From the NCBI RefSeq assembly GCF_003056405.1, contig NZ_PYVZ01000002.1:248001-312000 (forward strand): 64,000 nucleotides of DNA, in the 5' to 3' direction. The notes under the pieces are model-generated. The model saw only the letters and a program-made list of their open reading frames with translations. It was not told the DNA's origin and did no database searches. Shown here one piece after another: positions 1 to 64,000 of this stretch (positions within the stretch are counted from its first letter, which is position 1; the number at the start of each line of letters is the position of its first letter). Source of the DNA: Devosia indica (GTDB lineage: Bacteria > Pseudomonadota > Alphaproteobacteria > Rhizobiales > Devosiaceae). The position numbers and the translations under genes are program-made.

Positions 1-1272
1 GTTTTCCAGTGCCTCGATAACGTCGGCCCCGGAAATTTCCACCGTTGCCAGCGTGTTCGAGAAGGGCAGGACGGTCAGGACTTCGCCCATAGTGATTTCG
101 CCGGCATCAATGGACGCGCGCAGGCCACCACCGTTCTGAATGGCAATGACATTGCCCTGATCGGCGACGCGGCCGAGGATGGCATCTGCTACCAAGTTCC
201 CCATGGAGCATTCGACGACGCGACAGACTTCGCGTGAGCCTTCAATCGCATCGGTTGCGGTGCCGATCACCTCTTCCATAAGAGCGTTAATCGGCTCCTG
301 GAGTTCGGCAAGACGGGCAACATAGCCTTCGTCCGGCGTGACCGATGCGTCCATGATGATCGGGGCGCCTTCGGCAGAAATCACATTGCCGTCGTCATCC
401 CAGGTAACCGTCAGGTCGCCGAGATATTTTGCATAAGCGCCGGCGGTGACGACAGGCACTTCGTTGCCAGCCGGCCCGTTGACCATTGTGGGGTAGGGGC
501 CGGCAGCGTTCTCGTCCGTGTTGGATAGCAGAGTATGAGAGTGACCGCCGACGACAATGTCGACATTGGGCACGTTGGCAGCGACCTGCAGGTCCTGCGC
601 GTAGCCAATGTGGGTGAGCGCGATGATCTTGTTCACGCCGGCCGAGGTCAGGGCTTCTGCCTGCGTGGTCAGGCTGGTGATGGTGTCTTCAAACTCGACA
701 TTGTCGCCGGGGGAAGAGGTTTCATCGGTGTCTTCAGCCAGAGCAGACACGAAACCGATCTGCTCACCGCCGATCTCAAGAACCACTGTACCGGGCACGC
801 GGCCTGCTAACAGGGGTTCGTTTTCGACATTAGTGTTGCCCGAAATGATCGGGAAATTCACAGCGTCGAGCAGCTTGGCCAGTTCCTCTGGCCCATCGTC
901 GAATTCGTGGTTGCCCACGGCCATCACTTCGATGCCCAGGTCGTTGGCGAACTCGGCAATGATCTCGCTGCGATATTGGGTGTAGAAAAGAGAGCCTTGG
1001 AACTGGTCGCCTGCATCGACGAGCACGACATTCTCGCCTTCGAGTTCGGCGCGCTTGGCGTCAATGGCTGTCTTCAGGCGCGCAATGCCGCCAAAACACT
1101 CGCCAGCGGCATCATCTTCGGCGCTGCAGTTGGAGTCCGTACCAGTGATCGGACCAAAGCGGGAGTGGAAGTCGTTAATGTGCAGAATGTTCAGCGTGAA
1201 CTCTGCATATGCGGCTGTCGAGAAGCCGGCGCAGAGTGTGAGCGCCGTTGCGCCCAGAAGCAGTTTCTTCAT
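1..1272 (-). CDS. 5'-nucleotidase / UDP-sugar hydrolase family metallophosphatase (partial, C-terminus off the left edge)
   Basis: Periplasmic enzyme that removes phosphate from extracellular nucleotides so that the nucleoside can be taken up. The visible 424 residues begin with a Sec signal peptide (about residues 1-23, cleavage after AYA). The calcineurin-like metallophosphatase domain follows with its metal ligands: NDFH at 33-36, DAGDQ at 86-90, GNHEFDDG at 120-127 and a later GGHSH. After about residue 290 the 5'-nucleotidase C-terminal substrate domain begins (NGGGLR, then the IDAGEIT type region) and is cut by the window edge. Exact substrate is inferred from family only; SoxB-like or 2',3'-cyclic phosphodiesterase paralogues share the same fold. 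A role in purine scavenging would fit the purine island further right. Confidence 0.9.
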   Translation of the reverse strand, partial: MKKLLLGATALTLCAGFSTAAYAEFTLNILHINDFHSRFGPITGTDSNCSAEDDAAGECFGGIARLKTAIDAKRAELEGENVVLVDAGDQFQGSLFYTQYRSEIIAEFANDLGIEVMAVGNHEFDDGPEELAKLLDAVNFPIISGNTNVENEPLLAGRVPGTVVLEIGGEQIGFVSALAEDTDETSSPGDNVEFEDTITSLTTQAEALTSAGVNKIIALTHIGYAQDLQVAANVPNVDIVVGGHSHTLLSNTDENAAGPYPTMVNGPAGNEVPVVTAGAYAKYLGDLTVTWDDDGNVISAEGAPIIMDASVTPDEGYVARLAELQEPINALMEEVIGTATDAIEGSREVCRVVECSMGNLVADAILGRVADQGNVIAIQNGGGLRASIDAGEITMGEVLTVLPFSNTLATVEISGADVIEALEN

Positions 1273-1515
1273 CCCTGATGTCCCTTGTACCTGTTGCAGT
1301 CGTCAGTGCATCTGCCAATCAGCCCGACGCCTGAAGGGCTGCCAGCAGTGTCATAAAACAACTAATCAGCTAATTGTGACAGTGGAAAGTGGACCTTTTG
1401 GTCAAATTTCCGGTCACAGTTTTCCGGGTGGGGTTCGCGGCGGGCAGCGTAAACGCGGTTGCAAGGGTTTACGCATATTGCTGGGCAAGCAAGCTGCCTA
1501 CCGAAAGTGCCACCA

Positions 1516-1977
1516 ATGAATGTCGCCCTGGAAAGTCTGATGCACGCGCATCCCGAGCAGGGGGCAACGCGCCCGGTCGGTGGTGGGGTCATGATGTTCT
1601 TCGTGATCGGCGCCTGCGCTGCCGCCAGCTTTGTTGTGGTCAGCACGGCTTTGATCTGGGTGCTGCCCATGGTCGAAAGCTGGCTTGTCAGCACGTTTTG
1701 CTATGCAGCATTCATCGTCCCGGTCTACCTGCTGCACCGGCGTTTCAGCTTCGGCTCCCAAGCGCCGCATGGGCAGGCGCTCCCGCGATATGTGGCGGTG
1801 CAGATGATGGCTCTGGCGCTGGCCACCATGTTCAGTTTCCTGCTCCATGGGACGTTCGCCCTGCCCAGCCTGATGGCGGCAGTCCTGGTGATCGCGCTGA
1901 CCTCAGGGCTCAACTACGTTGTGCTGCGGGCCTGGGCCTTCAACCGAGACCGGCGGCTTGAAGCCAAGCCGGCATGA
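1516..1977 (+). CDS. GtrA-like family membrane protein
   Basis: 153-residue integral membrane protein with four predicted hydrophobic segments (roughly residues 20-45, 50-68, 88-110, 115-135) and a basic C-terminal tail, the size and layout of the GtrA/DPMS family. Members are thought to help move polyprenol-linked sugars across the membrane. The first in-frame start is a TTG at 1459, but the ATG at 1516 is preferred because the residues before it are not hydrophobic and no good ribosome site precedes the TTG. Its stop overlaps the next gene's ATG by four bases (ATGA), so the two are translationally coupled. The function is inferred from topology and a few family-like residues near the C-terminus (WAFNR). 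Confidence 0.65.
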   Translation: MNVALESLMHAHPEQGATRPVGGGVMMFFVIGACAAASFVVVSTALIWVLPMVESWLVSTFCYAAFIVPVYLLHRRFSFGSQAPHGQALPRYVAVQMMALALATMFSFLLHGTFALPSLMAAVLVIALTSGLNYVVLRAWAFNRDRRLEAKPA

Positions 1978-2609
1978 GCATGCAGTCCTGGAGCAAGCGC
2001 CTGCTCAACACTGTCCACGGTGCTTTGATCTTCAGGCGGCGCGTCGAGTCGCTGGCGGATAGTTTGGCTATTGCCATTCCGAGCGATGCCATCCGGGTGT
2101 TGGACCTCGGGTGCGGTGACGGGCAGGTAGCCAAGGCCATTATGCGACGGCGCCCTGAACTTGTGATCGAAGGCGTCGATGTGCTGGTGCGACCGCTGAC
2201 GCATATCCCTGTCACCGTTTATGACGGGGGCAGGTTGCCATTTGCGGACCGGCAGTTCGATTGCGTCACTATCGTCGATGTCCTGCACCACACTGACGCC
2301 CCCGGCCTCGTCCTTGCAGAGGCGGCGCGGGTGGCTTCCGGCAGCGTGGTGATCAAAGACCATGTGCGCGAGGGCATGTTAGCTGGACTTACGTTGCAAT
2401 TGATGGATTGGGCCGGCAATCGTGGGCACGATGTGCGCCTCAACTACAATTATTTCGATGCCAATCAGTGGACCGAGCTTTTTGCGACGGCGGCGCTCAA
2501 AGAGACGTACAGGCAGGCAAAACTGGGACTCTATGGCCCGCCGGTGAGCTGGGCGTTCGAGCGGCGTCTGCACTTCGTGAACAGGCTTGACCACATCAAT
2601 CGCGCCTGA
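1974..2609 (+). CDS. class I SAM-dependent methyltransferase
   Basis: 211 residues with a Rossmann-type methyltransferase core (about residues 35-140). Motif I reads VLDLGCGDG (SAM binding) near residue 42, an acidic residue ends strand 2 (GVDVLV), and a motif IV-like region VTIVDVLHH follows. The methyl acceptor is not evident. It overlaps the GtrA-like gene by four bases. That coupling suggests a shared task in lipid-linked sugar or polyprenol metabolism, but this is inference from position only. Confidence 0.8.
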   Translation: MSMQSWSKRLLNTVHGALIFRRRVESLADSLAIAIPSDAIRVLDLGCGDGQVAKAIMRRRPELVIEGVDVLVRPLTHIPVTVYDGGRLPFADRQFDCVTIVDVLHHTDAPGLVLAEAARVASGSVVIKDHVREGMLAGLTLQLMDWAGNRGHDVRLNYNYFDANQWTELFATAALKETYRQAKLGLYGPPVSWAFERRLHFVNRLDHINRA

Positions 2610-2673
2610 TGGGCTTTCAATACCAGCCCAGTCGGGTATTCTCCGCGCCGTTTGATTTGCAGGGGAAATGCTC

Positions 2674-3324
2674 ATGCGCAGTGCTTTGATTGTCTATGGT
2701 GGCTGGGAAGGTCACGACCCGGAGGAATGCGCCACCATCTATCGCCGCTGGCTGCATGAGGACGGCTATTCGGTGCGGACCGCGACCGAGACCAGTGCCT
2801 TCGCCGATCCTTCGATCGCCGATCTGTCGCTGATCATTCCGATCTACACGATGAGCAAAATCGAGAAGGAGGAGGCCGAGAACCTTGCCAATGCCGTGCG
2901 CGGTGGCGTCGGCCTCGCCGGCCATCACGGGGGGATGTCCGATGCCTTTCGCGACTCCGTGGTCTACCAGTTCATGGTCGGTGGCCAGTGGGTGGCCCAT
3001 CCGGGCGACATCATCGATTACACTGTCGACGTGACCAAGCCCGACGATCCGATCATGGCGGGGATCAAGCCAAGCTTTCCCTATACCTCCGAGCAGTACT
3101 ACATGCATGTCGATCCGATGATTGAGGTACTCGCGACCACAACGTTCAGCGGCGAGCACGCGCCATGGATCGAAGGCGCCGTGGTTCCTGTGGTGTGGAA
3201 GCATCGATATGGCCAGGGGCGCGTTTTTCACTCGACCCTGGGGCACTCGGCCAAGGAATTCGAAAACCCCAACTTCGCCACCATCATGCGCCGTGGCATC
3301 AACTGGGCAGCGCGGGACGAATAG
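2674..3324 (+). CDS. ThuA-like domain protein (glutamine-amidotransferase-like fold)
   Basis: About 216 residues matching the ThuA family (trehalose utilisation type; class I glutamine-amidotransferase-like fold without the catalytic triad). Visible family features are the N-terminal ALIVYGGWEGH strand, the GGVGLAGHHGG turn, the central HPIMAGI-like segment (DDPIMAGI) and the C-terminal GQGRVFHSTLGH. Such proteins often lie with sugar-catabolism genes; the reaction is unknown. An ATG at 2668 is also in frame, but the AGGGGA ribosome site at 2661-2666 is too close to it and is well placed for 2674. The next gene is convergent, ending 8 bases away. Confidence 0.8.
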   Translation: MRSALIVYGGWEGHDPEECATIYRRWLHEDGYSVRTATETSAFADPSIADLSLIIPIYTMSKIEKEEAENLANAVRGGVGLAGHHGGMSDAFRDSVVYQFMVGGQWVAHPGDIIDYTVDVTKPDDPIMAGIKPSFPYTSEQYYMHVDPMIEVLATTTFSGEHAPWIEGAVVPVVWKHRYGQGRVFHSTLGHSAKEFENPNFATIMRRGINWAARDE

Positions 3325-3331
3325 TCCGGCG

Positions 3332-3970
3332 CTACCAGCGCAACAGGTATCGCCCGATGATCGCGCCCAGGAGTGCAGTCAGGGCGATGCCCAGGGAATA
3401 CCAGGTCGCCATGAACATCATGCTGGTTTCCCCGCAGTAGAAGGCATAGGCCGCGGCGCCGAAGCCTCCGGCCAGCAGCCCTGCAGCCAGACCCGCCATT
3501 GTTGGCGAAGCGGGCGCAAAACGGCGCATCATGCCGAGCAAAACCGCCAGTAGCGGGGCCGCCGTCACGATGATCAGCCAGGGGCAGACAAGGGCGGTTC
3601 CGCCCATCAACACCGACATGGCCCAATCTGAACGCATCCAGCCCAAGGTGCCGACAATAAGGGCCAGCACGGCCAGCGCACCGGCAAGCAGCAGCGGCCA
3701 GATGCGATATTGGTCGGGACGGGACAGGGCCGGCACAGCGATTAGTCCAAGGGTGCCCAGTCCAATGGTATAGGCCAGCTTTCCCCAGAACATGGAGTTG
3801 CCCCAGGCTCCGCCAAACGGGCGGCCGACCAAAACGTCGAGCACTAGCGGGCCAATCAGAATGGTGCCGACAAGGCCAATGGAAAGCGCCAGCCAAAGAC
3901 GCTTTTCCAACGCCCTTTCTGGTGTTGGCTCAAGTTCTGCGGAAAGGCGATCGATCAGTTCATTGGTCAT
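3332..3970 (-). CDS. nrsF: NrsF/DUF1109 anti-sigma factor (membrane)
   Basis: 212 residues with six hydrophobic segments and a short cytoplasmic N-terminus, the pattern of the DUF1109/NrsF family. These proteins hold a cognate ECF sigma factor (SigF in Caulobacter) at the inner membrane and release it under heavy-metal or oxidative stress. The protein has only two cysteines, C129 and C179, exactly 50 residues apart and close to the far end of membrane segments 4 and 6. Two conserved cysteines are reported to be needed for signalling in the Caulobacter homologue, so they are the likely sensor here. The start overlaps the sigma factor stop by four bases (3967-3970), which supports strict co-expression. 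Confidence 0.88.
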   Translation of the reverse strand: MTNELIDRLSAELEPTPERALEKRLWLALSIGLVGTILIGPLVLDVLVGRPFGGAWGNSMFWGKLAYTIGLGTLGLIAVPALSRPDQYRIWPLLLAGALAVLALIVGTLGWMRSDWAMSVLMGGTALVCPWLIIVTAAPLLAVLLGMMRRFAPASPTMAGLAAGLLAGGFGAAAYAFYCGETSMMFMATWYSLGIALTALLGAIIGRYLLRW

Positions 3971-4518
3971 TTGCTGCCTCCCGCAAACCTGTTCATCAGG
4001 GATTTGAGGCCGCGATGGATCGACACCTTAGCAGCGGTTTCACTGATGCCGTGGCGAGCGGCCGCCTCGGCGATGCTGGCGCCCTCGATGCGGGTCTGGC
4101 GGATGAGATCGGCAGTTCGTTCGGGCACCTCGGTCAGCACGGCGTCGACATCGCGTCGGTCGGCAGCGTGGGCGCTGTCATCGAACGCAAAAATGGGTGC
4201 GTCGTCATCGAGATGGACAGTGGGGCGGATAGCGTGGCGACGGACATGGTCGACGAATTTGTGATGTGCAACAGCATGCAGCCAGGCGGTGAAGGGCCGG
4301 CTGCGGTCGTAAGTCGAACGTTTGGTGTGCAAGGCAAGTAGCGTTTCCTGCACAAGATCCTCCGCGTGCGAAGCATGGGACGGGCTCAGGCGTTTCGCGA
4401 ACCAGGGTCGCAAATAGCGCGTGAGCTCGGCCAGCAGCCGGCGATAGGCGGCTGCGTCGCCGTCGAGTGCGGCGAGCATCAACTCGCGCATCCGTTTCTC
4501 GGTCGCATCCGCCTGCAT
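3967..4518 (-). CDS. sigF: ECF sigma factor, SigF type
   Basis: 183-residue group 4 sigma factor. Region 2 lies at about residues 20-90 (core-binding DLVQETLLALH near 50-60, the -10 recognition stretch RPFTAWLHAVAHHKFVDH following). Region 4 with its helix-turn-helix (GISETAAKVSIHRG) is near the C-terminus. It is co-transcribed with the anti-sigma gene nrsF. A perfect SigF-type promoter lies just upstream (4554 to 4529 on the minus strand), implying autoregulation. That promoter would place the transcript start within a few bases of the ATG at 4518, so translation is either leaderless or begins at a later in-frame ATG (4491, with a GAG six bases before it). Confidence 0.9.
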   Translation of the reverse strand: MQADATEKRMRELMLAALDGDAAAYRRLLAELTRYLRPWFAKRLSPSHASHAEDLVQETLLALHTKRSTYDRSRPFTAWLHAVAHHKFVDHVRRHAIRPTVHLDDDAPIFAFDDSAHAADRRDVDAVLTEVPERTADLIRQTRIEGASIAEAAARHGISETAAKVSIHRGLKSLMNRFAGGSK

Positions 4519-4528
4519 TGGTTCTCCA

Positions 4529-4554
4529 TTCGCGCCGCTTGTACAGGAGGTTAC
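4529..4554 (-). promoter_or_regulatory. SigF-type promoter for sigF-nrsF
   Basis: On the minus strand GTAACC (4554-4549), exactly 16 bases, then CGAA (4532-4529). This is the motif described for Caulobacter SigF promoters. It sits directly upstream of the sigF start, the expected place for an autoregulated ECF operon. Confidence 0.75.
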
Positions 4555-4600
4555 ACAGCGGGAACAAAAAAGCGAGCGCCGAACACGGCTGCGTGAACAG

Positions 4601-4626
4601 GTAACCCGATCTGAGGCTGAAGCGAA
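4601..4626 (+). promoter_or_regulatory. SigF-type promoter for the cytochrome b / molybdoenzyme operon
   Basis: GTAACC at 4601-4606, 16 bases, CGAA at 4623-4626 on the plus strand. It is the same ten-base bipartite motif at the same spacing as the divergent sigF promoter 47 bases away. It is 132 bases upstream of the downstream ATG at 4758, leaving a leader of roughly 125 bases. Confidence 0.75.
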
Positions 4627-4757
4627 TATGGTGAAGTCGGCAGTGCTGGCCTACCAGACTGTGCTCGAGACAATAACATCGACGTGATGGCGACGCTTCG
4701 CCCGATGCGGTAGCGTTACTGAAGGCAGGAATGCATCATATCCGCCGAGGGGGAAAC

Positions 4758-5606
4758 ATGACTGAAGACAAGGGCCTGCCGCCCGCCAAAGGTCCGCTGG
4801 TCTATCGCCAGTCCATCTGGACGCGGCTGACCCATTGGGTCTGGGCGATATGCCTGTTCTTTCTGCTGCTGTCCGGTCTGCAGATCTTCAACGCCCATCC
4901 GACTCTTTATATCGGCGAGCAATCGGGCTTTGAATTCGACAATGCCGTGCTCAGCATCGGCGCCGTCAACACGCCGAGCGGGCCGCGCGGGCAGACCACC
5001 GTATTCGGGCAGACCTTCGACACGACAGGCGTTCTGGGCATGAGCGGACCGGCGGCCAATCCAAGCTTTGTCGGATTTCCTGGCGCGGTGACGATTCCGT
5101 CCTTCCGCGATTTGGCGACAGGTCGGGTCGTACATTTCTTCTTCGGCTGGATTTTTGTCGCTGCGTTGTTCATCTGGTTCCTGGCCAGTTTCGTCAATGG
5201 CCATTTGCGGCGGGACATCCTGCCCAAAGGCCGCGACATCATCGGATTGCCGCGGGATGCGATCGATCATGTGCGGCTGCGCCTGCACCACGGCCGCAGC
5301 TACTCGCCGCTGCAAAAGCTGAGCTATTTCGCGGTCTTCTTTGTGCTGTTTCCGCTGATCATCCTGACGGGTCTGACGATGAGTCCGGGCATGGATGCCG
5401 CCTGGCCTTGGCTGCTGGATATTTTCGGGGGGCGGCAGACGGCGCGCACCATCCATTTCGTTGTGATGGTGCTGCTGGTCCTGTTCTTTGTCGTTCACAT
5501 CATCATGGTGCTGCTGGCAGGACCGCTTAACGAGCTCCGCTCCATGATTACCGGCTGGTATCGCACCAGCCCCGGCACACCGCGTGAACAGGGAGACAAG
5601 CCATGA
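4758..5606 (+). CDS. cytochrome b561-like membrane subunit (electron donor to the molybdoenzyme)
   Basis: 282 residues of the bacterial cytochrome b / Ni-Fe hydrogenase b-subunit superfamily. It has four membrane segments, with heme-ligand type histidines in TRLTHWVW (segment 1), GRVVHFFFGW (segment 2) and the IHFVV...VVHIIMV segment (segment 4). It would pass electrons from the quinone pool to a periplasmic molybdoenzyme. The next gene, overlapping by four bases, encodes exactly such an enzyme. ATG 4758 is chosen because GAGGGGGA precedes it; ATG 4731 (nine residues longer) also has a purine-rich upstream site. It lies under the SigF-type promoter at 4601-4626. Confidence 0.85.
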   Translation: MTEDKGLPPAKGPLVYRQSIWTRLTHWVWAICLFFLLLSGLQIFNAHPTLYIGEQSGFEFDNAVLSIGAVNTPSGPRGQTTVFGQTFDTTGVLGMSGPAANPSFVGFPGAVTIPSFRDLATGRVVHFFFGWIFVAALFIWFLASFVNGHLRRDILPKGRDIIGLPRDAIDHVRLRLHHGRSYSPLQKLSYFAVFFVLFPLIILTGLTMSPGMDAAWPWLLDIFGGRQTARTIHFVVMVLLVLFFVVHIIMVLLAGPLNELRSMITGWYRTSPGTPREQGDKP

Positions 5607-6394
5607 GCCGCCTGATCGTCAATCGCCGCAAGTTTCTGGTCGGCTCGGCGGCGCTGGGGTCGTCTCTGGCCCTTTCGGGATGCAACCAGTTCGACTTTCT
5701 CGGCCAGCGCGGCAATCCGGTGCGTCAGGCCCTGGAACAAGCCAATGTGCTGACCTATCAGGCGCAGCGTGCCTTGATCGGCGACCAAGTGCTGGCGCGC
5801 GAATACGCCGCGAGCGAGATCCGCCAGGGCCAGCGCCCCAACGGTTCAACTGATCCCACGACCGCGGAATACGTCTCCCTGCGGGAGGCCAATTTCGAGC
5901 CTTACCGTCTGACCATCAAAGGCATGGTGGATCGGGAGATCAGCTTTTCGCTGGCCGAGTTGCGCAACATGCCTTCACGCACGCAAATCACCCGGCACGA
6001 TTGTGTTGAAGGCTGGAGCTGCATTGCCAAGTGGACTGGCACACCCTTGGGGCCGGTGCTTGACCAGGCCGGAGTGAAGCAAGGCGCGCGCTATTGCGTC
6101 TATCACTGCTACGACAATATCCAGAGGAGCATTTCTGGCGACATTCTCTATTACACCAGCTCGGATTTGGTGGACGCCTATCACCCCCAGACGATCCTGT
6201 CCTACGGGCTCAATGACGAGGTCCTGCCGGTGAGCAATGGCGCACCGGTTCGTCTCAGGATCGAGCGGGCATTGGGCTACAAGCAGCCGAAATATCTGCA
6301 CACGATCGAGCTGGTCGATGACCTGTCCTCAATCGGCCGCGGCAAGGGCGGCTATTGGGAAGACAATGGCTATGACTGGTATGGCGGGATTTGA
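5603..6394 (+). CDS. Tat-exported molybdopterin oxidoreductase, sulfite-oxidase/MsrP (YedY) superfamily
   Basis: 263 residues. The N-terminus has a twin-arginine motif (NRRKFLV, 7-13), a hydrophobic stretch and a lipobox LSGC (24-27), so it is probably exported folded and then lipid-anchored. The molybdopterin domain has HDCVEGWS at 132-139, with C134 as the likely molybdenum ligand, and the family's typical GTPL and SYGLND regions. MsrP (YedY) repairs oxidised methionine in periplasmic proteins; other relatives oxidise sulfite. The partner cytochrome b overlaps its start, as in MsrPQ-type pairs, though this b subunit is not MsrQ-like. Substrate remains open. SigF control and the Caulobacter precedent for a YedY-like protein in that regulon favour a stress-repair role. 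Confidence 0.85.
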   Translation: MSRLIVNRRKFLVGSAALGSSLALSGCNQFDFLGQRGNPVRQALEQANVLTYQAQRALIGDQVLAREYAASEIRQGQRPNGSTDPTTAEYVSLREANFEPYRLTIKGMVDREISFSLAELRNMPSRTQITRHDCVEGWSCIAKWTGTPLGPVLDQAGVKQGARYCVYHCYDNIQRSISGDILYYTSSDLVDAYHPQTILSYGLNDEVLPVSNGAPVRLRIERALGYKQPKYLHTIELVDDLSSIGRGKGGYWEDNGYDWYGGI

Positions 6395-6679
6395 GGCCAG
6401 CAGCGGCGCAGCACACCACCCATGCGCCCATCGCGCTTGCCTTTTTCCACCAATTCCCCCATATGAACGCGACGTCACGGCGAAATGGCCGTTGATGGAC
6501 TTCCCTTCTTACTCATGCGGTGAGCGGCGAAGTCGACCCGGATACCCCAGAATGTGCGGTCCGGGTTTGAGCCAGCACCCGCGCGATAATCCCATCGCCC
6601 GATTGCAAAGTTGATAGAAGCGCCACCCGCATTGCGGTTTGGCGCATGCGCAGTTTTGCGCAAGTTGAAAGACAAGAGT

Positions 6680-8083
6680 TTGAACGATTTTACCTCGCTC
6701 GGCCTGCCGACACTGATCACTGACAGCCTGACTGCCGGCGGCTTTACCGAGCCCACCAAGATTCAGGCCCAGGCCATCCCCAAGCTGCTTGAGGGCCGGG
6801 ACATGATGGGCATTGCCCAGACTGGTTCTGGCAAGACTGCGGCATTTGGCCTGCCGATCCTGGCCGGCCTTCTCGAGCTGACCGGTCGCCCCCGGCCGAT
6901 GACGACGCGCGCGCTGATCTTGGCGCCGACGCGTGAACTGGCCGTGCAGATCGACGAGAATATCCGCAAGTTTGCCGGCTCGAAGATGAAGCTCGATACG
7001 GTTCTCGTGCTGGGTGGCGTGTCGCGCTACCATCAGGTGCAGAAGATTGCCAAGGGTGTCGACGTGGTCGTGGCCACACCAGGCCGTCTCAAAGATCTGC
7101 TGGACGACAACAAGATCCGCCTCAATGAAACGCGCTGGCTGGTGCTGGACGAGGCCGACCGCATGCTCGATATGGGCTTCATTGCCCCTGTGCGGGCCAT
7201 TGCCAAGGCAATTGGGCTGCGCCGCCAGACCATGCTGTTCTCTGCCACCATGGCGGCAGAAGTCGAAGATCTGGCAAAATCGTTGCTGAAAGAGCCAATC
7301 AAGGTCGAGGCCGCGCCGCAGGGATCTACCGTAGTCAAAATCGACCAGCGGGTGATCATGTCCGGCTCCAAGGCCAAGCGCGGCGTGCTCAACGATCTGC
7401 TCGGCGACGAGGCCGAGGGCATGGAGCGGGTTATTGTCTTTGCCCGCACCAAGCATGGCGCCGACCGGGTGGCCAAGAACCTCGCCATCGATGGACATGA
7501 CGCCGCTGCCATTCACGGCAACAAGAGCCAGAATGCCCGCCAGGCAGCGCTCAAGGGCTTTGCCAGCGGCGGGGTGCGCATTCTGGTGGCGACCGATATC
7601 GCGGCGCGCGGCATCGACGTCAAGGACATCACCCATGTGGTCAATTATGACCTGCCGGATGATCCCGAAAACTATGTGCACCGCATTGGCCGCACGGGCC
7701 GTAACGGCGCCTCGGGCATTGCCATTACGCTGTGTGATGGTACGGAAAAGTCCAAGCTACGCGATGTCGAACGGCTGATCCGCCGGACACTTCCGGTGTC
7801 GGGCGATCTGAACCTGGTCGAAGAAGCCGCCGCGCCACGCCAACAGCGGAGCAATGCGGGCGCACCGGGCGGAGCACGCACGGCCCGCAACCCGAAGTCT
7901 AAAAGCCCACGCAAGTTCAATACGCCGCGCCCGGGTGGCGAGCGCAGCAAGACGGGCGAAGGCATGCCACAGTCTGCCCGGCCAGCGGGCAATAAGCCGA
8001 CTAGTGCCAAACCTGGCAAGCCGCGCTGGAACAAGGGTCAGCGCGATGCAGGCCGTGCCCGGCGCGCTTCAGCCAACGCCTGA
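6680..8083 (+). CDS. rhlE: DEAD-box ATP-dependent RNA helicase, RhlE type
   Basis: About 467 residues. The two RecA-like domains carry the full motif set: Q motif (FTEPTKIQAQAIP, about 22-34), motif I AQTGSGKT (46-53), Ia PTRELA, GG, Ib TPGR, II DEAD, III SAT, then in domain 2 ARTKHGAD, V and VI HRIGRTGR. The last ~90 residues are a basic, low-complexity tail rich in P, R, K and G, which is usual for RNA binding in RhlE proteins involved in ribosome assembly, RNA decay or cold adaptation. No in-frame ATG is near; TTG at 6680 starts the conserved NDFTSLGL. TTG codons at 6665 and 6611 would add 5 or 23 residues. Confidence 0.9.
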   Translation: MNDFTSLGLPTLITDSLTAGGFTEPTKIQAQAIPKLLEGRDMMGIAQTGSGKTAAFGLPILAGLLELTGRPRPMTTRALILAPTRELAVQIDENIRKFAGSKMKLDTVLVLGGVSRYHQVQKIAKGVDVVVATPGRLKDLLDDNKIRLNETRWLVLDEADRMLDMGFIAPVRAIAKAIGLRRQTMLFSATMAAEVEDLAKSLLKEPIKVEAAPQGSTVVKIDQRVIMSGSKAKRGVLNDLLGDEAEGMERVIVFARTKHGADRVAKNLAIDGHDAAAIHGNKSQNARQAALKGFASGGVRILVATDIAARGIDVKDITHVVNYDLPDDPENYVHRIGRTGRNGASGIAITLCDGTEKSKLRDVERLIRRTLPVSGDLNLVEEAAAPRQQRSNAGAPGGARTARNPKSKSPRKFNTPRPGGERSKTGEGMPQSARPAGNKPTSAKPGKPRWNKGQRDAGRARRASANA

Positions 8084-8105
8084 ATCACATTTTTGGGTTG
8101 GATAG

Positions 8106-8129
8106 ATGGGCGGCCTTCGGGCCGCCCAT
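8106..8129 (+). terminator. hairpin terminator after the helicase gene
   Basis: Ten-base-pair perfect stem ATGGGCGGCC (8106-8115) / GGCCGCCCAT (8120-8129) with a stable TTCG tetraloop, followed by a short T-rich run (GCATTTT). Confidence 0.75.
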
Positions 8130-8148
8130 TGCATTTTGAGGGATTGCC

Positions 8149-9042
8149 ATGACTTCCATCGCCATTGTCGGGCCGGGTGCCATCGGGGGAACCCTTGCCG
8201 CCTGGCTGGCCCAGAACGCCGATTTTGATGTGTCGGTCTGCGTGCGCACGCCGATCACCGATCTGTTGGTGGAAACGCCGGCAGGTGTAATCACGGCCAC
8301 GCCGAAAGTTCTGACGGCCCCCTCACAGGCCCGGCCGGTCGACTGGGTGCTGATCACGACCAAAGCCTATAGTGCAGACGCGACCGCGCCATGGCTTGAG
8401 GCCTTGTGCGGGCCGAAAACGCGGGTGGCGATCATCCAGAACGGGGTGGAGCATGTGAGCCTGTTTGCGCACTTGGTGTCGGCAGACAAGTTGGTGCCTG
8501 TGATGATTAACTTGCCGGCTTCGCGCAGCGCACCTGGTCGTATCGTCCAGAGCCGGCATGGCATCATCGCGGTGCCTGCAGGGCACAATGGCGAAGCGTT
8601 GGCGGAGTTATTCGTCGATACGGAGATCGAGGCTGCGGCGCATGGGGATTTTGTGTCCCAGCTCTGGGTCAAGCTAACCGGTAATTGTGCGGCTATTGTT
8701 CCGGCGCTGACTTTGCGGGCCACCGGGCCGGTCTGGTCCAATGACATGGAAGCGATCATTCGCGCTCTCGTTGAAGAATGCGCCGCCGTTGGACGGGCAG
8801 AGGGCGCAGAAGTGCCCCAATCGGTGGTTGAGGCTGCTGTCGAAAACATGCGCACCATGAAGGAGGGCGCGATAGCCGGGTCGATTCATGCCGACCGGAT
8901 GGCGGGCAATCCCATGGAAATCGAAGCTCGCAACGGGGTCATCGTGCGGCTGGGCGAGAAACATGGCATTGCCACCCCGGCCAACCGCATGCTGGTTACG
9001 CTGCTGGGGGCGTCTGGGACCCCATGGCGTTCGGAGGCGTAG
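8149..9042 (+). CDS. panE: 2-dehydropantoate 2-reductase family (ketopantoate reductase)
   Basis: 297 residues. N-terminal NADP-binding Rossmann fold with GPGAIGG at 8-14; central ITTKAY and IIQNGVEH motifs typical of ketopantoate reductase (ApbA/PanE); C-terminal helical domain with the catalytic-lysine segment WVKLTGNCA and the substrate-side region SIHADRMAGNPMEIEARNG. It would reduce ketopantoate to pantoate in coenzyme A synthesis. Several paralogues with other 2-keto acid substrates exist in rhizobia, so the exact role is less sure than the family. Its 3' end overlaps the convergent otsA gene by 47 bases. Confidence 0.8.
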   Translation: MTSIAIVGPGAIGGTLAAWLAQNADFDVSVCVRTPITDLLVETPAGVITATPKVLTAPSQARPVDWVLITTKAYSADATAPWLEALCGPKTRVAIIQNGVEHVSLFAHLVSADKLVPVMINLPASRSAPGRIVQSRHGIIAVPAGHNGEALAELFVDTEIEAAAHGDFVSQLWVKLTGNCAAIVPALTLRATGPVWSNDMEAIIRALVEECAAVGRAEGAEVPQSVVEAAVENMRTMKEGAIAGSIHADRMAGNPMEIEARNGVIVRLGEKHGIATPANRMLVTLLGASGTPWRSEA

Positions 9043-10462
9043 CCAATTCGCTGGCGGAGCCGAGATAAAGCACATCTCGGGTTGCGCTGGGCTTGTCCGG
9101 TCCACCCTGGGTCAGGTGGTTGAGGAAGCTCACAGCCCAATCATCGACATTGTGCTTCTGCGCTGACTTCATCAGAGCCGCCCAACGCTGCTTGCGCTCA
9201 TCGAGTGGCATGTCCAGGGCCATGCGCAGGGCCTCGGAGGTTTCATCCGTATCAAACGGATTGACCAACAGACCCTCGGAGAAGATCTCGGCGGCACCGG
9301 CAAAGCGCGACAGGACCAGCACGCCGGGGTCTTCCGGGTTCTGGGACCCGACAAATTCATGCGCTACCAGGTTCATGCCGTCGCGTAGCGGCGTGACCAG
9401 GGCCACACGGGCCATGCGGTAAAGCCCGGCCAGGCTTGGCTGGCCATAAGCGCGCTTGACATAGGTCAGGGGCTGCCAGTCGGGTTCGGCGAAATGCCCC
9501 ATGACCCGGCCGCACATGGCGTCCAACGTATCGCTGGTTTCTTGGTATTCCTTGATGCTGTCACGCGATGGCGGGGCCACCTGCAACATGTGCACAGAAC
9601 GGCGCAGCCGGGCATTGTTGGCGAGCAGCTTTTCATAGGCCTCGACGCGTTGCGGCAGGCCCTTGGAGTAGTCCAACCGGTCGACCCCAAGGATCAACCG
9701 CTGATCGCCCAGAACCCGCTTCATGCGATTCACCATCTTGGTGGCGGCGGGGCTGACGGAGAGTTTGGCGAAGGCATCCGGGTCCGAACCGATGGGGAAG
9801 GCCTCTACCTCGGTGCGGCTGAAGTCGATCGCCTGCACCTTGTGGCCGCCAAAGGTGGAGGGCGCCTGGTGCTCGGCAAACTCAGTGAAGGCTGCGACGT
9901 CGCGCTTGGCCTGCATGCCGACCAGATCATAGCGCGACAGGTCGCGCATCAGTTCTTCATGGTGCGGGATGGCATAAAGCGCGTCGGTCGTGGGGAACGG
10001 AATATGCAGATAGAAGCCGATGCGGTTGCGCGCACCGAGCTGGCGCAACTCGGACGCAAGCGGGATCAGGTGATAATCATGTACCCAGACCACGTCGTCG
10101 GGCTTGAGCAGCGGCAACAGCGCCCTGGCAAATTGCTGGTTCACCCGGCGGTAGCCCTCGTACCAGTGGCTTTCAATCGTTGCCAGGTCGAGGCGCAGGT
10201 GGAAGCTTGGCCAGAGAATGGAATTAGAGAACCCTGCGTAATAGGCGTGATGATCCTCACGGCTGAGGTCGATCTGGGCGACCTCAAGGCCATCGATGTC
10301 TTCGATGCGGGCTTCGCGGGCGGGCTGATCCGTCAGCTTGCCAGACCAGCCGAACCAGAAGCCCTCCCTTTCGCTCAGTACCTTGCGCAGCGCGACGGCA
10401 AGCCCACCGGCGGCGGGACCCTTGCCGGGCGTGCGGTTCGATACAATGACGATGCGGCTCAT
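8996..10462 (-). CDS. otsA: alpha,alpha-trehalose-phosphate synthase (UDP-forming)
   Basis: 488-residue GT20 glycosyltransferase, normal family length. It joins UDP-glucose and glucose-6-phosphate to make trehalose-6-phosphate. Visible features are the N-terminal IVIVSNR and GGLAVAL phosphate loop, the WVHDYHL motif, GVDRLDYSKGLPQR and the C-terminal sugar-nucleotide site ending with LVAHEFVGSQ. It follows otsB by 64 bases on the same strand, so the two form an otsBA operon for trehalose, an osmo- and desiccation protectant. Its last 47 bases are antisense to the end of the ketopantoate-reductase-like gene. Confidence 0.95.
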   Translation of the reverse strand: MSRIVIVSNRTPGKGPAAGGLAVALRKVLSEREGFWFGWSGKLTDQPAREARIEDIDGLEVAQIDLSREDHHAYYAGFSNSILWPSFHLRLDLATIESHWYEGYRRVNQQFARALLPLLKPDDVVWVHDYHLIPLASELRQLGARNRIGFYLHIPFPTTDALYAIPHHEELMRDLSRYDLVGMQAKRDVAAFTEFAEHQAPSTFGGHKVQAIDFSRTEVEAFPIGSDPDAFAKLSVSPAATKMVNRMKRVLGDQRLILGVDRLDYSKGLPQRVEAYEKLLANNARLRRSVHMLQVAPPSRDSIKEYQETSDTLDAMCGRVMGHFAEPDWQPLTYVKRAYGQPSLAGLYRMARVALVTPLRDGMNLVAHEFVGSQNPEDPGVLVLSRFAGAAEIFSEGLLVNPFDTDETSEALRMALDMPLDERKQRWAALMKSAQKHNVDDWAVSFLNHLTQGGPDKPSATRDVLYLGSASELATPPNAMGSQTPPAA

Positions 10463-10526
10463 GTGGCTGGTGCCCCCGTGTCTGGTTGAACATAAATGTG
10501 TGCCGGCAGGTCCGGCGGTCGTCAGT

Positions 10527-11339
10527 TCAGTGTGCAGTCGTCTCCGCCAGGATCGGCGTTTCGTCTGCGAGATTGCTGGTTGCCTGTGGCCCAGTAACGA
10601 TCTGGGTCAGGCCTTCAAGCAGCGCATATACGGACGCAACGTCGGCGATGCGCATGCGCGCAATCGTCTTGCCCGGTCCGAGCTTGATACCGACGCCACC
10701 GAGCTCCTGTGCGGCGCGAAAGCCATCCTCATCGGTTGTGTCGTCGCCGATGAAGATCGGTGTGCGGCCGGCAAATGGCTCTTCCTGCATAAAGGCCTTG
10801 AGGGCGCTGCCCTTGTCGAAACCCGCAGGTCTCGCCTCGATGACCATCTTGCCTGGAACGAGCGTGAATTCGGGATGCTTGCCAATGGCGGCCTGCATGG
10901 CGAGAAGGCAGTCTTCTTCCAGCTCCGGTGCCTGACGATAATGCAGCGCAACGGCACCGTCCTTGGGCTCCAGGATCAGTTCGGAGTGTTCTTCGAGCAA
11001 TGGCGCCATGGCGCTGGCAATGGATTGAGCGGCCCCTGTAATTTCGGCATCGAGTTCGAGCATCGTGCCATCCGCTTTGCGCCGTTGGGCGCCATGCGCG
11101 CCGGCGACCGGCAAATGCAGCGGAGCAAGGAAGCGATCAATATCGGCAATTTCGCGGCCGGTAATGACGGCGAATGCATGATTGAAGTCGCGGGCAGTCC
11201 GGTCCAACTGATCCGCCAGATGGGCGGGCACGTCGACGGCGTCAGGTGTTTCGGCGATTTCAACCAGCGTGCCGTCGAAATCGGTGAAGATGGCGAGCAA
11301 CGGTGCCGCGCCGCCAGACTGTGCAATCAGTTCGGACAT
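10527..11339 (-). CDS. otsB: trehalose-6-phosphate phosphatase
   Basis: 270-residue HAD-superfamily phosphatase that converts trehalose-6-phosphate to trehalose. Motif I is FTDFDGTLVEI near residue 19, motif II is VITGRE, and the C-terminal motif III/IV region is FIGDDTTDEDGF. The ATG at 11339 is chosen because AAAGGGG stands just upstream; a start at 11393 would add 18 unrelated residues. It is the first gene of otsBA. Confidence 0.93.
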   Translation of the reverse strand: MSELIAQSGGAAPLLAIFTDFDGTLVEIAETPDAVDVPAHLADQLDRTARDFNHAFAVITGREIADIDRFLAPLHLPVAGAHGAQRRKADGTMLELDAEITGAAQSIASAMAPLLEEHSELILEPKDGAVALHYRQAPELEEDCLLAMQAAIGKHPEFTLVPGKMVIEARPAGFDKGSALKAFMQEEPFAGRTPIFIGDDTTDEDGFRAAQELGGVGIKLGPGKTIARMRIADVASVYALLEGLTQIVTGPQATSNLADETPILAETTAH

Positions 11340-11553
11340 GGCTACCCCTTTGGTTGCGTTGATGGTCACAGGTTGCAACGCACGGGGGCGCAAAAAGTTC
11401 GGGCCTCATGGCTGGTATGCGCCCGGCGGGATTTATGAATGACACATTAATGGTGCATTGGTCCTGCGTTCAAAGCGACCTGCGTAGAAGGAACCGAGAG
11501 CGGAAAGGGGTGAGCCCGGACCGCCGCGAATAAGAATGAGGGTCCTTCACATC

Positions 11554-11676
11554 ATGTCGCAGCTTTTGCTTACCGCGCTGTTTGCCCTGTCGATCAGCTT
11601 CCTGACCTTTGCCGCCTCATTCGCCGAGGCCCCGCGAAGCGAGTTCATGCCGGCAGCAGCCGTCAGCCTCGACTAA
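11554..11676 (+). CDS. small membrane or secreted peptide of 40 residues
   Basis: Open frame of 40 codons beginning at ATG 11554; GAGGG about ten bases upstream can serve as ribosome site. An in-frame ATG at 11536 would add six residues. The protein is a single hydrophobic segment (residues 3-22) followed by AxA-type small residues (ASFAEA) and a short acidic end, so it is either a membrane-anchored peptide or a signal-peptide-like microprotein. It ends four bases inside the convergent deaminase gene. The frame ends within a short interval between well-supported genes; conservation was not testable here. Confidence 0.4.
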   Translation: MSQLLLTALFALSISFLTFAASFAEAPRSEFMPAAAVSLD

Positions 11677-12296
11677 GCCAGCGGAATGCCTTTGCTGCCC
11701 TTGTCCTTCTGATAGTTTTCGGACAATTCGGCATAGAGGGCGTTGAGATCGTCGATGCGCGCCATGAGCGTTTCGCGATTGCTGCGGGCGAGCCCGGCGA
11801 TCATGTCCTGCAGGCCATGGCTGGTCCAGAAATCGTTGCTGCGGTTGTAGAGGTCGCGCCCCGGCGACACTGTGCCGGTTTCAGGCTCGGGCACCGCATA
11901 GACGGATTTGAGAATCTGTATGTCATAGGGAATGGCGAAGCTGTCGCGGCTGTCCTGATGGCTGAACAGATAGTAGAAATTGTCAAAGCCTGACCAGGTT
12001 ATGCCGGAAAGGCACAGTGAGCAGGGCTCGTGGGTCGCCAGAAACAAGCAGTCCTTGGTGGCCGGCCGCTGGTCCGCTGGCAGTTCGAAGAAGCGCTTGA
12101 TGGCATGCATTTCACCATGCCAGAGCGGATTTTCGATCTCGTTATTGGTTTCGGCTACAACCACTGATAGATCGGACTTCTTCAGGATTGCTGCACCGAA
12201 CAGCTTGTTGCCACGCGCAACACCCTTGGCGGTGACGGGGGCAATATCCTTCTCGATCACGTCGAGCAGGCGTGAAATCAGTTCCGCAGTCTCCAA
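11673..12296 (-). CDS. nucleoside/cytidine deaminase-like zinc enzyme
   Basis: 207 residues of the CDA-fold deaminase superfamily. Zinc ligands and the catalytic acid are plain: WHGEMHA (H60, E62) and HEPCSLCLSG (C92, C95). An insertion and a long C-terminal extension (residues 110-207) distinguish it from short tadA or guanine deaminase proteins; the closest class is the larger nucleoside-deaminase family of rhizobia. Substrate is not determinable. It lies 6 bases downstream of the YbaY-META gene, so both may be co-transcribed. Confidence 0.75.
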   Translation of the reverse strand: METAELISRLLDVIEKDIAPVTAKGVARGNKLFGAAILKKSDLSVVVAETNNEIENPLWHGEMHAIKRFFELPADQRPATKDCLFLATHEPCSLCLSGITWSGFDNFYYLFSHQDSRDSFAIPYDIQILKSVYAVPEPETGTVSPGRDLYNRSNDFWTSHGLQDMIAGLARSNRETLMARIDDLNALYAELSENYQKDKGSKGIPLA

Positions 12297-12302
12297 ACCA
12301 GT

Positions 12303-13067
12303 CTACTCCGTGGTGCGCACAAGCCCGATGAGCGGCACACCGGCCGCATCGAGCAGCCGCAGTCCCTGACCGTCGAGTTCATAGGATGCCACGGCGGACA
12401 GCGCCGTGAAATAGGCGGTCTCTTCATTCATCAAATCAGGTGCGCAGGCCATGCGGGTGGCGGCGGCTGGGCCAAAGGACAACGCCTGAGCTTCGATGCT
12501 GGCTTCGGTGAAGTAATTGTTGCACCCGCCGAACCCACCCGCGCGATGGTCGGGCGCAATCGAGAGGGTCGGTGCCCGCGGCGCGGAGACCGGCCGGCCG
12601 CCGATGCTGGTGACCGTCCAGAGCGTGTCGAAGAGTTCTGACGGGGTGGCGGGAATAGGCGGTTCCGGGCTGGGTGGCTGGGTTGGCGTGCGATAGACCA
12701 AGATTGGCGTCGGCGCGCTATCTCCGATGGAAACGGGCACGGGACTGGGCGTGCGAAAGAGCACCTGTCCGGCGCTGGAAATCTCGGCGAGCAATCCATA
12801 GGCGCCATTGGTCTTTTCAACCTGCGAATGCACATTGAGCGCGAAGCCGATCGGCACCTGGCCCTTGGCTGGAATGCCAGCCGAAGCACCCACGACCGGG
12901 GCCATCGTTGTCAGATCCACCAGCGTGACACGGAGCCAGGCGTCTGCCGGCAGTGCCATACGCTCGCGATAGGTCACGGTGCCATTGAGCGTGGTCGCGG
13001 CCATGGCCGGCGGCGACAGGACCATCAGTATCAGCGCCATGGCCTGGATGAGCCTTGAAAGGTGCAT
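12303..13067 (-). CDS. envelope protein with YbaY and META (HslJ-like) domains
   Basis: 254 residues. A Sec signal peptide (1-23, ending AMA) is followed by a YbaY/YscW-type beta domain (about 25-130, starting LNGTVTYRER and containing ILVYRTP). A proline-rich linker (about 133-150) leads to a META domain (about 155-254) with the typical GGCNNYF turn and TRMACAPDLMNEE motif. Both domains occur in envelope-stress and heat-shock lipoproteins, but no lipobox is seen here, so the protein is probably periplasmic. ATG 13067 is preferred because GGAGG stands six bases before it; upstream ATGs at 13079 and 13094 are possible. Confidence 0.8.
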   Translation of the reverse strand: MHLSRLIQAMALILMVLSPPAMAATTLNGTVTYRERMALPADAWLRVTLVDLTTMAPVVGASAGIPAKGQVPIGFALNVHSQVEKTNGAYGLLAEISSAGQVLFRTPSPVPVSIGDSAPTPILVYRTPTQPPSPEPPIPATPSELFDTLWTVTSIGGRPVSAPRAPTLSIAPDHRAGGFGGCNNYFTEASIEAQALSFGPAAATRMACAPDLMNEETAYFTALSAVASYELDGQGLRLLDAAGVPLIGLVRTTE

Positions 13068-13140
13068 GTCTGCCTCCATCCCTTTGCTGCACAAACTACA
13101 GCATGCGCCTGACGGTTGCGAGACAAGGACGCTTTCAGGG

Positions 13141-13650
13141 TTACTCGGGGCGGTCTGCCACTATGGTCCAGGGATGCTTGAAGTGGTGTTCTTCCAGGTT
13201 ATCGCCGTCGCCGCCGCGATCAACAACGAGGAATTCGCTGGTCTTCTCGAGAGGCGTAAGCACGCCATGCCAGACATTGATAGCGATATTGACGCCTTGC
13301 CCGGCGGCGGGACGAAAGGCACGAAGGCGCGTCGGCTCGCCGCGATTGTCTTGGGCCACGATCACCAGCCAGGGGTGGGCAGAAAGCGGGACAAACGCCT
13401 GGCTGCCGAGGGGATGCCGTTCCATCATCAGCAAATCGAGCGGCAATGCGTATGGGCGTCCGCGGAAAATCGAGATCAGGGGCCGGGCCCCCTGGCCTTC
13501 CAGTTCAATCCGGGCCAGGTCGTGAAAACGCTCTGTCATGCCCAGATTGATCGGATAGTGATCGGCGTTCTCGGTCTGGATGACCTGGCCGAAAGGCGCA
13601 AAGGCTTCTGCGGTCAGCGGCTCGGTGAAGATCGTATTGTCGGCTGGCAT
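13141..13650 (-). CDS. allA: ureidoglycolate lyase
   Basis: 169-residue cupin-like enzyme that splits (S)-ureidoglycolate into glyoxylate and urea, the last step of allantoin breakdown. Family features: PLTAEAFAPFG at the N-terminus, ISIFR, MMERHPLGSQAFVPL and the C-terminal INVWHGVLTPL segment. It follows allE by 3 bases on the same strand. The glyoxylate formed would feed malate synthase G encoded at 32441-34603. Confidence 0.93.
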   Translation of the reverse strand: MPADNTIFTEPLTAEAFAPFGQVIQTENADHYPINLGMTERFHDLARIELEGQGARPLISIFRGRPYALPLDLLMMERHPLGSQAFVPLSAHPWLVIVAQDNRGEPTRLRAFRPAAGQGVNIAINVWHGVLTPLEKTSEFLVVDRGGDGDNLEEHHFKHPWTIVADRPE

Positions 13651-13653
13651 GGC

Positions 13654-14472
13654 TCAAAACGGCAGTTTGGCGTGGCGGTTGACGTCCTTGTAGAGCAGGT
13701 AGCGGAACCGCTCGGGACCGGCGTAGCAGGCTTGGGGGCAGAAGGCGCGCAGCCACATGAAATCGCCCGCTTCCACCTCCACCCAGTCGCGGTTGAGACG
13801 ATAAACCGCCTTGCCTTCGAGCACATAGAGGCCGTGTTCCATGACATGGGTTTCCTCGAAGGGAATGACGGCGCCGGGTTCGAGCGTGACGATATTGACG
13901 TGCATGTCGTGGCGGACATCATCCGGTTCGACAAAACGCGTGGTGCCCCAGCGCTCATTGGTATCGGGCATCCAGCGGATCGGCTGGTCGTTGTCGCTGG
14001 AGACAAAAGCCTCTGGCGCGGCGAGGCCCTCGACCGCTTCGTAGCGCTTGCGCACCCAATGAAAACGCACAGTTTCGGTGGATTTGTTCACAAGGCTCCA
14101 GGCGCAGCCCGGGGGCAGGAATGCATAGCCGCCCACTTCGAGCAAATGGGTCTTGCCTTCGATGGTGACGGTCATCTGTCCTGAGACCACGAACAGGACA
14201 CCTTCGGCCCCGGGATTGTCTTCTGGTCGCTCACTCCCGCCGCCGGGCGACACTTCCACAATGTACTGCGAGAACGTCTCGGCAAAGCCGCTCATGGGGC
14301 GGGCAATGACCCAGAGCCGGGTATCGCGCCAATGGGGCAGGCAGGAGGTGACAATGTCGCGCATCACTCCGCGTGGAATAAGGGCATAGGCCTCGGTGAA
14401 GGTGGCGCGGCCTGTGTGCAGGTCCATCTGACCAGGCAGGCCGGCACTGGGAGAGGCGTAGGAAGAGACCAT
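13654..14472 (-). CDS. allE: (S)-ureidoglycine aminohydrolase (bicupin)
   Basis: 272 residues, two cupin domains (about 70-130 and 185-255). The second holds the manganese site, with FEETHVMEHGLYVLEG as the histidine/glutamate cluster and EAGDFMWLRAFCPQ behind it. The enzyme removes ammonia from ureidoglycine to give ureidoglycolate, the substrate of AllA encoded next. The donor step, allantoate amidohydrolase (AllC), is not found in this window. Confidence 0.92.
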   Translation of the reverse strand: MVSSYASPSAGLPGQMDLHTGRATFTEAYALIPRGVMRDIVTSCLPHWRDTRLWVIARPMSGFAETFSQYIVEVSPGGGSERPEDNPGAEGVLFVVSGQMTVTIEGKTHLLEVGGYAFLPPGCAWSLVNKSTETVRFHWVRKRYEAVEGLAAPEAFVSSDNDQPIRWMPDTNERWGTTRFVEPDDVRHDMHVNIVTLEPGAVIPFEETHVMEHGLYVLEGKAVYRLNRDWVEVEAGDFMWLRAFCPQACYAGPERFRYLLYKDVNRHAKLPF

Positions 14473-14544
14473 GACTCGTTTCGAATTGTGTCGTGCTGGC
14501 TCGAGCTTAGAGGTTTGCGCAGGCCGAGGCTATGGGGTAACGCC

Positions 14545-14868
14545 TCAGGCGTCGACCCTGTGTTTGAGTTTGCTCAGCATGGCGGCGGCATAGGCCGCAT
14601 AGGGCCCGATCCAACGCTCGTGAATGGCGTGGACGGGCAGGGCGTCGAGATGATTCCAGCGCTCGCGTCCCCGTTTTTCAGCGACAACCAGCCCAGCCTC
14701 TTCGAGGACGCGCAGATGTTGCATCACCGTGCAGCGGTCAATCTCGGGGATGAGATCGCACAGCATGCCGGTGGTGCGGGATTCCGCCTTGAGCAGATCG
14801 AGAATGCGCCGGCGGACCCGGTGCCCCAGGGCCTTGAAAACTAGGTCATCTGCATCGTCATTTGACAT
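14545..14868 (-). CDS. ArsR-family winged-helix repressor
   Basis: 107 residues with the ArsR fold: ALGHRVRRRILDLL (helix 1-2), recognition helix region CTVMQHLRVLEEAGLV, and the wing VAEKRGRERWNHLD. No metal-binding CxC motif is present, which is typical of the ArsR proteins paired with SRPBCC/AHSA1 genes. The divergent neighbour is an SRPBCC protein, and an inverted repeat overlapping this gene's start codon lies between them. It probably represses both genes; the ligand is unknown. Confidence 0.85.
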   Translation of the reverse strand: MSNDDADDLVFKALGHRVRRRILDLLKAESRTTGMLCDLIPEIDRCTVMQHLRVLEEAGLVVAEKRGRERWNHLDALPVHAIHERWIGPYAAYAAAMLSKLKHRVDA

Positions 14869-14886
14869 GTTATAAAATTATAACAT
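14867..14886. promoter_or_regulatory. inverted-repeat operator between arsR and the SRPBCC gene
   Basis: Nine-base arms ATGTTATAA (14867-14875) and TTATAACAT (14878-14886) around a two-base centre. It overlaps the ArsR start codon and provides A+T-rich -10-like sequence in an otherwise GC-rich region. Likely the ArsR operator. Confidence 0.6.
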
Positions 14887-14918
14887 AAGGTCTCAATGTC
14901 AAGCAGATGGAGGGTCTG

Positions 14919-15377
14919 ATGGCGTATGAATTTACGGTTCGAGGGCGCATTTCACGCCCGGTGCGTGAGGTGTTCGAGGCGGTCGCCGATCCGGCGCAGC
15001 TCTCACATTATTTCACGACCGGCGGCGCCAGGGGGCGGCTGGAGACTGGCGCGACGGTAACTTGGGATTTCCACGATTTTCCCGGCGCCTTTCCGGTGAA
15101 TGTCGTCGAGGTCGTGCCTGATGAGAAGATCGTGCTGACCTGGGATGCGCCGCCGGATGGTGATCCTGCTGGCATCTATCAAACCAAGGTCACGATGGGC
15201 TTTGAAGCGCTGGAGGACGGGCGAACCCTGGTCTCTATCCATGAAGCGGGTTGGCGTGAGAACGAGGCCGGGCAAAAAGCGTCCTATGGCAATTGCGAAG
15301 GCTGGACTGGCATGCTCTGCGCCATGCGCATGTGGGTGGAGCACGGCATCAATCTGCGCGAGGGCTTCTACAAGTGA
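14919..15377 (+). CDS. SRPBCC (AHSA1/START-like) domain protein
   Basis: 152 residues with the AHSA1 ligand-cavity fold: RPVREVFEAVADPAQLSHYF at the start, the WDFHDFPGAF strand, IVLTWDAPP and the C-terminal helix GNCEGWTGMLCAMRMWVEHG. Start at ATG 14919 is supported by GGAGGG nine bases upstream. The ligand is unknown. The divergent ArsR gene and the operator between them make a typical ArsR-SRPBCC switch, in which the hydrophobic ligand of the SRPBCC protein may be what the pair responds to; this is inference. Confidence 0.82.
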   Translation: MAYEFTVRGRISRPVREVFEAVADPAQLSHYFTTGGARGRLETGATVTWDFHDFPGAFPVNVVEVVPDEKIVLTWDAPPDGDPAGIYQTKVTMGFEALEDGRTLVSIHEAGWRENEAGQKASYGNCEGWTGMLCAMRMWVEHGINLREGFYK

Positions 15378-15562
15378 TCGCCACAAAGATGCCCTCGAAA
15401 ACAGTACGACGGGGTTGTCGCTTGTAGGGCGGCAGCGCAGAAGATTGAGCATGCGGTTATTGTCCGCGACGACCCAAATGGGTCATTGTCGGAGGTCATG
15501 AGAGCCGGGCCATTCTTCGGTCCGGCCAGTATTGTGCATTTGCCGCGACAGGGCGCGACGCG

Positions 15563-16981
15563 TCAGGGCAGGATGGCCTGCAGACGCAGCAGCGCGATAC
15601 GCTCGACCTGGGCGCAGGCGGTGGCGAATTCTTCGGCGGCCGTATTGGCGATACGCGTCTCGAAGTTCTCCAAAATGGACTGCTTGCTGTGGTCCCGGAC
15701 GGCAATGATGAACGGGAAACCGAACTTTTCGACATAGGCGCTGTTGAGCGCTGTGAACCTGTTGCGTTCATCATCGGTCAGCGCGTCGAGGCCGGCCGAG
15801 GCCTGCTCGGCGGTCGACTCGGCGGTCAGGCGCTTGGCAGTGGCAAGCTTGCCGGCAAGGTCCGGGTGTGCCTTGAGAACAGCCAGGCGTTCTTCGGGCG
15901 TGGCCATCCGGAACTGGTTGCGTAAGACAAAGTGCAGGCCGATTGCGGTGTCATTGGCCGGCCCCATTTCGGCCTCCCAGGCGCGCTCTGCGATCCAGGA
16001 AGAATGCTCGAAGATTGAACCATAGCGGGCAACGAATTCGGCGCGCTCAAGTTGGCTGGGGGTCACTTCAGGCGCCCTATAGGGATGTTCCCTTGCCCAG
16101 TGCTGGGCAATCTGGAGTCGGGTGGGCACCCAGACCTTGTCGAAACCCTTGATATAGTCGATGAATTTCTTGAGGCCCTGATAGCGGCCGGGTTGACCGA
16201 CCAGGCGGCAGTGCAGGCCAATCGACATCATCTTGGGTGACCCTGCCTGGCCCTCGGCGTAGAGGCAATCAAAGCTGTCCCTGAGGAAGGTAAAATATTC
16301 CTCGCCATTGTCGAAGCCGGGCGCCGTAACAAAGCGCATGTCGTTGGCGCTGAGCGTATAGGGAATGATCAACTGGGGCTTGCCGCCGATCACCTTCCAA
16401 TAGGGCAGGTCGTCGTCATAGGTGTCCGAGATATAGGCAAAGCCGCCATAGTCAGCAACGAGGTCAACGGTGTTGAGGCTAGAGCGGCCGGTGTACCAGC
16501 CGAGCGGGCGTGAGCCGGTGGCGATGGTGTGCAGGCGCACCGCTTCGGCAATCTGGGCGCTTTCTTCGGCGGCCGGCATGTCCTTGTGCTGCACCCATTT
16601 CAGGCCATGGCTGGCAATTTCCCAGCCCGCTTCCTGCATGGCTGCAAGCTGAGCCGGCGCGCGCATCAGGGCAGTCGCAACGCCATAAATTGTCACGGGC
16701 AGGTTTGCCTCGGTGAAGAGACGGTGCAGCCGCCAGAAACCGGCGCGAGCGCCGTATTCATACATGGATTCTACATTGGCATGGCGCTGGTCCGGCCAGG
16801 GGGCCGCGCCCAGCACGTCGACCAGGAAAGCTTCCGACGCGTCGTCGCCATGCAGAATATTGTTCTCACCGCCTTCCTCGTAGTTGAGGACGAACTGCAC
16901 CGCGATATGAGCGCCGCCGGGCCAGTTGGCATGGGGCGGGGTTTGGCCGTAGCCATGCATGTCGCGGGGATATCGGTTCAT
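15563..16981 (-). CDS. puuE: allantoinase (PuuE type) fused to OHCU decarboxylase (UraD)
   Basis: 472-residue fusion. Residues about 1-305 are a polysaccharide-deacetylase-like allantoinase (PuuE): NYEEGGE, IYGVATAL, WEIASHGLKW, SIGLHCRLVG. Residues about 315-472 are 2-oxo-4-hydroxy-4-carboxy-5-ureidoimidazoline decarboxylase (UraD): FEHSSWIAERAWE with the catalytic-type histidine, LKAHPDLAGKLA and KFGFPFIIAVRDHSK. Together with HIU hydrolase (20097-20444) this completes conversion of the PuuD product to (S)-allantoin and on to allantoate. PuuE is a metal-independent type unrelated to the amidohydrolase allantoinases. Confidence 0.93.
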   Translation of the reverse strand: MNRYPRDMHGYGQTPPHANWPGGAHIAVQFVLNYEEGGENNILHGDDASEAFLVDVLGAAPWPDQRHANVESMYEYGARAGFWRLHRLFTEANLPVTIYGVATALMRAPAQLAAMQEAGWEIASHGLKWVQHKDMPAAEESAQIAEAVRLHTIATGSRPLGWYTGRSSLNTVDLVADYGGFAYISDTYDDDLPYWKVIGGKPQLIIPYTLSANDMRFVTAPGFDNGEEYFTFLRDSFDCLYAEGQAGSPKMMSIGLHCRLVGQPGRYQGLKKFIDYIKGFDKVWVPTRLQIAQHWAREHPYRAPEVTPSQLERAEFVARYGSIFEHSSWIAERAWEAEMGPANDTAIGLHFVLRNQFRMATPEERLAVLKAHPDLAGKLATAKRLTAESTAEQASAGLDALTDDERNRFTALNSAYVEKFGFPFIIAVRDHSKQSILENFETRIANTAAEEFATACAQVERIALLRLQAILP

Positions 16982-17078
16982 GGATGAGTCTCTTCTACGT
17001 CAGGCGGGAGACCCAATGGTAAGCAGAAGCGCCGCCCCTGCGCTAGACTGAAGCGGGGCTTGTGTCCATAGAAGGACG

Positions 17079-17507
17079 TCAGCCGCCGATCGCTGCAACC
17101 GTTTCCAGCTTCTCGAGGAATTGCTTCCAGCCGGCATGGGCACCGCCGAAGGCTTGCTTCTGCTCGGGACGGAATCCAGCCTGCTCCACGCGCAGATGCG
17201 TGCCGGTGTCGGTTGGAGTCAGGGTGTAGGTGACTACGCTTTTGAGTGCGTAAAGGGGATCCTGATTGTCGTGATCCCAGGCATAGGAAAGAGAGCGTTC
17301 CGGCTCGATTGAAAGCACCTCGCAGTCCAGCACGCCACCCCATTCACCGCGTAGCTTGAATTTATGACCAACCCTGAGATCGAAATCATTGGCCATCAGC
17401 CATTCCGAGATCAGATGTGACTGGGTCAACGCCTTCCAGATTTTGGCTGGCGGATGCGGGATTTCGCGCTCGACAACGACAGAGCGGGTCTGGGTGGCGA
17501 TGGTCAT
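17079..17507 (-). CDS. SRPBCC (AHSA1-like) domain protein, last gene of an ArsR operon
   Basis: 142 residues with the AHSA1 fold: VEREIPHPPAKIWKALTQ, ISEWLMANDF, a long central sheet with SYAWDHDNQDP, and the C-terminal GAHAGWKQFLEKLE helix. The start at 17507 is preferred; a frame start at 17552 would overlap the upstream gene's stop region. It follows the DUF1801 gene by 10 bases and closes a five-gene minus-strand operon led by an ArsR repressor. Function unknown; members bind hydrophobic ligands. Confidence 0.78.
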   Translation of the reverse strand: MTIATQTRSVVVEREIPHPPAKIWKALTQSHLISEWLMANDFDLRVGHKFKLRGEWGGVLDCEVLSIEPERSLSYAWDHDNQDPLYALKSVVTYTLTPTDTGTHLRVEQAGFRPEQKQAFGGAHAGWKQFLEKLETVAAIGG

Positions 17508-17517
17508 TCGGGAGATC

Positions 17518-17940
17518 CTATTTCCGGGCGCGTTTGGTGGCAATTTCGCCATTGGCCGTCGCAGCGGCCAGGATCAGCGCTTTGAAAGCGGCTTCGTCGA
17601 TGCTCTCGCCTTCAAAAAAATCGATGGCGCGGCGGACATTGCCTTCTAGGCTGGAATTGAACAGGTGATTGGGATCTTCCAGTGAGGCGCCCTTGGGGAA
17701 GGTGGATTTCACTGTGGCCCTGTAGACTTCGCCGGTGCACAGGATTCCGTTGTGGGACCAGACGGGCTTGCCCCACTTCCACTCTTCTTCCACATCGGGC
17801 AGGGCCTCATGGATCAGCTTGCGAATCTTGGCCAATTTGTCGCCCCGCCAATCTGGCAGGTCGGCAATGCGCTTGTCGATCAATTCACCCGGCGTTGCGC
17901 CGGAGGCAAGGTCTGCGGCGCTGTCCTTGGAAAATGTCAC
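17518..17940 (-). CDS. DUF1801 domain protein (YdhG-like), second copy in the operon
   Basis: 140 residues. The C-terminal two thirds match DUF1801: KIRKLIHEALPDVEEEWKWGKPVWSHNGILCT and the LFNSSLEGNVRRAIDF helix. The protein fold is that of YdhG/IscU-like small proteins; no catalytic residues are recognised. A GTG start at 17940 is chosen because TAGGGAG stands seven bases upstream and it fits the upstream gene's end 11 bases away. Role unknown, likely tied to the same signal as the ArsR-SRPBCC pair. Confidence 0.72.
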   Translation of the reverse strand: MTFSKDSAADLASGATPGELIDKRIADLPDWRGDKLAKIRKLIHEALPDVEEEWKWGKPVWSHNGILCTGEVYRATVKSTFPKGASLEDPNHLFNSSLEGNVRRAIDFFEGESIDEAAFKALILAAATANGEIATKRARK

Positions 17941-17951
17941 AATCCAACTCC

Positions 17952-18401
17952 CTACAACTTCTCGCCGGGCAGCTTGCTGGCCTGTCTCACCCAGTCGGCG
18001 AACTGGTCTTCGTCCAGAATGTCGTTCTCGTAGATATCGAGATACCGCACCTCGGCCTGTTTCGAAGTGCCTGGAGGCATTGGGCGCAGTTGGGCGCCAT
18101 TGTGGAAGGCCACTTTCACGTATTTGGTCATGCAGTGGTAGCTGACAATGTAAATGCCCTGTTCTAATCCATAAAACGGCGTGTTCCATTTCACGGCCTT
18201 GTGGATACCGGGCACGGTCTTTTCGATGATGGCGTCCAATTTGCGGCCGACCTCGCTCTGCCAGCCGGGCATGGCGGCGATGTATTTCTGAACTACTTCG
18301 TTGCCATAGCCCTTGGCGATCTGGGGATTGCCGCCGGAGAGCCGGACAATGCCGTCAGGTCCGGGCTGGAGCGGCGGACGCTCGGGTTTCCCCTCAGACA
18401 T
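17952..18401 (-). CDS. DUF1801 domain protein, first copy in the operon
   Basis: 149 residues of DUF1801: VQKYIAAMPGWQSEVGRKLDAIIEKTVPGIHKAVKWNTPFYG followed in pieces by the YHCMTKYVKVAFHNGAQL core strand and a C-terminal acidic segment. The N-terminus is extended and proline-rich. It overlaps the small membrane protein gene by 8 bases, so the operon is translationally coupled. The core is only moderately similar to the downstream copy, so the two are diverged paralogues rather than a recent duplication. Confidence 0.75.
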   Translation of the reverse strand: MSEGKPERPPLQPGPDGIVRLSGGNPQIAKGYGNEVVQKYIAAMPGWQSEVGRKLDAIIEKTVPGIHKAVKWNTPFYGLEQGIYIVSYHCMTKYVKVAFHNGAQLRPMPPGTSKQAEVRYLDIYENDILDEDQFADWVRQASKLPGEKL

Positions 18402-18612
18402 GGTTGAGGCCCGTGCGGCGGCGCGCGTAGTGCTGGACGAACATGAACAAGCCTGAGAACAGCAGGAGGAAAAGAGGCAGGAGCGGCGAGAAGGTCACAA
18501 GCGGGGGTACGCCGGCCTGACCCAGAAAGCCAATTGTGACGAAATTGACGATCACCGTCAGGGTAAAGACGATCGAGGTCCAACGGTGAAAAGCACGAAT
18601 GAAACGGGTCAT
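18394..18612 (-). CDS. small two-segment membrane protein
   Basis: 72 residues starting MTRFIRAFHRW, with two hydrophobic segments (about 13-33 and 43-61) and a basic C-terminal tail. No family is recognised with certainty. It overlaps the ArsR stop (ATGA, 18609-18612) and the DUF1801 start (8 bases), placing it firmly in the operon. Its role is unknown; a membrane partner of the DUF1801 or SRPBCC proteins is possible. Confidence 0.7.
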   Translation of the reverse strand: MTRFIRAFHRWTSIVFTLTVIVNFVTIGFLGQAGVPPLVTFSPLLPLFLLLFSGLFMFVQHYARRRTGLNHV

Positions 18613-18932
18613 TGATCTATCCTTGTGAGCAAATTTTCGAGGGCATCGAGCCGTGCCTCCCAGAAGTTCGTCATTTCCTTGGTCCAGTCCATCAGCGGCG
18701 CGAGCGCCTGAACCCGCGCGGAATAGTGGGTCTGCCGGCCTTCGTGGCGATCGCTTACGAGGCCAGCCTGCTTGAGCACGGCCAGATGTTTTGAAACGGT
18801 CGGCTGAGCGACACCGGCAAAGCCGGTCAGCGTGCCGACAGTCTGTTCGCCCTGTCTGCAGAGCTGTTCGAATATGGCGCGCCTGGTGGGGTCGGCGAGC
18901 GACCGGAACAAGGCATCTTGATGCGTGTTCAT
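18609..18932 (-). CDS. ArsR-family winged-helix repressor, operon leader
   Basis: 107 residues: LADPTRRAIFEQLC, then the recognition helix AQPTVSKHLAVLKQAGLV and wing EGRQTHYSARVQALAPL. This is the SdpR/ArsR subgroup commonly followed by SRPBCC genes; no metal site is present. It leads an operon of arsR, small membrane protein, two DUF1801 genes and SRPBCC. A cluster of palindromes and direct repeats at 18941-18988 just upstream is the probable operator. Confidence 0.85.
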   Translation of the reverse strand: MNTHQDALFRSLADPTRRAIFEQLCRQGEQTVGTLTGFAGVAQPTVSKHLAVLKQAGLVSDRHEGRQTHYSARVQALAPLMDWTKEMTNFWEARLDALENLLTRIDQ

Positions 18933-18940
18933 CTAGATCC

Positions 18941-18988
18941 ATTCATGAATAGCTATGGATTAAATCAATAGCTCTTCGGCTATGAATG
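18941..18988. promoter_or_regulatory. putative ArsR operator cluster
   Basis: A perfect palindrome ATTCATGAAT (18941-18950), the overlapping palindrome ATAGCTAT (18949-18956), the inverted repeat ATAGC / GCTAT with a 6-base spacer (18968-18983), and direct repeats GCTATGGAT (18952-18960) and GCTATGAAT (18980-18988), 28 bases apart. All lie directly upstream of the arsR start. Confidence 0.45.
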
Positions 18989-19004
18989 TCAACCCAGCTT
19001 GTGT

Positions 19005-19985
19005 TCAAACAGCGCCGGGAAGCGAAAGGCTCTCAAAAAAAGTCTTGGCGTGTTCAAAGAAGATCGCCGGGGCCAGGTGAAGGGCGCTGCCCGATCGCAC
19101 CAGAATTCCGAAGCGGTTGGTCGGCAGTCCGCCATCCTGCAGGGGGCGGAAGACGAGGCGGCCTGCCGCGATCTCGTTTTGGGCGCCAATCGGGGTCATG
19201 ATCGAGGCATAGTGGCCACCCAGCGCCAGTTCGACCAGCAGGCGGATGGAGTTCACCTCGACCAAGGGCGGGGTGATGTTTGCTGGGGAATGGAGGAAGG
19301 GTTCAATGACCTCACGGATCGATATTTCCGGCTTACCGACGGCGAGGGGATGCTCAAGGCACTGCGCCATTGTCAGGTTTCGGACGCCCGCCAAGGGATG
19401 ATCGGGCGCCATCACGGCGCCGATGGAAACATCCCGGCGAAAGGCCACGTCGACCTGCCGGGGCGGTTTGGCGATGAAGCCAAAGCCGATATCGATACGC
19501 TCCTCGACCAGGCGCTGGACAACCTCGGCCGAAGAAATGATGGAGACGTCGAGATTGAGACGCGGATAGCGCTTGCCGAAATCGCTGATGAGCTGGGGCA
19601 GGAAGGACAGACCAACGCTTTCGGCTGTTGCGATGCGGACCGAGCCGGCCCTGACACCGCGCAGTAATTCGATCTCCGATACGGCCGCTTCCATTGGGGC
19701 GGCAAGGCGGCGCGAATGGCGGAACAGAATTTCGCCGGCGGGTGAGAGGCGCAGGCGGCGTTTTTCGCGCAGAAACAGTTCGATGCCCAGCGCATCCTCG
19801 AGTTGCGCGACCTGCCGCGTCACGGCCGATGAGGCGATGTTAAGCCGCCGCGCTGCCTCGCGGATGGACAGATGGGTGGCGACGGCGTTGAAGTAAATCA
19901 GCGAAGGCTGGTGGAACACCCGCGCCAGCAGGCCTGCCGACAAGGCATGCTCGCGCGGTCTTTCAGGTGGTGTGCGCGGGTCCAT
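19005..19985 (-). CDS. LysR-type transcriptional regulator of the purine-catabolism operon
   Basis: 326 residues. N-terminal helix-turn-helix (about 25-85: [26 protein letters not shown]) and a type 2 periplasmic-binding-like effector domain. It is divergent to the HIU hydrolase-xdh operon, so it is the probable regulator, with urate, xanthine or another purine intermediate as the likely effector; both points are inference. The start at 19985 is preferred over 20018 because GAGGACA precedes it and the upstream ATG would sit inside the probable operator. Confidence 0.85.
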
Positions 19986-20014
19986 GTCATTGTCCTCTTG
20001 TTGCCAGATTGGCA

Positions 20015-20037
20015 GCATAATGCTCCCAATTTGAGAG
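20015..20037. promoter_or_regulatory. probable LysR binding site
   Basis: In the divergent interval between lysR and the HIU hydrolase gene: palindrome GCATAATGC (20015-20023) next to the near-perfect inverted repeat CTCCCAA-T-TTGAGAG (20023-20037, one mismatch). LysR proteins bind such dyads between their own gene and the target. Confidence 0.4.
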
Positions 20038-20096
20038 TATCAAGAGCAAGTGCCCGTGCTATTGTGCCTTTCGGGGAACGAATACGGAGCAGCAAG

Positions 20097-20444
20097 ATGG
20101 GCGGAGCCCTGACCACCCATGTCCTGGACACCATGCATGGTAAGCCGGCGCGCGGCATGCGGCTGGAACTGCACTATGTGCACGGGGATCATACGCACCA
20201 CCTGCTCGACAGCCATACCAATGAAGATGGGCGCGTGGATCAGCCATTGCTGAGCGAGGAGTTCCAGCATGGCGAATATGAGATCCGCTTTCATGTGGGA
20301 CAGTATTTTGAACGTGTCGGGGTAGAGATCGAAACCCCATTCCTGGATGTGGTGCCGATCCGCTTCACCATTTCCGAGGACAAGCACTATCACGTGCCGC
20401 TGCTGGTCAGCCCCTTCGCCTACTCTACCTATCGAGGGAGCTGA
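20097..20444 (+). CDS. uraH: 5-hydroxyisourate hydrolase (transthyretin-like)
   Basis: 115 residues, standard length. It opens the ring of 5-hydroxyisourate, the product of urate hydroxylation by PuuD, giving OHCU. Catalytic and family signatures are present: [12 protein letters not shown] near the N-terminus, the RVDQPLL turn, [19 protein letters not shown] in two pieces with the YRGS end that defines HIU hydrolases against vertebrate transthyretin. It starts at ATG 20097 after GGAG, and is the first gene of the large xdh operon; the xdhA start is 3 bases after its stop. Confidence 0.95.
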
Positions 20445-20447
20445 GCC

Positions 20448-21914
20448 ATGGTCGAAGTCGCCAATGCCCTGAAATTCCTGCTCAACGGGGAAGAGGTGAC
20501 GCTGACCGACGTGCCGCCGGACCTGACCCTGCTTGACTGGCTTCGGCTGGAGCGGCGGCTGCGCGGCTCCAAGGAAGGCTGTGCCGAGGGAGATTGCGGC
20601 GCCTGCACGGTGCTGGTTGGACGGCTGATGGATGATGAGGTCATCTATGACTCGGTGACTGCCTGCATCCGCTTTGTCGGTAGCCTGCATGGCACTCATG
20701 TAGTGACCATCGAGCATCTGCGCGGCGCGAACGGTACGCTCCATCCCGTGCAGCAGGCCATGGTCGATCATCATGGTTCGCAATGCGGCTTCTGCACGCC
20801 AGGCTTCGTGATGAGCCTTTACGGACTCTGGATGCGCAATCCCGATCCGTCGCGGGCGGCCATCGAGAAGGCATTGCAGGGTAATCTTTGCCGCTGCACC
20901 GGCTATGCACCGATCATCCGCGCTGGCGAAAAGATGGGCACCTACGGCCGGCCGCAGGGCGATCCGCTCTGGGCCGAACGCATTGTGGTCAAGAACAGGC
21001 TCAAGGCGATGCAGGATGGCCGTTGCGTCGAAATCGGCGAGGGCAGCAATCGCGTCATCATACCGGCTTCGCTCGATGATTTCGCGGCCGCGTACGAGGC
21101 CAATCCGGAAGCACGGATCGTTGCGGGCTCGACCGATGTGGGCTTGTGGGTCACCAAATTCATGCGCGCCATTGGGCCGGTGATCTTCATCGGGCATTTG
21201 CAGGAGCTGAAGCGCATCGCCGAGAATGACAGCGAAGTGCGGTTCTATGCCGGCGTATCCTACTCGGAGGCGCAGCCAGTCATCGCGTCAAGATTTCCCG
21301 AACTGATCGAATTGTGGGATCGTATTGCGGGCGAACAGATCCGCAATATGGGAACAATTGGTGGCAATATCGCCAATGGTTCACCCATCGGTGACACACC
21401 GCCGCCCTTCATTGCGCTGGGTGCCAAGCTGCATTTGCGCAAGGGCGTGCACCGGCGCGAGATTAAGCTCGAGGACTATTTCCTGGCCTATGGGAAACAG
21501 GATCGTCAGCCGGGTGAATTCGTCGAGAGCGTAACTTTGCCCTTGTTGCCTACCGGCGAGAAGTTCGCCACCTACAAGATTTCCAAGCGGCGCGAGGAAG
21601 ATATTTCTGCCCTCTGCGGTGCGTTCCGGGTCTTTGTCAACGATGCTGGCACCGTGGGCATGGCACGCATTGCCTTTGGCGGCATGGCGGCGACGCCCAA
21701 GCGCGCCAAGGCGGTTGAGGCGGCGCTGATTGGCCAGCCCTGGTCGATGGAGACTGTCGAGGCGGCCATAGCTTTCATTGCCGAGGATTATCAGCCGATC
21801 AGCGACATGCGCGCATCGGCAGATTATCGCCTGCTTGCGGCACAGAACCTGCTCAAGCGTTTCTTCCTGTGGACACAGGAGCGGGGTGAGCGCCTGGCGA
21901 GGGAGGTGGCGTGA
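20448..21914 (+). CDS. xdhA: xanthine dehydrogenase small subunit (2Fe-2S and FAD)
   Basis: 488 residues. N-terminal plant-type ferredoxin domain (C45, C50, C53 in GCAEGDCGACTV), the second 2Fe-2S helical domain with CGFCTPGF and CRCTGY, then an FAD-binding domain (VAGSTDVGL, NIANGSPIGDTPP) and a CO-dehydrogenase flavoprotein C-terminal domain. It passes electrons from the molybdenum subunit to NAD+. Stop overlaps the xdhB start. Confidence 0.95.
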   Translation: MVEVANALKFLLNGEEVTLTDVPPDLTLLDWLRLERRLRGSKEGCAEGDCGACTVLVGRLMDDEVIYDSVTACIRFVGSLHGTHVVTIEHLRGANGTLHPVQQAMVDHHGSQCGFCTPGFVMSLYGLWMRNPDPSRAAIEKALQGNLCRCTGYAPIIRAGEKMGTYGRPQGDPLWAERIVVKNRLKAMQDGRCVEIGEGSNRVIIPASLDDFAAAYEANPEARIVAGSTDVGLWVTKFMRAIGPVIFIGHLQELKRIAENDSEVRFYAGVSYSEAQPVIASRFPELIELWDRIAGEQIRNMGTIGGNIANGSPIGDTPPPFIALGAKLHLRKGVHRREIKLEDYFLAYGKQDRQPGEFVESVTLPLLPTGEKFATYKISKRREEDISALCGAFRVFVNDAGTVGMARIAFGGMAATPKRAKAVEAALIGQPWSMETVEAAIAFIAEDYQPISDMRASADYRLLAAQNLLKRFFLWTQERGERLAREVA

Positions 21915-24241
21915 TGAACAAGCAGAGCAATATTTCTCTCGCCACGCTCCATGCGCCCACGCAGCATGACAGCGGCCCCAAGCATGTGACCGGCACGGCC
22001 GAATATATCGACGATATGATCGAGCCGGTGGGCACGATGCATGCTTATCTTGGGCTTTCGACCAAGCCGCATGCCGAGATCCTCGGTATGGACTTCTCCG
22101 AGGTGTTGGCCGCGCCCGGTGTAATCGGTGTGCTGACCAATGAGGACGTGCCGGGCGAACTCGATATCAGCTCGGCGGATGTGCATGACGAGCCGTTATT
22201 TGCCAATGGCAAAGTGCATTTTTGGGGGCAGCCCATATTCGCGGTGATCGCCGAAACGCGTGATCAGGCGCGCCGTGCCGCGCAACTGGCCAAGGTCGAC
22301 TACAAGGATTTGCCTTTTATTACTGACGTGCGTTCGGCCCAGGCGGCCGGTGGGCAGCAGGTGACCAAGCCGCTCAAACTCGAACGGGGTGATGTCGAGG
22401 CCGGCCTGGCCGGTGCGCCGCGCCGTGCCAAGGGTGCCATCACCATTGGCGGGCAGGATCACTTCTATCTGGAAGGCCAGATCGCGCTGGCAGTGCCGGG
22501 CGAGGATGAAGACGTTACGGTGCATTCCTCGACCCAGCATCCGAGCGAGGTGCAGTTGATCGTGGCCCATGCGCTGGGCATTCGACAGAACGCGGTGACC
22601 ATTAATGTGCGCCGCATGGGCGGTGGCTTTGGTGGCAAGGAAACCCAGGGCAATCTGTTTGCCGTGGTGGCTGCATTGGCCGCCAAGAAGTGGAACCGGG
22701 CCTGCAAGATCCGTCCTGACCGCGACGACGATATGAGCGCGACCGGCAAGCGGCATGATTTCGTGGTCGACTATGATGTCGGCTATGATGAGGACGGCAA
22801 GATTGTTGCCGTCGACGCAGTCTATGGCGCGCGAGGCGGGTTCTCGGCCGATCTGACCGGCCCGGTGACCGATCGGGCGCTATTTCATTGCGACAATGCC
22901 TATTGGTATCCGGCGGTGCGGGCGCGCTCCGAGCCGCTTTACACCAACACGGTGTCCAACACCGCCTTTCGCGGCTTTGGCGGCCCGCAGGGCATGGTGG
23001 CCGCCGAGCGCTGGGTGGAAGACATCGCCTATGCGCTGGGCAAGGATCCGCTGGAAATCCGCAAGGCCAATTTCTACGGGACCGACAGCAATAATGTGAC
23101 GCCCTATCATCAGGTGGTGGAGGACAATATTGTCCATCGGGTGGTGGATGAGCTGGAGGTGTCGTCAGACTATCAGGCGCGGCGCCAGGCTGTGCTGGAC
23201 TTCAACACGTCGAGTGCCGTGCTCAGGAAAGGCATTGCGCTGACGCCGGTGAAGTTCGGGATCTCCTTTACGGCCACCTGGTACAATCAGGCGGGCGCGC
23301 TGGTGCATGTCTACAAGGATGGTTCGATCCATTTGAGCCATGGCGGCACCGAGATGGGGCAGGGGCTCTATATCAAGGTGGCGCAGGTGGTGGCCGAGGC
23401 CTTCGGGGTCAATCTTGATACCGTCAAGATCATGGCGACCTCGACCGGCAAGGTGCCCAATACGTCGGCCACGGCCGCCTCGTCCGGCTCGGATCTCAAC
23501 GGCATGGCGGCCTGGGACGCCTGCGAGCAGATCAAGGCACGCATGCTGGCCCATGCGGCCAAGTTGCATGACGCGGATGAGGTCGATTGCCGCTGGGTGA
23601 CCGGTGGCCTTGATGTCGGCAAAAAGCACATCCCCTTCGCCGAACTGGCCGCCTCGGCCTATATGAACCGGGTGCAGCTGTCGGCCGCCGGCTTTTACAA
23701 GACGCCAAAAATCCACTGGGATCGGGCAACCGGGCGCGGCCATCCGTTCTATTACTTTGCCTATGGCGCCTCTGTCAGCGAGGTGACCATCGATACGCTG
23801 ACCGGCGAGTACACGGTGGACCGCGTCGATATTCTGCATGATGTGGGCAAGTCGCTGAACCCGGCCATCGATATCGGCCAGGTGGAAGGTGGCTTCATCC
23901 AGGGCATGGGATGGCTGACAACCGAAGAGCTGGTCTGGGACGACAAGGGCCAATTGCGTACCCATGCGCCCTCGACCTACAAAATCCCGCTGGCCTCCGA
24001 TGTTCCCCCGATCTTCAATGTGCAACTGGCCGAATGGTCGGTGAATCGTGAGCCGACCATCGGCCGTTCCAAGGCCGTTGGAGAGCCGCCGTTCATGCTG
24101 GCGATCAGTGTCGTCGAGGCGTTGAGCATGGCGGTTGCAAGTGTTGCGGATTATGCCATAGCGCCCCAGCTCGATACGCCGGTGACGCCCGAACGGGTGC
24201 TGATGGGCGTTGAGCGCCTGAGAAAGGCCCGAATTAGCTGA
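21914..24241 (+). CDS. xdhB: xanthine dehydrogenase large subunit (molybdopterin)
   Basis: About 775 residues, normal for XdhB. It oxidises hypoxanthine and xanthine to urate at a molybdenum-pterin centre. Visible features: the RMGGGFGGKE pterin loop, the substrate-side FRGFGGPQGM loop, the GQGLYIKVAQ stretch and the catalytic glutamate in the C-terminal VGEPPFMLAIS. An adjacent GTG at 21911 is an alternative start; ATG 21914 is preferred. Same operon as xdhA and xdhC. Confidence 0.95.
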   Translation: MNKQSNISLATLHAPTQHDSGPKHVTGTAEYIDDMIEPVGTMHAYLGLSTKPHAEILGMDFSEVLAAPGVIGVLTNEDVPGELDISSADVHDEPLFANGKVHFWGQPIFAVIAETRDQARRAAQLAKVDYKDLPFITDVRSAQAAGGQQVTKPLKLERGDVEAGLAGAPRRAKGAITIGGQDHFYLEGQIALAVPGEDEDVTVHSSTQHPSEVQLIVAHALGIRQNAVTINVRRMGGGFGGKETQGNLFAVVAALAAKKWNRACKIRPDRDDDMSATGKRHDFVVDYDVGYDEDGKIVAVDAVYGARGGFSADLTGPVTDRALFHCDNAYWYPAVRARSEPLYTNTVSNTAFRGFGGPQGMVAAERWVEDIAYALGKDPLEIRKANFYGTDSNNVTPYHQVVEDNIVHRVVDELEVSSDYQARRQAVLDFNTSSAVLRKGIALTPVKFGISFTATWYNQAGALVHVYKDGSIHLSHGGTEMGQGLYIKVAQVVAEAFGVNLDTVKIMATSTGKVPNTSATAASSGSDLNGMAAWDACEQIKARMLAHAAKLHDADEVDCRWVTGGLDVGKKHIPFAELAASAYMNRVQLSAAGFYKTPKIHWDRATGRGHPFYYFAYGASVSEVTIDTLTGEYTVDRVDILHDVGKSLNPAIDIGQVEGGFIQGMGWLTTEELVWDDKGQLRTHAPSTYKIPLASDVPPIFNVQLAEWSVNREPTIGRSKAVGEPPFMLAISVVEALSMAVASVADYAIAPQLDTPVTPERVLMGVERLRKARIS

Positions 24242-24242
24242 C

Positions 24243-25103
24243 ATGAGTGCATCCGCCGCCTTCGAAGCCTTTTTCGCTGCCAATCCTGATGCGATTGCAT
24301 GCGAACTGACTTCGGTGCGCGGATCATCTCCTCGGGAGCAGGGCACCTGCATGCTTGTGAGCATGGGGGCGATCTTCGGCACCATTGGCGGCGGTGCGCT
24401 CGAATATATGGTCATTGAGCATGCGCGGCGGCTGATCGCCGAAGGGCGTGCTGAGGAGGTCATGGATGTGCCGCTAGGGCCCGAGATTGGGCAATGTTGC
24501 GGCGGACGGGTCACGGTCACGCTTCGCTATGCGGACGATGTCGTCCGACGCGAGGTAATGGCCAGGGTGATGGCCGAAGACGGCTCTGCTGCCTCAGTCT
24601 ATGTCTTCGGTGCCGGCCATGTCGGGCGAGTGCTGGCGCAAATCCTTTCGCTGCTGCCGGTCAAGGTCGAGGTAATCGACACGCGGCAGGAGGAGCTGGA
24701 TAGGTTGCCGCCCGGCATTCCACATCGGCAGGTGGCCATGCCGGAGGCGGTAGTCCGGTCTGCACCAGTTGGCAGCGCCTATGTCATCCTGACCCATGAT
24801 CACGCGCTGGATTTCCTAATTGCCAATGAGGCGATGGGTCGCTCCGACTGTCCCTATGTCGGCATGGTGGGGTCACGGACAAAACGGGCAAAGTTCGCGA
24901 GCTGGTATATGGAGCAGGGGGGCGACCGGGTTGATCTGGATCGTCTGATTTTACCTATTGGCGCGCAAGGGCTTGGGGATAAACGACCTTCGGTTATTGC
25001 GGCACTGGCGGCGGCTGAAATTATGGTCCACATTGGGGCAAGGGAAGTTTCTGTCGGGCAGGTGTCCACCCCCAAAGGATTGGGGGTGACGAGTGGATTT
25101 TAA
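24243..25103 (+). CDS. xdhC: xanthine dehydrogenase accessory factor XdhC
   Basis: 286 residues. It binds molybdenum cofactor, helps its sulfuration and inserts it into XdhB. The N-terminal XdhC_CoxI domain includes RGSSPREQGTCMLV and the IGGGALEY motif with the conserved GQCCGG cysteine pair; the C-terminal Rossmann domain begins YVFGAGHVGR and ends with the conserved PIGAQGLGDKRPSVIA segment. It starts one base after the xdhB stop. Confidence 0.95.
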   Translation: MSASAAFEAFFAANPDAIACELTSVRGSSPREQGTCMLVSMGAIFGTIGGGALEYMVIEHARRLIAEGRAEEVMDVPLGPEIGQCCGGRVTVTLRYADDVVRREVMARVMAEDGSAASVYVFGAGHVGRVLAQILSLLPVKVEVIDTRQEELDRLPPGIPHRQVAMPEAVVRSAPVGSAYVILTHDHALDFLIANEAMGRSDCPYVGMVGSRTKRAKFASWYMEQGGDRVDLDRLILPIGAQGLGDKRPSVIAALAAAEIMVHIGAREVSVGQVSTPKGLGVTSGF

Positions 25104-25104
25104 T

Positions 25105-26619
25105 ATGCCCAACCGGCTCGAGTTGAGCGGCATCACCAAGCAGTTTCCCGGCGTTCTGGCCAATGACCATGTGTCGTTCGCGGTCAAGCCGGGTGAAATC
25201 CATGCGCTGCTGGGCGAGAATGGCGCAGGCAAATCCACCCTGGTCAAGATGATCTACGGCATCATGCAGCCCGATGGCGGGGAGATTCGCTGGAATGGCG
25301 AGCCGGTCGTGGTGCCGAACCCCAAGGCCGCCCGCCGGCTGGGTATCGGGATGGTGTTCCAGCATTTTTCGTTGTTCGAAGCGCTGACCGTACTGGAAAA
25401 CATCGCTCTGGGGATGGACGCGAAAATCCCGTCTCGTGAGCTTGAAGCGCGCATTCGCGAGGTCATGCAGACCTATGGGTTGCTGCTCGATCCGCATCGG
25501 ACCGTGGCCACGCTTTCAGTTGGGGAGCGGCAGCGCATCGAGATCGTGCGGGCGCTGCTATTGAATCCGAAATTGCTGATTATGGATGAGCCAACCTCGG
25601 TGCTCACGCCGCAGGAGGTGGACCAGTTGTTCACCGTGCTGCGCCAGCTCGCCAGCGAGGGCTGTTCAATCCTCTACATTTCCCACAAGCTACATGAAAT
25701 CAAAGCCTTGTGCGATACGGCCACGATTTTGCGGGGCGGCAAGCTGGTTGATACGTGCGATCCAAAGGCTGAAACCAGCCGCTCCATGGCCGAAAAGATG
25801 ATCGGCACGGGATTGAAGGATATCATCAAGCCCGAAGGGCGTCGTTTTGGCGAACCGAAACTGGTGGTGAATGGGCTTACCACCAGGAAGACCGGCGATT
25901 TCGATGTGCCGGTGGCCGACGTCAGCTTCACGGTGCGATCGGGCGAAATTCTTGGGATTGCCGGGGTGGCGGGCAATGGGCAGAACGCCCTGCTCGATGC
26001 GCTTTCGGGCGAGCTCAAGGGTGAGGAGCGTGAGGCCATTTCCATTGACGGGCGCGCCATTGGCCTGATGGACACCACGGAGCGCCGCCGGCACGGATTG
26101 TGTGCCGTGCCAGAGGAACGAAACGGTCATGCCGCTGTGGGCGATTTCTCCCTATCGGACAATTCTGTGCTGACCGCGCGTGATCGGCTCGGCATGGTGG
26201 TGCTGGGGTTGATCAATTCGGGCGCAGCTAAGACTTATACGGGCAAGGTCATTGCCGATTTTGCCGTCAAGGCGCTGGGGCCGGCGGCGACGGCCGGGTC
26301 GCTCTCGGGCGGCAATCTCCAGAAATACATCATGGGTCGGGAAATCCTGCAGAAACCGACCGTGCTGGTGGTCAGCCAGCCGACCTGGGGAGTCGATGCG
26401 GGCGCAGCCGCGGCCATCCACCAGGCGCTGGTTGATCTGGCCACGGCTGGTTCGGCCATCGTGGTGATCAGCCAGGACCTCGACGAATTGCGAGCGCTCA
26501 GCGACACTCTGGCAGTCATCAATATGGGGCGCCTGAGCGCAAGCCGGCCGATTGGCGACTTCAGCGTCGAGGAAATCGGCTTGCTGATGGGCGGTGTTCA
26601 TGGCGAGGAGGCCGCATGA
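25105..26619 (+). CDS. ABC transporter ATP-binding protein of the nucleoside/purine (BMP) class, two ATPase domains
   Basis: 504 residues with two fused nucleotide-binding domains. The first has LGENGAGKST (Walker A), LSVGERQRIEI (signature) and LLIMDEPTSVLTP (Walker B). The second has the degenerate A motif IAGVAGNGQN and LSGGNLQKY, as in all transporters of this class. Together with the two permeases and BMP-type binding protein it forms a high-affinity importer. Placement inside the purine operon points to purines or purine nucleosides as substrate. A GTG start at 25093 overlapping xdhC is an alternative. Confidence 0.9.
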   Translation: MPNRLELSGITKQFPGVLANDHVSFAVKPGEIHALLGENGAGKSTLVKMIYGIMQPDGGEIRWNGEPVVVPNPKAARRLGIGMVFQHFSLFEALTVLENIALGMDAKIPSRELEARIREVMQTYGLLLDPHRTVATLSVGERQRIEIVRALLLNPKLLIMDEPTSVLTPQEVDQLFTVLRQLASEGCSILYISHKLHEIKALCDTATILRGGKLVDTCDPKAETSRSMAEKMIGTGLKDIIKPEGRRFGEPKLVVNGLTTRKTGDFDVPVADVSFTVRSGEILGIAGVAGNGQNALLDALSGELKGEEREAISIDGRAIGLMDTTERRRHGLCAVPEERNGHAAVGDFSLSDNSVLTARDRLGMVVLGLINSGAAKTYTGKVIADFAVKALGPAATAGSLSGGNLQKYIMGREILQKPTVLVVSQPTWGVDAGAAAAIHQALVDLATAGSAIVVISQDLDELRALSDTLAVINMGRLSASRPIGDFSVEEIGLLMGGVHGEEAA

Positions 26620-27698
26620 TGCAATTCCGCCTGGAAAAACGCCGCGAGCCGTCACGCTTCATGCTCTATGCCACGCCGGTCGCGGCGGTGGCTTTGACGA
26701 TGATTATCGGCGCCGTCATTTTTTCTGTGATTGGCTATGACGGGATTGGCGCGGTGCGGGAGATCTTCCTGACGCCGCTGACCAATTCGTTCAAATGGCA
26801 GGATCTGGGAGTCAAGGCCGCGCCATTGATCATCATCGGGGTCGGGCTATCGATTGCCTACCGCGCCAATGTCTGGAATATCGGCGCCGAGGGTCAGTAC
26901 ATCATGGGCGGACTGGCTGCGACCTGGGTGGCATTGGCCAGCCATGGTGCGGGCGGCTGGTGGACCTTGCCGGCAATGATGCTGGCCGGAATGGCCGGTG
27001 GCGCTGCCTATGGCGCCATTCCAGCACTGCTCAAGACCCGGCTTAATGTCAATGAAATCCTGACCTCGCTGATGCTCACCTACGCATCGGTGCAATTGAT
27101 CTATTATCTCGTCCGGGCGCCCTGGAAGGACCCGATGGGCATGGGCTTTCCGCAGACGCGACGGTTCGCCAGCGAGGCGCTGCTGCCCAATATCTTCCCG
27201 GGAACCATTGTTCATGCCGGCGTGCCGATTGCCATCATCGTTGCGCTGATCGCCTGGTTCATCATGTCGCGCTCGGTGTTCGGCTATCAGATGCGCGTTG
27301 TCGGGGCGGCGCCCCATGCGGCCCGCTATGGCGGGTTTTCGGAGAACAAGACGATCTGGCTGGCGATGCTGGTCAGCGGCGGCCTGGCGGGGCTTGCCGG
27401 CATGCTTGAAGTGGCCGGGCCGTTCCAGCGCATGGTGCCGGGCTTTCCGACCAATTACGGCTTCACCGCAATCATCGTTGCGTTTCTGGGGCGGCTGAAC
27501 CCACTCGGCGTGATCTTTGCCGGTATTGTCATGGCCATCACCTTTGTGGGCGGTGAAGTGGCGCAGACCACCATAGGGCTGTCGAACTCCGCGACGGGCG
27601 TGTTCCAGGCCATGATGCTGTTCTTCCTGCTCGCGGGGGACATTCTGGTGCGCTACCGGCTCAAGCGGGTTGTACCGCAGGTGGAGGCAGGCGCATGA
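26616..27698 (+). CDS. ABC transporter permease, nucleoside/purine (BMP) class, subunit 1
   Basis: 360 residues, about ten hydrophobic segments, BPD_transp_2 (branched-chain-type) permease family. Features include IIGVGLSIAYRANVWNIGAEGQ early and NVNEILTSLMLTY midway, typical of the simple-sugar/nucleoside permeases. It overlaps the ATPase gene by four bases. Confidence 0.92.
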   Translation: MMQFRLEKRREPSRFMLYATPVAAVALTMIIGAVIFSVIGYDGIGAVREIFLTPLTNSFKWQDLGVKAAPLIIIGVGLSIAYRANVWNIGAEGQYIMGGLAATWVALASHGAGGWWTLPAMMLAGMAGGAAYGAIPALLKTRLNVNEILTSLMLTYASVQLIYYLVRAPWKDPMGMGFPQTRRFASEALLPNIFPGTIVHAGVPIAIIVALIAWFIMSRSVFGYQMRVVGAAPHAARYGGFSENKTIWLAMLVSGGLAGLAGMLEVAGPFQRMVPGFPTNYGFTAIIVAFLGRLNPLGVIFAGIVMAITFVGGEVAQTTIGLSNSATGVFQAMMLFFLLAGDILVRYRLKRVVPQVEAGA

Positions 27699-28624
27699 CA
27701 CTGGAACTGGCCATTGCCATCATCGTCACCGTGGTGGGCGCATCGACCCCAATCCTGATTGCGGCCCTGGGTGAACTGGTGGTCGAAAAGTCTGGCGTGC
27801 TCAATCTGGGCGTCGAGGGCATGATGCTGGTTGGCGCCATTACCGGCTTTGTCGTGGTCTTCACCACCGGAAATCACTATCTGGCCATTCTGCTGGCGGC
27901 TGGGGCCGGGGTGGCGACCTCAATGATCTTCGGCTTTCTGACCCTGAGCCTGTCTGCGAACCAGACTGCAACCGGTCTCGCCCTGACCATATTCGGTACC
28001 GGTTTTTCGGCGCTGGCGGGGCAGGGGTATTCCGCGCGCCCGGTAACGTTGCTGGGGCCGCTATTTCCCTCGGAACTGGCAACACACCCGATCTGGCGGG
28101 TGCTGTTTGGCTATTCCGCGCTGGTCTATTTCTCGTTTGCCATGGTGCTCGCTGTCTGGTGGTTCCTGAAGAAGACCCGCGCCGGGCTGATCCTGCGTGC
28201 GGTGGGGGAAAATGATCACTCGGCCCATTCCATCGGCTATTCGGTGGTCGCGGTGCGCTATGGAGCTGTGGCCTTTGGCGGTGCGATGGCCGGCATTGCA
28301 GGCGCCTGTTTCCCCTTGCTGCTGACACCGCAATGGGCCGAACGCATGACCGCCGGGCGGGGCTGGATTGCAGTGGCGTTGGTGGTGTTTGCCAGCTGGA
28401 AACCGTTCCGACTGCTCGCCGGTGCCTATCTATTCGGACTGGTGATGACCATGGAGCTCTATGCCAAGGCGGGCGGAGGACCACTGTCCGCCATCCCGGC
28501 CGAGCTTTGGGCCGCGATGCCCTATCTTGCCACCGTCGTCGTGCTGGTGCTGATATCGATCCGGCGTGATGCTTCTTCCAATGCACCGGCCTGTCTCGGC
28601 AGGCCGTTCTTGCCCAGCAATTGA
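27695..28624 (+). CDS. ABC transporter permease, nucleoside/purine (BMP) class, subunit 2
   Basis: 309 residues, the shorter paralogous permease of the pair. It carries VVEKSGVLNLGVEGMMLVGA, AVGENDHSAHSIGYSV and the GRGWIAVALVVFASWKP loop that contacts the ATPase. It overlaps the preceding permease by four bases; the binding-protein gene follows after 55 bases. Confidence 0.92.
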   Translation: MTLELAIAIIVTVVGASTPILIAALGELVVEKSGVLNLGVEGMMLVGAITGFVVVFTTGNHYLAILLAAGAGVATSMIFGFLTLSLSANQTATGLALTIFGTGFSALAGQGYSARPVTLLGPLFPSELATHPIWRVLFGYSALVYFSFAMVLAVWWFLKKTRAGLILRAVGENDHSAHSIGYSVVAVRYGAVAFGGAMAGIAGACFPLLLTPQWAERMTAGRGWIAVALVVFASWKPFRLLAGAYLFGLVMTMELYAKAGGGPLSAIPAELWAAMPYLATVVVLVLISIRRDASSNAPACLGRPFLPSN

Positions 28625-28679
28625 GACGGCGAAAAACGACCGTTTCGATGAATAAATGACGTCAATCAGGAGAGAACAG

Positions 28680-29765
28680 ATGACCCTAAACCGTCGTAAC
28701 CTGCTCAAGATCGGTGGTGCCGCTGCGGCCTTGCCGCTGCTGGGCACCAAGGCCTTTGCCCAGAGCGAGCCGCTCAAGGTCGGCTTCATGTATATCGGCA
28801 CCATCAACGACAATGGCTGGAACTACGCCCATAACCAGGGCCGGCTCTATCTCGAAGAGCAGCTTGGCGATGCGGTGGAAACCACCTATGTCGAGAACGT
28901 ACCGGAAGGTCCGGACAGCGAGCGCGTGCTGCGTGAACTGGCCCAGTCTGGCCACAAGCTGATCTTTGCGACCAGCTTTGGCTACGGTGACTATGTGATC
29001 AAGGTGGCCGAGCAGTTCCCCGATGTCACTTTCGAGCATGCCACCGGTTACATGCGTTCGGCCAATGTTGGCACCTACAATGCACGCTTCCATGAAGGTC
29101 GCGCTGTTTGCGGCACCATTGCGGGGCATATGTCGCAGACCGGCAAGGCCGGCTATATCGGTTCGTTCCCGATCCCCGAAGTGGTGATGGGCATCAATTC
29201 TTTCGTGCTCGCTGCGCGCAAGATCAATCCAGATTTCACCATCACGCCGGTCTATATCTCGACCTGGAACGACCCGGCCAAGGAAGCCGATGCGGCCCGC
29301 GCCATGATCGATCAGGGCATCGACATCATCGCCCAGCACACTGACGGCCCGGCCGCCCTGCAGGTCGCTGAAGAGCGCGGCATTGTCGGCGGTTTCGGCC
29401 AGGGCGCCGATATGAGCGCATTTGCACCGCAGGCGCAGCTCACCTCGATCATCGACAATTGGGGCCCGCACTACGTCAAGACCGCACAGGCCGTCATCGA
29501 CGGCACCTGGGAAAGCAAGGATAGCTGGCCAGGGCTGGCCGAGGGCGAAGTGCAGATCGGGCCCTATGGTCCGAAGGTGCCCGAAGATGTGATTGCCGCC
29601 GCCGAGGCCGTGAAGAACGGCCAGATCGACGGATCGTTCAACATCTTCACCGGTCCGATTAACGACCATACCGGCGCCGAAAAGGTCGCCGCTGGCGTGA
29701 CTCTCACCGACGCAGAACTGCTCAGCATGGACTGGTATGTCGAAGGCGTCATTCCGCCAGCGTGA
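28680..29765 (+). CDS. BMP-family substrate-binding protein of the purine ABC importer
   Basis: 361 residues. A Tat-type signal with RRNLLK at 5-10 precedes a hydrophobic stretch and the AFA-QS cleavage site. The mature protein is a BMP/PnrA-type fold (VGFMYIG, NDNGWNYAHNQG, IIAQHTDGPAAL). BMP proteins bind nucleosides or nucleobases; the neighbouring xanthine dehydrogenase, urate hydroxylase and guanine deaminase genes make a purine base the best guess. The start at ATG 28680 is supported by AGGAGA seven bases upstream. Export by Tat rather than Sec is unusual for this role and would follow from the twin arginine. Confidence 0.88.
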   Translation: MTLNRRNLLKIGGAAAALPLLGTKAFAQSEPLKVGFMYIGTINDNGWNYAHNQGRLYLEEQLGDAVETTYVENVPEGPDSERVLRELAQSGHKLIFATSFGYGDYVIKVAEQFPDVTFEHATGYMRSANVGTYNARFHEGRAVCGTIAGHMSQTGKAGYIGSFPIPEVVMGINSFVLAARKINPDFTITPVYISTWNDPAKEADAARAMIDQGIDIIAQHTDGPAALQVAEERGIVGGFGQGADMSAFAPQAQLTSIIDNWGPHYVKTAQAVIDGTWESKDSWPGLAEGEVQIGPYGPKVPEDVIAAAEAVKNGQIDGSFNIFTGPINDHTGAEKVAAGVTLTDAELLSMDWYVEGVIPPA

Positions 29766-29788
29766 TCGCGTGCGTGATGCGAATTGAG

Positions 29789-29814
29789 GGGGCGGGCCTG
29801 CGCCCGCCCCTTTT
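29789..29814 (+). terminator. hairpin between the importer and puuD genes
   Basis: Nine-base-pair stem GGGGCGGGC (29789-29797) / GCCCGCCCC (29802-29810), tetraloop CTGC, followed by TTTT (29811-29814). It probably ends most transcripts after the binding-protein gene. Confidence 0.8.
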
Positions 29815-29858
29815 GCATGTCTCCGGGATGGAGACAGATAGGGCATACGGAGACTCTG

Positions 29859-31085
29859 ATGGGCGATCTGGCGATTTTCTACGAATGGGCGATGTTTGCG
29901 GCGCGCTGGCTGCATGTCGTGACGGCCATCGCCTGGATCGGATCGTCCTTCTATTTCATCGCGCTTGATCTGGGGCTACGCAAGACCCCGAGCCTGCCGC
30001 CACTGGCCCATGGCGAGGAGTGGCAGGTGCATGGCGGGGGCTTCTATCACATCCAGAAATACCTGGTGGCGCCCGAATTTCTGCCCGAGCACCTGACCTG
30101 GTTCAAATGGGAAAGCTACGCGACCTGGCTGTCGGGCGCGATGCTGATGGCTCTGCTCTACTATGTGGGCGCCGATCTGTTCCTTGTTGACCGCAACATT
30201 CTGGACGTTCCGAGCTGGATGGCGATCCTGCTTTCTGCCAGCTCGATTGTTCTGGGCTGGCTGCTCTATGACACGCTGTGCAAGTCGCCGATCGGGCGGT
30301 CGACCACCGGGCTCATGCTGGTGCTGTTCGCTATTCTGGTGGCGATGAGCTGGGGCTATACGCAGCTTTTCACCGGCCGGGCGGCCCTGCTGCATATGGG
30401 CGCGTTCACCGCGACCATCATGACGGCCAACGTTGCGATGATCATCATTCCAAATCAGAAAATCGTTGTGGGAGATCTGAAGGCAGGCCGGGTGCCCGAC
30501 GCCAAATACGGCAAGATCGCCAAGCAGCGCAGCCTGCATAACAACTACCTGACGCTGCCGGTTATCTTCTTCATGCTTTCAAGCCACTACCCGCTGGCTT
30601 TTGCCACGCAGTGGAACTGGATCATTGCCTCGCTGATCTTTCTCGTTGGCGTCGTCATCCGGCACTATTTCAACACCCGCCATGCGCGCAAGGGCAATCC
30701 ACACTGGACCTGGGCCATCGCGGTGGTGCTGATGCTGGTTATTGCCTGGTTGTCGACGTCGCCAAAGCTGCCGGGAGCCGATAGCGAAGTGCTGGTGACC
30801 GCGAGCGGCGAAAAGTTCATGGCCACCGAGCATTTCGCGTCCGCCAGCCTGGCGGTGCAGACGCGCTGCGCCATGTGCCATACCCCCGAGCCTGTTTGGG
30901 AGGGCATCTATGAGGCGCCCAAGAATGTCATTCTCGACAATGATGTCGCCATTGCCAACAACGCCCATCAGATCGCTATTCAGGCTGGCTGGAGCCATGC
31001 CATGCCGCCGGGCAATGCTACCGAGATGACCGAGGCGGAACGCGCCTTGCTGGTCGAATGGTATCGTGAGGGTTCGGGCTCATGA
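29859..31085 (+). CDS. puuD: membrane-bound urate hydroxylase with C-terminal cytochrome c domain
   Basis: 408 residues. Nine or so membrane segments in the first 300 residues (WLHVVTAIAWIGSSFYFIALD at the start, written in part) are the PuuD urate hydroxylase; the C-terminal periplasmic domain has the heme c motif CAMCH (337-341) and probable axial methionine M382 in HAMPPGN. It converts urate to 5-hydroxyisourate without making peroxide, unlike soluble uricase. The products go to UraH and UraD. ATG 29859 is preferred because GGAG stands seven bases before it. It overlaps guaD by four bases. Confidence 0.93.
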   Translation: MGDLAIFYEWAMFAARWLHVVTAIAWIGSSFYFIALDLGLRKTPSLPPLAHGEEWQVHGGGFYHIQKYLVAPEFLPEHLTWFKWESYATWLSGAMLMALLYYVGADLFLVDRNILDVPSWMAILLSASSIVLGWLLYDTLCKSPIGRSTTGLMLVLFAILVAMSWGYTQLFTGRAALLHMGAFTATIMTANVAMIIIPNQKIVVGDLKAGRVPDAKYGKIAKQRSLHNNYLTLPVIFFMLSSHYPLAFATQWNWIIASLIFLVGVVIRHYFNTRHARKGNPHWTWAIAVVLMLVIAWLSTSPKLPGADSEVLVTASGEKFMATEHFASASLAVQTRCAMCHTPEPVWEGIYEAPKNVILDNDVAIANNAHQIAIQAGWSHAMPPGNATEMTEAERALLVEWYREGSGS

Positions 31086-32383
31086 CGCGCACCATTTTGC
31101 GCGGTCGTGTGCTGAGTTTTGTGCGGGCCCCGCAGGCCCTCGATGATGTCGAGAGCTATCTTTACCTGGAGGACGGTGCCGTCAGCATAGCGGACGGACT
31201 GGTCGTGGCCGTCGGGGATTTCTCAGAGGCCGAGACGGCAGGTGCTGTCATCATCGACCATCGCCCCAACCTGATCATGCCAGGCTTCATCGACCTGCAT
31301 CTGCACTATGTGCAGAGCCAGATGATGGCGTCTTATGCTGGCTCCCTGCTCGAGTGGCTCAACAGCTACACCTTTGTCGAGGAGCAGAAATTTTCCCAGC
31401 AAGGCCATGCCGATGCTGTTGCCGTCGATTTTTACGATGCCCTGATCCGCCATGGTACGACGACTGCGGTGGCTTATTGTTCCAGCCACCCACGCTCTGT
31501 GGACGCGTTTTTCGCCGAAGCCCAGCGCCGCAATATGCTGATGGTGGGCGGCAAGGTGATGATGGATCGCAATGCGCCAGAGGGACTGTGTGATACGGCC
31601 CAGTCCGGTTATGACGACACCAAGGCATTGATCGCGCGCTGGCACGGACGGGGGCGGGCCCTCTACGCCATATCGCCGCGCTTTGCCATCACCTCGACGC
31701 CTGAGCAAATGGAGATGGCGCGCGCCCTCGTGCAGGAGCATCCCGAGTGCTACCTGCAAACACACCTCAGCGAAAACGACGCCGAAATCAGCCTTTCAAT
31801 GGAGCTCTATCCCGGCTCGCCGGACTATACCGGCATTTACGAGGATTACGGGCTGCTCGGACCCAAGACCCTGTTGGGCCATAGCATCCATCTCAACCAT
31901 CGAGAAACAGCGGTTCTGGCCGAAACGGGGTCGGTTGCGGTTTTCTGCCCGACGTCGAACCTGTTTCTGGGGTCGGGGCTGTTTGATCGCGAACGGCTGG
32001 TGACCCACGGCGTGCGCGTCGGCATTGCCACCGATATTGGCGGGGGCACCAGCATGTCCATGCTGCGCACGCTGGACGAGGGCTACAAGGTACTGCAATT
32101 GCGCGGTCAGCGGCTCGATCCGCTGGCCTCCTTCTATATGGCGACGCGTGGCAATGCCGAGGCGCTAGGGCTGGCCGATACCATCGGCTCGATTGCGCCG
32201 GGCCGGGCGGCAGACCTGATCGTGCTCGATGCCGGGGCAACGCCCACCATGCGGATGCGACACGCCACGATGACTACACTGGCCGAAGAGCTGTTCCTGC
32301 TCCAGACCATGGGCGACGATCGATCCATTGCCGAGGTCTATGTGGCTGGCGCAAGGGCGAAGTCCACTTTGGTCGGGTTGTGA
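31082..32383 (+). CDS. guaD: guanine deaminase
   Basis: 433-residue amidohydrolase, usual family length. It turns guanine into xanthine, the substrate of XdhAB. Metal-site motifs: PGFIDLHLHYVQ near residue 65, the HLSENDAE region, TLLGHSIHLNHRE and the aspartate in GIATDIGGGTSMS. It starts within the puuD stop codon (ATGA), so puuD and guaD are coupled. Confidence 0.93.
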   Translation: MTRTILRGRVLSFVRAPQALDDVESYLYLEDGAVSIADGLVVAVGDFSEAETAGAVIIDHRPNLIMPGFIDLHLHYVQSQMMASYAGSLLEWLNSYTFVEEQKFSQQGHADAVAVDFYDALIRHGTTTAVAYCSSHPRSVDAFFAEAQRRNMLMVGGKVMMDRNAPEGLCDTAQSGYDDTKALIARWHGRGRALYAISPRFAITSTPEQMEMARALVQEHPECYLQTHLSENDAEISLSMELYPGSPDYTGIYEDYGLLGPKTLLGHSIHLNHRETAVLAETGSVAVFCPTSNLFLGSGLFDRERLVTHGVRVGIATDIGGGTSMSMLRTLDEGYKVLQLRGQRLDPLASFYMATRGNAEALGLADTIGSIAPGRAADLIVLDAGATPTMRMRHATMTTLAEELFLLQTMGDDRSIAEVYVAGARAKSTLVGL

Positions 32384-32440
32384 AGCAGGGCCGCAATGGC
32401 CTACACCTTCATCACAATTGCGATTGGAGAGCCTGCCGCC

Positions 32441-34603
32441 ATGAGTGACTACCTGACCAAATCCGGCCTGTCCGTTCATCCGCTTCTCGTTGACTTCGTC
32501 GAGAAAGAAGCGCTGGCGGGGCTGTCGGTAACGGCGGATCAGTTCTGGGAAGGGCTGGCAGGTCTGGTGCGCGAACATGCGCCGACCAATATCAAGCTTC
32601 TGGCCAAGCGCGACGATATTCAGGCCAAGATCGATGAGTGGCACCGCAAATACGGGCCGGTGATCAATAATGCGCAGGGCTATGAATTTTTCCTCAGGGA
32701 GATCGGCTACCTGGTCGACGAGCCCGCCGACTTTTCCATCCAGACCGAGGGACTGGATCCCGAGATTTCCAGCATTTGCGGGCCGCAGCTCGTGGTCCCG
32801 GTGTCCAATGCCCGCTATGCGCTCAACGCCGCCAATGCGCGCTGGGGCAGCCTATATGATGCACTCTATGGCACTGATGCCGTCAGTCGTGACGGTGAAC
32901 TGGCGCCGGGCGGGGCCTACAACCCAGCGCGGGGTGCGGCCGTGGTGGCTCGGGCGGCGCAATTCCTGGATGAGGCCTTCCCGCTGACCACCGGCAGTCA
33001 TGCCGATGTCACGTCCTATGTGGTGGCCGAGCAGGGCGGCCTGGCGAATCTTGTGATCGATACCAAGGCCGGTCCGGCGACCCTCAAGGATGGTTCGGCT
33101 TTTGTCGGGTATGCTGGTGAGGGCGAAACGGCCGAGATCGTGCTGCGGCACAATGGGCTGCATGCGGTGCTGGTGATCGACAAGACGAGCCCAATCGGCG
33201 GCGCCCATCCTGCGGGGCTCAGCGACGTTATCGTCGAATCGGCGCTGACTACCATTCAGGATTGCGAGGACTCTGTTGCGGCGGTTGATGCCGAGGACAA
33301 GGTGGGGGTCTACCGCAACTGGCTCGGGTTGATGCTCGGTAATCTTGAGGACACTTTCGAGAAAGGCGGCAAAACAGTCACCCGCAAGCTCAAGGCGGAC
33401 CGGGTCTATCGGGGTGCCAATGGCAGTGAACTCGTGCTCAAAGGGCGGTCACTGCTGCTGGTGCGCAATGTCGGGCACCTGATGACCACCGATGCGGTAC
33501 TGCTTGACGGCAAGCCGGTCGGCGAAGGGCTGATGGATGCGGCCGTCACCGCTCTTTGTGCCATGCACGACAAGGGCAATAATTCGCGCAATGGCTCGAT
33601 CTATGTTGTCAAACCCAAGATGCACGGCCCGGAGGAAGTGGCATTCGCCTGCGCGATCTTTGCTTCGGTTGAGCAGTTCCTTGGCCTGAAGCCCAACACC
33701 ATCAAGATCGGCATCATGGATGAGGAGCGGCGGACCTCGGCCAATCTCAAGGCCGCGATTTATGAGGCGCGGCAACGCGTGTTCTTCATCAATACCGGGT
33801 TCCTCGACCGCACAGGCGATGAAATCCACACTTCGATGGAAGCGGGCCCGGTGCTGCGCAAGGACGAGATCAAGTCCGAGAGGTGGATCAATTCCTATGA
33901 GGACCGCAATGTGCTGATCGGCCTGAGTTGCGGGTTCTCGGGCAAAGCGCAGATCGGCAAGGGCATGTGGGCGCGACCGGACGACATGGCCGCGATGATG
34001 GATGCCAAGATCGGCCACCCCAATGCGGGCGCTAATACGGCATGGGTACCCTCGCCGACGGCGGCAACGCTGCACGCGCTGCATTATCACCAGGTGGACG
34101 TGTTCGAGGCCCAGAAACGCCGGCATAACCAGGCTCTGCCGGGGCTGTCCGACCTGTTCTCGATGCCAGTGCAGGCCCCCTATTCATTGAGCCGCGAGGA
34201 AATCACGCGCGAGCTGGAGAACAACGCGCAGGGCATTCTGGGCTATGTGGTGCGCTGGGTGCAGCAGGGGGTTGGCTGTTCCAAAGTTCCGGACATCAAC
34301 GATGTCGGGTTGATGGAAGACCGGGCGACCTGCCGCATTTCGAGCCAGGCGGTGGCCAATTGGCTGCGCCATGGCCTGGTCAGCCGCGATGAGGTGACCT
34401 CGGTGTTCGAACGCATGGCCAGTATCGTGGATGCCCAGAATGCAGGCGACCCGCTCTACCGTCCGATGGCCGAAAATTTCCAGTCGGTCGCCTTCCAGGC
34501 AGCTCTGGACCTGGCCTTGCATGGCGCGGATCAACCCAGCGGCTATACCGAACCGCTCTTGCATGCGGCGCGCCGCAAAGTGAAAGCGCGCGACGCGCAT
34601 TAG
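32441..34603 (+). CDS. glcB: malate synthase G
   Basis: 720 residues, normal for the monomeric G isoform. It condenses glyoxylate with acetyl-CoA to malate. Features: the TIM-barrel core with the catalytic segment [26 protein letters not shown] and the aspartate/glutamate metal site, then the C-terminal [21 protein letters not shown] region. ATG 32441 is chosen over 32396 because it gives the standard N-terminus. It is 57 bases after guaD, in the same direction, so the purine operon ends with the enzyme that uses its final product, glyoxylate. Confidence 0.95.
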
Positions 34604-34624
34604 GGCTTTGCTTGCGGCCGGTCT

Positions 34625-34648
34625 AGAGCCCGCCTTCCGGCGGGCTCT
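34625..34648. terminator. bidirectional hairpin after glcB
   Basis: Ten-base-pair stem with arms 34625-34634 and 34639-34648 around a TTCC loop, followed by a T-rich stretch on the plus strand (TTTGCTTCTT). It ends the glcB transcript and also lies just beyond the stop of the convergent hydrolase gene. Confidence 0.75.
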
Positions 34649-34655
34649 TTGCTTC

Positions 34656-36320
34656 TTATTCGCAGGCGAAGCTTTCGTGGCTGGCTTCGTCGCCACCCTG
34701 ATAGCGCGCGATGGCGGGGTAAGGGCACAGTTTGCGGGTGACGCCGATCAACTCAGGCACATAGGGATTGTCCGGTGTTGCCGTCGCCACCAGATGGGTT
34801 GGCTGCTCACCGTTCTCGACCCATTCGACCAGCTCGGTAAAAGCGTCGAACTTGTCGGCGGCCGGGCTGCCGGTGCCGTGGGTCATGCCCGGTATGGGGT
34901 AGAGCAAAGCGAAATCCTCGGCGTTGCCGCCATTATTGGCGTCGAGCTCTTCATACCAGTCGATGGTGTCGAGCGCCGAGAAGACCGGGTCACTGATGCC
35001 GTGAAAGACAATCATCTTGCCACCGGCATCTCGGAACCCGGCGAGTTCGGGATTATCCACATCTGTCGGCGTCATGAACTCCATGGGGGACTCGGCAAAG
35101 GTCACGTCGGTTGCGTTCACGCTGATGTCGGCGTCGAAATCGAAGTCGAGAAGATATTGCTCCAGCGCGGCCGGCGTGCCTTCGATTTCCACCGGCGGGT
35201 TGGAGAAGATCTGCGCTAGGGACGCGGCGCCCATGGTGGCGATCAGGGGCATGCCATCCCAGGGCGGGATGCCACTTTCAAGCTTCCAGAAGCGCCAGTC
35301 GCCACTGGCAATGCCGCGGTCCCAGGCCCAATCACTGTAGAGCGGTTCACCTGCCGAATTGGTCGGGCCGGCATGGATACGCTGCAGCGCCTCTACCTGT
35401 GCCGGGACGAGACAGGCATTGGCACCTTCGACGTCGCAGGTTAGCGTGGTGACATCGAAAGCGTCCTGGCAGGCAGGGTAGTCGGCAATGATGCCGTCTT
35501 CCAGACCATCCAGTCCATCGCAGGCCGCCAGGACCGCATCGGCAACCAGTGTCAGGTCTTCCTGGCTGAATGCGGTGCGGACATCTCCCGTAATGGGTTT
35601 GAAGCTCTGCACATCCCAGGCGTGCTGAATGGCGGCCTTGGGCAGGTTGAAGCCGGGATAGGCGGCAAGGATGCCGTCGAAGGCCTCAGGGGAGCGCGTT
35701 GCCTGCACCAGGGCGTGGCGCCCGCCATTGGAGCCACCAACGCCATAGCTATAGGCGATGCCTTCGCCATAATAGGCTTCGACCAGCTCGGTCGCGACAG
35801 GATTGAGTTTGAGGACTGCGGCATAGCCGTAGTCGCTGCGGGCTTCAGGATCGAAGCCGAAGCGGGCACCCCCGGCAAGTCCGGCCTCCGGATTGGCGCC
35901 GCCATCATGGCCGGCGTCGCTGGAAACGACAGCGTAGTTGCGCGCCAGGGCTGTGTCTGCCGGGTCGGACGTGAAAATATTGCCCATTGCAGGTACAACC
36001 GAGCCGTCATTGCCGCCATTGAACTGGTGCACGAAGCGTCCATTCCAGTCGTCGGGAAGGCGCAACTCAAAGCTGACCTTGTAGGTCTGCCCGTCAATGC
36101 CGATGCGTTCGCCGACATGGCCACGAACCAGGCAGTGGGCAACGGGCGCCCCCTCGCCGACCGGTTCGGCCACCGCGGAGGCAATGACAAGGTCGTCAAT
36201 GCCGAAATCATGGCTGGTCAGGTCTGCGCAATTCAGCGCTTGGGCATGAGCCGATCCAGCCCAGCCAGTCGCAATCACCACCGTGCCCATAGCCACGGCG
36301 CTCTTCCATTGCAGTCGCAT
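34656..36320 (-). CDS. tannase / feruloyl esterase family alpha/beta hydrolase, secreted
   Basis: 554 residues. Signal peptide 1-26 (ending AHA). The tannase-family alpha/beta hydrolase core has the nucleophile elbow GGSNGG at 195-200 (S197) preceded by YSYGVG, and a C-terminal HGISDPVF...GMTHGTG segment with the acid and histidine. Cysteine pairs (CADLTSH, CLVRGH, the CDG/C-type pairs around 290-330) are typical of the secreted fungal-like family. It cleaves esters of phenolic acids; the exact substrate is unknown. The start at 36320 follows GGAGGAGATGAG. A palindrome upstream may be its operator. Confidence 0.85.
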   Translation of the reverse strand: MRLQWKSAVAMGTVVIATGWAGSAHAQALNCADLTSHDFGIDDLVIASAVAEPVGEGAPVAHCLVRGHVGERIGIDGQTYKVSFELRLPDDWNGRFVHQFNGGNDGSVVPAMGNIFTSDPADTALARNYAVVSSDAGHDGGANPEAGLAGGARFGFDPEARSDYGYAAVLKLNPVATELVEAYYGEGIAYSYGVGGSNGGRHALVQATRSPEAFDGILAAYPGFNLPKAAIQHAWDVQSFKPITGDVRTAFSQEDLTLVADAVLAACDGLDGLEDGIIADYPACQDAFDVTTLTCDVEGANACLVPAQVEALQRIHAGPTNSAGEPLYSDWAWDRGIASGDWRFWKLESGIPPWDGMPLIATMGAASLAQIFSNPPVEIEGTPAALEQYLLDFDFDADISVNATDVTFAESPMEFMTPTDVDNPELAGFRDAGGKMIVFHGISDPVFSALDTIDWYEELDANNGGNAEDFALLYPIPGMTHGTGSPAADKFDAFTELVEWVENGEQPTHLVATATPDNPYVPELIGVTRKLCPYPAIARYQGGDEASHESFACE

Positions 36321-36359
36321 CTCATCTCCTCCATTGAGCATCAAGCTGCACGGCAAATT

Positions 36360-36374
36360 GTTATGTAGAATAAC
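36360..36374. promoter_or_regulatory. inverted repeat upstream of the tannase-like gene
   Basis: GTTAT-GTAGA-ATAAC, five-base arms with a five-base spacer, 40 bases before the start codon in an A+T-rich patch. Shape fits a dimeric repressor or activator site; the protein is not known. Confidence 0.35.
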
Positions 36375-36506
36375 TAAATATGCAATGGGCAATCTGGTCT
36401 ATCCAGCATGACGAGAGGCGATCGCGGGTCGCCGCGTTATTCTCTTGCGTTTTCAGATTGTTAGTATGACCGGCGGGCCTTAGGGCGATGTTTGCCGGCC
36501 GCAAAC

Positions 36507-38135
36507 TCAGTCCAGTTCATAACCGGGTAATGTAATGCTGAGCGAGGATCGGACGACTTCGATGGTATTGTCGACCATGGTGGTCGCCGTGTTGATCGGT
36601 TCATCCGACCCAAGATTGCGTGCGAAGCGCGGATGCGCGCCTGAGGCGATGAGCAAGCGTAGGCGGTGGCCTGCTCGGAAACTGTGTGCGGTAGCATGCA
36701 GGGGGATGGTCAGGCGCCAGCACCCATTGGATAGCTGCGGCGTATCAGGCGTTACCCGGATGAAGCCGTCACAGATGTTTCTGGAGATGCCGTTCGGGTC
36801 CACATCGTTGAGCCGCACGAAGAAGTCGGCATGTGGCACCCGCGCGCGGGCTTCGAGCGTGACTGTGCACTGACCGATAATGGTCAAAGCCCTTGTGAGG
36901 ACACCGCTGGTATAGGTCAGAACATCTGGGCGGGCCTCAAGGGGTGCGTTGTCAACGGCTCCGGCACCGGTAAAGGCAAAGATTGCGCCGCCCAGATTGG
37001 GCGTCGGGTCCGCGGGATCATAGTGATAGCGGTCCATGCCCGTGGCGCGCTGGCTGGATTGACTGAGCTTTCCTTCGCCCGAGACATGCCAGTTGGAGGG
37101 GTGGGATTGACCCGGCGGGTAAGCATCGAATTCATGCCACTCGTCCAGCCCCGATATGTGAATGCGTACCGGTCGCTGTCGCAGATCCGAGCTGTCGCCC
37201 ATCAGCCATGTTCGCATCCAGGTCAGCGTTTCACGCAGATTGTCGCGTTGCAGTTCCTCGGCCACGTGGAACCACGTGCCAATGGTCAAATAGGGTTTGT
37301 GGCCGAGGGAAACCAGCTTCTGATAGTCGGCCAGGAGGGGATCAAGCATGAAGTCGTACCACCCCGAGATGAAGTGCACCGGTGGCGTCTTCTCGGTCAG
37401 GCGGTGGCGGTGATCCAGTTCGGTCCAGAAAGCGTCGTTGCCGATGGCATGGTCGAACCAATAGCGCCAGAACGCCACCTTGTGGCGGACGGCGACTTTG
37501 TCGGCCTCGTTCAATGGCAAGGCGGCGGCGGCCTTATCCGTACGGCGCTCTATGTCGCCCGAAAACATGCGTGCCGCCGTGGCTAGCGGGTTGTTGCGCA
37601 GACCTTCGATCACCTGAAGCCAACTCAGCCAGAGACTGAGGTGGAAGGCGCCAGAGGGAAAGACAACAGGACGAAAGTCTGCGGTCGTCACCTTGGTGGC
37701 CATGGCAGCGGTGGGGGGCAATGCATCACTGATAGCCCATTGTGCGTAGCCCAGATAGCTGGGACCGGTCAGACCGATGCGACCATCGAACCAGTCTTGC
37801 TGCTTGATCCAGTTGAGCGTCGCCAGTCCGTCCGCGCGCTCATTGGCGAAAGGGTCGAAGTCGCCGCCCGATTTTTCCGTGCCACGGCAGGCCTGGATGA
37901 CCACGTGAAAGCCGCGTTCGGCATAGGCTTCGGCAATGCCGCCAAAACCGCGCCGGCCATAAGGCAGCCGCATCAGGATTGTCGGGTGCAGCCCCGGGGT
38001 GTCGGGGGCATAGTGGTCGGTCTTGAGGATCACGCCATCATCCATGACGAGGGGAAGACCGCGCCGCTTGCGCACGCCATTGAGCCGTGGCGGCAGGTCT
38101 TCTACCCAGGCCAGGTAGAGGGATGAAAGGCTCAC
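36507..38135 (-). CDS. CocE/NonD family hydrolase (X-Pro dipeptidyl-peptidase S15-like)
   Basis: 542 residues. Alpha/beta hydrolase domain with nucleophile S126 in GPSYLGY and VVIQACRGTEKSGG before it; the C-terminal jellyroll (about 330-542) is the X-Pro dipeptidyl-peptidase C-terminal domain. Such enzymes act on acyl esters, beta-lactams or prolyl peptides. It follows the adenine deaminase gene by only 4 bases on the same strand, so the two are co-transcribed; the pairing is not explained by pathway. Confidence 0.85.
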   Translation of the reverse strand: MSLSSLYLAWVEDLPPRLNGVRKRRGLPLVMDDGVILKTDHYAPDTPGLHPTILMRLPYGRRGFGGIAEAYAERGFHVVIQACRGTEKSGGDFDPFANERADGLATLNWIKQQDWFDGRIGLTGPSYLGYAQWAISDALPPTAAMATKVTTADFRPVVFPSGAFHLSLWLSWLQVIEGLRNNPLATAARMFSGDIERRTDKAAAALPLNEADKVAVRHKVAFWRYWFDHAIGNDAFWTELDHRHRLTEKTPPVHFISGWYDFMLDPLLADYQKLVSLGHKPYLTIGTWFHVAEELQRDNLRETLTWMRTWLMGDSSDLRQRPVRIHISGLDEWHEFDAYPPGQSHPSNWHVSGEGKLSQSSQRATGMDRYHYDPADPTPNLGGAIFAFTGAGAVDNAPLEARPDVLTYTSGVLTRALTIIGQCTVTLEARARVPHADFFVRLNDVDPNGISRNICDGFIRVTPDTPQLSNGCWRLTIPLHATAHSFRAGHRLRLLIASGAHPRFARNLGSDEPINTATTMVDNTIEVVRSSLSITLPGYELD

Positions 38136-38139
38136 CGCA

Positions 38140-39873
38140 TCAACTCACAAAGTCGAACTTGTCGACGTCGAAAAGCCCCCGATCGGTCATTTTGAGATGC
38201 GGGATCACCGGGAGGGCGAGAAAGGCAACTTGCAGGAAGGGCTCGGGTAGCACGCAGTCGAGCGCCTTGGCGGCGTTGCGCAGGAGATGCAAATCTTCGG
38301 CAACGTCCTCGAAGCTCTTGAGACTCATCAAGCCTGCGATGGGCAGCGCCAATTCCGCCGTCACCTTGCCGCCATCCGAGACAACGAAGCCGCCCCCCAG
38401 CTCGATCAGCCGGTTGACCGCAATGGCCATGTCCGCATCGGTGGCGCCGACCACAGTGATATTGTGGCTGTCATGCCCGACCGAAGAGGCAATGGCGCCG
38501 CGCTTGAGACCAAAGCCGGTAACGAAGGCGCGGCCGATATTGCCGTTCTTGCCGTGGCGCTCGATGACGGCAACCTTGATCACATCGGCATCGAGATCGG
38601 GCTGCAGTCCTTGATCGGTCGAGGCGAGGCTGGCCTCCTCCCGGAAGGTCAGAATGAGACCTGGGCGAACGCCAATGACCGGTACGCGGTTCTGGCCCGC
38701 CCGGGGTTCGGTGATGAAGGCGTCTGGCGTGACCGGCTTTGCCTTGACGGAGTGGAGCCCGACCGGCGCGACATCCCCCCGCGTTTCGAATAATTCGGGC
38801 GTCACCAGGCGGCCGGCCGCGATGACGTTGGAGACGCGACAGTCTTCAAGGCTGTCGAGAATGGCAATGTCGGCACGCCAACCCGGCGCCACCAGGCCGC
38901 GATCCTTCAGGCCAAAAATGCGGGCGGCAGAATGGCTGGCGGCGCGGTAAACATGGTGCAGCGGGCGTCCCATGGCGATGAGGCGACGGATCGAGCTGTC
39001 CAGATGGCCCTCTTCGGCAATATCGAGCGGATTGCGGTCATCTGTGCACAGGGCCACGAAGCTTGAGCTGTTTTCGTCGAGGATTTCGGCCAGCGCATTG
39101 AGGTCCTTCGACACTGACCCCTCGCGGATAAGAATGGCCATGCCCTTGGCAAGCTTTTCTCGTGCTTCAGCGGCGCTGGTGGCCTCGTGGTCAGTGCGAA
39201 TGCCTGCGGCGAGATAGCCATTGAGCGCCTCGCCCAGCACCAGGGGTGCGTGGCCGTCAATATGGCCGTCCTGAAAGGCGACAAGCTTGGCGATGATGCT
39301 CGGATTGGCGTTAAGCACGCCGGGGAAATTCATCATCTCGGCCAGGCCCAAGACCTTGGGGTGATTGCGGAAGGGCAGGAGGTCGTCGGCTTCGAGCTGT
39401 GCGCCCGCCGTTTCGAACGGGGTTGCCGGCACGCAGGACGAGAGATTGACGCGGACATCCATGATGGTGCGCTCGGCGCTGTCGAGAAAATAGCGAATGC
39501 CCTCGGCGCCCAACACATTGGCGATTTCATGCGGGTCGCACAGCACCGTGGTCACGCCATGGGGCAGCACGCAGCGGTCGAATTCCAGCGGCGTCACGAG
39601 CGAGGATTCGATGTGCAGATGGGTGTCGATGAAGCCGGGCACGGCAAACCGTCCGGTGCCGTCGATTACTTGCTCGCCCTCGTAGGAGGCATGGGTGCCT
39701 ACGATGCGGTCGGCGACGATCGCAATATCGGTTGTGGTTACCGCGCCGGTGATGACGTCGAGCAGGCCGATATTGCGGATGACCAGGTCCGCCGGCGCCT
39801 TGCCCTGTCCGGCCATGATCATATGGGTGAGCAGGGCGGGGCTGGTCATGGTCTTGTTCTCATTGTTGTTCAT
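38140..39873 (-). CDS. ade: adenine deaminase
   Basis: 577-residue amidohydrolase that deaminates adenine to hypoxanthine, an entry to xanthine dehydrogenase. Visible motifs are PGFIDTHLHIESS (HxH metal ligands), VLCDPHEIANV, the GHAP segment, and ALCTDDRNPLDI. Length and C-terminal domain with GHDSHNI fit Ade. The ATG at 39873 is used; an ATG at 39849 is also possible. Its link to the rest of the purine island is functional rather than by operon, since it is on the opposite strand. Confidence 0.93.
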   Translation of the reverse strand: MNNNENKTMTSPALLTHMIMAGQGKAPADLVIRNIGLLDVITGAVTTTDIAIVADRIVGTHASYEGEQVIDGTGRFAVPGFIDTHLHIESSLVTPLEFDRCVLPHGVTTVLCDPHEIANVLGAEGIRYFLDSAERTIMDVRVNLSSCVPATPFETAGAQLEADDLLPFRNHPKVLGLAEMMNFPGVLNANPSIIAKLVAFQDGHIDGHAPLVLGEALNGYLAAGIRTDHEATSAAEAREKLAKGMAILIREGSVSKDLNALAEILDENSSSFVALCTDDRNPLDIAEEGHLDSSIRRLIAMGRPLHHVYRAASHSAARIFGLKDRGLVAPGWRADIAILDSLEDCRVSNVIAAGRLVTPELFETRGDVAPVGLHSVKAKPVTPDAFITEPRAGQNRVPVIGVRPGLILTFREEASLASTDQGLQPDLDADVIKVAVIERHGKNGNIGRAFVTGFGLKRGAIASSVGHDSHNITVVGATDADMAIAVNRLIELGGGFVVSDGGKVTAELALPIAGLMSLKSFEDVAEDLHLLRNAAKALDCVLPEPFLQVAFLALPVIPHLKMTDRGLFDVDKFDFVS

Positions 39874-39984
39874 GCTGAAAAGTCGACCTCACGGCAGGCG
39901 CCGTCAAGTCCCTGTGAGGAGCGAGTAAGGAACCGCATTGGCCGGCGTTCGTTGGTCCAGATCGAACAAGCACAGGAGCGTCAC

Positions 39985-40152
39985 ATGGAAACCTATGATC
40001 CGGACAAGAACACCACCGAAGTGCGTCAGGCCAACCCCCGCAAGATGAACCTGCGCGTGCTGGTCGTCTCGCTGATCGGTATCGTTGTGCTATTCGCCAT
40101 TGTCTACTTGGTACTGGGCATGATGCAGCCGGCGCCGACCCCGGCCAGCTAG
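39985..40152 (+). CDS. small single-pass membrane protein of 55 residues
   Basis: 55 residues with a well-placed AGGAG six bases before ATG 39985. The N-terminal half is hydrophilic and charged; residues 23-46 form one membrane segment, followed by a proline-rich end. No family recognised. Gene-like signals (ribosome site, clean single segment, intergenic position divergent from ade) support it as real. Confidence 0.6.
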   Translation: METYDPDKNTTEVRQANPRKMNLRVLVVSLIGIVVLFAIVYLVLGMMQPAPTPAS

Positions 40153-40206
40153 AACGGCGTCATAGCTTCCACGCTTTTGTCTGGGAACCGCCGCACACTC
40201 AAGGTG

Positions 40207-40226
40207 TTGTGACACAAGCGTCACAA
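40207..40226. promoter_or_regulatory. inverted repeat upstream of the MgtC-like gene
   Basis: TTGTGAC (40207-40213), six bases, GTCACAA (40220-40226), perfect seven-base arms ending 16 bases before the start codon. Spacing differs from the CRP consensus (eight bases between TGTGA and TCACA). Probable repressor site or a regulatory hairpin. Confidence 0.4.
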
Positions 40227-40242
40227 ATCCGGACGGGGTCTC

Positions 40243-40734
40243 ATGGATATCGGCACTTCAATTGGTTGGGTGGACAGCCATCTTCCTGCTCATATCATCG
40301 CGATCCGCTTGGTCATTGCAGCCATTCTCGGGGCGCTCATCGGTTTTGAGCGGGAGATCAATACGGCCGAGGCAGGTTTGCGAACGCATATCCTGGTTTC
40401 GGTCGCGGCGGCGCTTTTCACCATTCTGGCCTTCGAGATATTCCACACCATACAGGGCGCCAGCCAGACTAATCCCGATCCGATCCGTGCCGTGGAAGCG
40501 GTGACGGCCGGCATCGCTTTCCTCGGGGCAGGCGCGATTTTTCGCAGTGGCGCCGGAGTCCAGGGGCTCACGACCGGGGCCGGCATGTGGTTGGCCGGGG
40601 CAGTAGGGGTTGCAACCTCGCTTGGGTACTACCTGATCGCTGCTGGGGTGGCGTTGTTGGCTGTCATCGTCATGGCCGCACTGCGCGCCTTCGCGCATCA
40701 TATCGTGCGGGGCAACGAACCCAAGCCGGATTGA
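40243..40734 (+). CDS. MgtC/SapB family membrane protein
   Basis: 163 residues of the MgtC N-terminal membrane domain: AILGALIGFEREI, GLRTHILVSVAAAL, IAFLGAGAI and the GLTTGAGMWLAGAVG stretch, four to five membrane segments. The C-terminal cytoplasmic domain found in Salmonella MgtC is missing, so this is the short SapB-like type. MgtC affects magnesium homeostasis and ATP synthase in pathogens; role here unknown. Confidence 0.85.
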   Translation: MDIGTSIGWVDSHLPAHIIAIRLVIAAILGALIGFEREINTAEAGLRTHILVSVAAALFTILAFEIFHTIQGASQTNPDPIRAVEAVTAGIAFLGAGAIFRSGAGVQGLTTGAGMWLAGAVGVATSLGYYLIAAGVALLAVIVMAALRAFAHHIVRGNEPKPD

Positions 40735-40750
40735 GACTGAAGAGGGCCGC

Positions 40751-40993
40751 GGGGAGAAGCAACAGGCGAGCCGTCTGGCGCTGAGGGACATGCGCCTCGG
40801 GCTATTTGCTTCTCCCCCCGTACGGATGTGACCGGGAGGTGCCACATCCGCGCCCATGCGTCGGGTCCACAAAAGGCAGGGACCGCGCGTGAGGGTTAGC
40901 GGTGGTGCAGACCGCCAACCTTTGAGGTCGGCGGAGAGGATACTTGGGAATGCATGCCGGTCCAGGGACCCGCGCGCAGCATCACTCTCCGCC
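40751..40993. other. cluster of five hairpins, candidate structured RNA
   Basis: The 288-base space between the MgtC-like gene and the convergent receiver gene holds five stems: 40751-40762 with 40806-40817 (12 pairs), 40824-40830 with 40843-40849 (7), 40864-40868 with 40880-40884 (5), 40894-40903 with 40911-40920 (9, one mismatch) and 40930-40938 with 40985-40993 (9). The first may also end the mgtC transcript. No known RNA family was recognised. No open frame with a good start covers it. Confidence 0.35.
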
Positions 40994-41022
40994 TATAGGC
41001 ATGTAACCTGTGGACGCAGGAG

Positions 41023-41469
41023 TCACATGCCAACCGCATCCAGGCGCTGATTGCGCGCCCAGAAACTGACTATGGCGGCCGCCTCGCGCCGATAGGCTTC
41101 GAGTTCGGCTTGCCGAAAAAACACTGCCGCGGCGCCTGCTTCCTGCAGGGCCTGACGGCCGACCCGGTCGGTGGTCTGCATCATAACGGCAAGGGGAATA
41201 CCCTTTTGCCGCAGCAGAGCCTGATGGCGGGTCACAAACTCCAGATTTGCCCCGCTATGAGCCTTAAGATCCACGATCACCAGGCCTGGCCATTCGCGAT
41301 CGACGTCGGACAGGCACTCGATTAGGAACGTCTCCCCTGCCTCGGCCGAGCCGACATGCCGGACCTGCGGCGCCCCATGTGCCACGAGCATACGGGTCAG
41401 CAGATGCGCAGAATGTCCGTCATCATCAATCAACGCGATGAAAGGCATATCGTCGGATACAACGTTCAA
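41023..41469 (-). CDS. stand-alone response-regulator receiver domain
   Basis: 148 residues, receiver domain only. Acidic pocket ALIDDD at residues 12-17, phosphoacceptor-type aspartate in VIVDLKAHSG (about residue 67), and the switch threonine in VMMQTTDRV. The conserved lysine of strand 5 is replaced: the segment reads AAVFFRQAEL. No output domain is present. It may act through protein contact in a phosphorelay or be a degenerate receiver; no kinase gene is nearby. Confidence 0.75.
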   Translation of the reverse strand: MNVVSDDMPFIALIDDDGHSAHLLTRMLVAHGAPQVRHVGSAEAGETFLIECLSDVDREWPGLVIVDLKAHSGANLEFVTRHQALLRQKGIPLAVMMQTTDRVGRQALQEAGAAAVFFRQAELEAYRREAAAIVSFWARNQRLDAVGM

Positions 41470-41704
41470 AAGTCACCTCTTCCCCGCCGCAAAGTGGGTG
41501 TTACGCAACAAAGCGCCAACGCTGTCCGAGGGCCGCCAAGGAACTTCGGGCAGGTGGTTTATTCGATTTGTAGAACTGGTCTGGCGGGGCCTGACCGCCT
41601 GGTAAACATGTCGAGATAGTGACGTCGACGGAGGGGCGTATGCTTGATGTCGGCCATCTCAGGGAGGCAAAATCGGGTAAAACAGGGGTAAGCCGCCCTT
41701 GTGT

Positions 41705-41716
41705 TTTACATGTAAA
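41705..41716. promoter_or_regulatory. 12-base perfect palindrome upstream of the TPR gene
   Basis: TTTACATGTAAA, perfectly self-complementary, 41 bases before the TTG start of the TPR protein. The remainder of 41470-41757 shows no open frame that looks like a gene. Likely a dimeric regulator site. Confidence 0.4.
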
Positions 41717-41757
41717 GCGCGTCAAAATAACCGAGGTGGCACGGGAGGTTTTGTGCG

Positions 41758-43527
41758 TTGGCGGAGAATCCGGACCGGCAGGGGGTAAATCGGGCGCTGG
41801 CCCGCTTGCTTAACTGGCCCGAGATCGCGCGTTCGCCACAACTGGTCCGATTCCTGTCATATATCGTTGAACGGCAATTGGCCGGCGAGGGGCAAGCGAT
41901 CAAGGCTTATGCCATAGCCGTTGACGTTTTTGGCCGCCCATCCGACTTCGACCCGCAGGCAGACCCGATTGTTCGGGTGCAGGCGAGACGTCTGCGATCC
42001 CTGCTCGACCAGTACTATCGCGGCCCTGGAGCCGATGACGAGATTCAGATCCAGTTGCCGATTGGTCGCTACGTCCCGGAATTTGTCACGGCAGAGAGGA
42101 CAGTCTCGTTCGAGGCGGCGACTGAGGGCTCCGATGCGAGCTCGACAGCGCCGGCGAGAGAAGAAGATCCTACCCAAGCAGCCAAAGCGCCGGCACCGCG
42201 CGGGCATGTCACAGTATCATGGTTTGTTCTCCTTATGCTGGCCGTTGGCGCAGCGGCGCTGGCCTATTCCCTCTCCACGGTCGACACGCGGCGCGAGCAG
42301 ACGGTTGTGGTCAGCGGCACCCTGCAGCCGCCGCGCCTACGGGTCATGGAATTTCAGAACCTGACCGGGGACAGCAGCATTACCCCGACCATTTCAGCTC
42401 TCGCCATTGAGTTGGTGACCGATTTCGAGCCCTTGCTGATCGTGGATGTTTCTCTGGGCAGCCGGTCTGGTGGCGGGGGTACGGAGGATTTCTCGCTGAC
42501 TGGAATTGTGCGTGACGATCCCCTCTCGCCGCAGAACTATCAAGTCGGGGCGATACTGACCGAGCTGGCAACAAACTCGATTGTCTGGAACTGGTCGATT
42601 TCGGTTCCGCACGATCAATTGACGCGCAGGGGTGGTGTTGATGCGATCTCGCAGGAGTTGATCCTGCTGCTGGGTGGAACGCGTGGACCGCTGCATGATC
42701 GGGCCAGGGAATTGCTGAGCCAGGGCAGTATTGCGGGGCGGGAGAATTTCTATCTGTGCGGTGTGCTGTTCAGCATGTACCGCACATCGGGATCGGTTGG
42801 GCTGGCCGAACGGGTTCGCTCCTGTATTGCGGGGTTGCCGGAGAGTGAGCGCAACAATGGCAATGTGATCGCCGGGTTGGCCAGTCTGATTGCCGAGGGC
42901 GTGGGCGAAGGTGACAACGCCCTGCTGACGCTGGATGAGCGGCTGGCCGAAGCCGATGAACTTATGGACCGGGCGGTGCTTTCCGATCCGACCAGCAGCT
43001 TTGTCTGGGAGCAGCGGGCGCGGCTCGATGAGATGCTCGGCCTGCATGATATTGCGGAAGCGGCCTATGGCACTGCGCTGCAGATCAACCCGTCCAATAT
43101 GGATGCCATGGCGGCCCATGCGCGGCATCTGGCGCTGATCGGGCGTCTGGATGCGGCGATTCCGGCAGCGAGACGGGCGATGGAATCGGTGCCGCAGACC
43201 CAGATCCCGGATTGGTACTTCTGCGTGCCATCAATGGCCGCGCTGTACGAGGCCGAGTATCGCCGGGCGTTGTCCTATGCCGAGCGGTGCGCGCGCAGCG
43301 ATGTGGAGCTGGGGAGCGTTCTCGCATTGCTGGCGGCGCAGGGGACAGATGATGCGGGCCTGGTCGACCAGAAACTGCCGCGGGTTCTGGAAGTGCCGTC
43401 ATTCCGCCAGGCCGGGATCCTGTCGCGGATGCGGGAGCGGGCCACCGATCTTGCGCTGATCGAGCGGATCGCGACGGGCCTGCGGCAGGCCGGAGTGCCG
43501 GAAAGCTCGCTAAATTCCCCCTATTGA
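41758..43527 (+). CDS. membrane-anchored TPR protein with a conserved N-terminal cytoplasmic domain
   Basis: 589 residues. The N-terminal domain (1-110) has the conserved run LVRFLSYIVERQLAG, IKAYAIAVDVFGRP, DFDPQADPIVRVQARRLR and LPIGRYVPEF that begins a family of signalling and TPR proteins in rhizobia and other bacteria. A single membrane segment lies at about 152-172, then a domain of mixed strands and a C-terminal set of TPR-like helices (about 330-560). The start is a TTG at 41758 nine bases after GGGAGG; no better in-frame start is present. Function is not known. It ends 7 bases inside the convergent murD2 gene. Confidence 0.75.
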   Translation: MAENPDRQGVNRALARLLNWPEIARSPQLVRFLSYIVERQLAGEGQAIKAYAIAVDVFGRPSDFDPQADPIVRVQARRLRSLLDQYYRGPGADDEIQIQLPIGRYVPEFVTAERTVSFEAATEGSDASSTAPAREEDPTQAAKAPAPRGHVTVSWFVLLMLAVGAAALAYSLSTVDTRREQTVVVSGTLQPPRLRVMEFQNLTGDSSITPTISALAIELVTDFEPLLIVDVSLGSRSGGGGTEDFSLTGIVRDDPLSPQNYQVGAILTELATNSIVWNWSISVPHDQLTRRGGVDAISQELILLLGGTRGPLHDRARELLSQGSIAGRENFYLCGVLFSMYRTSGSVGLAERVRSCIAGLPESERNNGNVIAGLASLIAEGVGEGDNALLTLDERLAEADELMDRAVLSDPTSSFVWEQRARLDEMLGLHDIAEAAYGTALQINPSNMDAMAAHARHLALIGRLDAAIPAARRAMESVPQTQIPDWYFCVPSMAALYEAEYRRALSYAERCARSDVELGSVLALLAAQGTDDAGLVDQKLPRVLEVPSFRQAGILSRMRERATDLALIERIATGLRQAGVPESSLNSPY

Positions 43528-44846
43528 GGCGGGCGCCAGCCGCCAGATGAGCCGGCATGGCCCAGCCGGGCGCGGCAGAGTTCGACGAAATGGGCGCCGC
43601 GTTCCTCGAAATTCCTGAACTGATTGTAGGAGGGCGCGCCGGGCGAGAGGATCAGCGTGTCAAAACGAAGCTTTTGGACGGCGAGAGCGCTGATCGCGTG
43701 ATCGAGGTCCGGCGCCTCGATGACCAGAATGTCGGGGCTGACGGAGCGGGTGGCCTTGGCCAGGCGCGAGCCAGTCACCGGCAGGGTGACAAGCGTGGTG
43801 ACACCGCGTGAGGCCAACAGGCCGGCCAGTTCGGTATAGTCCTGTTCCCGCTCGTGCCCGCCAGCAATCAGGGCAATGCGGTGGCCGGGATAGGCGGCGA
43901 GAGCGGCCTTGGTCGCCTCAGGCGTGGTGGAGATGGAGTCGTTGACGACGACATGATCGCCAATGCGATGCTCCTCGAGGCGATGGGGCAGGGGGCGAAA
44001 GGCCGCGATGCCCTGCATGATGCCATCGAGCGAGCCGCCAACGCCCAGGGTAATCTGGGCGGCGAGCAGGGCATTGTCGAGATTGTGCGCGCCGCGCAGG
44101 CGCGACCGGGCCACGGCGTTTTCGACGGCGATACTGACCTCGGCGGTGAGGTCGGGCAGGAGGCGGCGGTGATCGCGCACGGCGCGCGCCACAAGGGCAT
44201 TGCCCTTGGCTGCGGTGCCCAGCGCCACGGCGAAGCCGCCATCGCGGTCGATCAGATGGAGCTTGTCGGCGTAATAGCGCTCCACCGAGCCGTGCCAATC
44301 GACATGTTCGGGATAAAGATTGGTCAGCGCCGCCACGTCGGGCATAAAATTCATGTCGGCGGTCTGGTAGCTCGAGAGTTCAAAGACCACGACGGCGTGG
44401 CGGTCGGCGATTTCGAGCGGGGCCAGGCCCACATTGCCCGCCAGGCCCGCATCGATGCCCGAGCGGGTGAGCATGAGATGGGTCAGCGTGGCGGTGGTCG
44501 ACTTGCCCTTGGTGCCGGTAATGGCAATGACCGTGCGGTCATGCCGGAAACTGGCGCCCCAGAGATTGAGGTTGGAGGTGACCGGAATGGCCGCATTGCG
44601 CGCCGCCTCGAAGATGGGCTTGTAGCGCGACACGCCCGGGCTCTTGATGATGAGGCCAAAGCGGCGCGCGGCGATGGCGGCGGGCAAGTCGGCGGCGGCT
44701 ATCAGCTCGGTATCGGGGATATCGGCGGTGCCGCTATCGACCGTGACATAGACCTTGAGTTGGGGTTGCCGTGCCTTGAGAAAAGCCCGCGAGGACAGCG
44801 CCTCGCGCCCGGCTCCATAGAGCAGGACGGGTTCGTCAAACCGCAT
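43521..44846 (-). CDS. murD2: MurD2-type UDP-N-acetylmuramoyl-L-alanine--L-glutamate ligase
   Basis: 441 residues of the Mur ligase family: a short Rossmann N-domain, GTKGKST ATP loop (111-117), FELSSYQ, and the ligase C-domain with the RPLPHRLE and GGHEREQDY segments. Sequence alone makes it MurD-like. The next gene upstream is a MurL homologue, which fixes the likely role: MurD2 adds L-glutamate, rather than D-glutamate, to UDP-MurNAc-L-Ala, and MurL then epimerises the new residue. The two genes overlap by 11 bases. The canonical MurD would sit in the dcw cluster, outside this window. Confidence 0.85.
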   Translation of the reverse strand: MRFDEPVLLYGAGREALSSRAFLKARQPQLKVYVTVDSGTADIPDTELIAAADLPAAIAARRFGLIIKSPGVSRYKPIFEAARNAAIPVTSNLNLWGASFRHDRTVIAITGTKGKSTTATLTHLMLTRSGIDAGLAGNVGLAPLEIADRHAVVVFELSSYQTADMNFMPDVAALTNLYPEHVDWHGSVERYYADKLHLIDRDGGFAVALGTAAKGNALVARAVRDHRRLLPDLTAEVSIAVENAVARSRLRGAHNLDNALLAAQITLGVGGSLDGIMQGIAAFRPLPHRLEEHRIGDHVVVNDSISTTPEATKAALAAYPGHRIALIAGGHEREQDYTELAGLLASRGVTTLVTLPVTGSRLAKATRSVSPDILVIEAPDLDHAISALAVQKLRFDTLILSPGAPSYNQFRNFEERGAHFVELCRARLGHAGSSGGWRPPQ

Positions 44847-46167
44847 AGGCGGCCACCTTGGCGGCGAGCGCCGGGGGAATGTGGTGGTCGTGGCTATCGG
44901 TCAGGCATTCGGCCATGGCCCTCTGCAGCTTTTCCTCGCCATATTGGGCAAACAGATCCGCCTTGATGGCGCGCACAATGGCGTCCTCATGCCAGTCGGC
45001 ATGGCGGGTGAGGGTGTAGAAGCAGGCGGCGGCCTCAAGAATTTCACCGACGCATTCCCAGGGCTTCTGGCCGGTGAGGCCGGCCAGTTCGCGGAAGGAT
45101 TGCTCATGGGCCGGATCGTCGAGCAGGTTGCGGCCGAAGATCCGCAGCATCCGGTCCTTGGCCATGAAGGGGGCGAAAATCAGGAACACGAAATGGCATT
45201 TAGGGCATTCGCCGCACCAGAGCGGGCCGTCATTGCCATTGAGCCGGAAATTGCGATTGCAGCTCGAAAAGACGGCATCGAACTTATGCTCCTTGGTGAA
45301 GAGCGAGGCGATGCGCGCTTCCGAATAGGGGCGCAGCAGCGAGAAATATTTCAACGCGCCCCCTGTGGCATTGGCCAGAGTATCGGCGATCAGCAGTTCG
45401 AAACCGAGCGACTTGGAATATTGGTGATTGGTCTCGCGCCCGTCGAACATGACATTGCCCTCGCTGGCGGAGCGCTCATTGGAAAGCACGATCTGGTCGT
45501 AGCCAAACAGCAGGGCGCAGAGGGATGCGATCATCGAATTGATGGCGGTGGAGGGCACGTGGCCATTGTAATAGCCGGTCTCCTGCCCGAGGCGGATCAT
45601 TTCGGGGTCGAGGGTCCGGGTGACATAAAGCGGCGGCGTGCCGATGGCGTCGACCGAGGTGAGGATCGGCCCCTTGGGATTGACCGCAAAGGGCGTGAAG
45701 GCCTCATCGGTATGGGTCAGCAGATCAACGCTGACCAGGGAATCCTTGCCCCCGCCAATAGGCAGCAGGGTTCGGCTGGGCAGGTCCGGGGCGGGCTTGC
45801 GCTCTGTTGGGTCATGCGGGGCGGTCAGCTCGAGCTTACCGAAGCGGGCGAGTTCATTGCGGGCGTAGAATTCGCCCAGGCCATTTTCATAGACATCGAT
45901 GACGAAGGCGCGCTCGGCGGCGGTCAGCGCAATATCGGGTGCCTGGATGGCGAAGGGCGCGCGCAGCTTGAAATAGGACACACCGAGTACGATCGCGGTG
46001 AGGCCGAGCAGCTTTTCGAAGGCGGGCGAGGCAGCCGCGCTCTCGCTGGCACCTGCGGGCAGGACCAGCTTTTCGGTGAAGGCAAGATCGTTCAGCCTAT
46101 AGGCAAGAACGGCCTCGCCACTGGCCGGGTCGAAGGTGGGGCGCTCTATGCGGAAAAATTCAGTCAC
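44836..46167 (-). CDS. murL: MurL: UDP-N-acetyl-muramoyl-L-alanyl-L-glutamate epimerase
   Basis: 443 residues. The features recognised are the PIGGGKDS loop (136-143), LSNERSASEGN, and a cysteine cluster CGECPKC (318-324) with C303 nearby. These match the MurL family first described in Xanthomonas, which inverts the glutamate of UDP-MurNAc-L-Ala-L-Glu to the D form. Together with MurD2 it replaces glutamate racemase (MurI) plus canonical MurD. GTG 46167 is the chosen start; an upstream ATG would add about 59 low-complexity residues. Confidence 0.85.
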   Translation of the reverse strand: MTEFFRIERPTFDPASGEAVLAYRLNDLAFTEKLVLPAGASESAAASPAFEKLLGLTAIVLGVSYFKLRAPFAIQAPDIALTAAERAFVIDVYENGLGEFYARNELARFGKLELTAPHDPTERKPAPDLPSRTLLPIGGGKDSLVSVDLLTHTDEAFTPFAVNPKGPILTSVDAIGTPPLYVTRTLDPEMIRLGQETGYYNGHVPSTAINSMIASLCALLFGYDQIVLSNERSASEGNVMFDGRETNHQYSKSLGFELLIADTLANATGGALKYFSLLRPYSEARIASLFTKEHKFDAVFSSCNRNFRLNGNDGPLWCGECPKCHFVFLIFAPFMAKDRMLRIFGRNLLDDPAHEQSFRELAGLTGQKPWECVGEILEAAACFYTLTRHADWHEDAIVRAIKADLFAQYGEEKLQRAMAECLTDSHDHHIPPALAAKVAAYAV

Positions 46168-46351
46168 GGGCAACTCGCTGGCTTTGATCCGACATATAGG
46201 TGATTTGCGCGCGTGGTGGGAGTGTGGCGGTGAGGATGAAATGCTGCCGCCATCCGGGCCTTGTTCGCTCGCATCACCATTGGTGCGATGTGCGCGGCAG
46301 GCATGGCTCGAAGCCGGTTGGCCGCAGGGCCTCCGGTTGTGCAATGGACGT

Positions 46352-46496
46352 GTCCCGAGGCACGTGCGTCTCGGTAAAACTAAGTAATAGAGACGTCGCC
46401 GCCTCGGGACGCTGGGTTTCTCCTGCTGTCGTGGCCCCTATTGATCGCTCGTCGCAAGGTGGCCCAACGAGCAGGCAGGCCCTGGAGCGACCCAGC
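46352..46496. other. two adjacent long hairpins, candidate structured RNA
   Basis: First hairpin: GTCCCGAGG (46352-46360) with CCTCGGGAC (46402-46410), and inside it CGTCTC (46367-46372) with GAGACG (46390-46395). Second hairpin: GCTGGGT (46411-46417) with ACCCAGC (46490-46496), extended inward by CTCC/GGAG, TGC/GCA, TCGT/ACGA and GGCC/GGCC. They abut exactly. No RNA family recognised. Confidence 0.35.
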
Positions 46497-46653
46497 ACCC
46501 AACCAGCTCCTCCCGCAAAGTTCGCTGCAGTCCGTCCGCGCGGGAGTGATGACAGGGATTATGCGGGAGGTTTTGGGTGCGGGGAGAAGATTGTGGATGG
46601 CTTGTCGTCTCAAGGCGCTCAGAGCCCGGAACCCCCAGCCTGCTCGATTCAAC

Positions 46654-46675
46654 GGACTTAGCTGACGCTAAGTCC
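46654..46675. terminator. hairpin, possible terminator
   Basis: Nine-base perfect stem GGACTTAGC / GCTAAGTCC around a TGAC tetraloop, with no clear U-run. Orientation uncertain. Confidence 0.35.
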
Positions 46676-46685
46676 TATCTCGCTT

Positions 46686-46783
46686 CCCTCCCCTCAAGGG
46701 GGAGGGTGAAGAAGGGCCGATCTGCCGGTGTTCAATGCCTCCCTCCCCCTTGTGGGGAAGGATCAAGGGTGAGGGTGGCAGGT
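46686..46783. repeat. pair of palindromic intergenic repeats
   Basis: CCCTCCCC (46686-46693) / GGGGAGGG (46699-46706), then a second unit around 46741-46783 with CCCC-TTGT-GGGG (46746-46757) and a following GGGTGAGGGTGG. A similar element lies at 54925-54947. These resemble the short purine/pyrimidine-rich palindromic repeats scattered between genes in rhizobial genomes. Confidence 0.6.
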
Positions 46784-46878
46784 GCCGACCCCGTTGCGGT
46801 CGTTTCAAGGCCGATTGCTTAATCCTAATAGCTGCTGCTATTTCTGCGAGCCCAGTCTTAACGCGTAGCGGAGGGTCG

Positions 46879-47439
46879 ATGTCTGAACTACGAGTAATCA
46901 TCGGAGCTGGAGATCAAGCGTGGGATGGATGGATCGCCACGCATCGCGATCAGCTAGACCTACTACGCCGCTCCACTTGGGAACGTTGGTTTGGCCTCAA
47001 TCGAGCAGACGCGCTTCTGTGCGAGCACGTATTTGAACATCTTTCGGAGCAAGAGGCGCGCGATGCAGCCAGTATTTGTTTCGACTTCATCAAGCCCGGC
47101 GGCTTTTTGCGCGTAGCCGTTCCTGACGGATATTTCCCGGATGAGGGCTATCAGATGACAGTCAAAATTGGTGGACCGGGTCCCAGCGACCACCCCGCTG
47201 CCGGTCACAAAATAGTCTTCAACTACCGGACGCTATCCGACGTATTGCTCTCGGCAGGGTTCTCTGTCGATCTGCTGGAATTTTGCGACGAGTCTGGGCG
47301 GTTTCACTACAATCAATGGGATAGGTCGACCGGCCCAATATACCGATCGCTGTTGAGCGATCATCGCAACTCTCCGGACAAAATTGGCTTTGTTTCGTTG
47401 ATAGTAGATGCTGTGAAGCCTGTACATCTGGCGGAATAA
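46879..47439 (+). CDS. SAM-dependent methyltransferase-like protein, lower-GC accessory gene
   Basis: 186 residues. Start-strand VIIGAGDQAWDGWIATH recalls the motif I/turn of the short predicted methyltransferases; CEHVFEHLSEQEARDAA and FIKPGGFLRVAVPDGYFPDEG are their typical motif IV and post-motif. The region between motif I and motif IV is very short, so the N-terminal Rossmann part is reduced. Base composition is visibly lower in GC than the neighbours and the upstream region is repeat-rich, suggesting acquisition by transfer. The target is unknown. Confidence 0.6.
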   Translation: MSELRVIIGAGDQAWDGWIATHRDQLDLLRRSTWERWFGLNRADALLCEHVFEHLSEQEARDAASICFDFIKPGGFLRVAVPDGYFPDEGYQMTVKIGGPGPSDHPAAGHKIVFNYRTLSDVLLSAGFSVDLLEFCDESGRFHYNQWDRSTGPIYRSLLSDHRNSPDKIGFVSLIVDAVKPVHLAE

Positions 47440-47772
47440 GCTGCTCAACTCGCTGAAAGCCGACAATCCAATTTCCACCCCCAAGTCGCCTGACGGGGTG
47501 AGCGTCCGGGGCGAACAAGTGTCGGTTGTTTGACAATGGCATCCCGGTGCTGGCTGAAAGCCATCACTGTCTCGGTCTGTTGAGCCAGAAGTTCGAGCCG
47601 TCACTGGATATTGAGGCTCGGAAAGGCCTATTGTGGTCTTCATGCCTGCTGCGGATGTGAAGGTCGTCCAGCCTCGGCGTGTGCGGGCCTTCAAGCCAGC
47701 TTTGCGCGCCTATTTGGCCCCAATCAAGCATCCTTAGTGAACGCTGATATGCCTGACCTGGAGGAGGAAGAA
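47440..47772. other. 333-base gap, no gene or recognised element
   Basis: Base composition is mixed and no open frame has a plausible start and domain. The last bases hold the GGAGGAGGAAG ribosome site of the next gene. The decameric phrase GCTGAAAGCC occurs twice, with no clear meaning. Confidence 0.4.
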
Positions 47773-48549
47773 ATGGCTGAAGCGATGCGGTTTCAAGACG
47801 GTGAGAGCTACGAATCCATGATGGGAGTCTGGAGCGCGCTGGTGGGCGCTCCGTTCCTCGATTGGCTCAACATATCGACAGGCGCCAAATGGGCGGATGT
47901 TGGCTGCGGGAATGGCGCCTCGACTGAACTAATTGTCGGCAAGGCAAAGCCAGCTTTGGTCGAAGCGATCGATCCCTCTGACGCGCAACTGGCCTATGCC
48001 AGGAAGCGGCATCAGGCGGGCCTTGCCAATTACACCTTGGGTTCGGCGTTGGACCTTCCTTATCCTGATGGCGCCTTCGATGTTGCGATCATGGCGCTCG
48101 TCCTCTTCTTTGTTCCAGAACCTGCGCGCGGGGTTGCTGAAATGCGGCGCGTCGTTCGCGGTGGTGGCTCCGTTGCGGCTTACGCATGGGACCTCGAGGG
48201 TGGCGGCTTTCCCTATGAGGATGTCCATGTCGCCCTGATTGATGCCGGTGTTGGGCCCTTGCTGCCACCACACCCGGAGGTGGCACGGCTGGACGAACTC
48301 AAACGCCTGTGGACAGATGCCGGCCTTGTTGATGTGGAAACACGCGAAATCACGGCTAGCCGGGCGTTCCCTTCCTTCGATGCATATTGGCTGACAGCCG
48401 CATCATCGCCCGGCATTGGGCAGGTGCTTTCCAAGCTCGGCCCTGAACAGGTCGAACAGATCCGCAAGAGTGCCCAAGGGTCGCGCCGCTCCGGGGAATT
48501 GGTGGTGCAGGGCCGCGCCCATGCGGTGCGGGGACGCGTGGCGGGCTGA
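47773..48549 (+). CDS. class I SAM-dependent methyltransferase
   Basis: 258 residues. Motif I WADVGCGNGAST near residue 47, acidic strand 2 end AIDPSDAQL, and motif IV AIMALVLFFVPEP. The N-terminal start at ATG 47773 is preceded by an excellent GGAGGAGGAAGAA. Substrate unknown; the family includes ubiquinone and small-molecule methyltransferases. Confidence 0.82.
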   Translation: MAEAMRFQDGESYESMMGVWSALVGAPFLDWLNISTGAKWADVGCGNGASTELIVGKAKPALVEAIDPSDAQLAYARKRHQAGLANYTLGSALDLPYPDGAFDVAIMALVLFFVPEPARGVAEMRRVVRGGGSVAAYAWDLEGGGFPYEDVHVALIDAGVGPLLPPHPEVARLDELKRLWTDAGLVDVETREITASRAFPSFDAYWLTAASSPGIGQVLSKLGPEQVEQIRKSAQGSRRSGELVVQGRAHAVRGRVAG

Positions 48550-48667
48550 TCGGCCGCTGTCCCTGATAAGCAGGATGTCGAGACTTGCTTTGATCGCTCG
48601 TCGCGCTGGGAGCAGCCGTTGCGGCGGGTCGTTCTGCTCTCATGCTGCGTGATCAAAGGAGGCGACG

Positions 48668-49321
48668 ATGAGGCCGATCATGACTGCGTTTGAGAAATCG
48701 CCCGATGGCGGGCAGGGGCTGGCGCGGGATATGCGGGTGCGCTGGGCATTCGAGGAGGTGGGGCAGCCCTATGAGGTGCGGCTGGTGTCCTTCAAGGGGC
48801 TGAAGGCCGAAGCGCATCGGGAGCGTAATCCCTTCGGGCAGATACCGACCCTGGAAGAGGACGGGCTGGTGCTGTTCGAAACCGGGGCAATCGTCCTGCG
48901 TATCGCGGAGCAGCATCCGGGCCTGCTGCCAGCCGACCCCGCAGCGCGGGCGCGGGCGATCATGTGGATGTTTGCGGCGGTGAGCACGATGGAGCCACCC
49001 ATTATCGAGCGGGAGCAGGCCGGCTACAGCGATCGGGGCAAGTCCTGGTACAGCACCGAGCGGTTTGCCTTTCTCGAAGAGCGGATCGGGGTTCGGCTGG
49101 GTGAACTTTCGGCGCGGCTGGGAGAGAATGACTGGCTCGATGGGGATTTCAGCGCCGGGGATTTGATGATGGTGATGGTGCTGCGGCGGGCCGATGCGCG
49201 GCTGCTGGAAGAATTCCCGAACCTTCACGCCTATGTCGAACGCGGCAAGGCGCGCCCGGCCTATCAGCGGGCCTTTGCGGCGCAATGGCGGGTCAATGGC
49301 GAGGGGCCGGTGCCGGTGTAG
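48668..49321 (+). CDS. glutathione S-transferase family protein
   Basis: 217 residues. N-terminal thioredoxin-like domain with VRWAFEEVGQPYEVRLVSFK and the glutathione-contact NPFGQIPTL and LFETGAIVLRIAE; a C-terminal helical domain holds the SAGDLMMVMVLRR segment with the N-capping box aspartate. Start at ATG 48668 after AAGGAGG. Conjugates or reduces small electrophiles. Its stop codon is directly followed by the convergent DUF1801 stop. Confidence 0.85.
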   Translation: MRPIMTAFEKSPDGGQGLARDMRVRWAFEEVGQPYEVRLVSFKGLKAEAHRERNPFGQIPTLEEDGLVLFETGAIVLRIAEQHPGLLPADPAARARAIMWMFAAVSTMEPPIIEREQAGYSDRGKSWYSTERFAFLEERIGVRLGELSARLGENDWLDGDFSAGDLMMVMVLRRADARLLEEFPNLHAYVERGKARPAYQRAFAAQWRVNGEGPVPV

Positions 49322-49720
49322 TCAGAACAGCGGCTCGAGCCGGCCCTTGCGTTTGACGATGTTCCTGTAGTCCCACTGGATGGTGCGGGCTTCTTCGAGC
49401 CAGTTGCCAAGCGCATTGGGATTGATCTGGCCGGGGGCGGTCAAGCGGAGTTCTGCGGCCTTGAAGCTGCCTTCGGGTTCCAGGCCCGGCGTCTCGAAGG
49501 ACTGGCCGCTCCAGAACAGCAGGCGGACGCATGATTTGAGCTTGGAATAGCCGACAATGGGATTGCCGGCGAGGAACCAGACCGGGTGAGCATGCCAGAT
49601 TTTGCTTTCGGCGTCCGGCAGGTGCTGGTCGATGATGGTGCGCAGCGCGTCGCAAATGGCGCGGTCGGTTTCGGCCTGGGCGGCGTGATAGGCGAGAATG
49701 GTGGGCGTTGCCTGGGTCAT
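49322..49720 (-). CDS. DUF1801 domain protein (YdhG-like)
   Basis: 132 residues with the core IWHAHPVWFLAGNPIVGYSKLK and LLFWSGQSFETPGL; third DUF1801-type gene in the window, the others being in the ArsR operon. The start at ATG 49720 is favoured over the longer frames. No function known. Convergent with the GST gene, with no bases between the two stops. Confidence 0.7.
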   Translation of the reverse strand: MTQATPTILAYHAAQAETDRAICDALRTIIDQHLPDAESKIWHAHPVWFLAGNPIVGYSKLKSCVRLLFWSGQSFETPGLEPEGSFKAAELRLTAPGQINPNALGNWLEEARTIQWDYRNIVKRKGRLEPLF

Positions 49721-50123
49721 GTGGCCAGCCTTCCTTTGCAACAGGATCATAGCGGGACGACGGGCGAAGAGTGAAGCGTTTGACATGGGCGGCTCCGTAT
49801 TGCGCACGTGATGCGCCCGTTGCCGCTCTGGCACGCCGGTCCGGCATGATGGGGTAGTCTTTACCCTATGCAGGCTGGCCAGCGGGTTCGTGTGAAGCGC
49901 TTGCACGGCTGTGCAATGTCACCGGTCTGTCGCAGAACCTTCAACCGAGCGACAAGCAAGCTCAATACAGGGGTGCAGGCAGGTCGCAGCCCGGAACGGG
50001 CCGGCGAGTTGTGCGCCCGATGTTTCGGATGAGTTCAGTTCCATCCCGGCGCTCACACACAGACAAGGTTTGGCTGGAGCCGGGCAGCTACGAAGGCATG
50101 TGCCGGCCCATTGGGAGACAAAC
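49721..50123. other. 403-base upstream region of ugpB
   Basis: No gene seen. It contains one small palindrome, GGGTA-GTCTT-TACCC (49852-49866), and otherwise no clear element. It must hold the ugp promoter; no Pho-box (CTGTCAT repeats) was recognised. Confidence 0.4.
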
Positions 50124-51437
50124 ATGACCAATCTGAAGAAATCGGCGGTTCTGGCCGCCCTCGCGCTGGGACTGTCCACCACGACAGCCTTTGCGCAGAC
50201 CGAAATCAACTGGTGGCATGGCATGGGCGGTCACCTCGGTGATGTCGTCAACCAGATCGCGACCGACTTCAACGCGAGCCAGGATGACTATGTCATCACG
50301 CCGGTGTTCAAGGGCTCGTATGAAGAGACCCTGACGGCTGCCATTGCCGCTTTCCGTGCCGGCGAGCAGCCCAATGTGGTGCAGGTGTTCGACGCCGGTG
50401 CCGCTACCGTGATGGGCGCTGCTGGTGCGACCATCCCGGTGCAGGACCTGCTGCAGGACAATGGCGTCGATTTCAATATCGAGGACTACATCGCCGGCGT
50501 GCGTTACTTCTACGCCGACACCGAAGGCAAGATGATCGGCATGCCGTTCAACTCGTCCTCGCCGGTCCTCTACTACAATATGGACGCGCTGACCGCTGCT
50601 GGCTTCGATGCGCCTCCGGCGACCTATGAAGAATTCGAGGCCATGGCCCCGGCTCTCAAGGAAGCAGGCTATATCCCGCTGGTCCAGACCCATCTGCCCT
50701 GGGAGTTCGTCGAGAACTTCCATTCGCGCCACAACCTGCCGTTCGCCACCAATGACAATGGCTATGAAGGCGCCGATGGCACCGAGATCCTGATCAATTC
50801 GCCCGAAATGACCATGCACTTCACCAAGGTGAAGGAATGGCTTGATGCCGATCTGTTCGGCTTCTTCGGCACCGGCTGGGACGACAACCAGGCCCACTTC
50901 AACGACGGCGACGCGGCCATGTATATCGGCTCGTCGGGCGATTTCGGTGGTCTGACCGCTGCCGAACTGCCGTTCGAATGGGCCTCGACCTACCTGCCTT
51001 ACTGGGAATCGATCACGGCCGAGGGCTACCAGACCTTTATCGGCGGCGCGTCGCTGTTCGCCATGGCTGGTCATTCCGACGAAGAGAATGCTGCTACTGC
51101 CGCGTTCTTTGAGTACCTGACCTCGCCGGACGTGCAGTATATGTGGCACCGCGAAACCGGCTATGTGCCGATCACCACCGCTGCCTACGAGCTGGCCAAG
51201 GAAGACGGCCACTACGAGCGTTCGCCTGCCGCCGAAACCGCCATCCAGCAGCTCTCGCTGCAGGCCGGCGAGAATACCCGCGGCTATCGCATGGGCTTTT
51301 ATGTGCAGATCCGTGACGTCCAGAACCGTGAACTGGCCCGTTTCCTGAACGGCGAGACCACGATCGAGGACGCGCTGGCGACCATCGAGACAGAAGGCAA
51401 CGAGCTGCTGTCCCGCTTCGCCCAGACCCAGCAGTAA
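50124..51437 (+). CDS. ugpB: sn-glycerol-3-phosphate ABC transporter substrate-binding protein
   Basis: 437 residues. Sec signal peptide 1-22 (ending AFA). Family 1 extracellular binding protein with close likeness to UgpB: INWWHGMGG at the start, PVFKGSYEETLTAAIAAFRAG, NVVQVFDAGAAT, GMPFNSSSPVLYYN, and the C-terminal IRDVQNRELARFL helix. It brings glycerol-3-phosphate or a glycerophosphodiester to the permeases UgpA and UgpE. ATG 50124 follows GGGAGACA. Confidence 0.9.
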   Translation: MTNLKKSAVLAALALGLSTTTAFAQTEINWWHGMGGHLGDVVNQIATDFNASQDDYVITPVFKGSYEETLTAAIAAFRAGEQPNVVQVFDAGAATVMGAAGATIPVQDLLQDNGVDFNIEDYIAGVRYFYADTEGKMIGMPFNSSSPVLYYNMDALTAAGFDAPPATYEEFEAMAPALKEAGYIPLVQTHLPWEFVENFHSRHNLPFATNDNGYEGADGTEILINSPEMTMHFTKVKEWLDADLFGFFGTGWDDNQAHFNDGDAAMYIGSSGDFGGLTAAELPFEWASTYLPYWESITAEGYQTFIGGASLFAMAGHSDEENAATAAFFEYLTSPDVQYMWHRETGYVPITTAAYELAKEDGHYERSPAAETAIQQLSLQAGENTRGYRMGFYVQIRDVQNRELARFLNGETTIEDALATIETEGNELLSRFAQTQQ

Positions 51438-51454
51438 GCCTTTCGCCAATCCCT

Positions 51455-51480
51455 CGGCGGCCCGCCTGCGTGGGCCGCCG
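51455..51480 (+). terminator. hairpin between ugpB and ugpA
   Basis: Nine-pair stem CGGCGGCCC (51455-51463) / GGGCCGCCG (51472-51480), eight-base loop, followed by CCCTT but no U-run. In binding-protein operons such stems often protect the upstream mRNA and give more SBP than permease. Confidence 0.5.
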
Positions 51481-51506
51481 GTCCCTTGCAAAGCGGGGTT
51501 ACGATA

Positions 51507-52388
51507 TTGAAGCGCGCCGGGTTCGATTCACGCTGGTTGCCGATCCTGCTGCTGCTGCCGCAGCTCTCGATTATTGCCATTTTCTTTTATTGGCCCGCCG
51601 TCCAGGCGCTTCGGTCCTCGTTTTATCTCGAAGACCCCTTCGGTTTCGGCGCGACTTTCGTGGGGCTGGAAAACTATCTGCGGCTGTTCCGCAGCTCGGA
51701 ATATCTCAAGAATGCCTGGTTCACCGTGATCTTTTCGGTGTCGGTTACCTTCCTGTCGCTGGCGATTGCCCTGTTGCTCGCGGTCAAGGCCGACAAGGTC
51801 ATTCGCGGCGCCAAGACATACCGGACGCTCTTGATGTGGGTCTATGCGGTGGCGCCGCCGGTCGCCGGGTTCATCACGCTGATCATGTTCAACCAGCGCT
51901 GGGGCCCGCTGACCAATTTCTTCGAGCTGTTCGGCTGGGATTTCCGGGTCAGGCTGAACTACAATGACACCGCGATCGCCATGATCATTGCCTCGGTCTG
52001 GAAGCAGATCCCGGTCAATTTCATTTTCTTCCTGTCCGGCCTGCAGTCGATCCCGCGCAATGTCGTGGAAGCATCGATGATCGACAACAGGTCCAGCGTG
52101 AGCCGGTTCTGGACCATCACCTTTCCGCTGCTGGCGCCGACCGGGTTTTTCCTGCTGATCACCAACATCACCTATTCGCTGTTCGACACCTTCGGCACGA
52201 TCGACACCATCCTGCGCAACAATCCCGGCGATAACCCGGTGACCCTGGTCTACCGGGTCTATCTCGACGGGTTCCGCGGCCAGGATATCGGCGGCTCCTC
52301 GGCGCAGTCGGTGGTGTTGATGGTGCTCGTGCTGCTGCTGACGGTGTTTCAGTTCCGTCTCGTCGAGCGTCGCATTCACTACAATTGA
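51507..52388 (+). CDS. ugpA: sn-glycerol-3-phosphate ABC transporter permease UgpA
   Basis: About 293 residues, six membrane segments, MalF-like. N-terminal KRAGFDSRWLPILLLLPQL and the cytoplasmic EAA-type loop SIPRNVVEASMIDNRS near residue 210. There is no ATG start; TTG 51507 is preferred and 51486 is possible. Closely followed by ugpE. Confidence 0.88.
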   Translation: MKRAGFDSRWLPILLLLPQLSIIAIFFYWPAVQALRSSFYLEDPFGFGATFVGLENYLRLFRSSEYLKNAWFTVIFSVSVTFLSLAIALLLAVKADKVIRGAKTYRTLLMWVYAVAPPVAGFITLIMFNQRWGPLTNFFELFGWDFRVRLNYNDTAIAMIIASVWKQIPVNFIFFLSGLQSIPRNVVEASMIDNRSSVSRFWTITFPLLAPTGFFLLITNITYSLFDTFGTIDTILRNNPGDNPVTLVYRVYLDGFRGQDIGGSSAQSVVLMVLVLLLTVFQFRLVERRIHYN

Positions 52389-52397
52389 AAGCTGATC

Positions 52398-53312
52398 ATG
52401 GCCGATTTGTCCCAGCCCCGCAGCGTCGCCTCTGAAACGCCGGCCCCCCGCCTGCCCGTGGCGCGGGTCAACTGGGGCGCGGTGGGCGACCATCTGATCC
52501 TGATCGCCGGCGTCGTCTTCATGGTGGCGCCCCTGCTCATGCTGGTGCAGATGAGCTCGATGCCGGACATCGAGACGATCAAGTCGGGCCCATCATTGCA
52601 GTGGGGCGACCAGCTTTGGCCGAACCTGATGAAGGCCCTGTTCGAGTCGATGAGTTTTTCGGGCGACAATACGGGCCTGAACATGTTCTGGAATTCGACC
52701 GTGCTCGGCCTGGGCTTTGCCATTGGCAAGGTCATCATCTCGATGATGGCGGCTTATGCCATCGTCTATTTTCGCATGCGCTTTGCCATGATTGCCTTCT
52801 GGCTGATCTTTACCACACTGCTGCTGCCGCTCGAGGTGCGCATCGTGCCCTCATACGAAATCACCCAGAAGCTGGGCTTGCTCAACAGCTATACCGGCCT
52901 GATCGTGCCGCTGATCGCCTCGGCCACCGCGACGTTCTTCTTCCGGCAATTCTACCTCTCGGTGCCCGAAGAACTGCTGGAGGCTGCGCGTATCGACGGG
53001 GCCGGGCCGATCCGGTTTTTTATCGACATTCTGGTGCCGCTTTCCCAGACAATGATCGCGGCCATTTTCATCATCATGTTCGTCTATGGCTGGAACCAGT
53101 ATTTGTGGCCCACCATGATCATCACGGACGAAAGCAAATACACCCTTGTCCAGGGCATCAAGCAGATCACCCAAGGGCTCGAAGGCAGCCAGCAAGTGCC
53201 GGAGTATGGGCGATCCAACCTCCTGGCGATCCTGGCCATCCTCCCGCCCGTTGCCGTGGTCATCTTCTTCCAGCGCTGGTTCGTCAAAGGCCTGACCGAA
53301 AGCGACAAATAG
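52398..53312 (+). CDS. ugpE: sn-glycerol-3-phosphate ABC transporter permease UgpE
   Basis: 304 residues, six membrane segments, MalG-like. It shows the EAA loop EELLEAARIDGAGPIRFF and the LLPLEVRIVPSYEITQKLGL region shared by UgpE proteins. It completes the permease pair; the ATP-binding component UgpC is not encoded after it, so a shared ATPase (for example another CUT1 ATPase elsewhere) is implied. Confidence 0.9.
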   Translation: MADLSQPRSVASETPAPRLPVARVNWGAVGDHLILIAGVVFMVAPLLMLVQMSSMPDIETIKSGPSLQWGDQLWPNLMKALFESMSFSGDNTGLNMFWNSTVLGLGFAIGKVIISMMAAYAIVYFRMRFAMIAFWLIFTTLLLPLEVRIVPSYEITQKLGLLNSYTGLIVPLIASATATFFFRQFYLSVPEELLEAARIDGAGPIRFFIDILVPLSQTMIAAIFIIMFVYGWNQYLWPTMIITDESKYTLVQGIKQITQGLEGSQQVPEYGRSNLLAILAILPPVAVVIFFQRWFVKGLTESDK

Positions 53313-53397
53313 TCGGGTCTCGTCTGATCTGGGCAGGCTGTTCCATGGCTGAGGCCGTGCAAACCGGGGTGATCGTGCACCAGCGGGCTGATCGAGG

Positions 53398-54288
53398 TCA
53401 GTAAATCCGCATCTGCATGCGCATGACGATGTCGGCGCCCAGGCGCTGGAAGCCGTATTCGCGCATGGTGCAGCGCCATTCCTCGCCGGATTTCTCGATG
53501 CGGAAGAGGTTGTAGCGGGCCGGGTCATCCAGCGTGCCGCCCTGGGCGGCGCTGGCGGCGGCAACGCCGATCACCGGGACCTCGTGGTTCTTGCCGGGAA
53601 TATGGTGGATCGAGGAGCGGTGGGTATGGCCATGCAGGACCAGCTCGGCGCCCTCTTCGGTGATGACGCGGCGGAAGATGCGGTGGCCCTTGAGGCCGAA
53701 GCTGGGATGCTGCAATTCGGCATTGGGCGGGTGATGGATCAGCACGACGCGGAAATAGCCGGCATCACCCAGGAGCTTGAGAATACGCGAGAGGCGCGCG
53801 GCCTGCTTTTCCTCGAACCGCCCGATGGCGAAAAACGGCGCGGTTGGCACGGCGCTGGAACAGGAAATGATCGCCACTTCGCCCACGCGGCGGACGAAGG
53901 GGAAAGCCTGGCCTTCCACGGTTTCGCCCTTGAGATAGTCGCCCCATTCGCTCTGGGCATATTCCAGCGCGCCGGGGACATAGGCATCATGATTGCCGGG
54001 GCAGACCACGGTCTTGTCGGCGCCGCCGAGTTCGCGCAGCCAGCGGCCGGCGCGTTCGACTTCGCTGTCGAGCGCCAGATTGGTGAGGTCGCCGGTGACG
54101 GCGGTGAAATCAGCCTGCTGGTCCTGCATATGGGCGACCAGGCGCGCCAGCGTCTCGGTGTTCATCTCGCCGTGGCGCTTGAGCTTCCAGTTGAGAAAGC
54201 CGGTCAGGCGTTTGCCCAGAAGATCGCGAAAACCCACCTCGGGCATGGGGGACAGGTGGATGTCGGAAATGTGGGCCAGGGTGATCAT
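53398..54288 (-). CDS. metallophosphoesterase (calcineurin-like phosphodiesterase)
   Basis: 296 residues. Metal ligands are seen in order: DIHLSP (about 8-13), TGDLTN, GNHDAY and the C-terminal HHPPN and HGHTHRSS. Closest to cyclic-nucleotide or phosphodiester phosphatases of the class III type, such as CpdA. Position next to ugpBAE suggests a glycerophosphodiester or phosphate-related role, but the genes are convergent and this is only inference. ATG 54288 is the preferred start. Confidence 0.78.
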   Translation of the reverse strand: MITLAHISDIHLSPMPEVGFRDLLGKRLTGFLNWKLKRHGEMNTETLARLVAHMQDQQADFTAVTGDLTNLALDSEVERAGRWLRELGGADKTVVCPGNHDAYVPGALEYAQSEWGDYLKGETVEGQAFPFVRRVGEVAIISCSSAVPTAPFFAIGRFEEKQAARLSRILKLLGDAGYFRVVLIHHPPNAELQHPSFGLKGHRIFRRVITEEGAELVLHGHTHRSSIHHIPGKNHEVPVIGVAAASAAQGGTLDDPARYNLFRIEKSGEEWRCTMREYGFQRLGADIVMRMQMRIY

Positions 54289-54401
54289 CGCGGTGGGTTG
54301 TGCCAGAACAGATGGGGCAAGAAAACGTTCAATCGACACAACGCACGATTTTGTCGCGGGCCAAGCTCTGATAGCCAAGAGGCAGAGATGGAGCCAAAAC
54401 C

Positions 54402-54875
54402 ATGATGAATCGCTTCCAGCGCGTGCGCGCGACCGCCTTTTTGACCCTCAAAGGGCTCTGGCACCGGATGACCGTGGGGTCCCGGGTGATGGTGGTGGAT
54501 GGCGACAAGGTGCTGCTGATCCGCCATACCTATGTGCCGGGCTGGCAGTTTCCCGGCGGTGGCGTGGGGCCGGGCGAGACCTTCGAGGAAGCCGGGGCCC
54601 GCGAAACGCTGGAGGAAACCGGCTATCGGGTGACCGGGCCGATGGAACTGTTCGGGCTCTATCACAATACCAGCCCGGTGACGAACCGGGACCATGTGGC
54701 GTTCTATGTGGCCAAGAGCTTCAATTTCGAATTCGAGCGCAAGCCGGACTACGAAATCGCGGAAGTGGGCTGGTTTGACCGCCACAATCTGCCCGAAAAG
54801 GTGACCCCGGCGACCAGCCAGCGGATCGATGAATATTTCGATGGCGTGGAGAAGCGGTCGATCTGGGGCTATTGA
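54402..54875 (+). CDS. NUDIX hydrolase
   Basis: 157 residues with a full Nudix box at about 52-75: GGGVGPGET, then REALEETGY-like REtLEETGY. Substrate unknown; the family cleaves nucleoside diphosphates linked to other moieties. ATG 54402 lies 113 bases from the divergent metallophosphoesterase start. Confidence 0.82.
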   Translation: MMNRFQRVRATAFLTLKGLWHRMTVGSRVMVVDGDKVLLIRHTYVPGWQFPGGGVGPGETFEEAGARETLEETGYRVTGPMELFGLYHNTSPVTNRDHVAFYVAKSFNFEFERKPDYEIAEVGWFDRHNLPEKVTPATSQRIDEYFDGVEKRSIWGY

Positions 54876-54924
54876 GGTTTACCCCTGCCCCGCTTTGCCA
54901 CGGCCCAGTGGGCCCAGCGACGCT

Positions 54925-54947
54925 ACCTCCCCTGAAAAAGGGGAGGT
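54925..54947. repeat. palindromic intergenic repeat
   Basis: ACCTCCCC (54925-54932) / GGGGAGGT (54940-54947) around a TGAAAAA loop. Similar to the elements at 46686-46783. It may also act as a bidirectional terminator between the convergent NUDIX and hydroquinone-reductase genes. Confidence 0.55.
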
Positions 54948-54971
54948 GAACGCCGAGGGTAACCGAAGACC

Positions 54972-55931
54972 TCAATCCAGGAACGGCAGCTCGGGGCCGA
55001 TCGGCACGATGCGGTGCGGATTGATGGTGGTGTGGCTCCAGTAATAGTGGGTGCGGATATGGTCGAGATCGACCGTTTCCTTGACGCCCGGAACCTCGTA
55101 GAGCGCCTTGAGGTAATGGCTGAGGTTGGGGTAATCGGCGATGCGCTTGCGGTTGGTCTTGAAGTGGCCGACATAGACCGCGTCGAAGCGCACCAGGGTG
55201 GTGAAGAGCCGCCAATCGGCCTCGGTGATGGTGTCACCGGTCAGGTAGGCGGTTTCGCCCAGCAGACCCTCAACCCAGTCAAGCGCGTCGAAGAGCTTGG
55301 TGACCGCCTCGTCATAGGCATCCTGGGTGGTGGCGAAGCCGGACTTGTAGACGCCATTGTTGATGTCGTCATAGACGCGCGCATTGATCTCGTCGATGCG
55401 GGGGCGCAGGGCCTCGGGATAGTAGTCGTCGGTATTGCCGGTCAATTCGTTGAAGGCCGAATTGAACATGCGGATGATTTCCGAGCTTTCGTTGGACACG
55501 ATGGTGCCGGTCTCCTTGTCCCAGAGCAGCGGAACAGTGACGCGGCCCGTATAGTCCGGCGCAGCCTTGGTATAGACCTGCCAGAGCTTTTCCTTGCCGA
55601 ACAGGGCATCGCCGGTCGAACCTTCGCTCTTGTCGAAATTCCAGCCGGTTTCGTCAGGCATCTTGTGCGCGACGACCGAGACCGAAATCAGGTCTTCCAG
55701 TTGCTTGAGCTTGCGGAAAATCAGGGTTCGATGCGCCCAGGGGCAGGCCAGGGATACATAGAGATGGTAGCGATCCGCCTCGGCCGCGAACCCGCCTTCG
55801 CCCGAGGGGCCGGGGCTGCCGTCGGCGGTAATCCAGTTGCGGAAGCCAGCCTGCGAGCGAACGAATTTGCCGCCGGTCTTGCTCGTGTCATACCACTGGG
55901 TCGACCATTTTCCGTCGATCAACTGTCCCAT
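54972..55931 (-). CDS. glutathionyl-hydroquinone reductase
   Basis: 319 residues, YqjG/ECM4 class (xi-class GST). The N-terminal domain has the catalytic cysteine in SLACPWAHRTL (about residue 64), then the VPLLWDKETGTIVSNESSEIIRMF glutathione region in pieces; the C-terminal part has ADWRLFTTLVRFDAVYVGHFKTN typical of the class. It reduces glutathionyl-hydroquinones from quinone or chlorophenol metabolism. Confidence 0.9.
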   Translation of the reverse strand: MGQLIDGKWSTQWYDTSKTGGKFVRSQAGFRNWITADGSPGPSGEGGFAAEADRYHLYVSLACPWAHRTLIFRKLKQLEDLISVSVVAHKMPDETGWNFDKSEGSTGDALFGKEKLWQVYTKAAPDYTGRVTVPLLWDKETGTIVSNESSEIIRMFNSAFNELTGNTDDYYPEALRPRIDEINARVYDDINNGVYKSGFATTQDAYDEAVTKLFDALDWVEGLLGETAYLTGDTITEADWRLFTTLVRFDAVYVGHFKTNRKRIADYPNLSHYLKALYEVPGVKETVDLDHIRTHYYWSHTTINPHRIVPIGPELPFLD

Positions 55932-56287
55932 TGAAACTGCCTTTCGGTCATCTTGCTGTCGGCATTTGCGGATTGAATGACCCTGCCGGTTGGATCGGTT
56001 TTCGCCCCTTAGCTATGGACTGAAGCGGCAAGCAAAAAGGGTCCTGACGGCAACACACTGTTGCGCAATCGCGAAACGGTTGCGCCGGACGCCAAGGAAT
56101 TCGGAAGCATGGCCCCAATATTCCCATTTACGACCAACCGCGTGGGTGCTAATCGGGTTCCAGACGTGGAGGCGTCCAGGATGGTGAAGGTTTTGCAGAT
56201 GAACCGACGACCCTAGTTGGTCGTTCAGAGCGGAGGGCCGGTGGCCGATCCGCACGTTTTCCTGCACACTTTCCCTGGATCAGACCC
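55932..56287. other. 356-base gap, one inverted repeat
   Basis: No gene seen. Inverted repeat ACGACC-CTAGTT-GGTCGT (56207-56224) 64 bases before the next gene. The interval must contain the upstream promoters for both flanking genes. Confidence 0.45.
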
Positions 56288-56836
56288 ATGACCACGCTCG
56301 TTGCGGCCGAGGCCGCCTCTTCCCCTGCAGCCGGCCAATTGACCGTTCGGGCCGCTACCGCGGCCGATGATGTGTTTGTCGATGAACTGCAGGCCATTGC
56401 CTTCGGCCCGGGCCGGTTTGCGCGCACGGCTTTTCGAGTGCGGGAAATGTTTCCCATAGACCCGAGCCTGAGCCTGATTGCGGAAGTGGATGGCACTGCC
56501 TGTGGCTCAGTCTGGATGACACCGATCAGCGTTGACGGGCACAAGGGCTATCTGCTGGGGCCGCTGGCGACCCACCCCAATTTCCGCAAGCGGGGCGCGG
56601 GCAAGCTGTTGGCAAGGGAAGTGGCCAAGCTGGCGCTGGCGCGCGGCGAGGGTGAGTTCGTGCTGCTGGTGGGCGACCAGGACTATTATTGCCCGCTGGG
56701 CTGGGACATCACCACGCCGGGCAATATCCAGTTTCCCGGCCCGGTCGACCCAACGCGCGTCCTGCTGCTGGCCGAGGACAAGAGCCTGGCCAAGTCGCTC
56801 AAGGGTGAAATTGCTGCGTTTGACCTTGAGCCGTGA
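56288..56836 (+). CDS. GNAT N-acetyltransferase
   Basis: 182 residues. GNAT fold with LTVRAATAADDVFVDELQA, IAEVDGTACGSVWM, LLGPLATHPNFRKRGAGKLLA (acetyl-CoA pyrophosphate loop RKRGAGK) and the FVLLVGDQDYYCPLGWD strand of the YhbS type. The target is unknown. Related to the YhbS/predicted acetyltransferase group. Confidence 0.85.
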   Translation: MTTLVAAEAASSPAAGQLTVRAATAADDVFVDELQAIAFGPGRFARTAFRVREMFPIDPSLSLIAEVDGTACGSVWMTPISVDGHKGYLLGPLATHPNFRKRGAGKLLAREVAKLALARGEGEFVLLVGDQDYYCPLGWDITTPGNIQFPGPVDPTRVLLLAEDKSLAKSLKGEIAAFDLEP

Positions 56837-56911
56837 GGCCAAAAGGGGGTGCAGGATGGGAGCGGGATGACTACATTCCTCTCATTGCTATGAAATCATC
56901 CCGGGTGCGCC

Positions 56912-57538
56912 TTGGCTCCAAGTTCCGAAATTGTCCGGCTATTGTCGCCCAGGCTGCTGGTTGACCCGCCAGACCCGCCGCCGGCGCGGGGGCTGGTGCC
57001 CGACTGGCAACCTCTCAAGCCGTTTGAACGGGCGCCCGTGCCGGCAGCAGTGCTGATCGCGCTGGTGCGGCGCCCGGAAGGGCATACCGTGCTCTATACC
57101 GAGCGATCCCCCGATCTGCGGGCGCATTCGGGCCAGGTGGCCTTTCCCGGTGGCAAAATCGACGGATCGGATGATGGTCCCGCTGCGGCGGCCCTGCGCG
57201 AGGCCAATGAAGAGGTGGGCATGATGGCGCGTGATGCGACCATTCTGGGCTATATGGAGACGTATTATACCGGCACCAATTACCTGATCACGCCGGTGGT
57301 GGCCGAGGTCGATCCGACCGGGCCTTTCGTGCCCAATCCGGGCGAAGTGCATTCGGTGTTCGAGGTGCCGCTGGAGCGCATTCTGGACGCCCGGAGCTAT
57401 GGGCGGTTCCGCATCAGCCGCGGCGGGAAAGAGCATTCGACCTGGCAGATCGACCATGACGGGCATGTCATCTGGGGCATTACCGCCAATCTGACCCGGC
57501 AGTTCCGCGATCTGGTGGTGGGCGAGGTGGCTGCGTGA
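56912..57538 (+). CDS. CoA pyrophosphatase (NUDIX)
   Basis: 208 residues with the CoA-specific motif HSGQVAFPGGK (72-82) and the Nudix box continuing to REANEEVG (96-103). It cleaves coenzyme A or acyl-CoA to phosphopantetheine plus adenosine diphosphate. No clear ATG start; the TTG at 56912 is used. The next gene starts within its stop region (GTGA), so the two are coupled, as CoA pyrophosphatase and cca genes often are in alphaproteobacteria. Confidence 0.88.
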   Translation: MAPSSEIVRLLSPRLLVDPPDPPPARGLVPDWQPLKPFERAPVPAAVLIALVRRPEGHTVLYTERSPDLRAHSGQVAFPGGKIDGSDDGPAAAALREANEEVGMMARDATILGYMETYYTGTNYLITPVVAEVDPTGPFVPNPGEVHSVFEVPLERILDARSYGRFRISRGGKEHSTWQIDHDGHVIWGITANLTRQFRDLVVGEVAA

Positions 57539-58710
57539 TACCGGATCGGCTGGACGGCGCGGAATGGCTGGATCGGCCAGAGGTGCAGGCGATATTCGCG
57601 GCGCTTGATGGCTCAGCAGGCAAGACAAGGGCCGTGGGCGGGGTGGTGCGCGACAGCCTGATCGGGCGGATGCGCGAACACGCCGATATCGACATGGCGA
57701 CCGAACTGCTGCCGGTTGCGGTGATGCAGCGGGCCAAGGCGGCAGGGATCAATGCCTATCCGACCGGCATCGAGCATGGCACGGTGACCTTGCGTCTGGA
57801 TGAAACGAGCGTGGAAGTGACGACGCTGCGCCAGGATGTGGCGACTGATGGCCGGCACGCCGTGGTGGCCTTTGGCACGGACTGGGTGGCCGATGCGGCG
57901 CGGCGCGATTTTACGCTCAACGCGCTTTACTGCTTTGCCGACGGACGATTGTTCGATCCGCTCGGTGGCGCCGGAGACCTCATCAATGGGCGGGTGCGCT
58001 TTATCGGCGATGCAACGCAGCGGATCGCCGAGGATGGTCTGCGCGTCTATCGGTTCTTCCGGTTCTCGGCCAGTCATGGGGGCGAACAGTTCGATCCTGA
58101 GGGGTTGGCGGCGTGCCAGGGTGCGGCCGATGAGCTGGACCATATCTCGCGCGAGCGGGTGGGGGCCGAAATGCTGCGCATGCTGGCCTTGCCGCGTGTT
58201 GCAACCACGCTGGCCCTGATGGATCGGCTGGGCCTGGTGCGTCTGGCGCCGGGCGCGGTGCCAGCGCTACAGCGCTATGAGGCGCTGGGCGGGCAGAGCG
58301 CGGCGGCGCGACTGGCCATGCTGGGGCGCGATGACCTGGCCCAGCGGCAGGCGGACTGGCGGCTGAGCAAGGCCTTGGTCGGGCATGCCGAACGTATTGC
58401 GGAATCATCTGCGCTGTTGCGGCGCGGCGATATTGGCTGGGCCGCCTACCGGTTCGGCGAAGATGCCGTGGAGGGACTGGCGGTTGCGGCGGCCGAGGAG
58501 GGTTGGCCGCGCGAACAATTGGCAGAGCTGGCCCGCGATATGGGGCGGCTGCCGGTGGCTCCATTGCCGGTTGGTGGCGCAGATCTGGAAGCGCGGGGCA
58601 TGAAGCCGGGACCTGACATGGGCGCGGCACTGGCCATCATGGAGCGGGCCTGGGTGGAAAGCGAATTTTCGGCCAGTCGGGACGCATTGCTGGAGCGGAT
58701 TTTCCACTAG
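57535..58710 (+). CDS. cca: CCA tRNA nucleotidyltransferase
   Basis: 391 residues. Class II nucleotidyltransferase head: GGVVRD (35-40), catalytic aspartates D51 and D53 in HADIDMAT, RRDFTLNALY and the RNA-binding DGLRVYRFFRF. It adds or repairs the 3' CCA end of tRNAs. GTG start at 57535, four-base overlap with the CoA pyrophosphatase gene. Confidence 0.93.
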   Translation: MIPDRLDGAEWLDRPEVQAIFAALDGSAGKTRAVGGVVRDSLIGRMREHADIDMATELLPVAVMQRAKAAGINAYPTGIEHGTVTLRLDETSVEVTTLRQDVATDGRHAVVAFGTDWVADAARRDFTLNALYCFADGRLFDPLGGAGDLINGRVRFIGDATQRIAEDGLRVYRFFRFSASHGGEQFDPEGLAACQGAADELDHISRERVGAEMLRMLALPRVATTLALMDRLGLVRLAPGAVPALQRYEALGGQSAAARLAMLGRDDLAQRQADWRLSKALVGHAERIAESSALLRRGDIGWAAYRFGEDAVEGLAVAAAEEGWPREQLAELARDMGRLPVAPLPVGGADLEARGMKPGPDMGAALAIMERAWVESEFSASRDALLERIFH

Positions 58711-58729
58711 CGCGGCGCGGGCCAATGAA

Positions 58730-58751
58730 AAGCCCCGGAAAACCGGGGCTT
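58730..58751. terminator. bidirectional terminator hairpin
   Basis: Nine-pair stem AAGCCCCGG (58730-58738) / CCGGGGCTT (58743-58751) with an AAAA loop, between the cca stop and the convergent DUF1059-like gene. AT-rich flanks on both sides suit terminators in either direction. Confidence 0.75.
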
Positions 58752-58757
58752 GAATGA

Positions 58758-58958
58758 TCAGTGCCTGGTCTGGCGGCCCATGTCGTCGACATCAACAATA
58801 CGCTCCTTGATGCGTTCGACCATATCGGGCCGCACTTCGGATTCGCCGTTGAGATTTCGCATGTTTTCGACCGCACGCCGCACAACTTCGGCCTCAGTTT
58901 CGGCTTCGGCGCGCCAGGTAGACCCTGGAATGAGTGTGCCGGAATCAAAGCGCTTCAT
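58758..58958 (-). CDS. small DUF1059-like protein of 66 residues
   Basis: 66 residues after a strong AAGGAGG site. The middle and C-terminal part (RAEAETEAEVVRRAVENM, VRPDMVERIKERI) resembles the C-terminal half of DUF1059 small proteins, but the metal-binding cysteines and histidines are missing. Convergent with cca, likely a short stress or regulatory protein of unknown function. Confidence 0.6.
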   Translation of the reverse strand: MKRFDSGTLIPGSTWRAEAETEAEVVRRAVENMRNLNGESEVRPDMVERIKERIVDVDDMGRQTRH

Positions 58959-59027
58959 GGCTGAACCTCCTTGTGTCACTCCCTTTGGCGGGTCTGACGG
59001 AACGCAGCGATGTCCAAAAGGTTCCCG

Positions 59028-60164
59028 CTATTCGTCCGGGAAGATGCCGATGTCCGAGAGTCCCTCGATCCAGGTTGCGCCATCGCGGCGGATAACGGTG
59101 CGCGGGACAATGCCGGTCTGATCGGCGATGGCGTTGGCCAAGGGCACGGAATGCGTGACCACCCACACCTGGCTGCGGGTTGCGGCGTGGGCGATGGCAC
59201 GCGCCAGGGCCGGCAGGAGATCCGGGTGAAGCGAGGTTTCCGGTTCGTTGAGCGCGATGAAGGGCGGCAGGCGGTAGGCGAGCAGCGCACCGAGCAAGGC
59301 CAGGAATTGCATTGTGCCATCGGACAGTTCGGCCGGGCCGAATGCGCGATGCGGTATTTCGGGAAAGCTCATGGAAAAACTGGCATCGCGTTCCGGCGGC
59401 GGAACGTTCAGCCGGGCGCCGGGAAAGGCCTGGTCGATGGCTTCGTCGAGATCGATTGTGTCCCCACGGATGTGCCGAAGCGTCGCCAGGACGGCGCCCA
59501 GATTGCCGCCATCGGCATCCAGCGTTGGGGCGGTGACGCCCAGGGATGGGCGGCGCAGGGGCGAATCCGGATCGGTCCGGAAGCCGTGATAAAAGCGCCA
59601 GGACGCGAGCAGGTGGCGGACAGCGTCGAGTTCGGGCAGGGCGCCGCGCAAGGCGGAGAGGGCGGTTTCGCTGGCGAGCAAGGGATGATCGAGCTGGCGC
59701 ATGCGTCCGTCCTGATCACGATACCAGGCCGCCGGCCCCTTGCGCTCGAGCAGCGTGACAGTCCGCCGGCCGGGCAGGGTGAGGCTCTCGGCCTTGATCT
59801 TGGGCTCCTCGGAGAAGATAGCCTCATAGCGGCTGTCGCCATAGCCAATTTCCACCGAATAGCGCGGCAGGAAGGCGGCCTCGTCGTCTCCGGGCAGAAT
59901 GGTGTCGAGACCCACATCCAGAGCCAGACGTGGCTTCTCATTGGCGCGGCGCTGACCGGCCCACATGGCGGAGGCAAGGCCACCCTCGCGAGCAAGGGAC
60001 AACGCCAGGTCGCCGGTGGCGGAAGCATGCACCAGTTCGAGCGCACGATAGAGGTTGGTCTTGCCCACGCCATTGCCGCCGACCAGCACCGTAAGCCGCC
60101 TCAATGGAAAGCGGATCGAGCGGATCGAACGATAGCCGGTGATGTCGAGATCGCTGATGGACAT
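59028..60164 (-). CDS. AAA-family ATP-binding protein of the SMC/RecF-like class
   Basis: 378 residues. Walker A GGNGVGKT at 29-36 after TVLV; signature-like ELSDGTMQFLALL; Walker B region FIALNEPETSLHP, where the usual aspartate before the glutamate is an asparagine (LNEPE, as in some families of this class); then a switch-like WVVTHSVPLANAI. These features mark a single-gene ABC/SMC-like ATPase, often called AAA_21, found near DNA or stress genes. No nuclease partner is seen, so a defence role is not supported. Function unknown. Confidence 0.82.
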   Translation of the reverse strand: MSISDLDITGYRSIRSIRFPLRRLTVLVGGNGVGKTNLYRALELVHASATGDLALSLAREGGLASAMWAGQRRANEKPRLALDVGLDTILPGDDEAAFLPRYSVEIGYGDSRYEAIFSEEPKIKAESLTLPGRRTVTLLERKGPAAWYRDQDGRMRQLDHPLLASETALSALRGALPELDAVRHLLASWRFYHGFRTDPDSPLRRPSLGVTAPTLDADGGNLGAVLATLRHIRGDTIDLDEAIDQAFPGARLNVPPPERDASFSMSFPEIPHRAFGPAELSDGTMQFLALLGALLAYRLPPFIALNEPETSLHPDLLPALARAIAHAATRSQVWVVTHSVPLANAIADQTGIVPRTVIRRDGATWIEGLSDIGIFPDE

Positions 60165-60214
60165 GACCGAATCCTAATGTCGCCGACCCGGTCGTGCCAA
60201 GCTTGGGAAAAGTA

Positions 60215-61102
60215 TCAGGGCCACTTCACCGCGGGCGGCATGGAGGAGAGGATCGAATTGACGTTGCCACCGGTCTTGAGCCCGAAGGTGGTGCCGCGAT
60301 CGTAGAGCAGGTTGAACTCGACATAGCGGCCGCGGCGGACGAGCTGTTCGTCGCGCTCGGCTTCGGACCAGCGCTTTTCGAAATTGCGACGGACCAGCTT
60401 GGGGTAGATGCCAAGAAAGGCCTCGCCAACGGCCTGGGTGAAGTCGAAATCGGCGTCCCAGTCGCCGGAATTGAAGTGATCGTAGAAAATGCCGCCAATG
60501 CCGCGATGCTCATTGCGGTGCGGCAGGAAGAAATAGTCGTCGCACCAGGCCTTGAAGCGTTCATAATCCACCCCGGGGCGGCCTTCGCAGGCGGCCTGCA
60601 TAGCGGCATGAAAGTCGATTGAGTCGGGGTCTGTCTGGGTCCGGCGATTGTCAAGCACCGGGGTGAGATCGGCGCCGCCGCCCCACCATTGCTGGCCGGT
60701 GACGATCATGCGGGTGTTCATGTGCACTGCTGGAACGTGGGGGTTCCAGGGGTGGATGATGAGCGAAATGCCCGAGCTCCAGAACGCCGTGCCGGCCTCG
60801 GTGCCCGGCATCTGCTTGGCAAAATCCTCGGAGAAGTTGCCGTACACGGTGGAGATATGCACGCCGGCCTTTTCGAAGACCCGGCCATGCAGCATCGACA
60901 TTTCGCCGCCGCCACCGGCCGCACGGTCCCAGGGGGTGCGTTCGAAACGGCCCGGGGCCATTTCGGCATGGGGTCCGGTGACTTCGGCCTCGATGGTTTC
61001 GAGTTCGGCGCAGATTCGGTCGCGCAGCGTCCGGAACCAGGCGCTGGCGGCGGTCTTTTTCGTCTCGATATCGGCAGGGAGGGTGGGGGCTGGCGCAGTC
61101 AT
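60215..61102 (-). CDS. hemF: oxygen-dependent coproporphyrinogen III oxidase
   Basis: 295 residues, usual length. It makes protoporphyrinogen IX in heme synthesis. Family signatures: [44 protein letters not shown] in pieces, GGGADLTP, and the C-terminal [22 protein letters not shown] with the conserved arginine and histidine region. It follows trmL by 17 bases on the minus strand. Confidence 0.95.
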
Positions 61103-61119
61103 GGCGGGGAAATGGACCT

Positions 61120-61608
61120 TCAGCTCTGTTCTGTAAAGGGCGTCATGCCGGGCAGGGTGCCGGTCTGGCGCAATGCTTCGCCCAATATCATGGCGCCGGC
61201 GATGGCCACATTGATCGAGCGCAAGTTGGGGCGCATGGGGATGCGCAACCGCAGGTCCGCGGTTGCGGCGACGCTGTCGGGGACGCCGGCGCTTTCGCGG
61301 CCTAGCAGGAGTATGTCGTTGGGCAAATAGGCGGCTTCATAGGCAGACTGACTGGCCCTGGTGGTCAGGAGGACCAGGCGGCGGCCCTGTTCATGTCGCC
61401 AGTCCTGGAAGGCGGCGAAGCTGTCATGTTCGGCAAGCGCCGCCTTGTCCAGGTAGTCCATGCCGGCACGGGTCAGGTTGCGGTCGGTGAGGGCAAAACC
61501 GGCAGGATGGATGATGTGGACCTTTACCCCCAGACAGGCGCCAAGCCGGAGCAAGGTGCCGGTGTTGGCGGCGATGTCTGGCTGGTAAAGGGCCAGGTCA
61601 ATGGACAT
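61120..61608 (-). CDS. trmL: tRNA (cytidine/uridine-34 2'-O)-methyltransferase, TrmL
   Basis: 162 residues, SPOUT knot fold: [22 protein letters not shown] at the start and the knot motifs [13 protein letters not shown] and [24 protein letters not shown] in pieces. It methylates the 2'-oxygen of the wobble base of tRNA-Leu species. The start at ATG 61608 is preferred over a GTG at 61623. Confidence 0.93.
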
Positions 61609-61835
61609 GTCAGGCGGCCTCACGCGTGATGGAGCGCCCGGAAATCCGGGCTGGCTCGGGTATAGTGTCGCAGTTGTGCGCTGTCACGGCACCTGCACTG
61701 GACAAGCGACCATGACAGTGCAAAAAGGACGGACCTGACGGGCCGCTTGAGGGCGCACGGCAGTCGATTCTGCGTACGCGATCGACCAGTCCGGGGCCGG
61801 CCCCGTCAAATGTGCATGTTACGGGGATACGGACC

Positions 61836-62363
61836 TTGGCCACGCAAGCAGAACATTCATCCACCAACCGGCGGGACTTTCTTTATGTCGCCACCGGCGC
61901 CGTCGGCGCGGTCGGCGCTGCCGCCGTGGTCTGGCCGCTGATCAACCAGCTCAACCCCGACGCTTCGACCCTGGCCCTGGCCAGTATCGAGTTCGACGTT
62001 GGCGCGATTCCCGAAGGGCAGTCTGTGACCATCACCTGGCGTGGACTGCCGGTGTTCGTGCGGCACCGGACCGCTGCCGAAATCGAGGAAGCCCGTGCGG
62101 TTCCGCTGGCCGATCTCAAGGATCCGCAGACCGATGAAGAGCGCGTCAAGGAAGGTCACGAGCAGTGGCTGGTGATGATCGCGAACTGTACCCATCTGGG
62201 TTGCATCCCGGTTGGTGAATCGGGCGATTTCGACGGCTGGTTCTGCCCCTGCCACGGCTCGCACTATGACTCGGCCGGGCGCATTCGCCGTGGCCCCGCG
62301 CCCGCAAACCTGGTTGTTCCGCCCTATGAATTCGTCAGCGATACGCTGATCCAGATCGGTTAG
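61836..62363 (+). CDS. petA: ubiquinol-cytochrome c reductase Rieske iron-sulfur subunit
   Basis: 175 residues. Tat-type N-terminus [10 protein letters not shown] (11-20) followed by one membrane segment. The 2Fe-2S Rieske site has CTHLGC (118-123) and CPCHGSHYD (137-145). TTG 61836 is the preferred start; a GTG at 61812 would add eight residues. First gene of petABC, the cytochrome bc1 complex that moves electrons from quinol to cytochrome c. Confidence 0.93.
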
Positions 62364-62377
62364 TGGGGGCTTTTCCG

Positions 62378-63628
62378 ATGTCCGAACATTCTACCTACAC
62401 TCCCGGAAATTCCGTCGAGAAGTGGCTCGATGACCGCCTGCCGGTGGTCCGTTTCGCCAAAGAACACTTGATGGACTTCCCCACGCCCAAAAACCTCAAC
62501 TACTGGTGGACCTTCGGGGCCATCCTGGTGATGTGCCTGGGTATCCAGATCGTGACTGGCATCATTCTCGCCATGCACTACACGCCCAATGTCGCCATGG
62601 CGTTCGACTCGGTCGAGCATATCCGCCGTGACGTGAATGGCGGCCGCATCATCCAGGCCGTCCACGCGGTGGGCGCCTCGATGTTCTTCGTGGCGCTTTA
62701 TATCCACATGTTCCGCGGTCTCTATTACGGCTCCTACAAGGCGCCGCGCGAGATCATCTGGATCCTGGGCGTGCTGATCTTCATCCTGACCGTTGCCACT
62801 GCATTCATGGGCTACATCCTGCCCTGGGGCCAGATGTCGTTCTGGGGCGCCACGGTGATCTCGAACATCTTCTCGGCCATTCCGGTGGTCGGCGAGAATA
62901 TCAAGCAGCTCGTGCTGGGCGGGTTTGCCGTGGGCAACCCGACGCTCAACCGCTTCTTCTCGCTGCATTACCTGCTGCCCTTCGTGATTGCGGCCATTGT
63001 CGGCCTGCATATCTGGGCGCTGCACGTGCCGGGCAACAACAACCCGATCGGCGTAGAAGTGAAGGAAAGCCGCGACACCGTCGCCTTCCATCCCTACTAC
63101 ACGATGAAGGACCTGTTCGCGATGGTGGTCTTCATGATCCCCTTCGCCTGGTTCGTGTTCTTTGCGCCGGATATCCTGGGTCACCCCGACAACTACATCA
63201 TGGCCAATAGCCAGGTGACGCCGGCCCATATCGTGCCCGAATGGTATCTGCTGCCGTTCTACACGATCCTGCGCGCCATCGACTTCAACGTGCTGTTCAT
63301 CGACTCCAAGCTTGGCGGCGTGATCGCCATGGGTGGTGCTCTGGTCATGCTGCTCATCTTGCCATGGCTCGACACTTCCAAGGTCCGCTCGGGAACGTTC
63401 CGCCCGATGTTCAAGTGGTTCTACTGGCTGTTCGCGATCAACTTCGTGGCCCTGACCTATCTGGGTGCGCAGCCGGCCGAGGGCATCTACACGGTGCTGG
63501 CCAAGGTCTGCACGGCCTACTACTTCATCTACTTCCTGGTGGTGCTGCCGGTGCTTTCGCGCATCGAGACGCCGAAGCCGCTGCCGACCAGCATTTCCGA
63601 GAGCGTTCTCGGCAAGGCACACGCGTGA
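62378..63628 (+). CDS. petB: cytochrome b subunit of the bc1 complex
   Basis: 416 residues with eight membrane segments. Heme b histidines lie in the [16 protein letters not shown]..., [20 protein letters not shown] (segment B) and [18 protein letters not shown] (segment D) regions. The Qo-site PEWY motif is in [17 protein letters not shown] 62378 is used; a GTG at 62363 is possible. Confidence 0.95.
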
Positions 63629-63642
63629 TCGGGGCGATAGAC

Positions 63643-64000
63643 ATGTTCAAGACCAAGTTCATCATCGCCGCTGTCGCCGCCATGGTTGGTTTGACCAGCG
63701 TGTCGGCCCAAGCCGCCGAAGCTGGCGCACCGATCGAGCGCCAGAACTGGAGCTTCGCGGGTATCTTCGGCACCTATGACGAAAATCAGCTTCAACGTGG
63801 CTTCCAGGTGTTTCGTGAAGTCTGTGCAAGCTGCCACGGCGCCAGCCTGATCGCCTTCCGCAATCTGAGCGAACCGGGCGGTCCGGGTTTTTCGGAGGAG
63901 CAGGTCAAGGCGCTCGCCGCAGAGTATGAGGTTGAGGATCCAACGGCCGAAGGTGGCCGCCGCCCGGGTATCCCTGCCGACCGCTGGCCGTCGCCATTTG
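63643..64000 (+). CDS. petC: cytochrome c1 (partial, C-terminus off the right edge)
   Basis: First 119 codons only. Signal peptide of about 24 residues (MFKTKFIIAAVAAM..., ending AQA), then the heme c motif CASCH about residue 62 in VFREVCASCHGA. Third subunit of the bc1 complex. ATG 63643 is eight bases after GGGG. Confidence 0.92.
   Translation, partial: MFKTKFIIAAVAAMVGLTSVSAQAAEAGAPIERQNWSFAGIFGTYDENQLQRGFQVFREVCASCHGASLIAFRNLSEPGGPGFSEEQVKALAAEYEVEDPTAEGGRRPGIPADRWPSPF

Follow-up and report, generated by a model that had tools for sequence, protein, structure and literature searches.

We found that Devosia indica very probably obtains the D-glutamyl residue of its peptidoglycan through an overlapping pair of genes, murD2 and murL. 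By homology, MurD2 would attach L-Glu, and MurL would afterwards invert the L-Glu residue in place. The pair lies in a 64,000-nucleotide stretch of the genome (positions 248,001 to 312,000 of contig NZ_PYVZ01000002.1), which is called the window below; the coordinates of the features are collected in Table 1. The MurD2-MurL pathway and its presence in Devosia are already known: the pathway is in print, and the available text of PMC8788868 names Devosia, Pelagibacterium and Parvularcula as carriers. At the level of the genes, both the observation and our interpretation of it are supported by the analysis.

Table 1. Features of the murL-murD2 locus (positions in the window).
Feature	Position	Strand	Description	Basis
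murL homologue	44836..46167	-	443 aa, GTG start at 46167	NF041275 profile match
murD2	43521..44846	-	441 aa, MurD-family ligase	TIGR01087 over cut-off, L-Glu-type residues, tree
Overlap between the end of murL and the start of murD2	44836..44846	-	11 bp	read from the open reading frames
GGGKDS codons	45739..45756	-	MurL 138-143, PP-loop-type ATP pyrophosphate site	read from sequence
Cys303 codon	45259..45261	-	first of four presumed zinc cysteines of MurL	invariant in 64/64 MurL
CGECPKC codons	45196..45216	-	MurL 318-324, including C318, C321 and C324 (presumed zinc cysteines)	three Cys invariant in 64/64 MurL
MurD2 Glu180 codon	44307..44309	-	E. coli MurD Asp182, X. oryzae MurD2 Glu197	alignment; role from available text of PMC8788868
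MurD2 Arg333 codon	43848..43850	-	E. coli MurD Lys348, X. oryzae MurD2 Arg358	alignment; role from available text of PMC8788868
MurD2 Pro405 codon	43632..43634	-	E. coli MurD Ala414, X. oryzae MurD2 Pro433	alignment
MurD2 Ile305 codon	43932..43934	-	E. coli MurD Lys319	alignment

Both reading frames are open on the minus strand of the window sequence, and their short overlap suggests that translation of murL and murD2 may be coupled. A preliminary description of this DNA had reported a MurD-like ligase overlapping a MurL homologue with GGGKDS and CGECPKC motifs, which the reading frames, the motifs and the profile matches all confirmed. In public genomes, a MurD-like gene adjoins MurL in 78 of 80 MurL loci; the remaining two stop 18 bp (L142) and about 0.9 kb (L153) past the MurL match. 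The pairing is not due to chance, given this constant neighbour and the identity to the window among the family loci compared, which ranged from 52 to 98% for MurL and from 45 to 95% for MurD2. The window MurL is 95% identical to that of a Devosia subaequoris locus over residues 1-432, and the nearest named relatives of the window MurD2 in our tree are from Devosia. Two Micromonosporaceae loci (L177 and L193) have the genes in divergent orientation. The plus-strand gene at 41758-43527 of the window, which lies tail to tail with murD2 and overlaps it by 7 bp, encodes a 589-aa protein with a C-terminal half that looks tetratricopeptide-like by eye, and the minus-strand gene at 38140-39873 encodes what looks by eye like an adenine deaminase.

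The sole NCBIfam match of the window MurL was the MurL profile NF041275 (E 3e-120, profile positions 8-445 of 447). The score of 401.7 bits falls short of the curated 700-bit cut-off; the profile is named for the Xanthomonadales form of MurL, and its cut-off was reached by none of the 136 genomes of the window's family. No match to NF041275 was seen in 14 control genomes. When the window MurL was aligned with those of 63 loci, residues G138-D142 were invariant (64/64) and S143 was present in 63, and the motif residues were also invariant in two further alignments (18/18 and 44/44). Neither a Pfam scan of the window protein nor a PADLOC scan of MurL gave a match, PF06508 was absent among the families matched by 44 MurL in a Pfam scan at E 1, and a sequence search of the PDB with MurL alone returned one chance match only. 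MurL of G013, G023 and G061 appeared as two abutting matches, and that of G113 has one in-frame stop; these cases may be sequencing errors or decay.

The window MurD2 is a member of the MurD family, passing the murD profile TIGR01087 with 262.9 bits (cut-off 211.95) and both Mur_ligase_M and Mur_ligase_C of Pfam over their own cut-offs. It keeps Lys115, His183 and Lys198 (E. coli numbering). The choice between the enantiomers of glutamate has been traced to a few residues: according to the available text of PMC8788868, the double change E197D/R358K makes the X. oryzae MurD2 ligate D-Glu, whereas P433 and F435, which also differ from E. coli MurD, can be changed together without effect, P433A alone leaves stereospecificity unaltered, and E. 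coli MurD accepts L-Glu once it carries K319T. In our alignment, the positions equivalent to 182, 348 and 414 of E. coli MurD were Glu, Arg and Pro in 63/63 MurD2 and Asp, Lys and Ala in 16/16 canonical MurD. Position 319, for which we found no mention of the MurD2 state in the available text of PMC8788868, was Lys in 16/16 canonical MurD and, among the 63 MurD2, Ile in 61 and Asn in 2. Position 416, the counterpart of which is Tyr407 in the window MurD2, did not discriminate between the two groups.

The 64 entries of this alignment are the window and 63 loci, one of which (L074) is without MurD2, its contig ending 89 bp past the MurL match. The 63 MurD2 thus comprise 43 of the window's family, 11 of the Lysobacterales type and 9 others, and stand for 62 genomes, since L073 and L108 come from one genome. 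Left out were L003 and L019, which are both the window itself, and, as repeats or fragments, L082, L083, L105, L106 and L109. The canonical set consists of E. coli MurD and those of 15 order relatives hand-picked from MurI-bearing genomes. The public MurL loci gave a similar picture, with Glu at 182 in 75/78, Arg at 348 in 76/77, and Pro at 414 in 73/74; position 319 was Ile or Leu in all 77 that had a letter there. L138 (a Roseiarcaceae genome) and L139 (a Hyphomicrobiales MAG), which place MurL in the order outside Devosiaceae, have a MurD2 with Asp at 182, possibly a sign of intermediate specificity. The MurD-like gene beside MurL in L173 (7293-8690, plus strand) has Cys, Ile, Val and Ala at 182, 319, 348 and 414, and the substrate of its product may differ. 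In a tree, a hand-picked subset of 34 MurD2 fell on one side of a branch and the 16 canonical MurD on the other (support 98/96), which means that the Devosia ligase did not arise by drift from a local rhizobial MurD; the direction of descent cannot be read from this tree, because it is midpoint-rooted with two very long outgroup branches.

We searched the D. indica genome (3.95 Mb in 69 contigs, 99.98% complete) for the classical route to D-Glu. The murD profile gave five matches, with all 19 candidates scored, and only the window gene was over the cut-off; the other four, in the dcw cluster, we read from position and reading frames as MurC, MurE (twice) and MurF. The MurI profile gave nothing over its cut-off and two weak matches (28.9 and 26.7 bits). 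Considered as a hidden MurI, these two proved to be YgeA-type amino-acid racemases: they belong to the asp_race family (TIGR00035, 183.8 and 211.9 bits), and the best-matching model of both is named aspartate/glutamate racemase, although they score below its cut-off. The preliminary description had proposed checking for murI and a canonical murD, and neither MurI nor a second MurD was found over cut-off in this genome. This absence, together with the L-Glu-type residues of the ligase, supports its suggestion of a MurD2-MurL route in which glutamate racemase would not be needed.

The two asp_race-family proteins might make some D-Glu, so that a YgeA-type racemase would supply the free amino acid, the window ligase would act as a canonical MurD, and MurL would do something else. 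We regard this as highly unlikely, as the ligase is without the D182/K348/A414 set found in all canonical MurD that we aligned. Also, matches below the MurI cut-off were seen in some, not all, of the MurL-group genomes (62/136, 7/21 and 3/15), in searches that are insensitive for YgeA, the family-wide one having missed the two found in the D. indica genome itself. E. coli K-12 carries ygeA. Since E. coli WM335 is nevertheless a D-Glu auxotroph (available text of PMC8788868), ygeA does not replace MurI in that organism. A D-amino-acid transaminase is a further conceivable source of D-Glu, to which we give next to no probability: the best match to TIGR01121 in the whole genome, a class-IV aminotransferase, scored 105.6 bits against a cut-off of 277.45, and the same protein scored 502.7 bits as a branched-chain aminotransferase (NF005726, cut-off 396).

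The usual place of canonical murD is occupied by other genes. By our reading, the dcw cluster on contig C11 has the order mraW, ftsI, murE, murF, mraY, a three-gene cassette, ftsW, murG, murC, ddl, ftsQ and ftsA. The cassette fills the mraY-ftsW gap (8684-10871 of L008, which is 74000-93000 of C11) with genes for an ECF-type sigma factor (by eye), an RskA-type anti-sigma factor and a DUF4394 protein. In 15/15 picked MurI-bearing relatives of the order, murD lies between mraY and ftsW, and in several it is flanked on one side by additional sequence of as much as about 1 kb. Canonical murD is thus gone from its usual place in the D. indica genome, and the old slot has been refilled.

MurL without MurI over cut-off is typical of the window's family. 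A profile search found MurL in 131 of the 136 family genomes, the five without a match being 62-92% complete, and MurI over cut-off in none, several of these genomes being one contig. MurD2 was found in at least 125 of them, which is an undercount, because at most 11 candidates were scored per genome, and for the same reason a single MurD per family genome is not proven. Loss of MurD2 from MurL genomes of genus g5 was considered and rejected, as the DNA shows MurD2 adjoining MurL in G085, G087, G088 and G091; in the fifth case, G096, the fetched piece is part of MurL only, at a contig end. Of 297 genomes sampled from the order, 15 carried MurL, all of them members of the window's family. MurI at E 1e-20 was present in 254 (224 over cut-off) and in none of the 15 with MurL; 28 had neither, among them G138 and G184 (1.3-1.4 Mb). 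For this exclusion, the Fisher p of 2.3e-14 overstates the case, because the 15 MurL genomes, all from one family, are counted as independent. The pathway had been described beforehand as rare and uncommon among rhizobial relatives, which is true at the level of the order; inside the family it is the rule.

Across the phylum, 21/397 sampled genomes had MurL. MurI over cut-off was absent from 21 genomes (the 20 of this sample besides D. indica, plus G007) and from the 15 genomes behind public MurL loci, which include Roseiarcaceae, Beijerinckiaceae, Gayadomonas, a Micavibrio MAG, Symbioplanes and Micromonospora; the latter absence is weaker evidence, because those genomes lack completeness figures, include MAGs of about 2 Mb and may in part repeat species of the family set. 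Roseiarcaceae, Beijerinckiaceae, Gayadomonas and Micavibrio do not appear in the genus list of the available text of PMC8788868. One MurL-bearing family member, G007, encodes a MurI-like protein (L111 851-1672, minus strand; 113 bits, below cut-off), in which both of the cysteines that we take to be catalytic in MurI, and which are present in four MurI aligned with it, are serine. It is likely a dead remnant, or else a repurposed copy; its gene shares a contig with what looks by eye like a flagellar-type ATPase gene. The existence of such a protein in the family, and the 69 contigs of the D. indica assembly, would leave room for a MurI hidden in a gap of the assembly or too diverged to be recognized. 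That explanation is extremely improbable in view of the completeness of the assembly and of the contrast between the family and the order, in which the same profile does find MurI. We favour the reading that an ancestor of the family exchanged MurI and canonical MurD for MurD2-MurL, so that, judged by its genes, a whole bacterial family would have swapped one pair for the other.

A structure model of MurL reached a pLDDT of 95.6 (35.8 for prediction from the single sequence). With this model, the top six rows of Foldseek were all QatC, QueC or Cap9, and the same three made up the top rows of VIA-align, so MurL is predicted to be built on a QueC/QatC-like PP-loop scaffold. According to the model, the solved protein nearest to MurL over the entire chain is the phage-defence enzyme QatC, although the superposition by Foldseek is loose (TM 0.44/0.45, rmsd 10.9). 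Sequence comparison links MurL to other proteins only through the PP-loop: to TtuA with E 0.037, and to a small QueC alignment, in hhalign, with E 0.0021 and a probability of 13%. A QueC-like fold for MurL was stated nowhere in the literature that we searched, which was mostly without subscription journals; two recent papers on QueC/QatC do not use the word MurL in their main text, and beyond two MurL reviews nothing further on MurL was found. In its available part, one review describes MurL as having no known conserved domains and an unclear mechanism.

On this predicted fold, MurL, with ATP, would form an adenylate on the alpha-carboxyl group, as the discoverers hypothesize in the available text of PMC8788868. 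The adenylate would acidify the alpha-proton, which residues of MurL acting as acid and base could then remove and replace from the opposite side, and hydrolysis of the adenylate would give the D form, AMP and pyrophosphate and so make the epimerization one-way. Alternatively, MurL might epimerize without adenylation, spending ATP on a change of conformation or on phosphorylation of the substrate, with the QueC-like fold a coincidence. PP-loop enzymes of the QueC/QatC-type group adenylate their substrates, which, like the uniformity of the top Foldseek rows, speaks against this. The available text of PMC8788868 points both ways, since the discoverers call the mechanism unclear there and yet report AMP as a product and a need for one equivalent of ATP. 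On balance, we consider a reaction without adenylation unlikely. As QatC is closest over the whole chain, it may share with MurL not only the fold but also chemistry, namely carboxylate adenylation on a peptide-like substrate. We suggest tentatively, with our doubts slightly outweighing our confidence, that within the QueC/QatC group of zinc PP-loop proteins MurL is a branch devoted to peptidoglycan, a carboxylate-adenylating scaffold turned peptidyl epimerase. Such a fold opens the proposed adenylation to direct testing and would link peptidoglycan synthesis to enzymes of tRNA modification and phage defence; if true in a solved structure, this assignment would be the surprising part for specialists.

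The resemblance of MurL to QueC (PF06508; PDB 2pg3 and 3bl5) and Cap9 (9nto) lies in the core fold of the predicted model. MurL does not match PF06508 and has extra N- and C-terminal parts; its phosphate loop is GGGKDS, with Gly for the first Ser of the QueC motif SGGxDS, and its presumed zinc motif is C(x)14CxxCxxC in place of C(x)8CxxCxxC. In QatC, a component of the qatABCD anti-phage defence (PDB 9y01/9y02), the residue numbers give C(x)19CxxCxxC, a spacing also longer than that of QueC (PMC13279940). QatC is 11% identical to MurL and has a different substrate, and no QatB-like partner of MurL is known. Canonical MurD shares its family and the three conserved residues with the window MurD2, but has Asp, Lys, Ala and Lys at positions 182, 348, 414 and 319 in place of Glu, Arg, Pro and Ile; it is encoded in the dcw cluster and partnered by MurI, whereas the window murD2 lies outside that cluster in a genome where MurI was not found. 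The nearest characterized system is the MurD2-MurL pair of X. oryzae (XOO_1320/XOO_1319), which, according to the available text of PMC8788868, was also tested from Micromonospora sp. and Salinispora tropica. In 11 loci of the Lysobacterales type, MurL is 38-42% and MurD2 32-36% identical to the window proteins (45% over a 158-residue stretch in L072). The Devosia pair, to which we assign the activities of the Xanthomonas enzymes by homology, has in common with it the adjacency of the two genes, the L-Glu-type residues, the PP-loop and cysteine motifs, and the absence of MurI.
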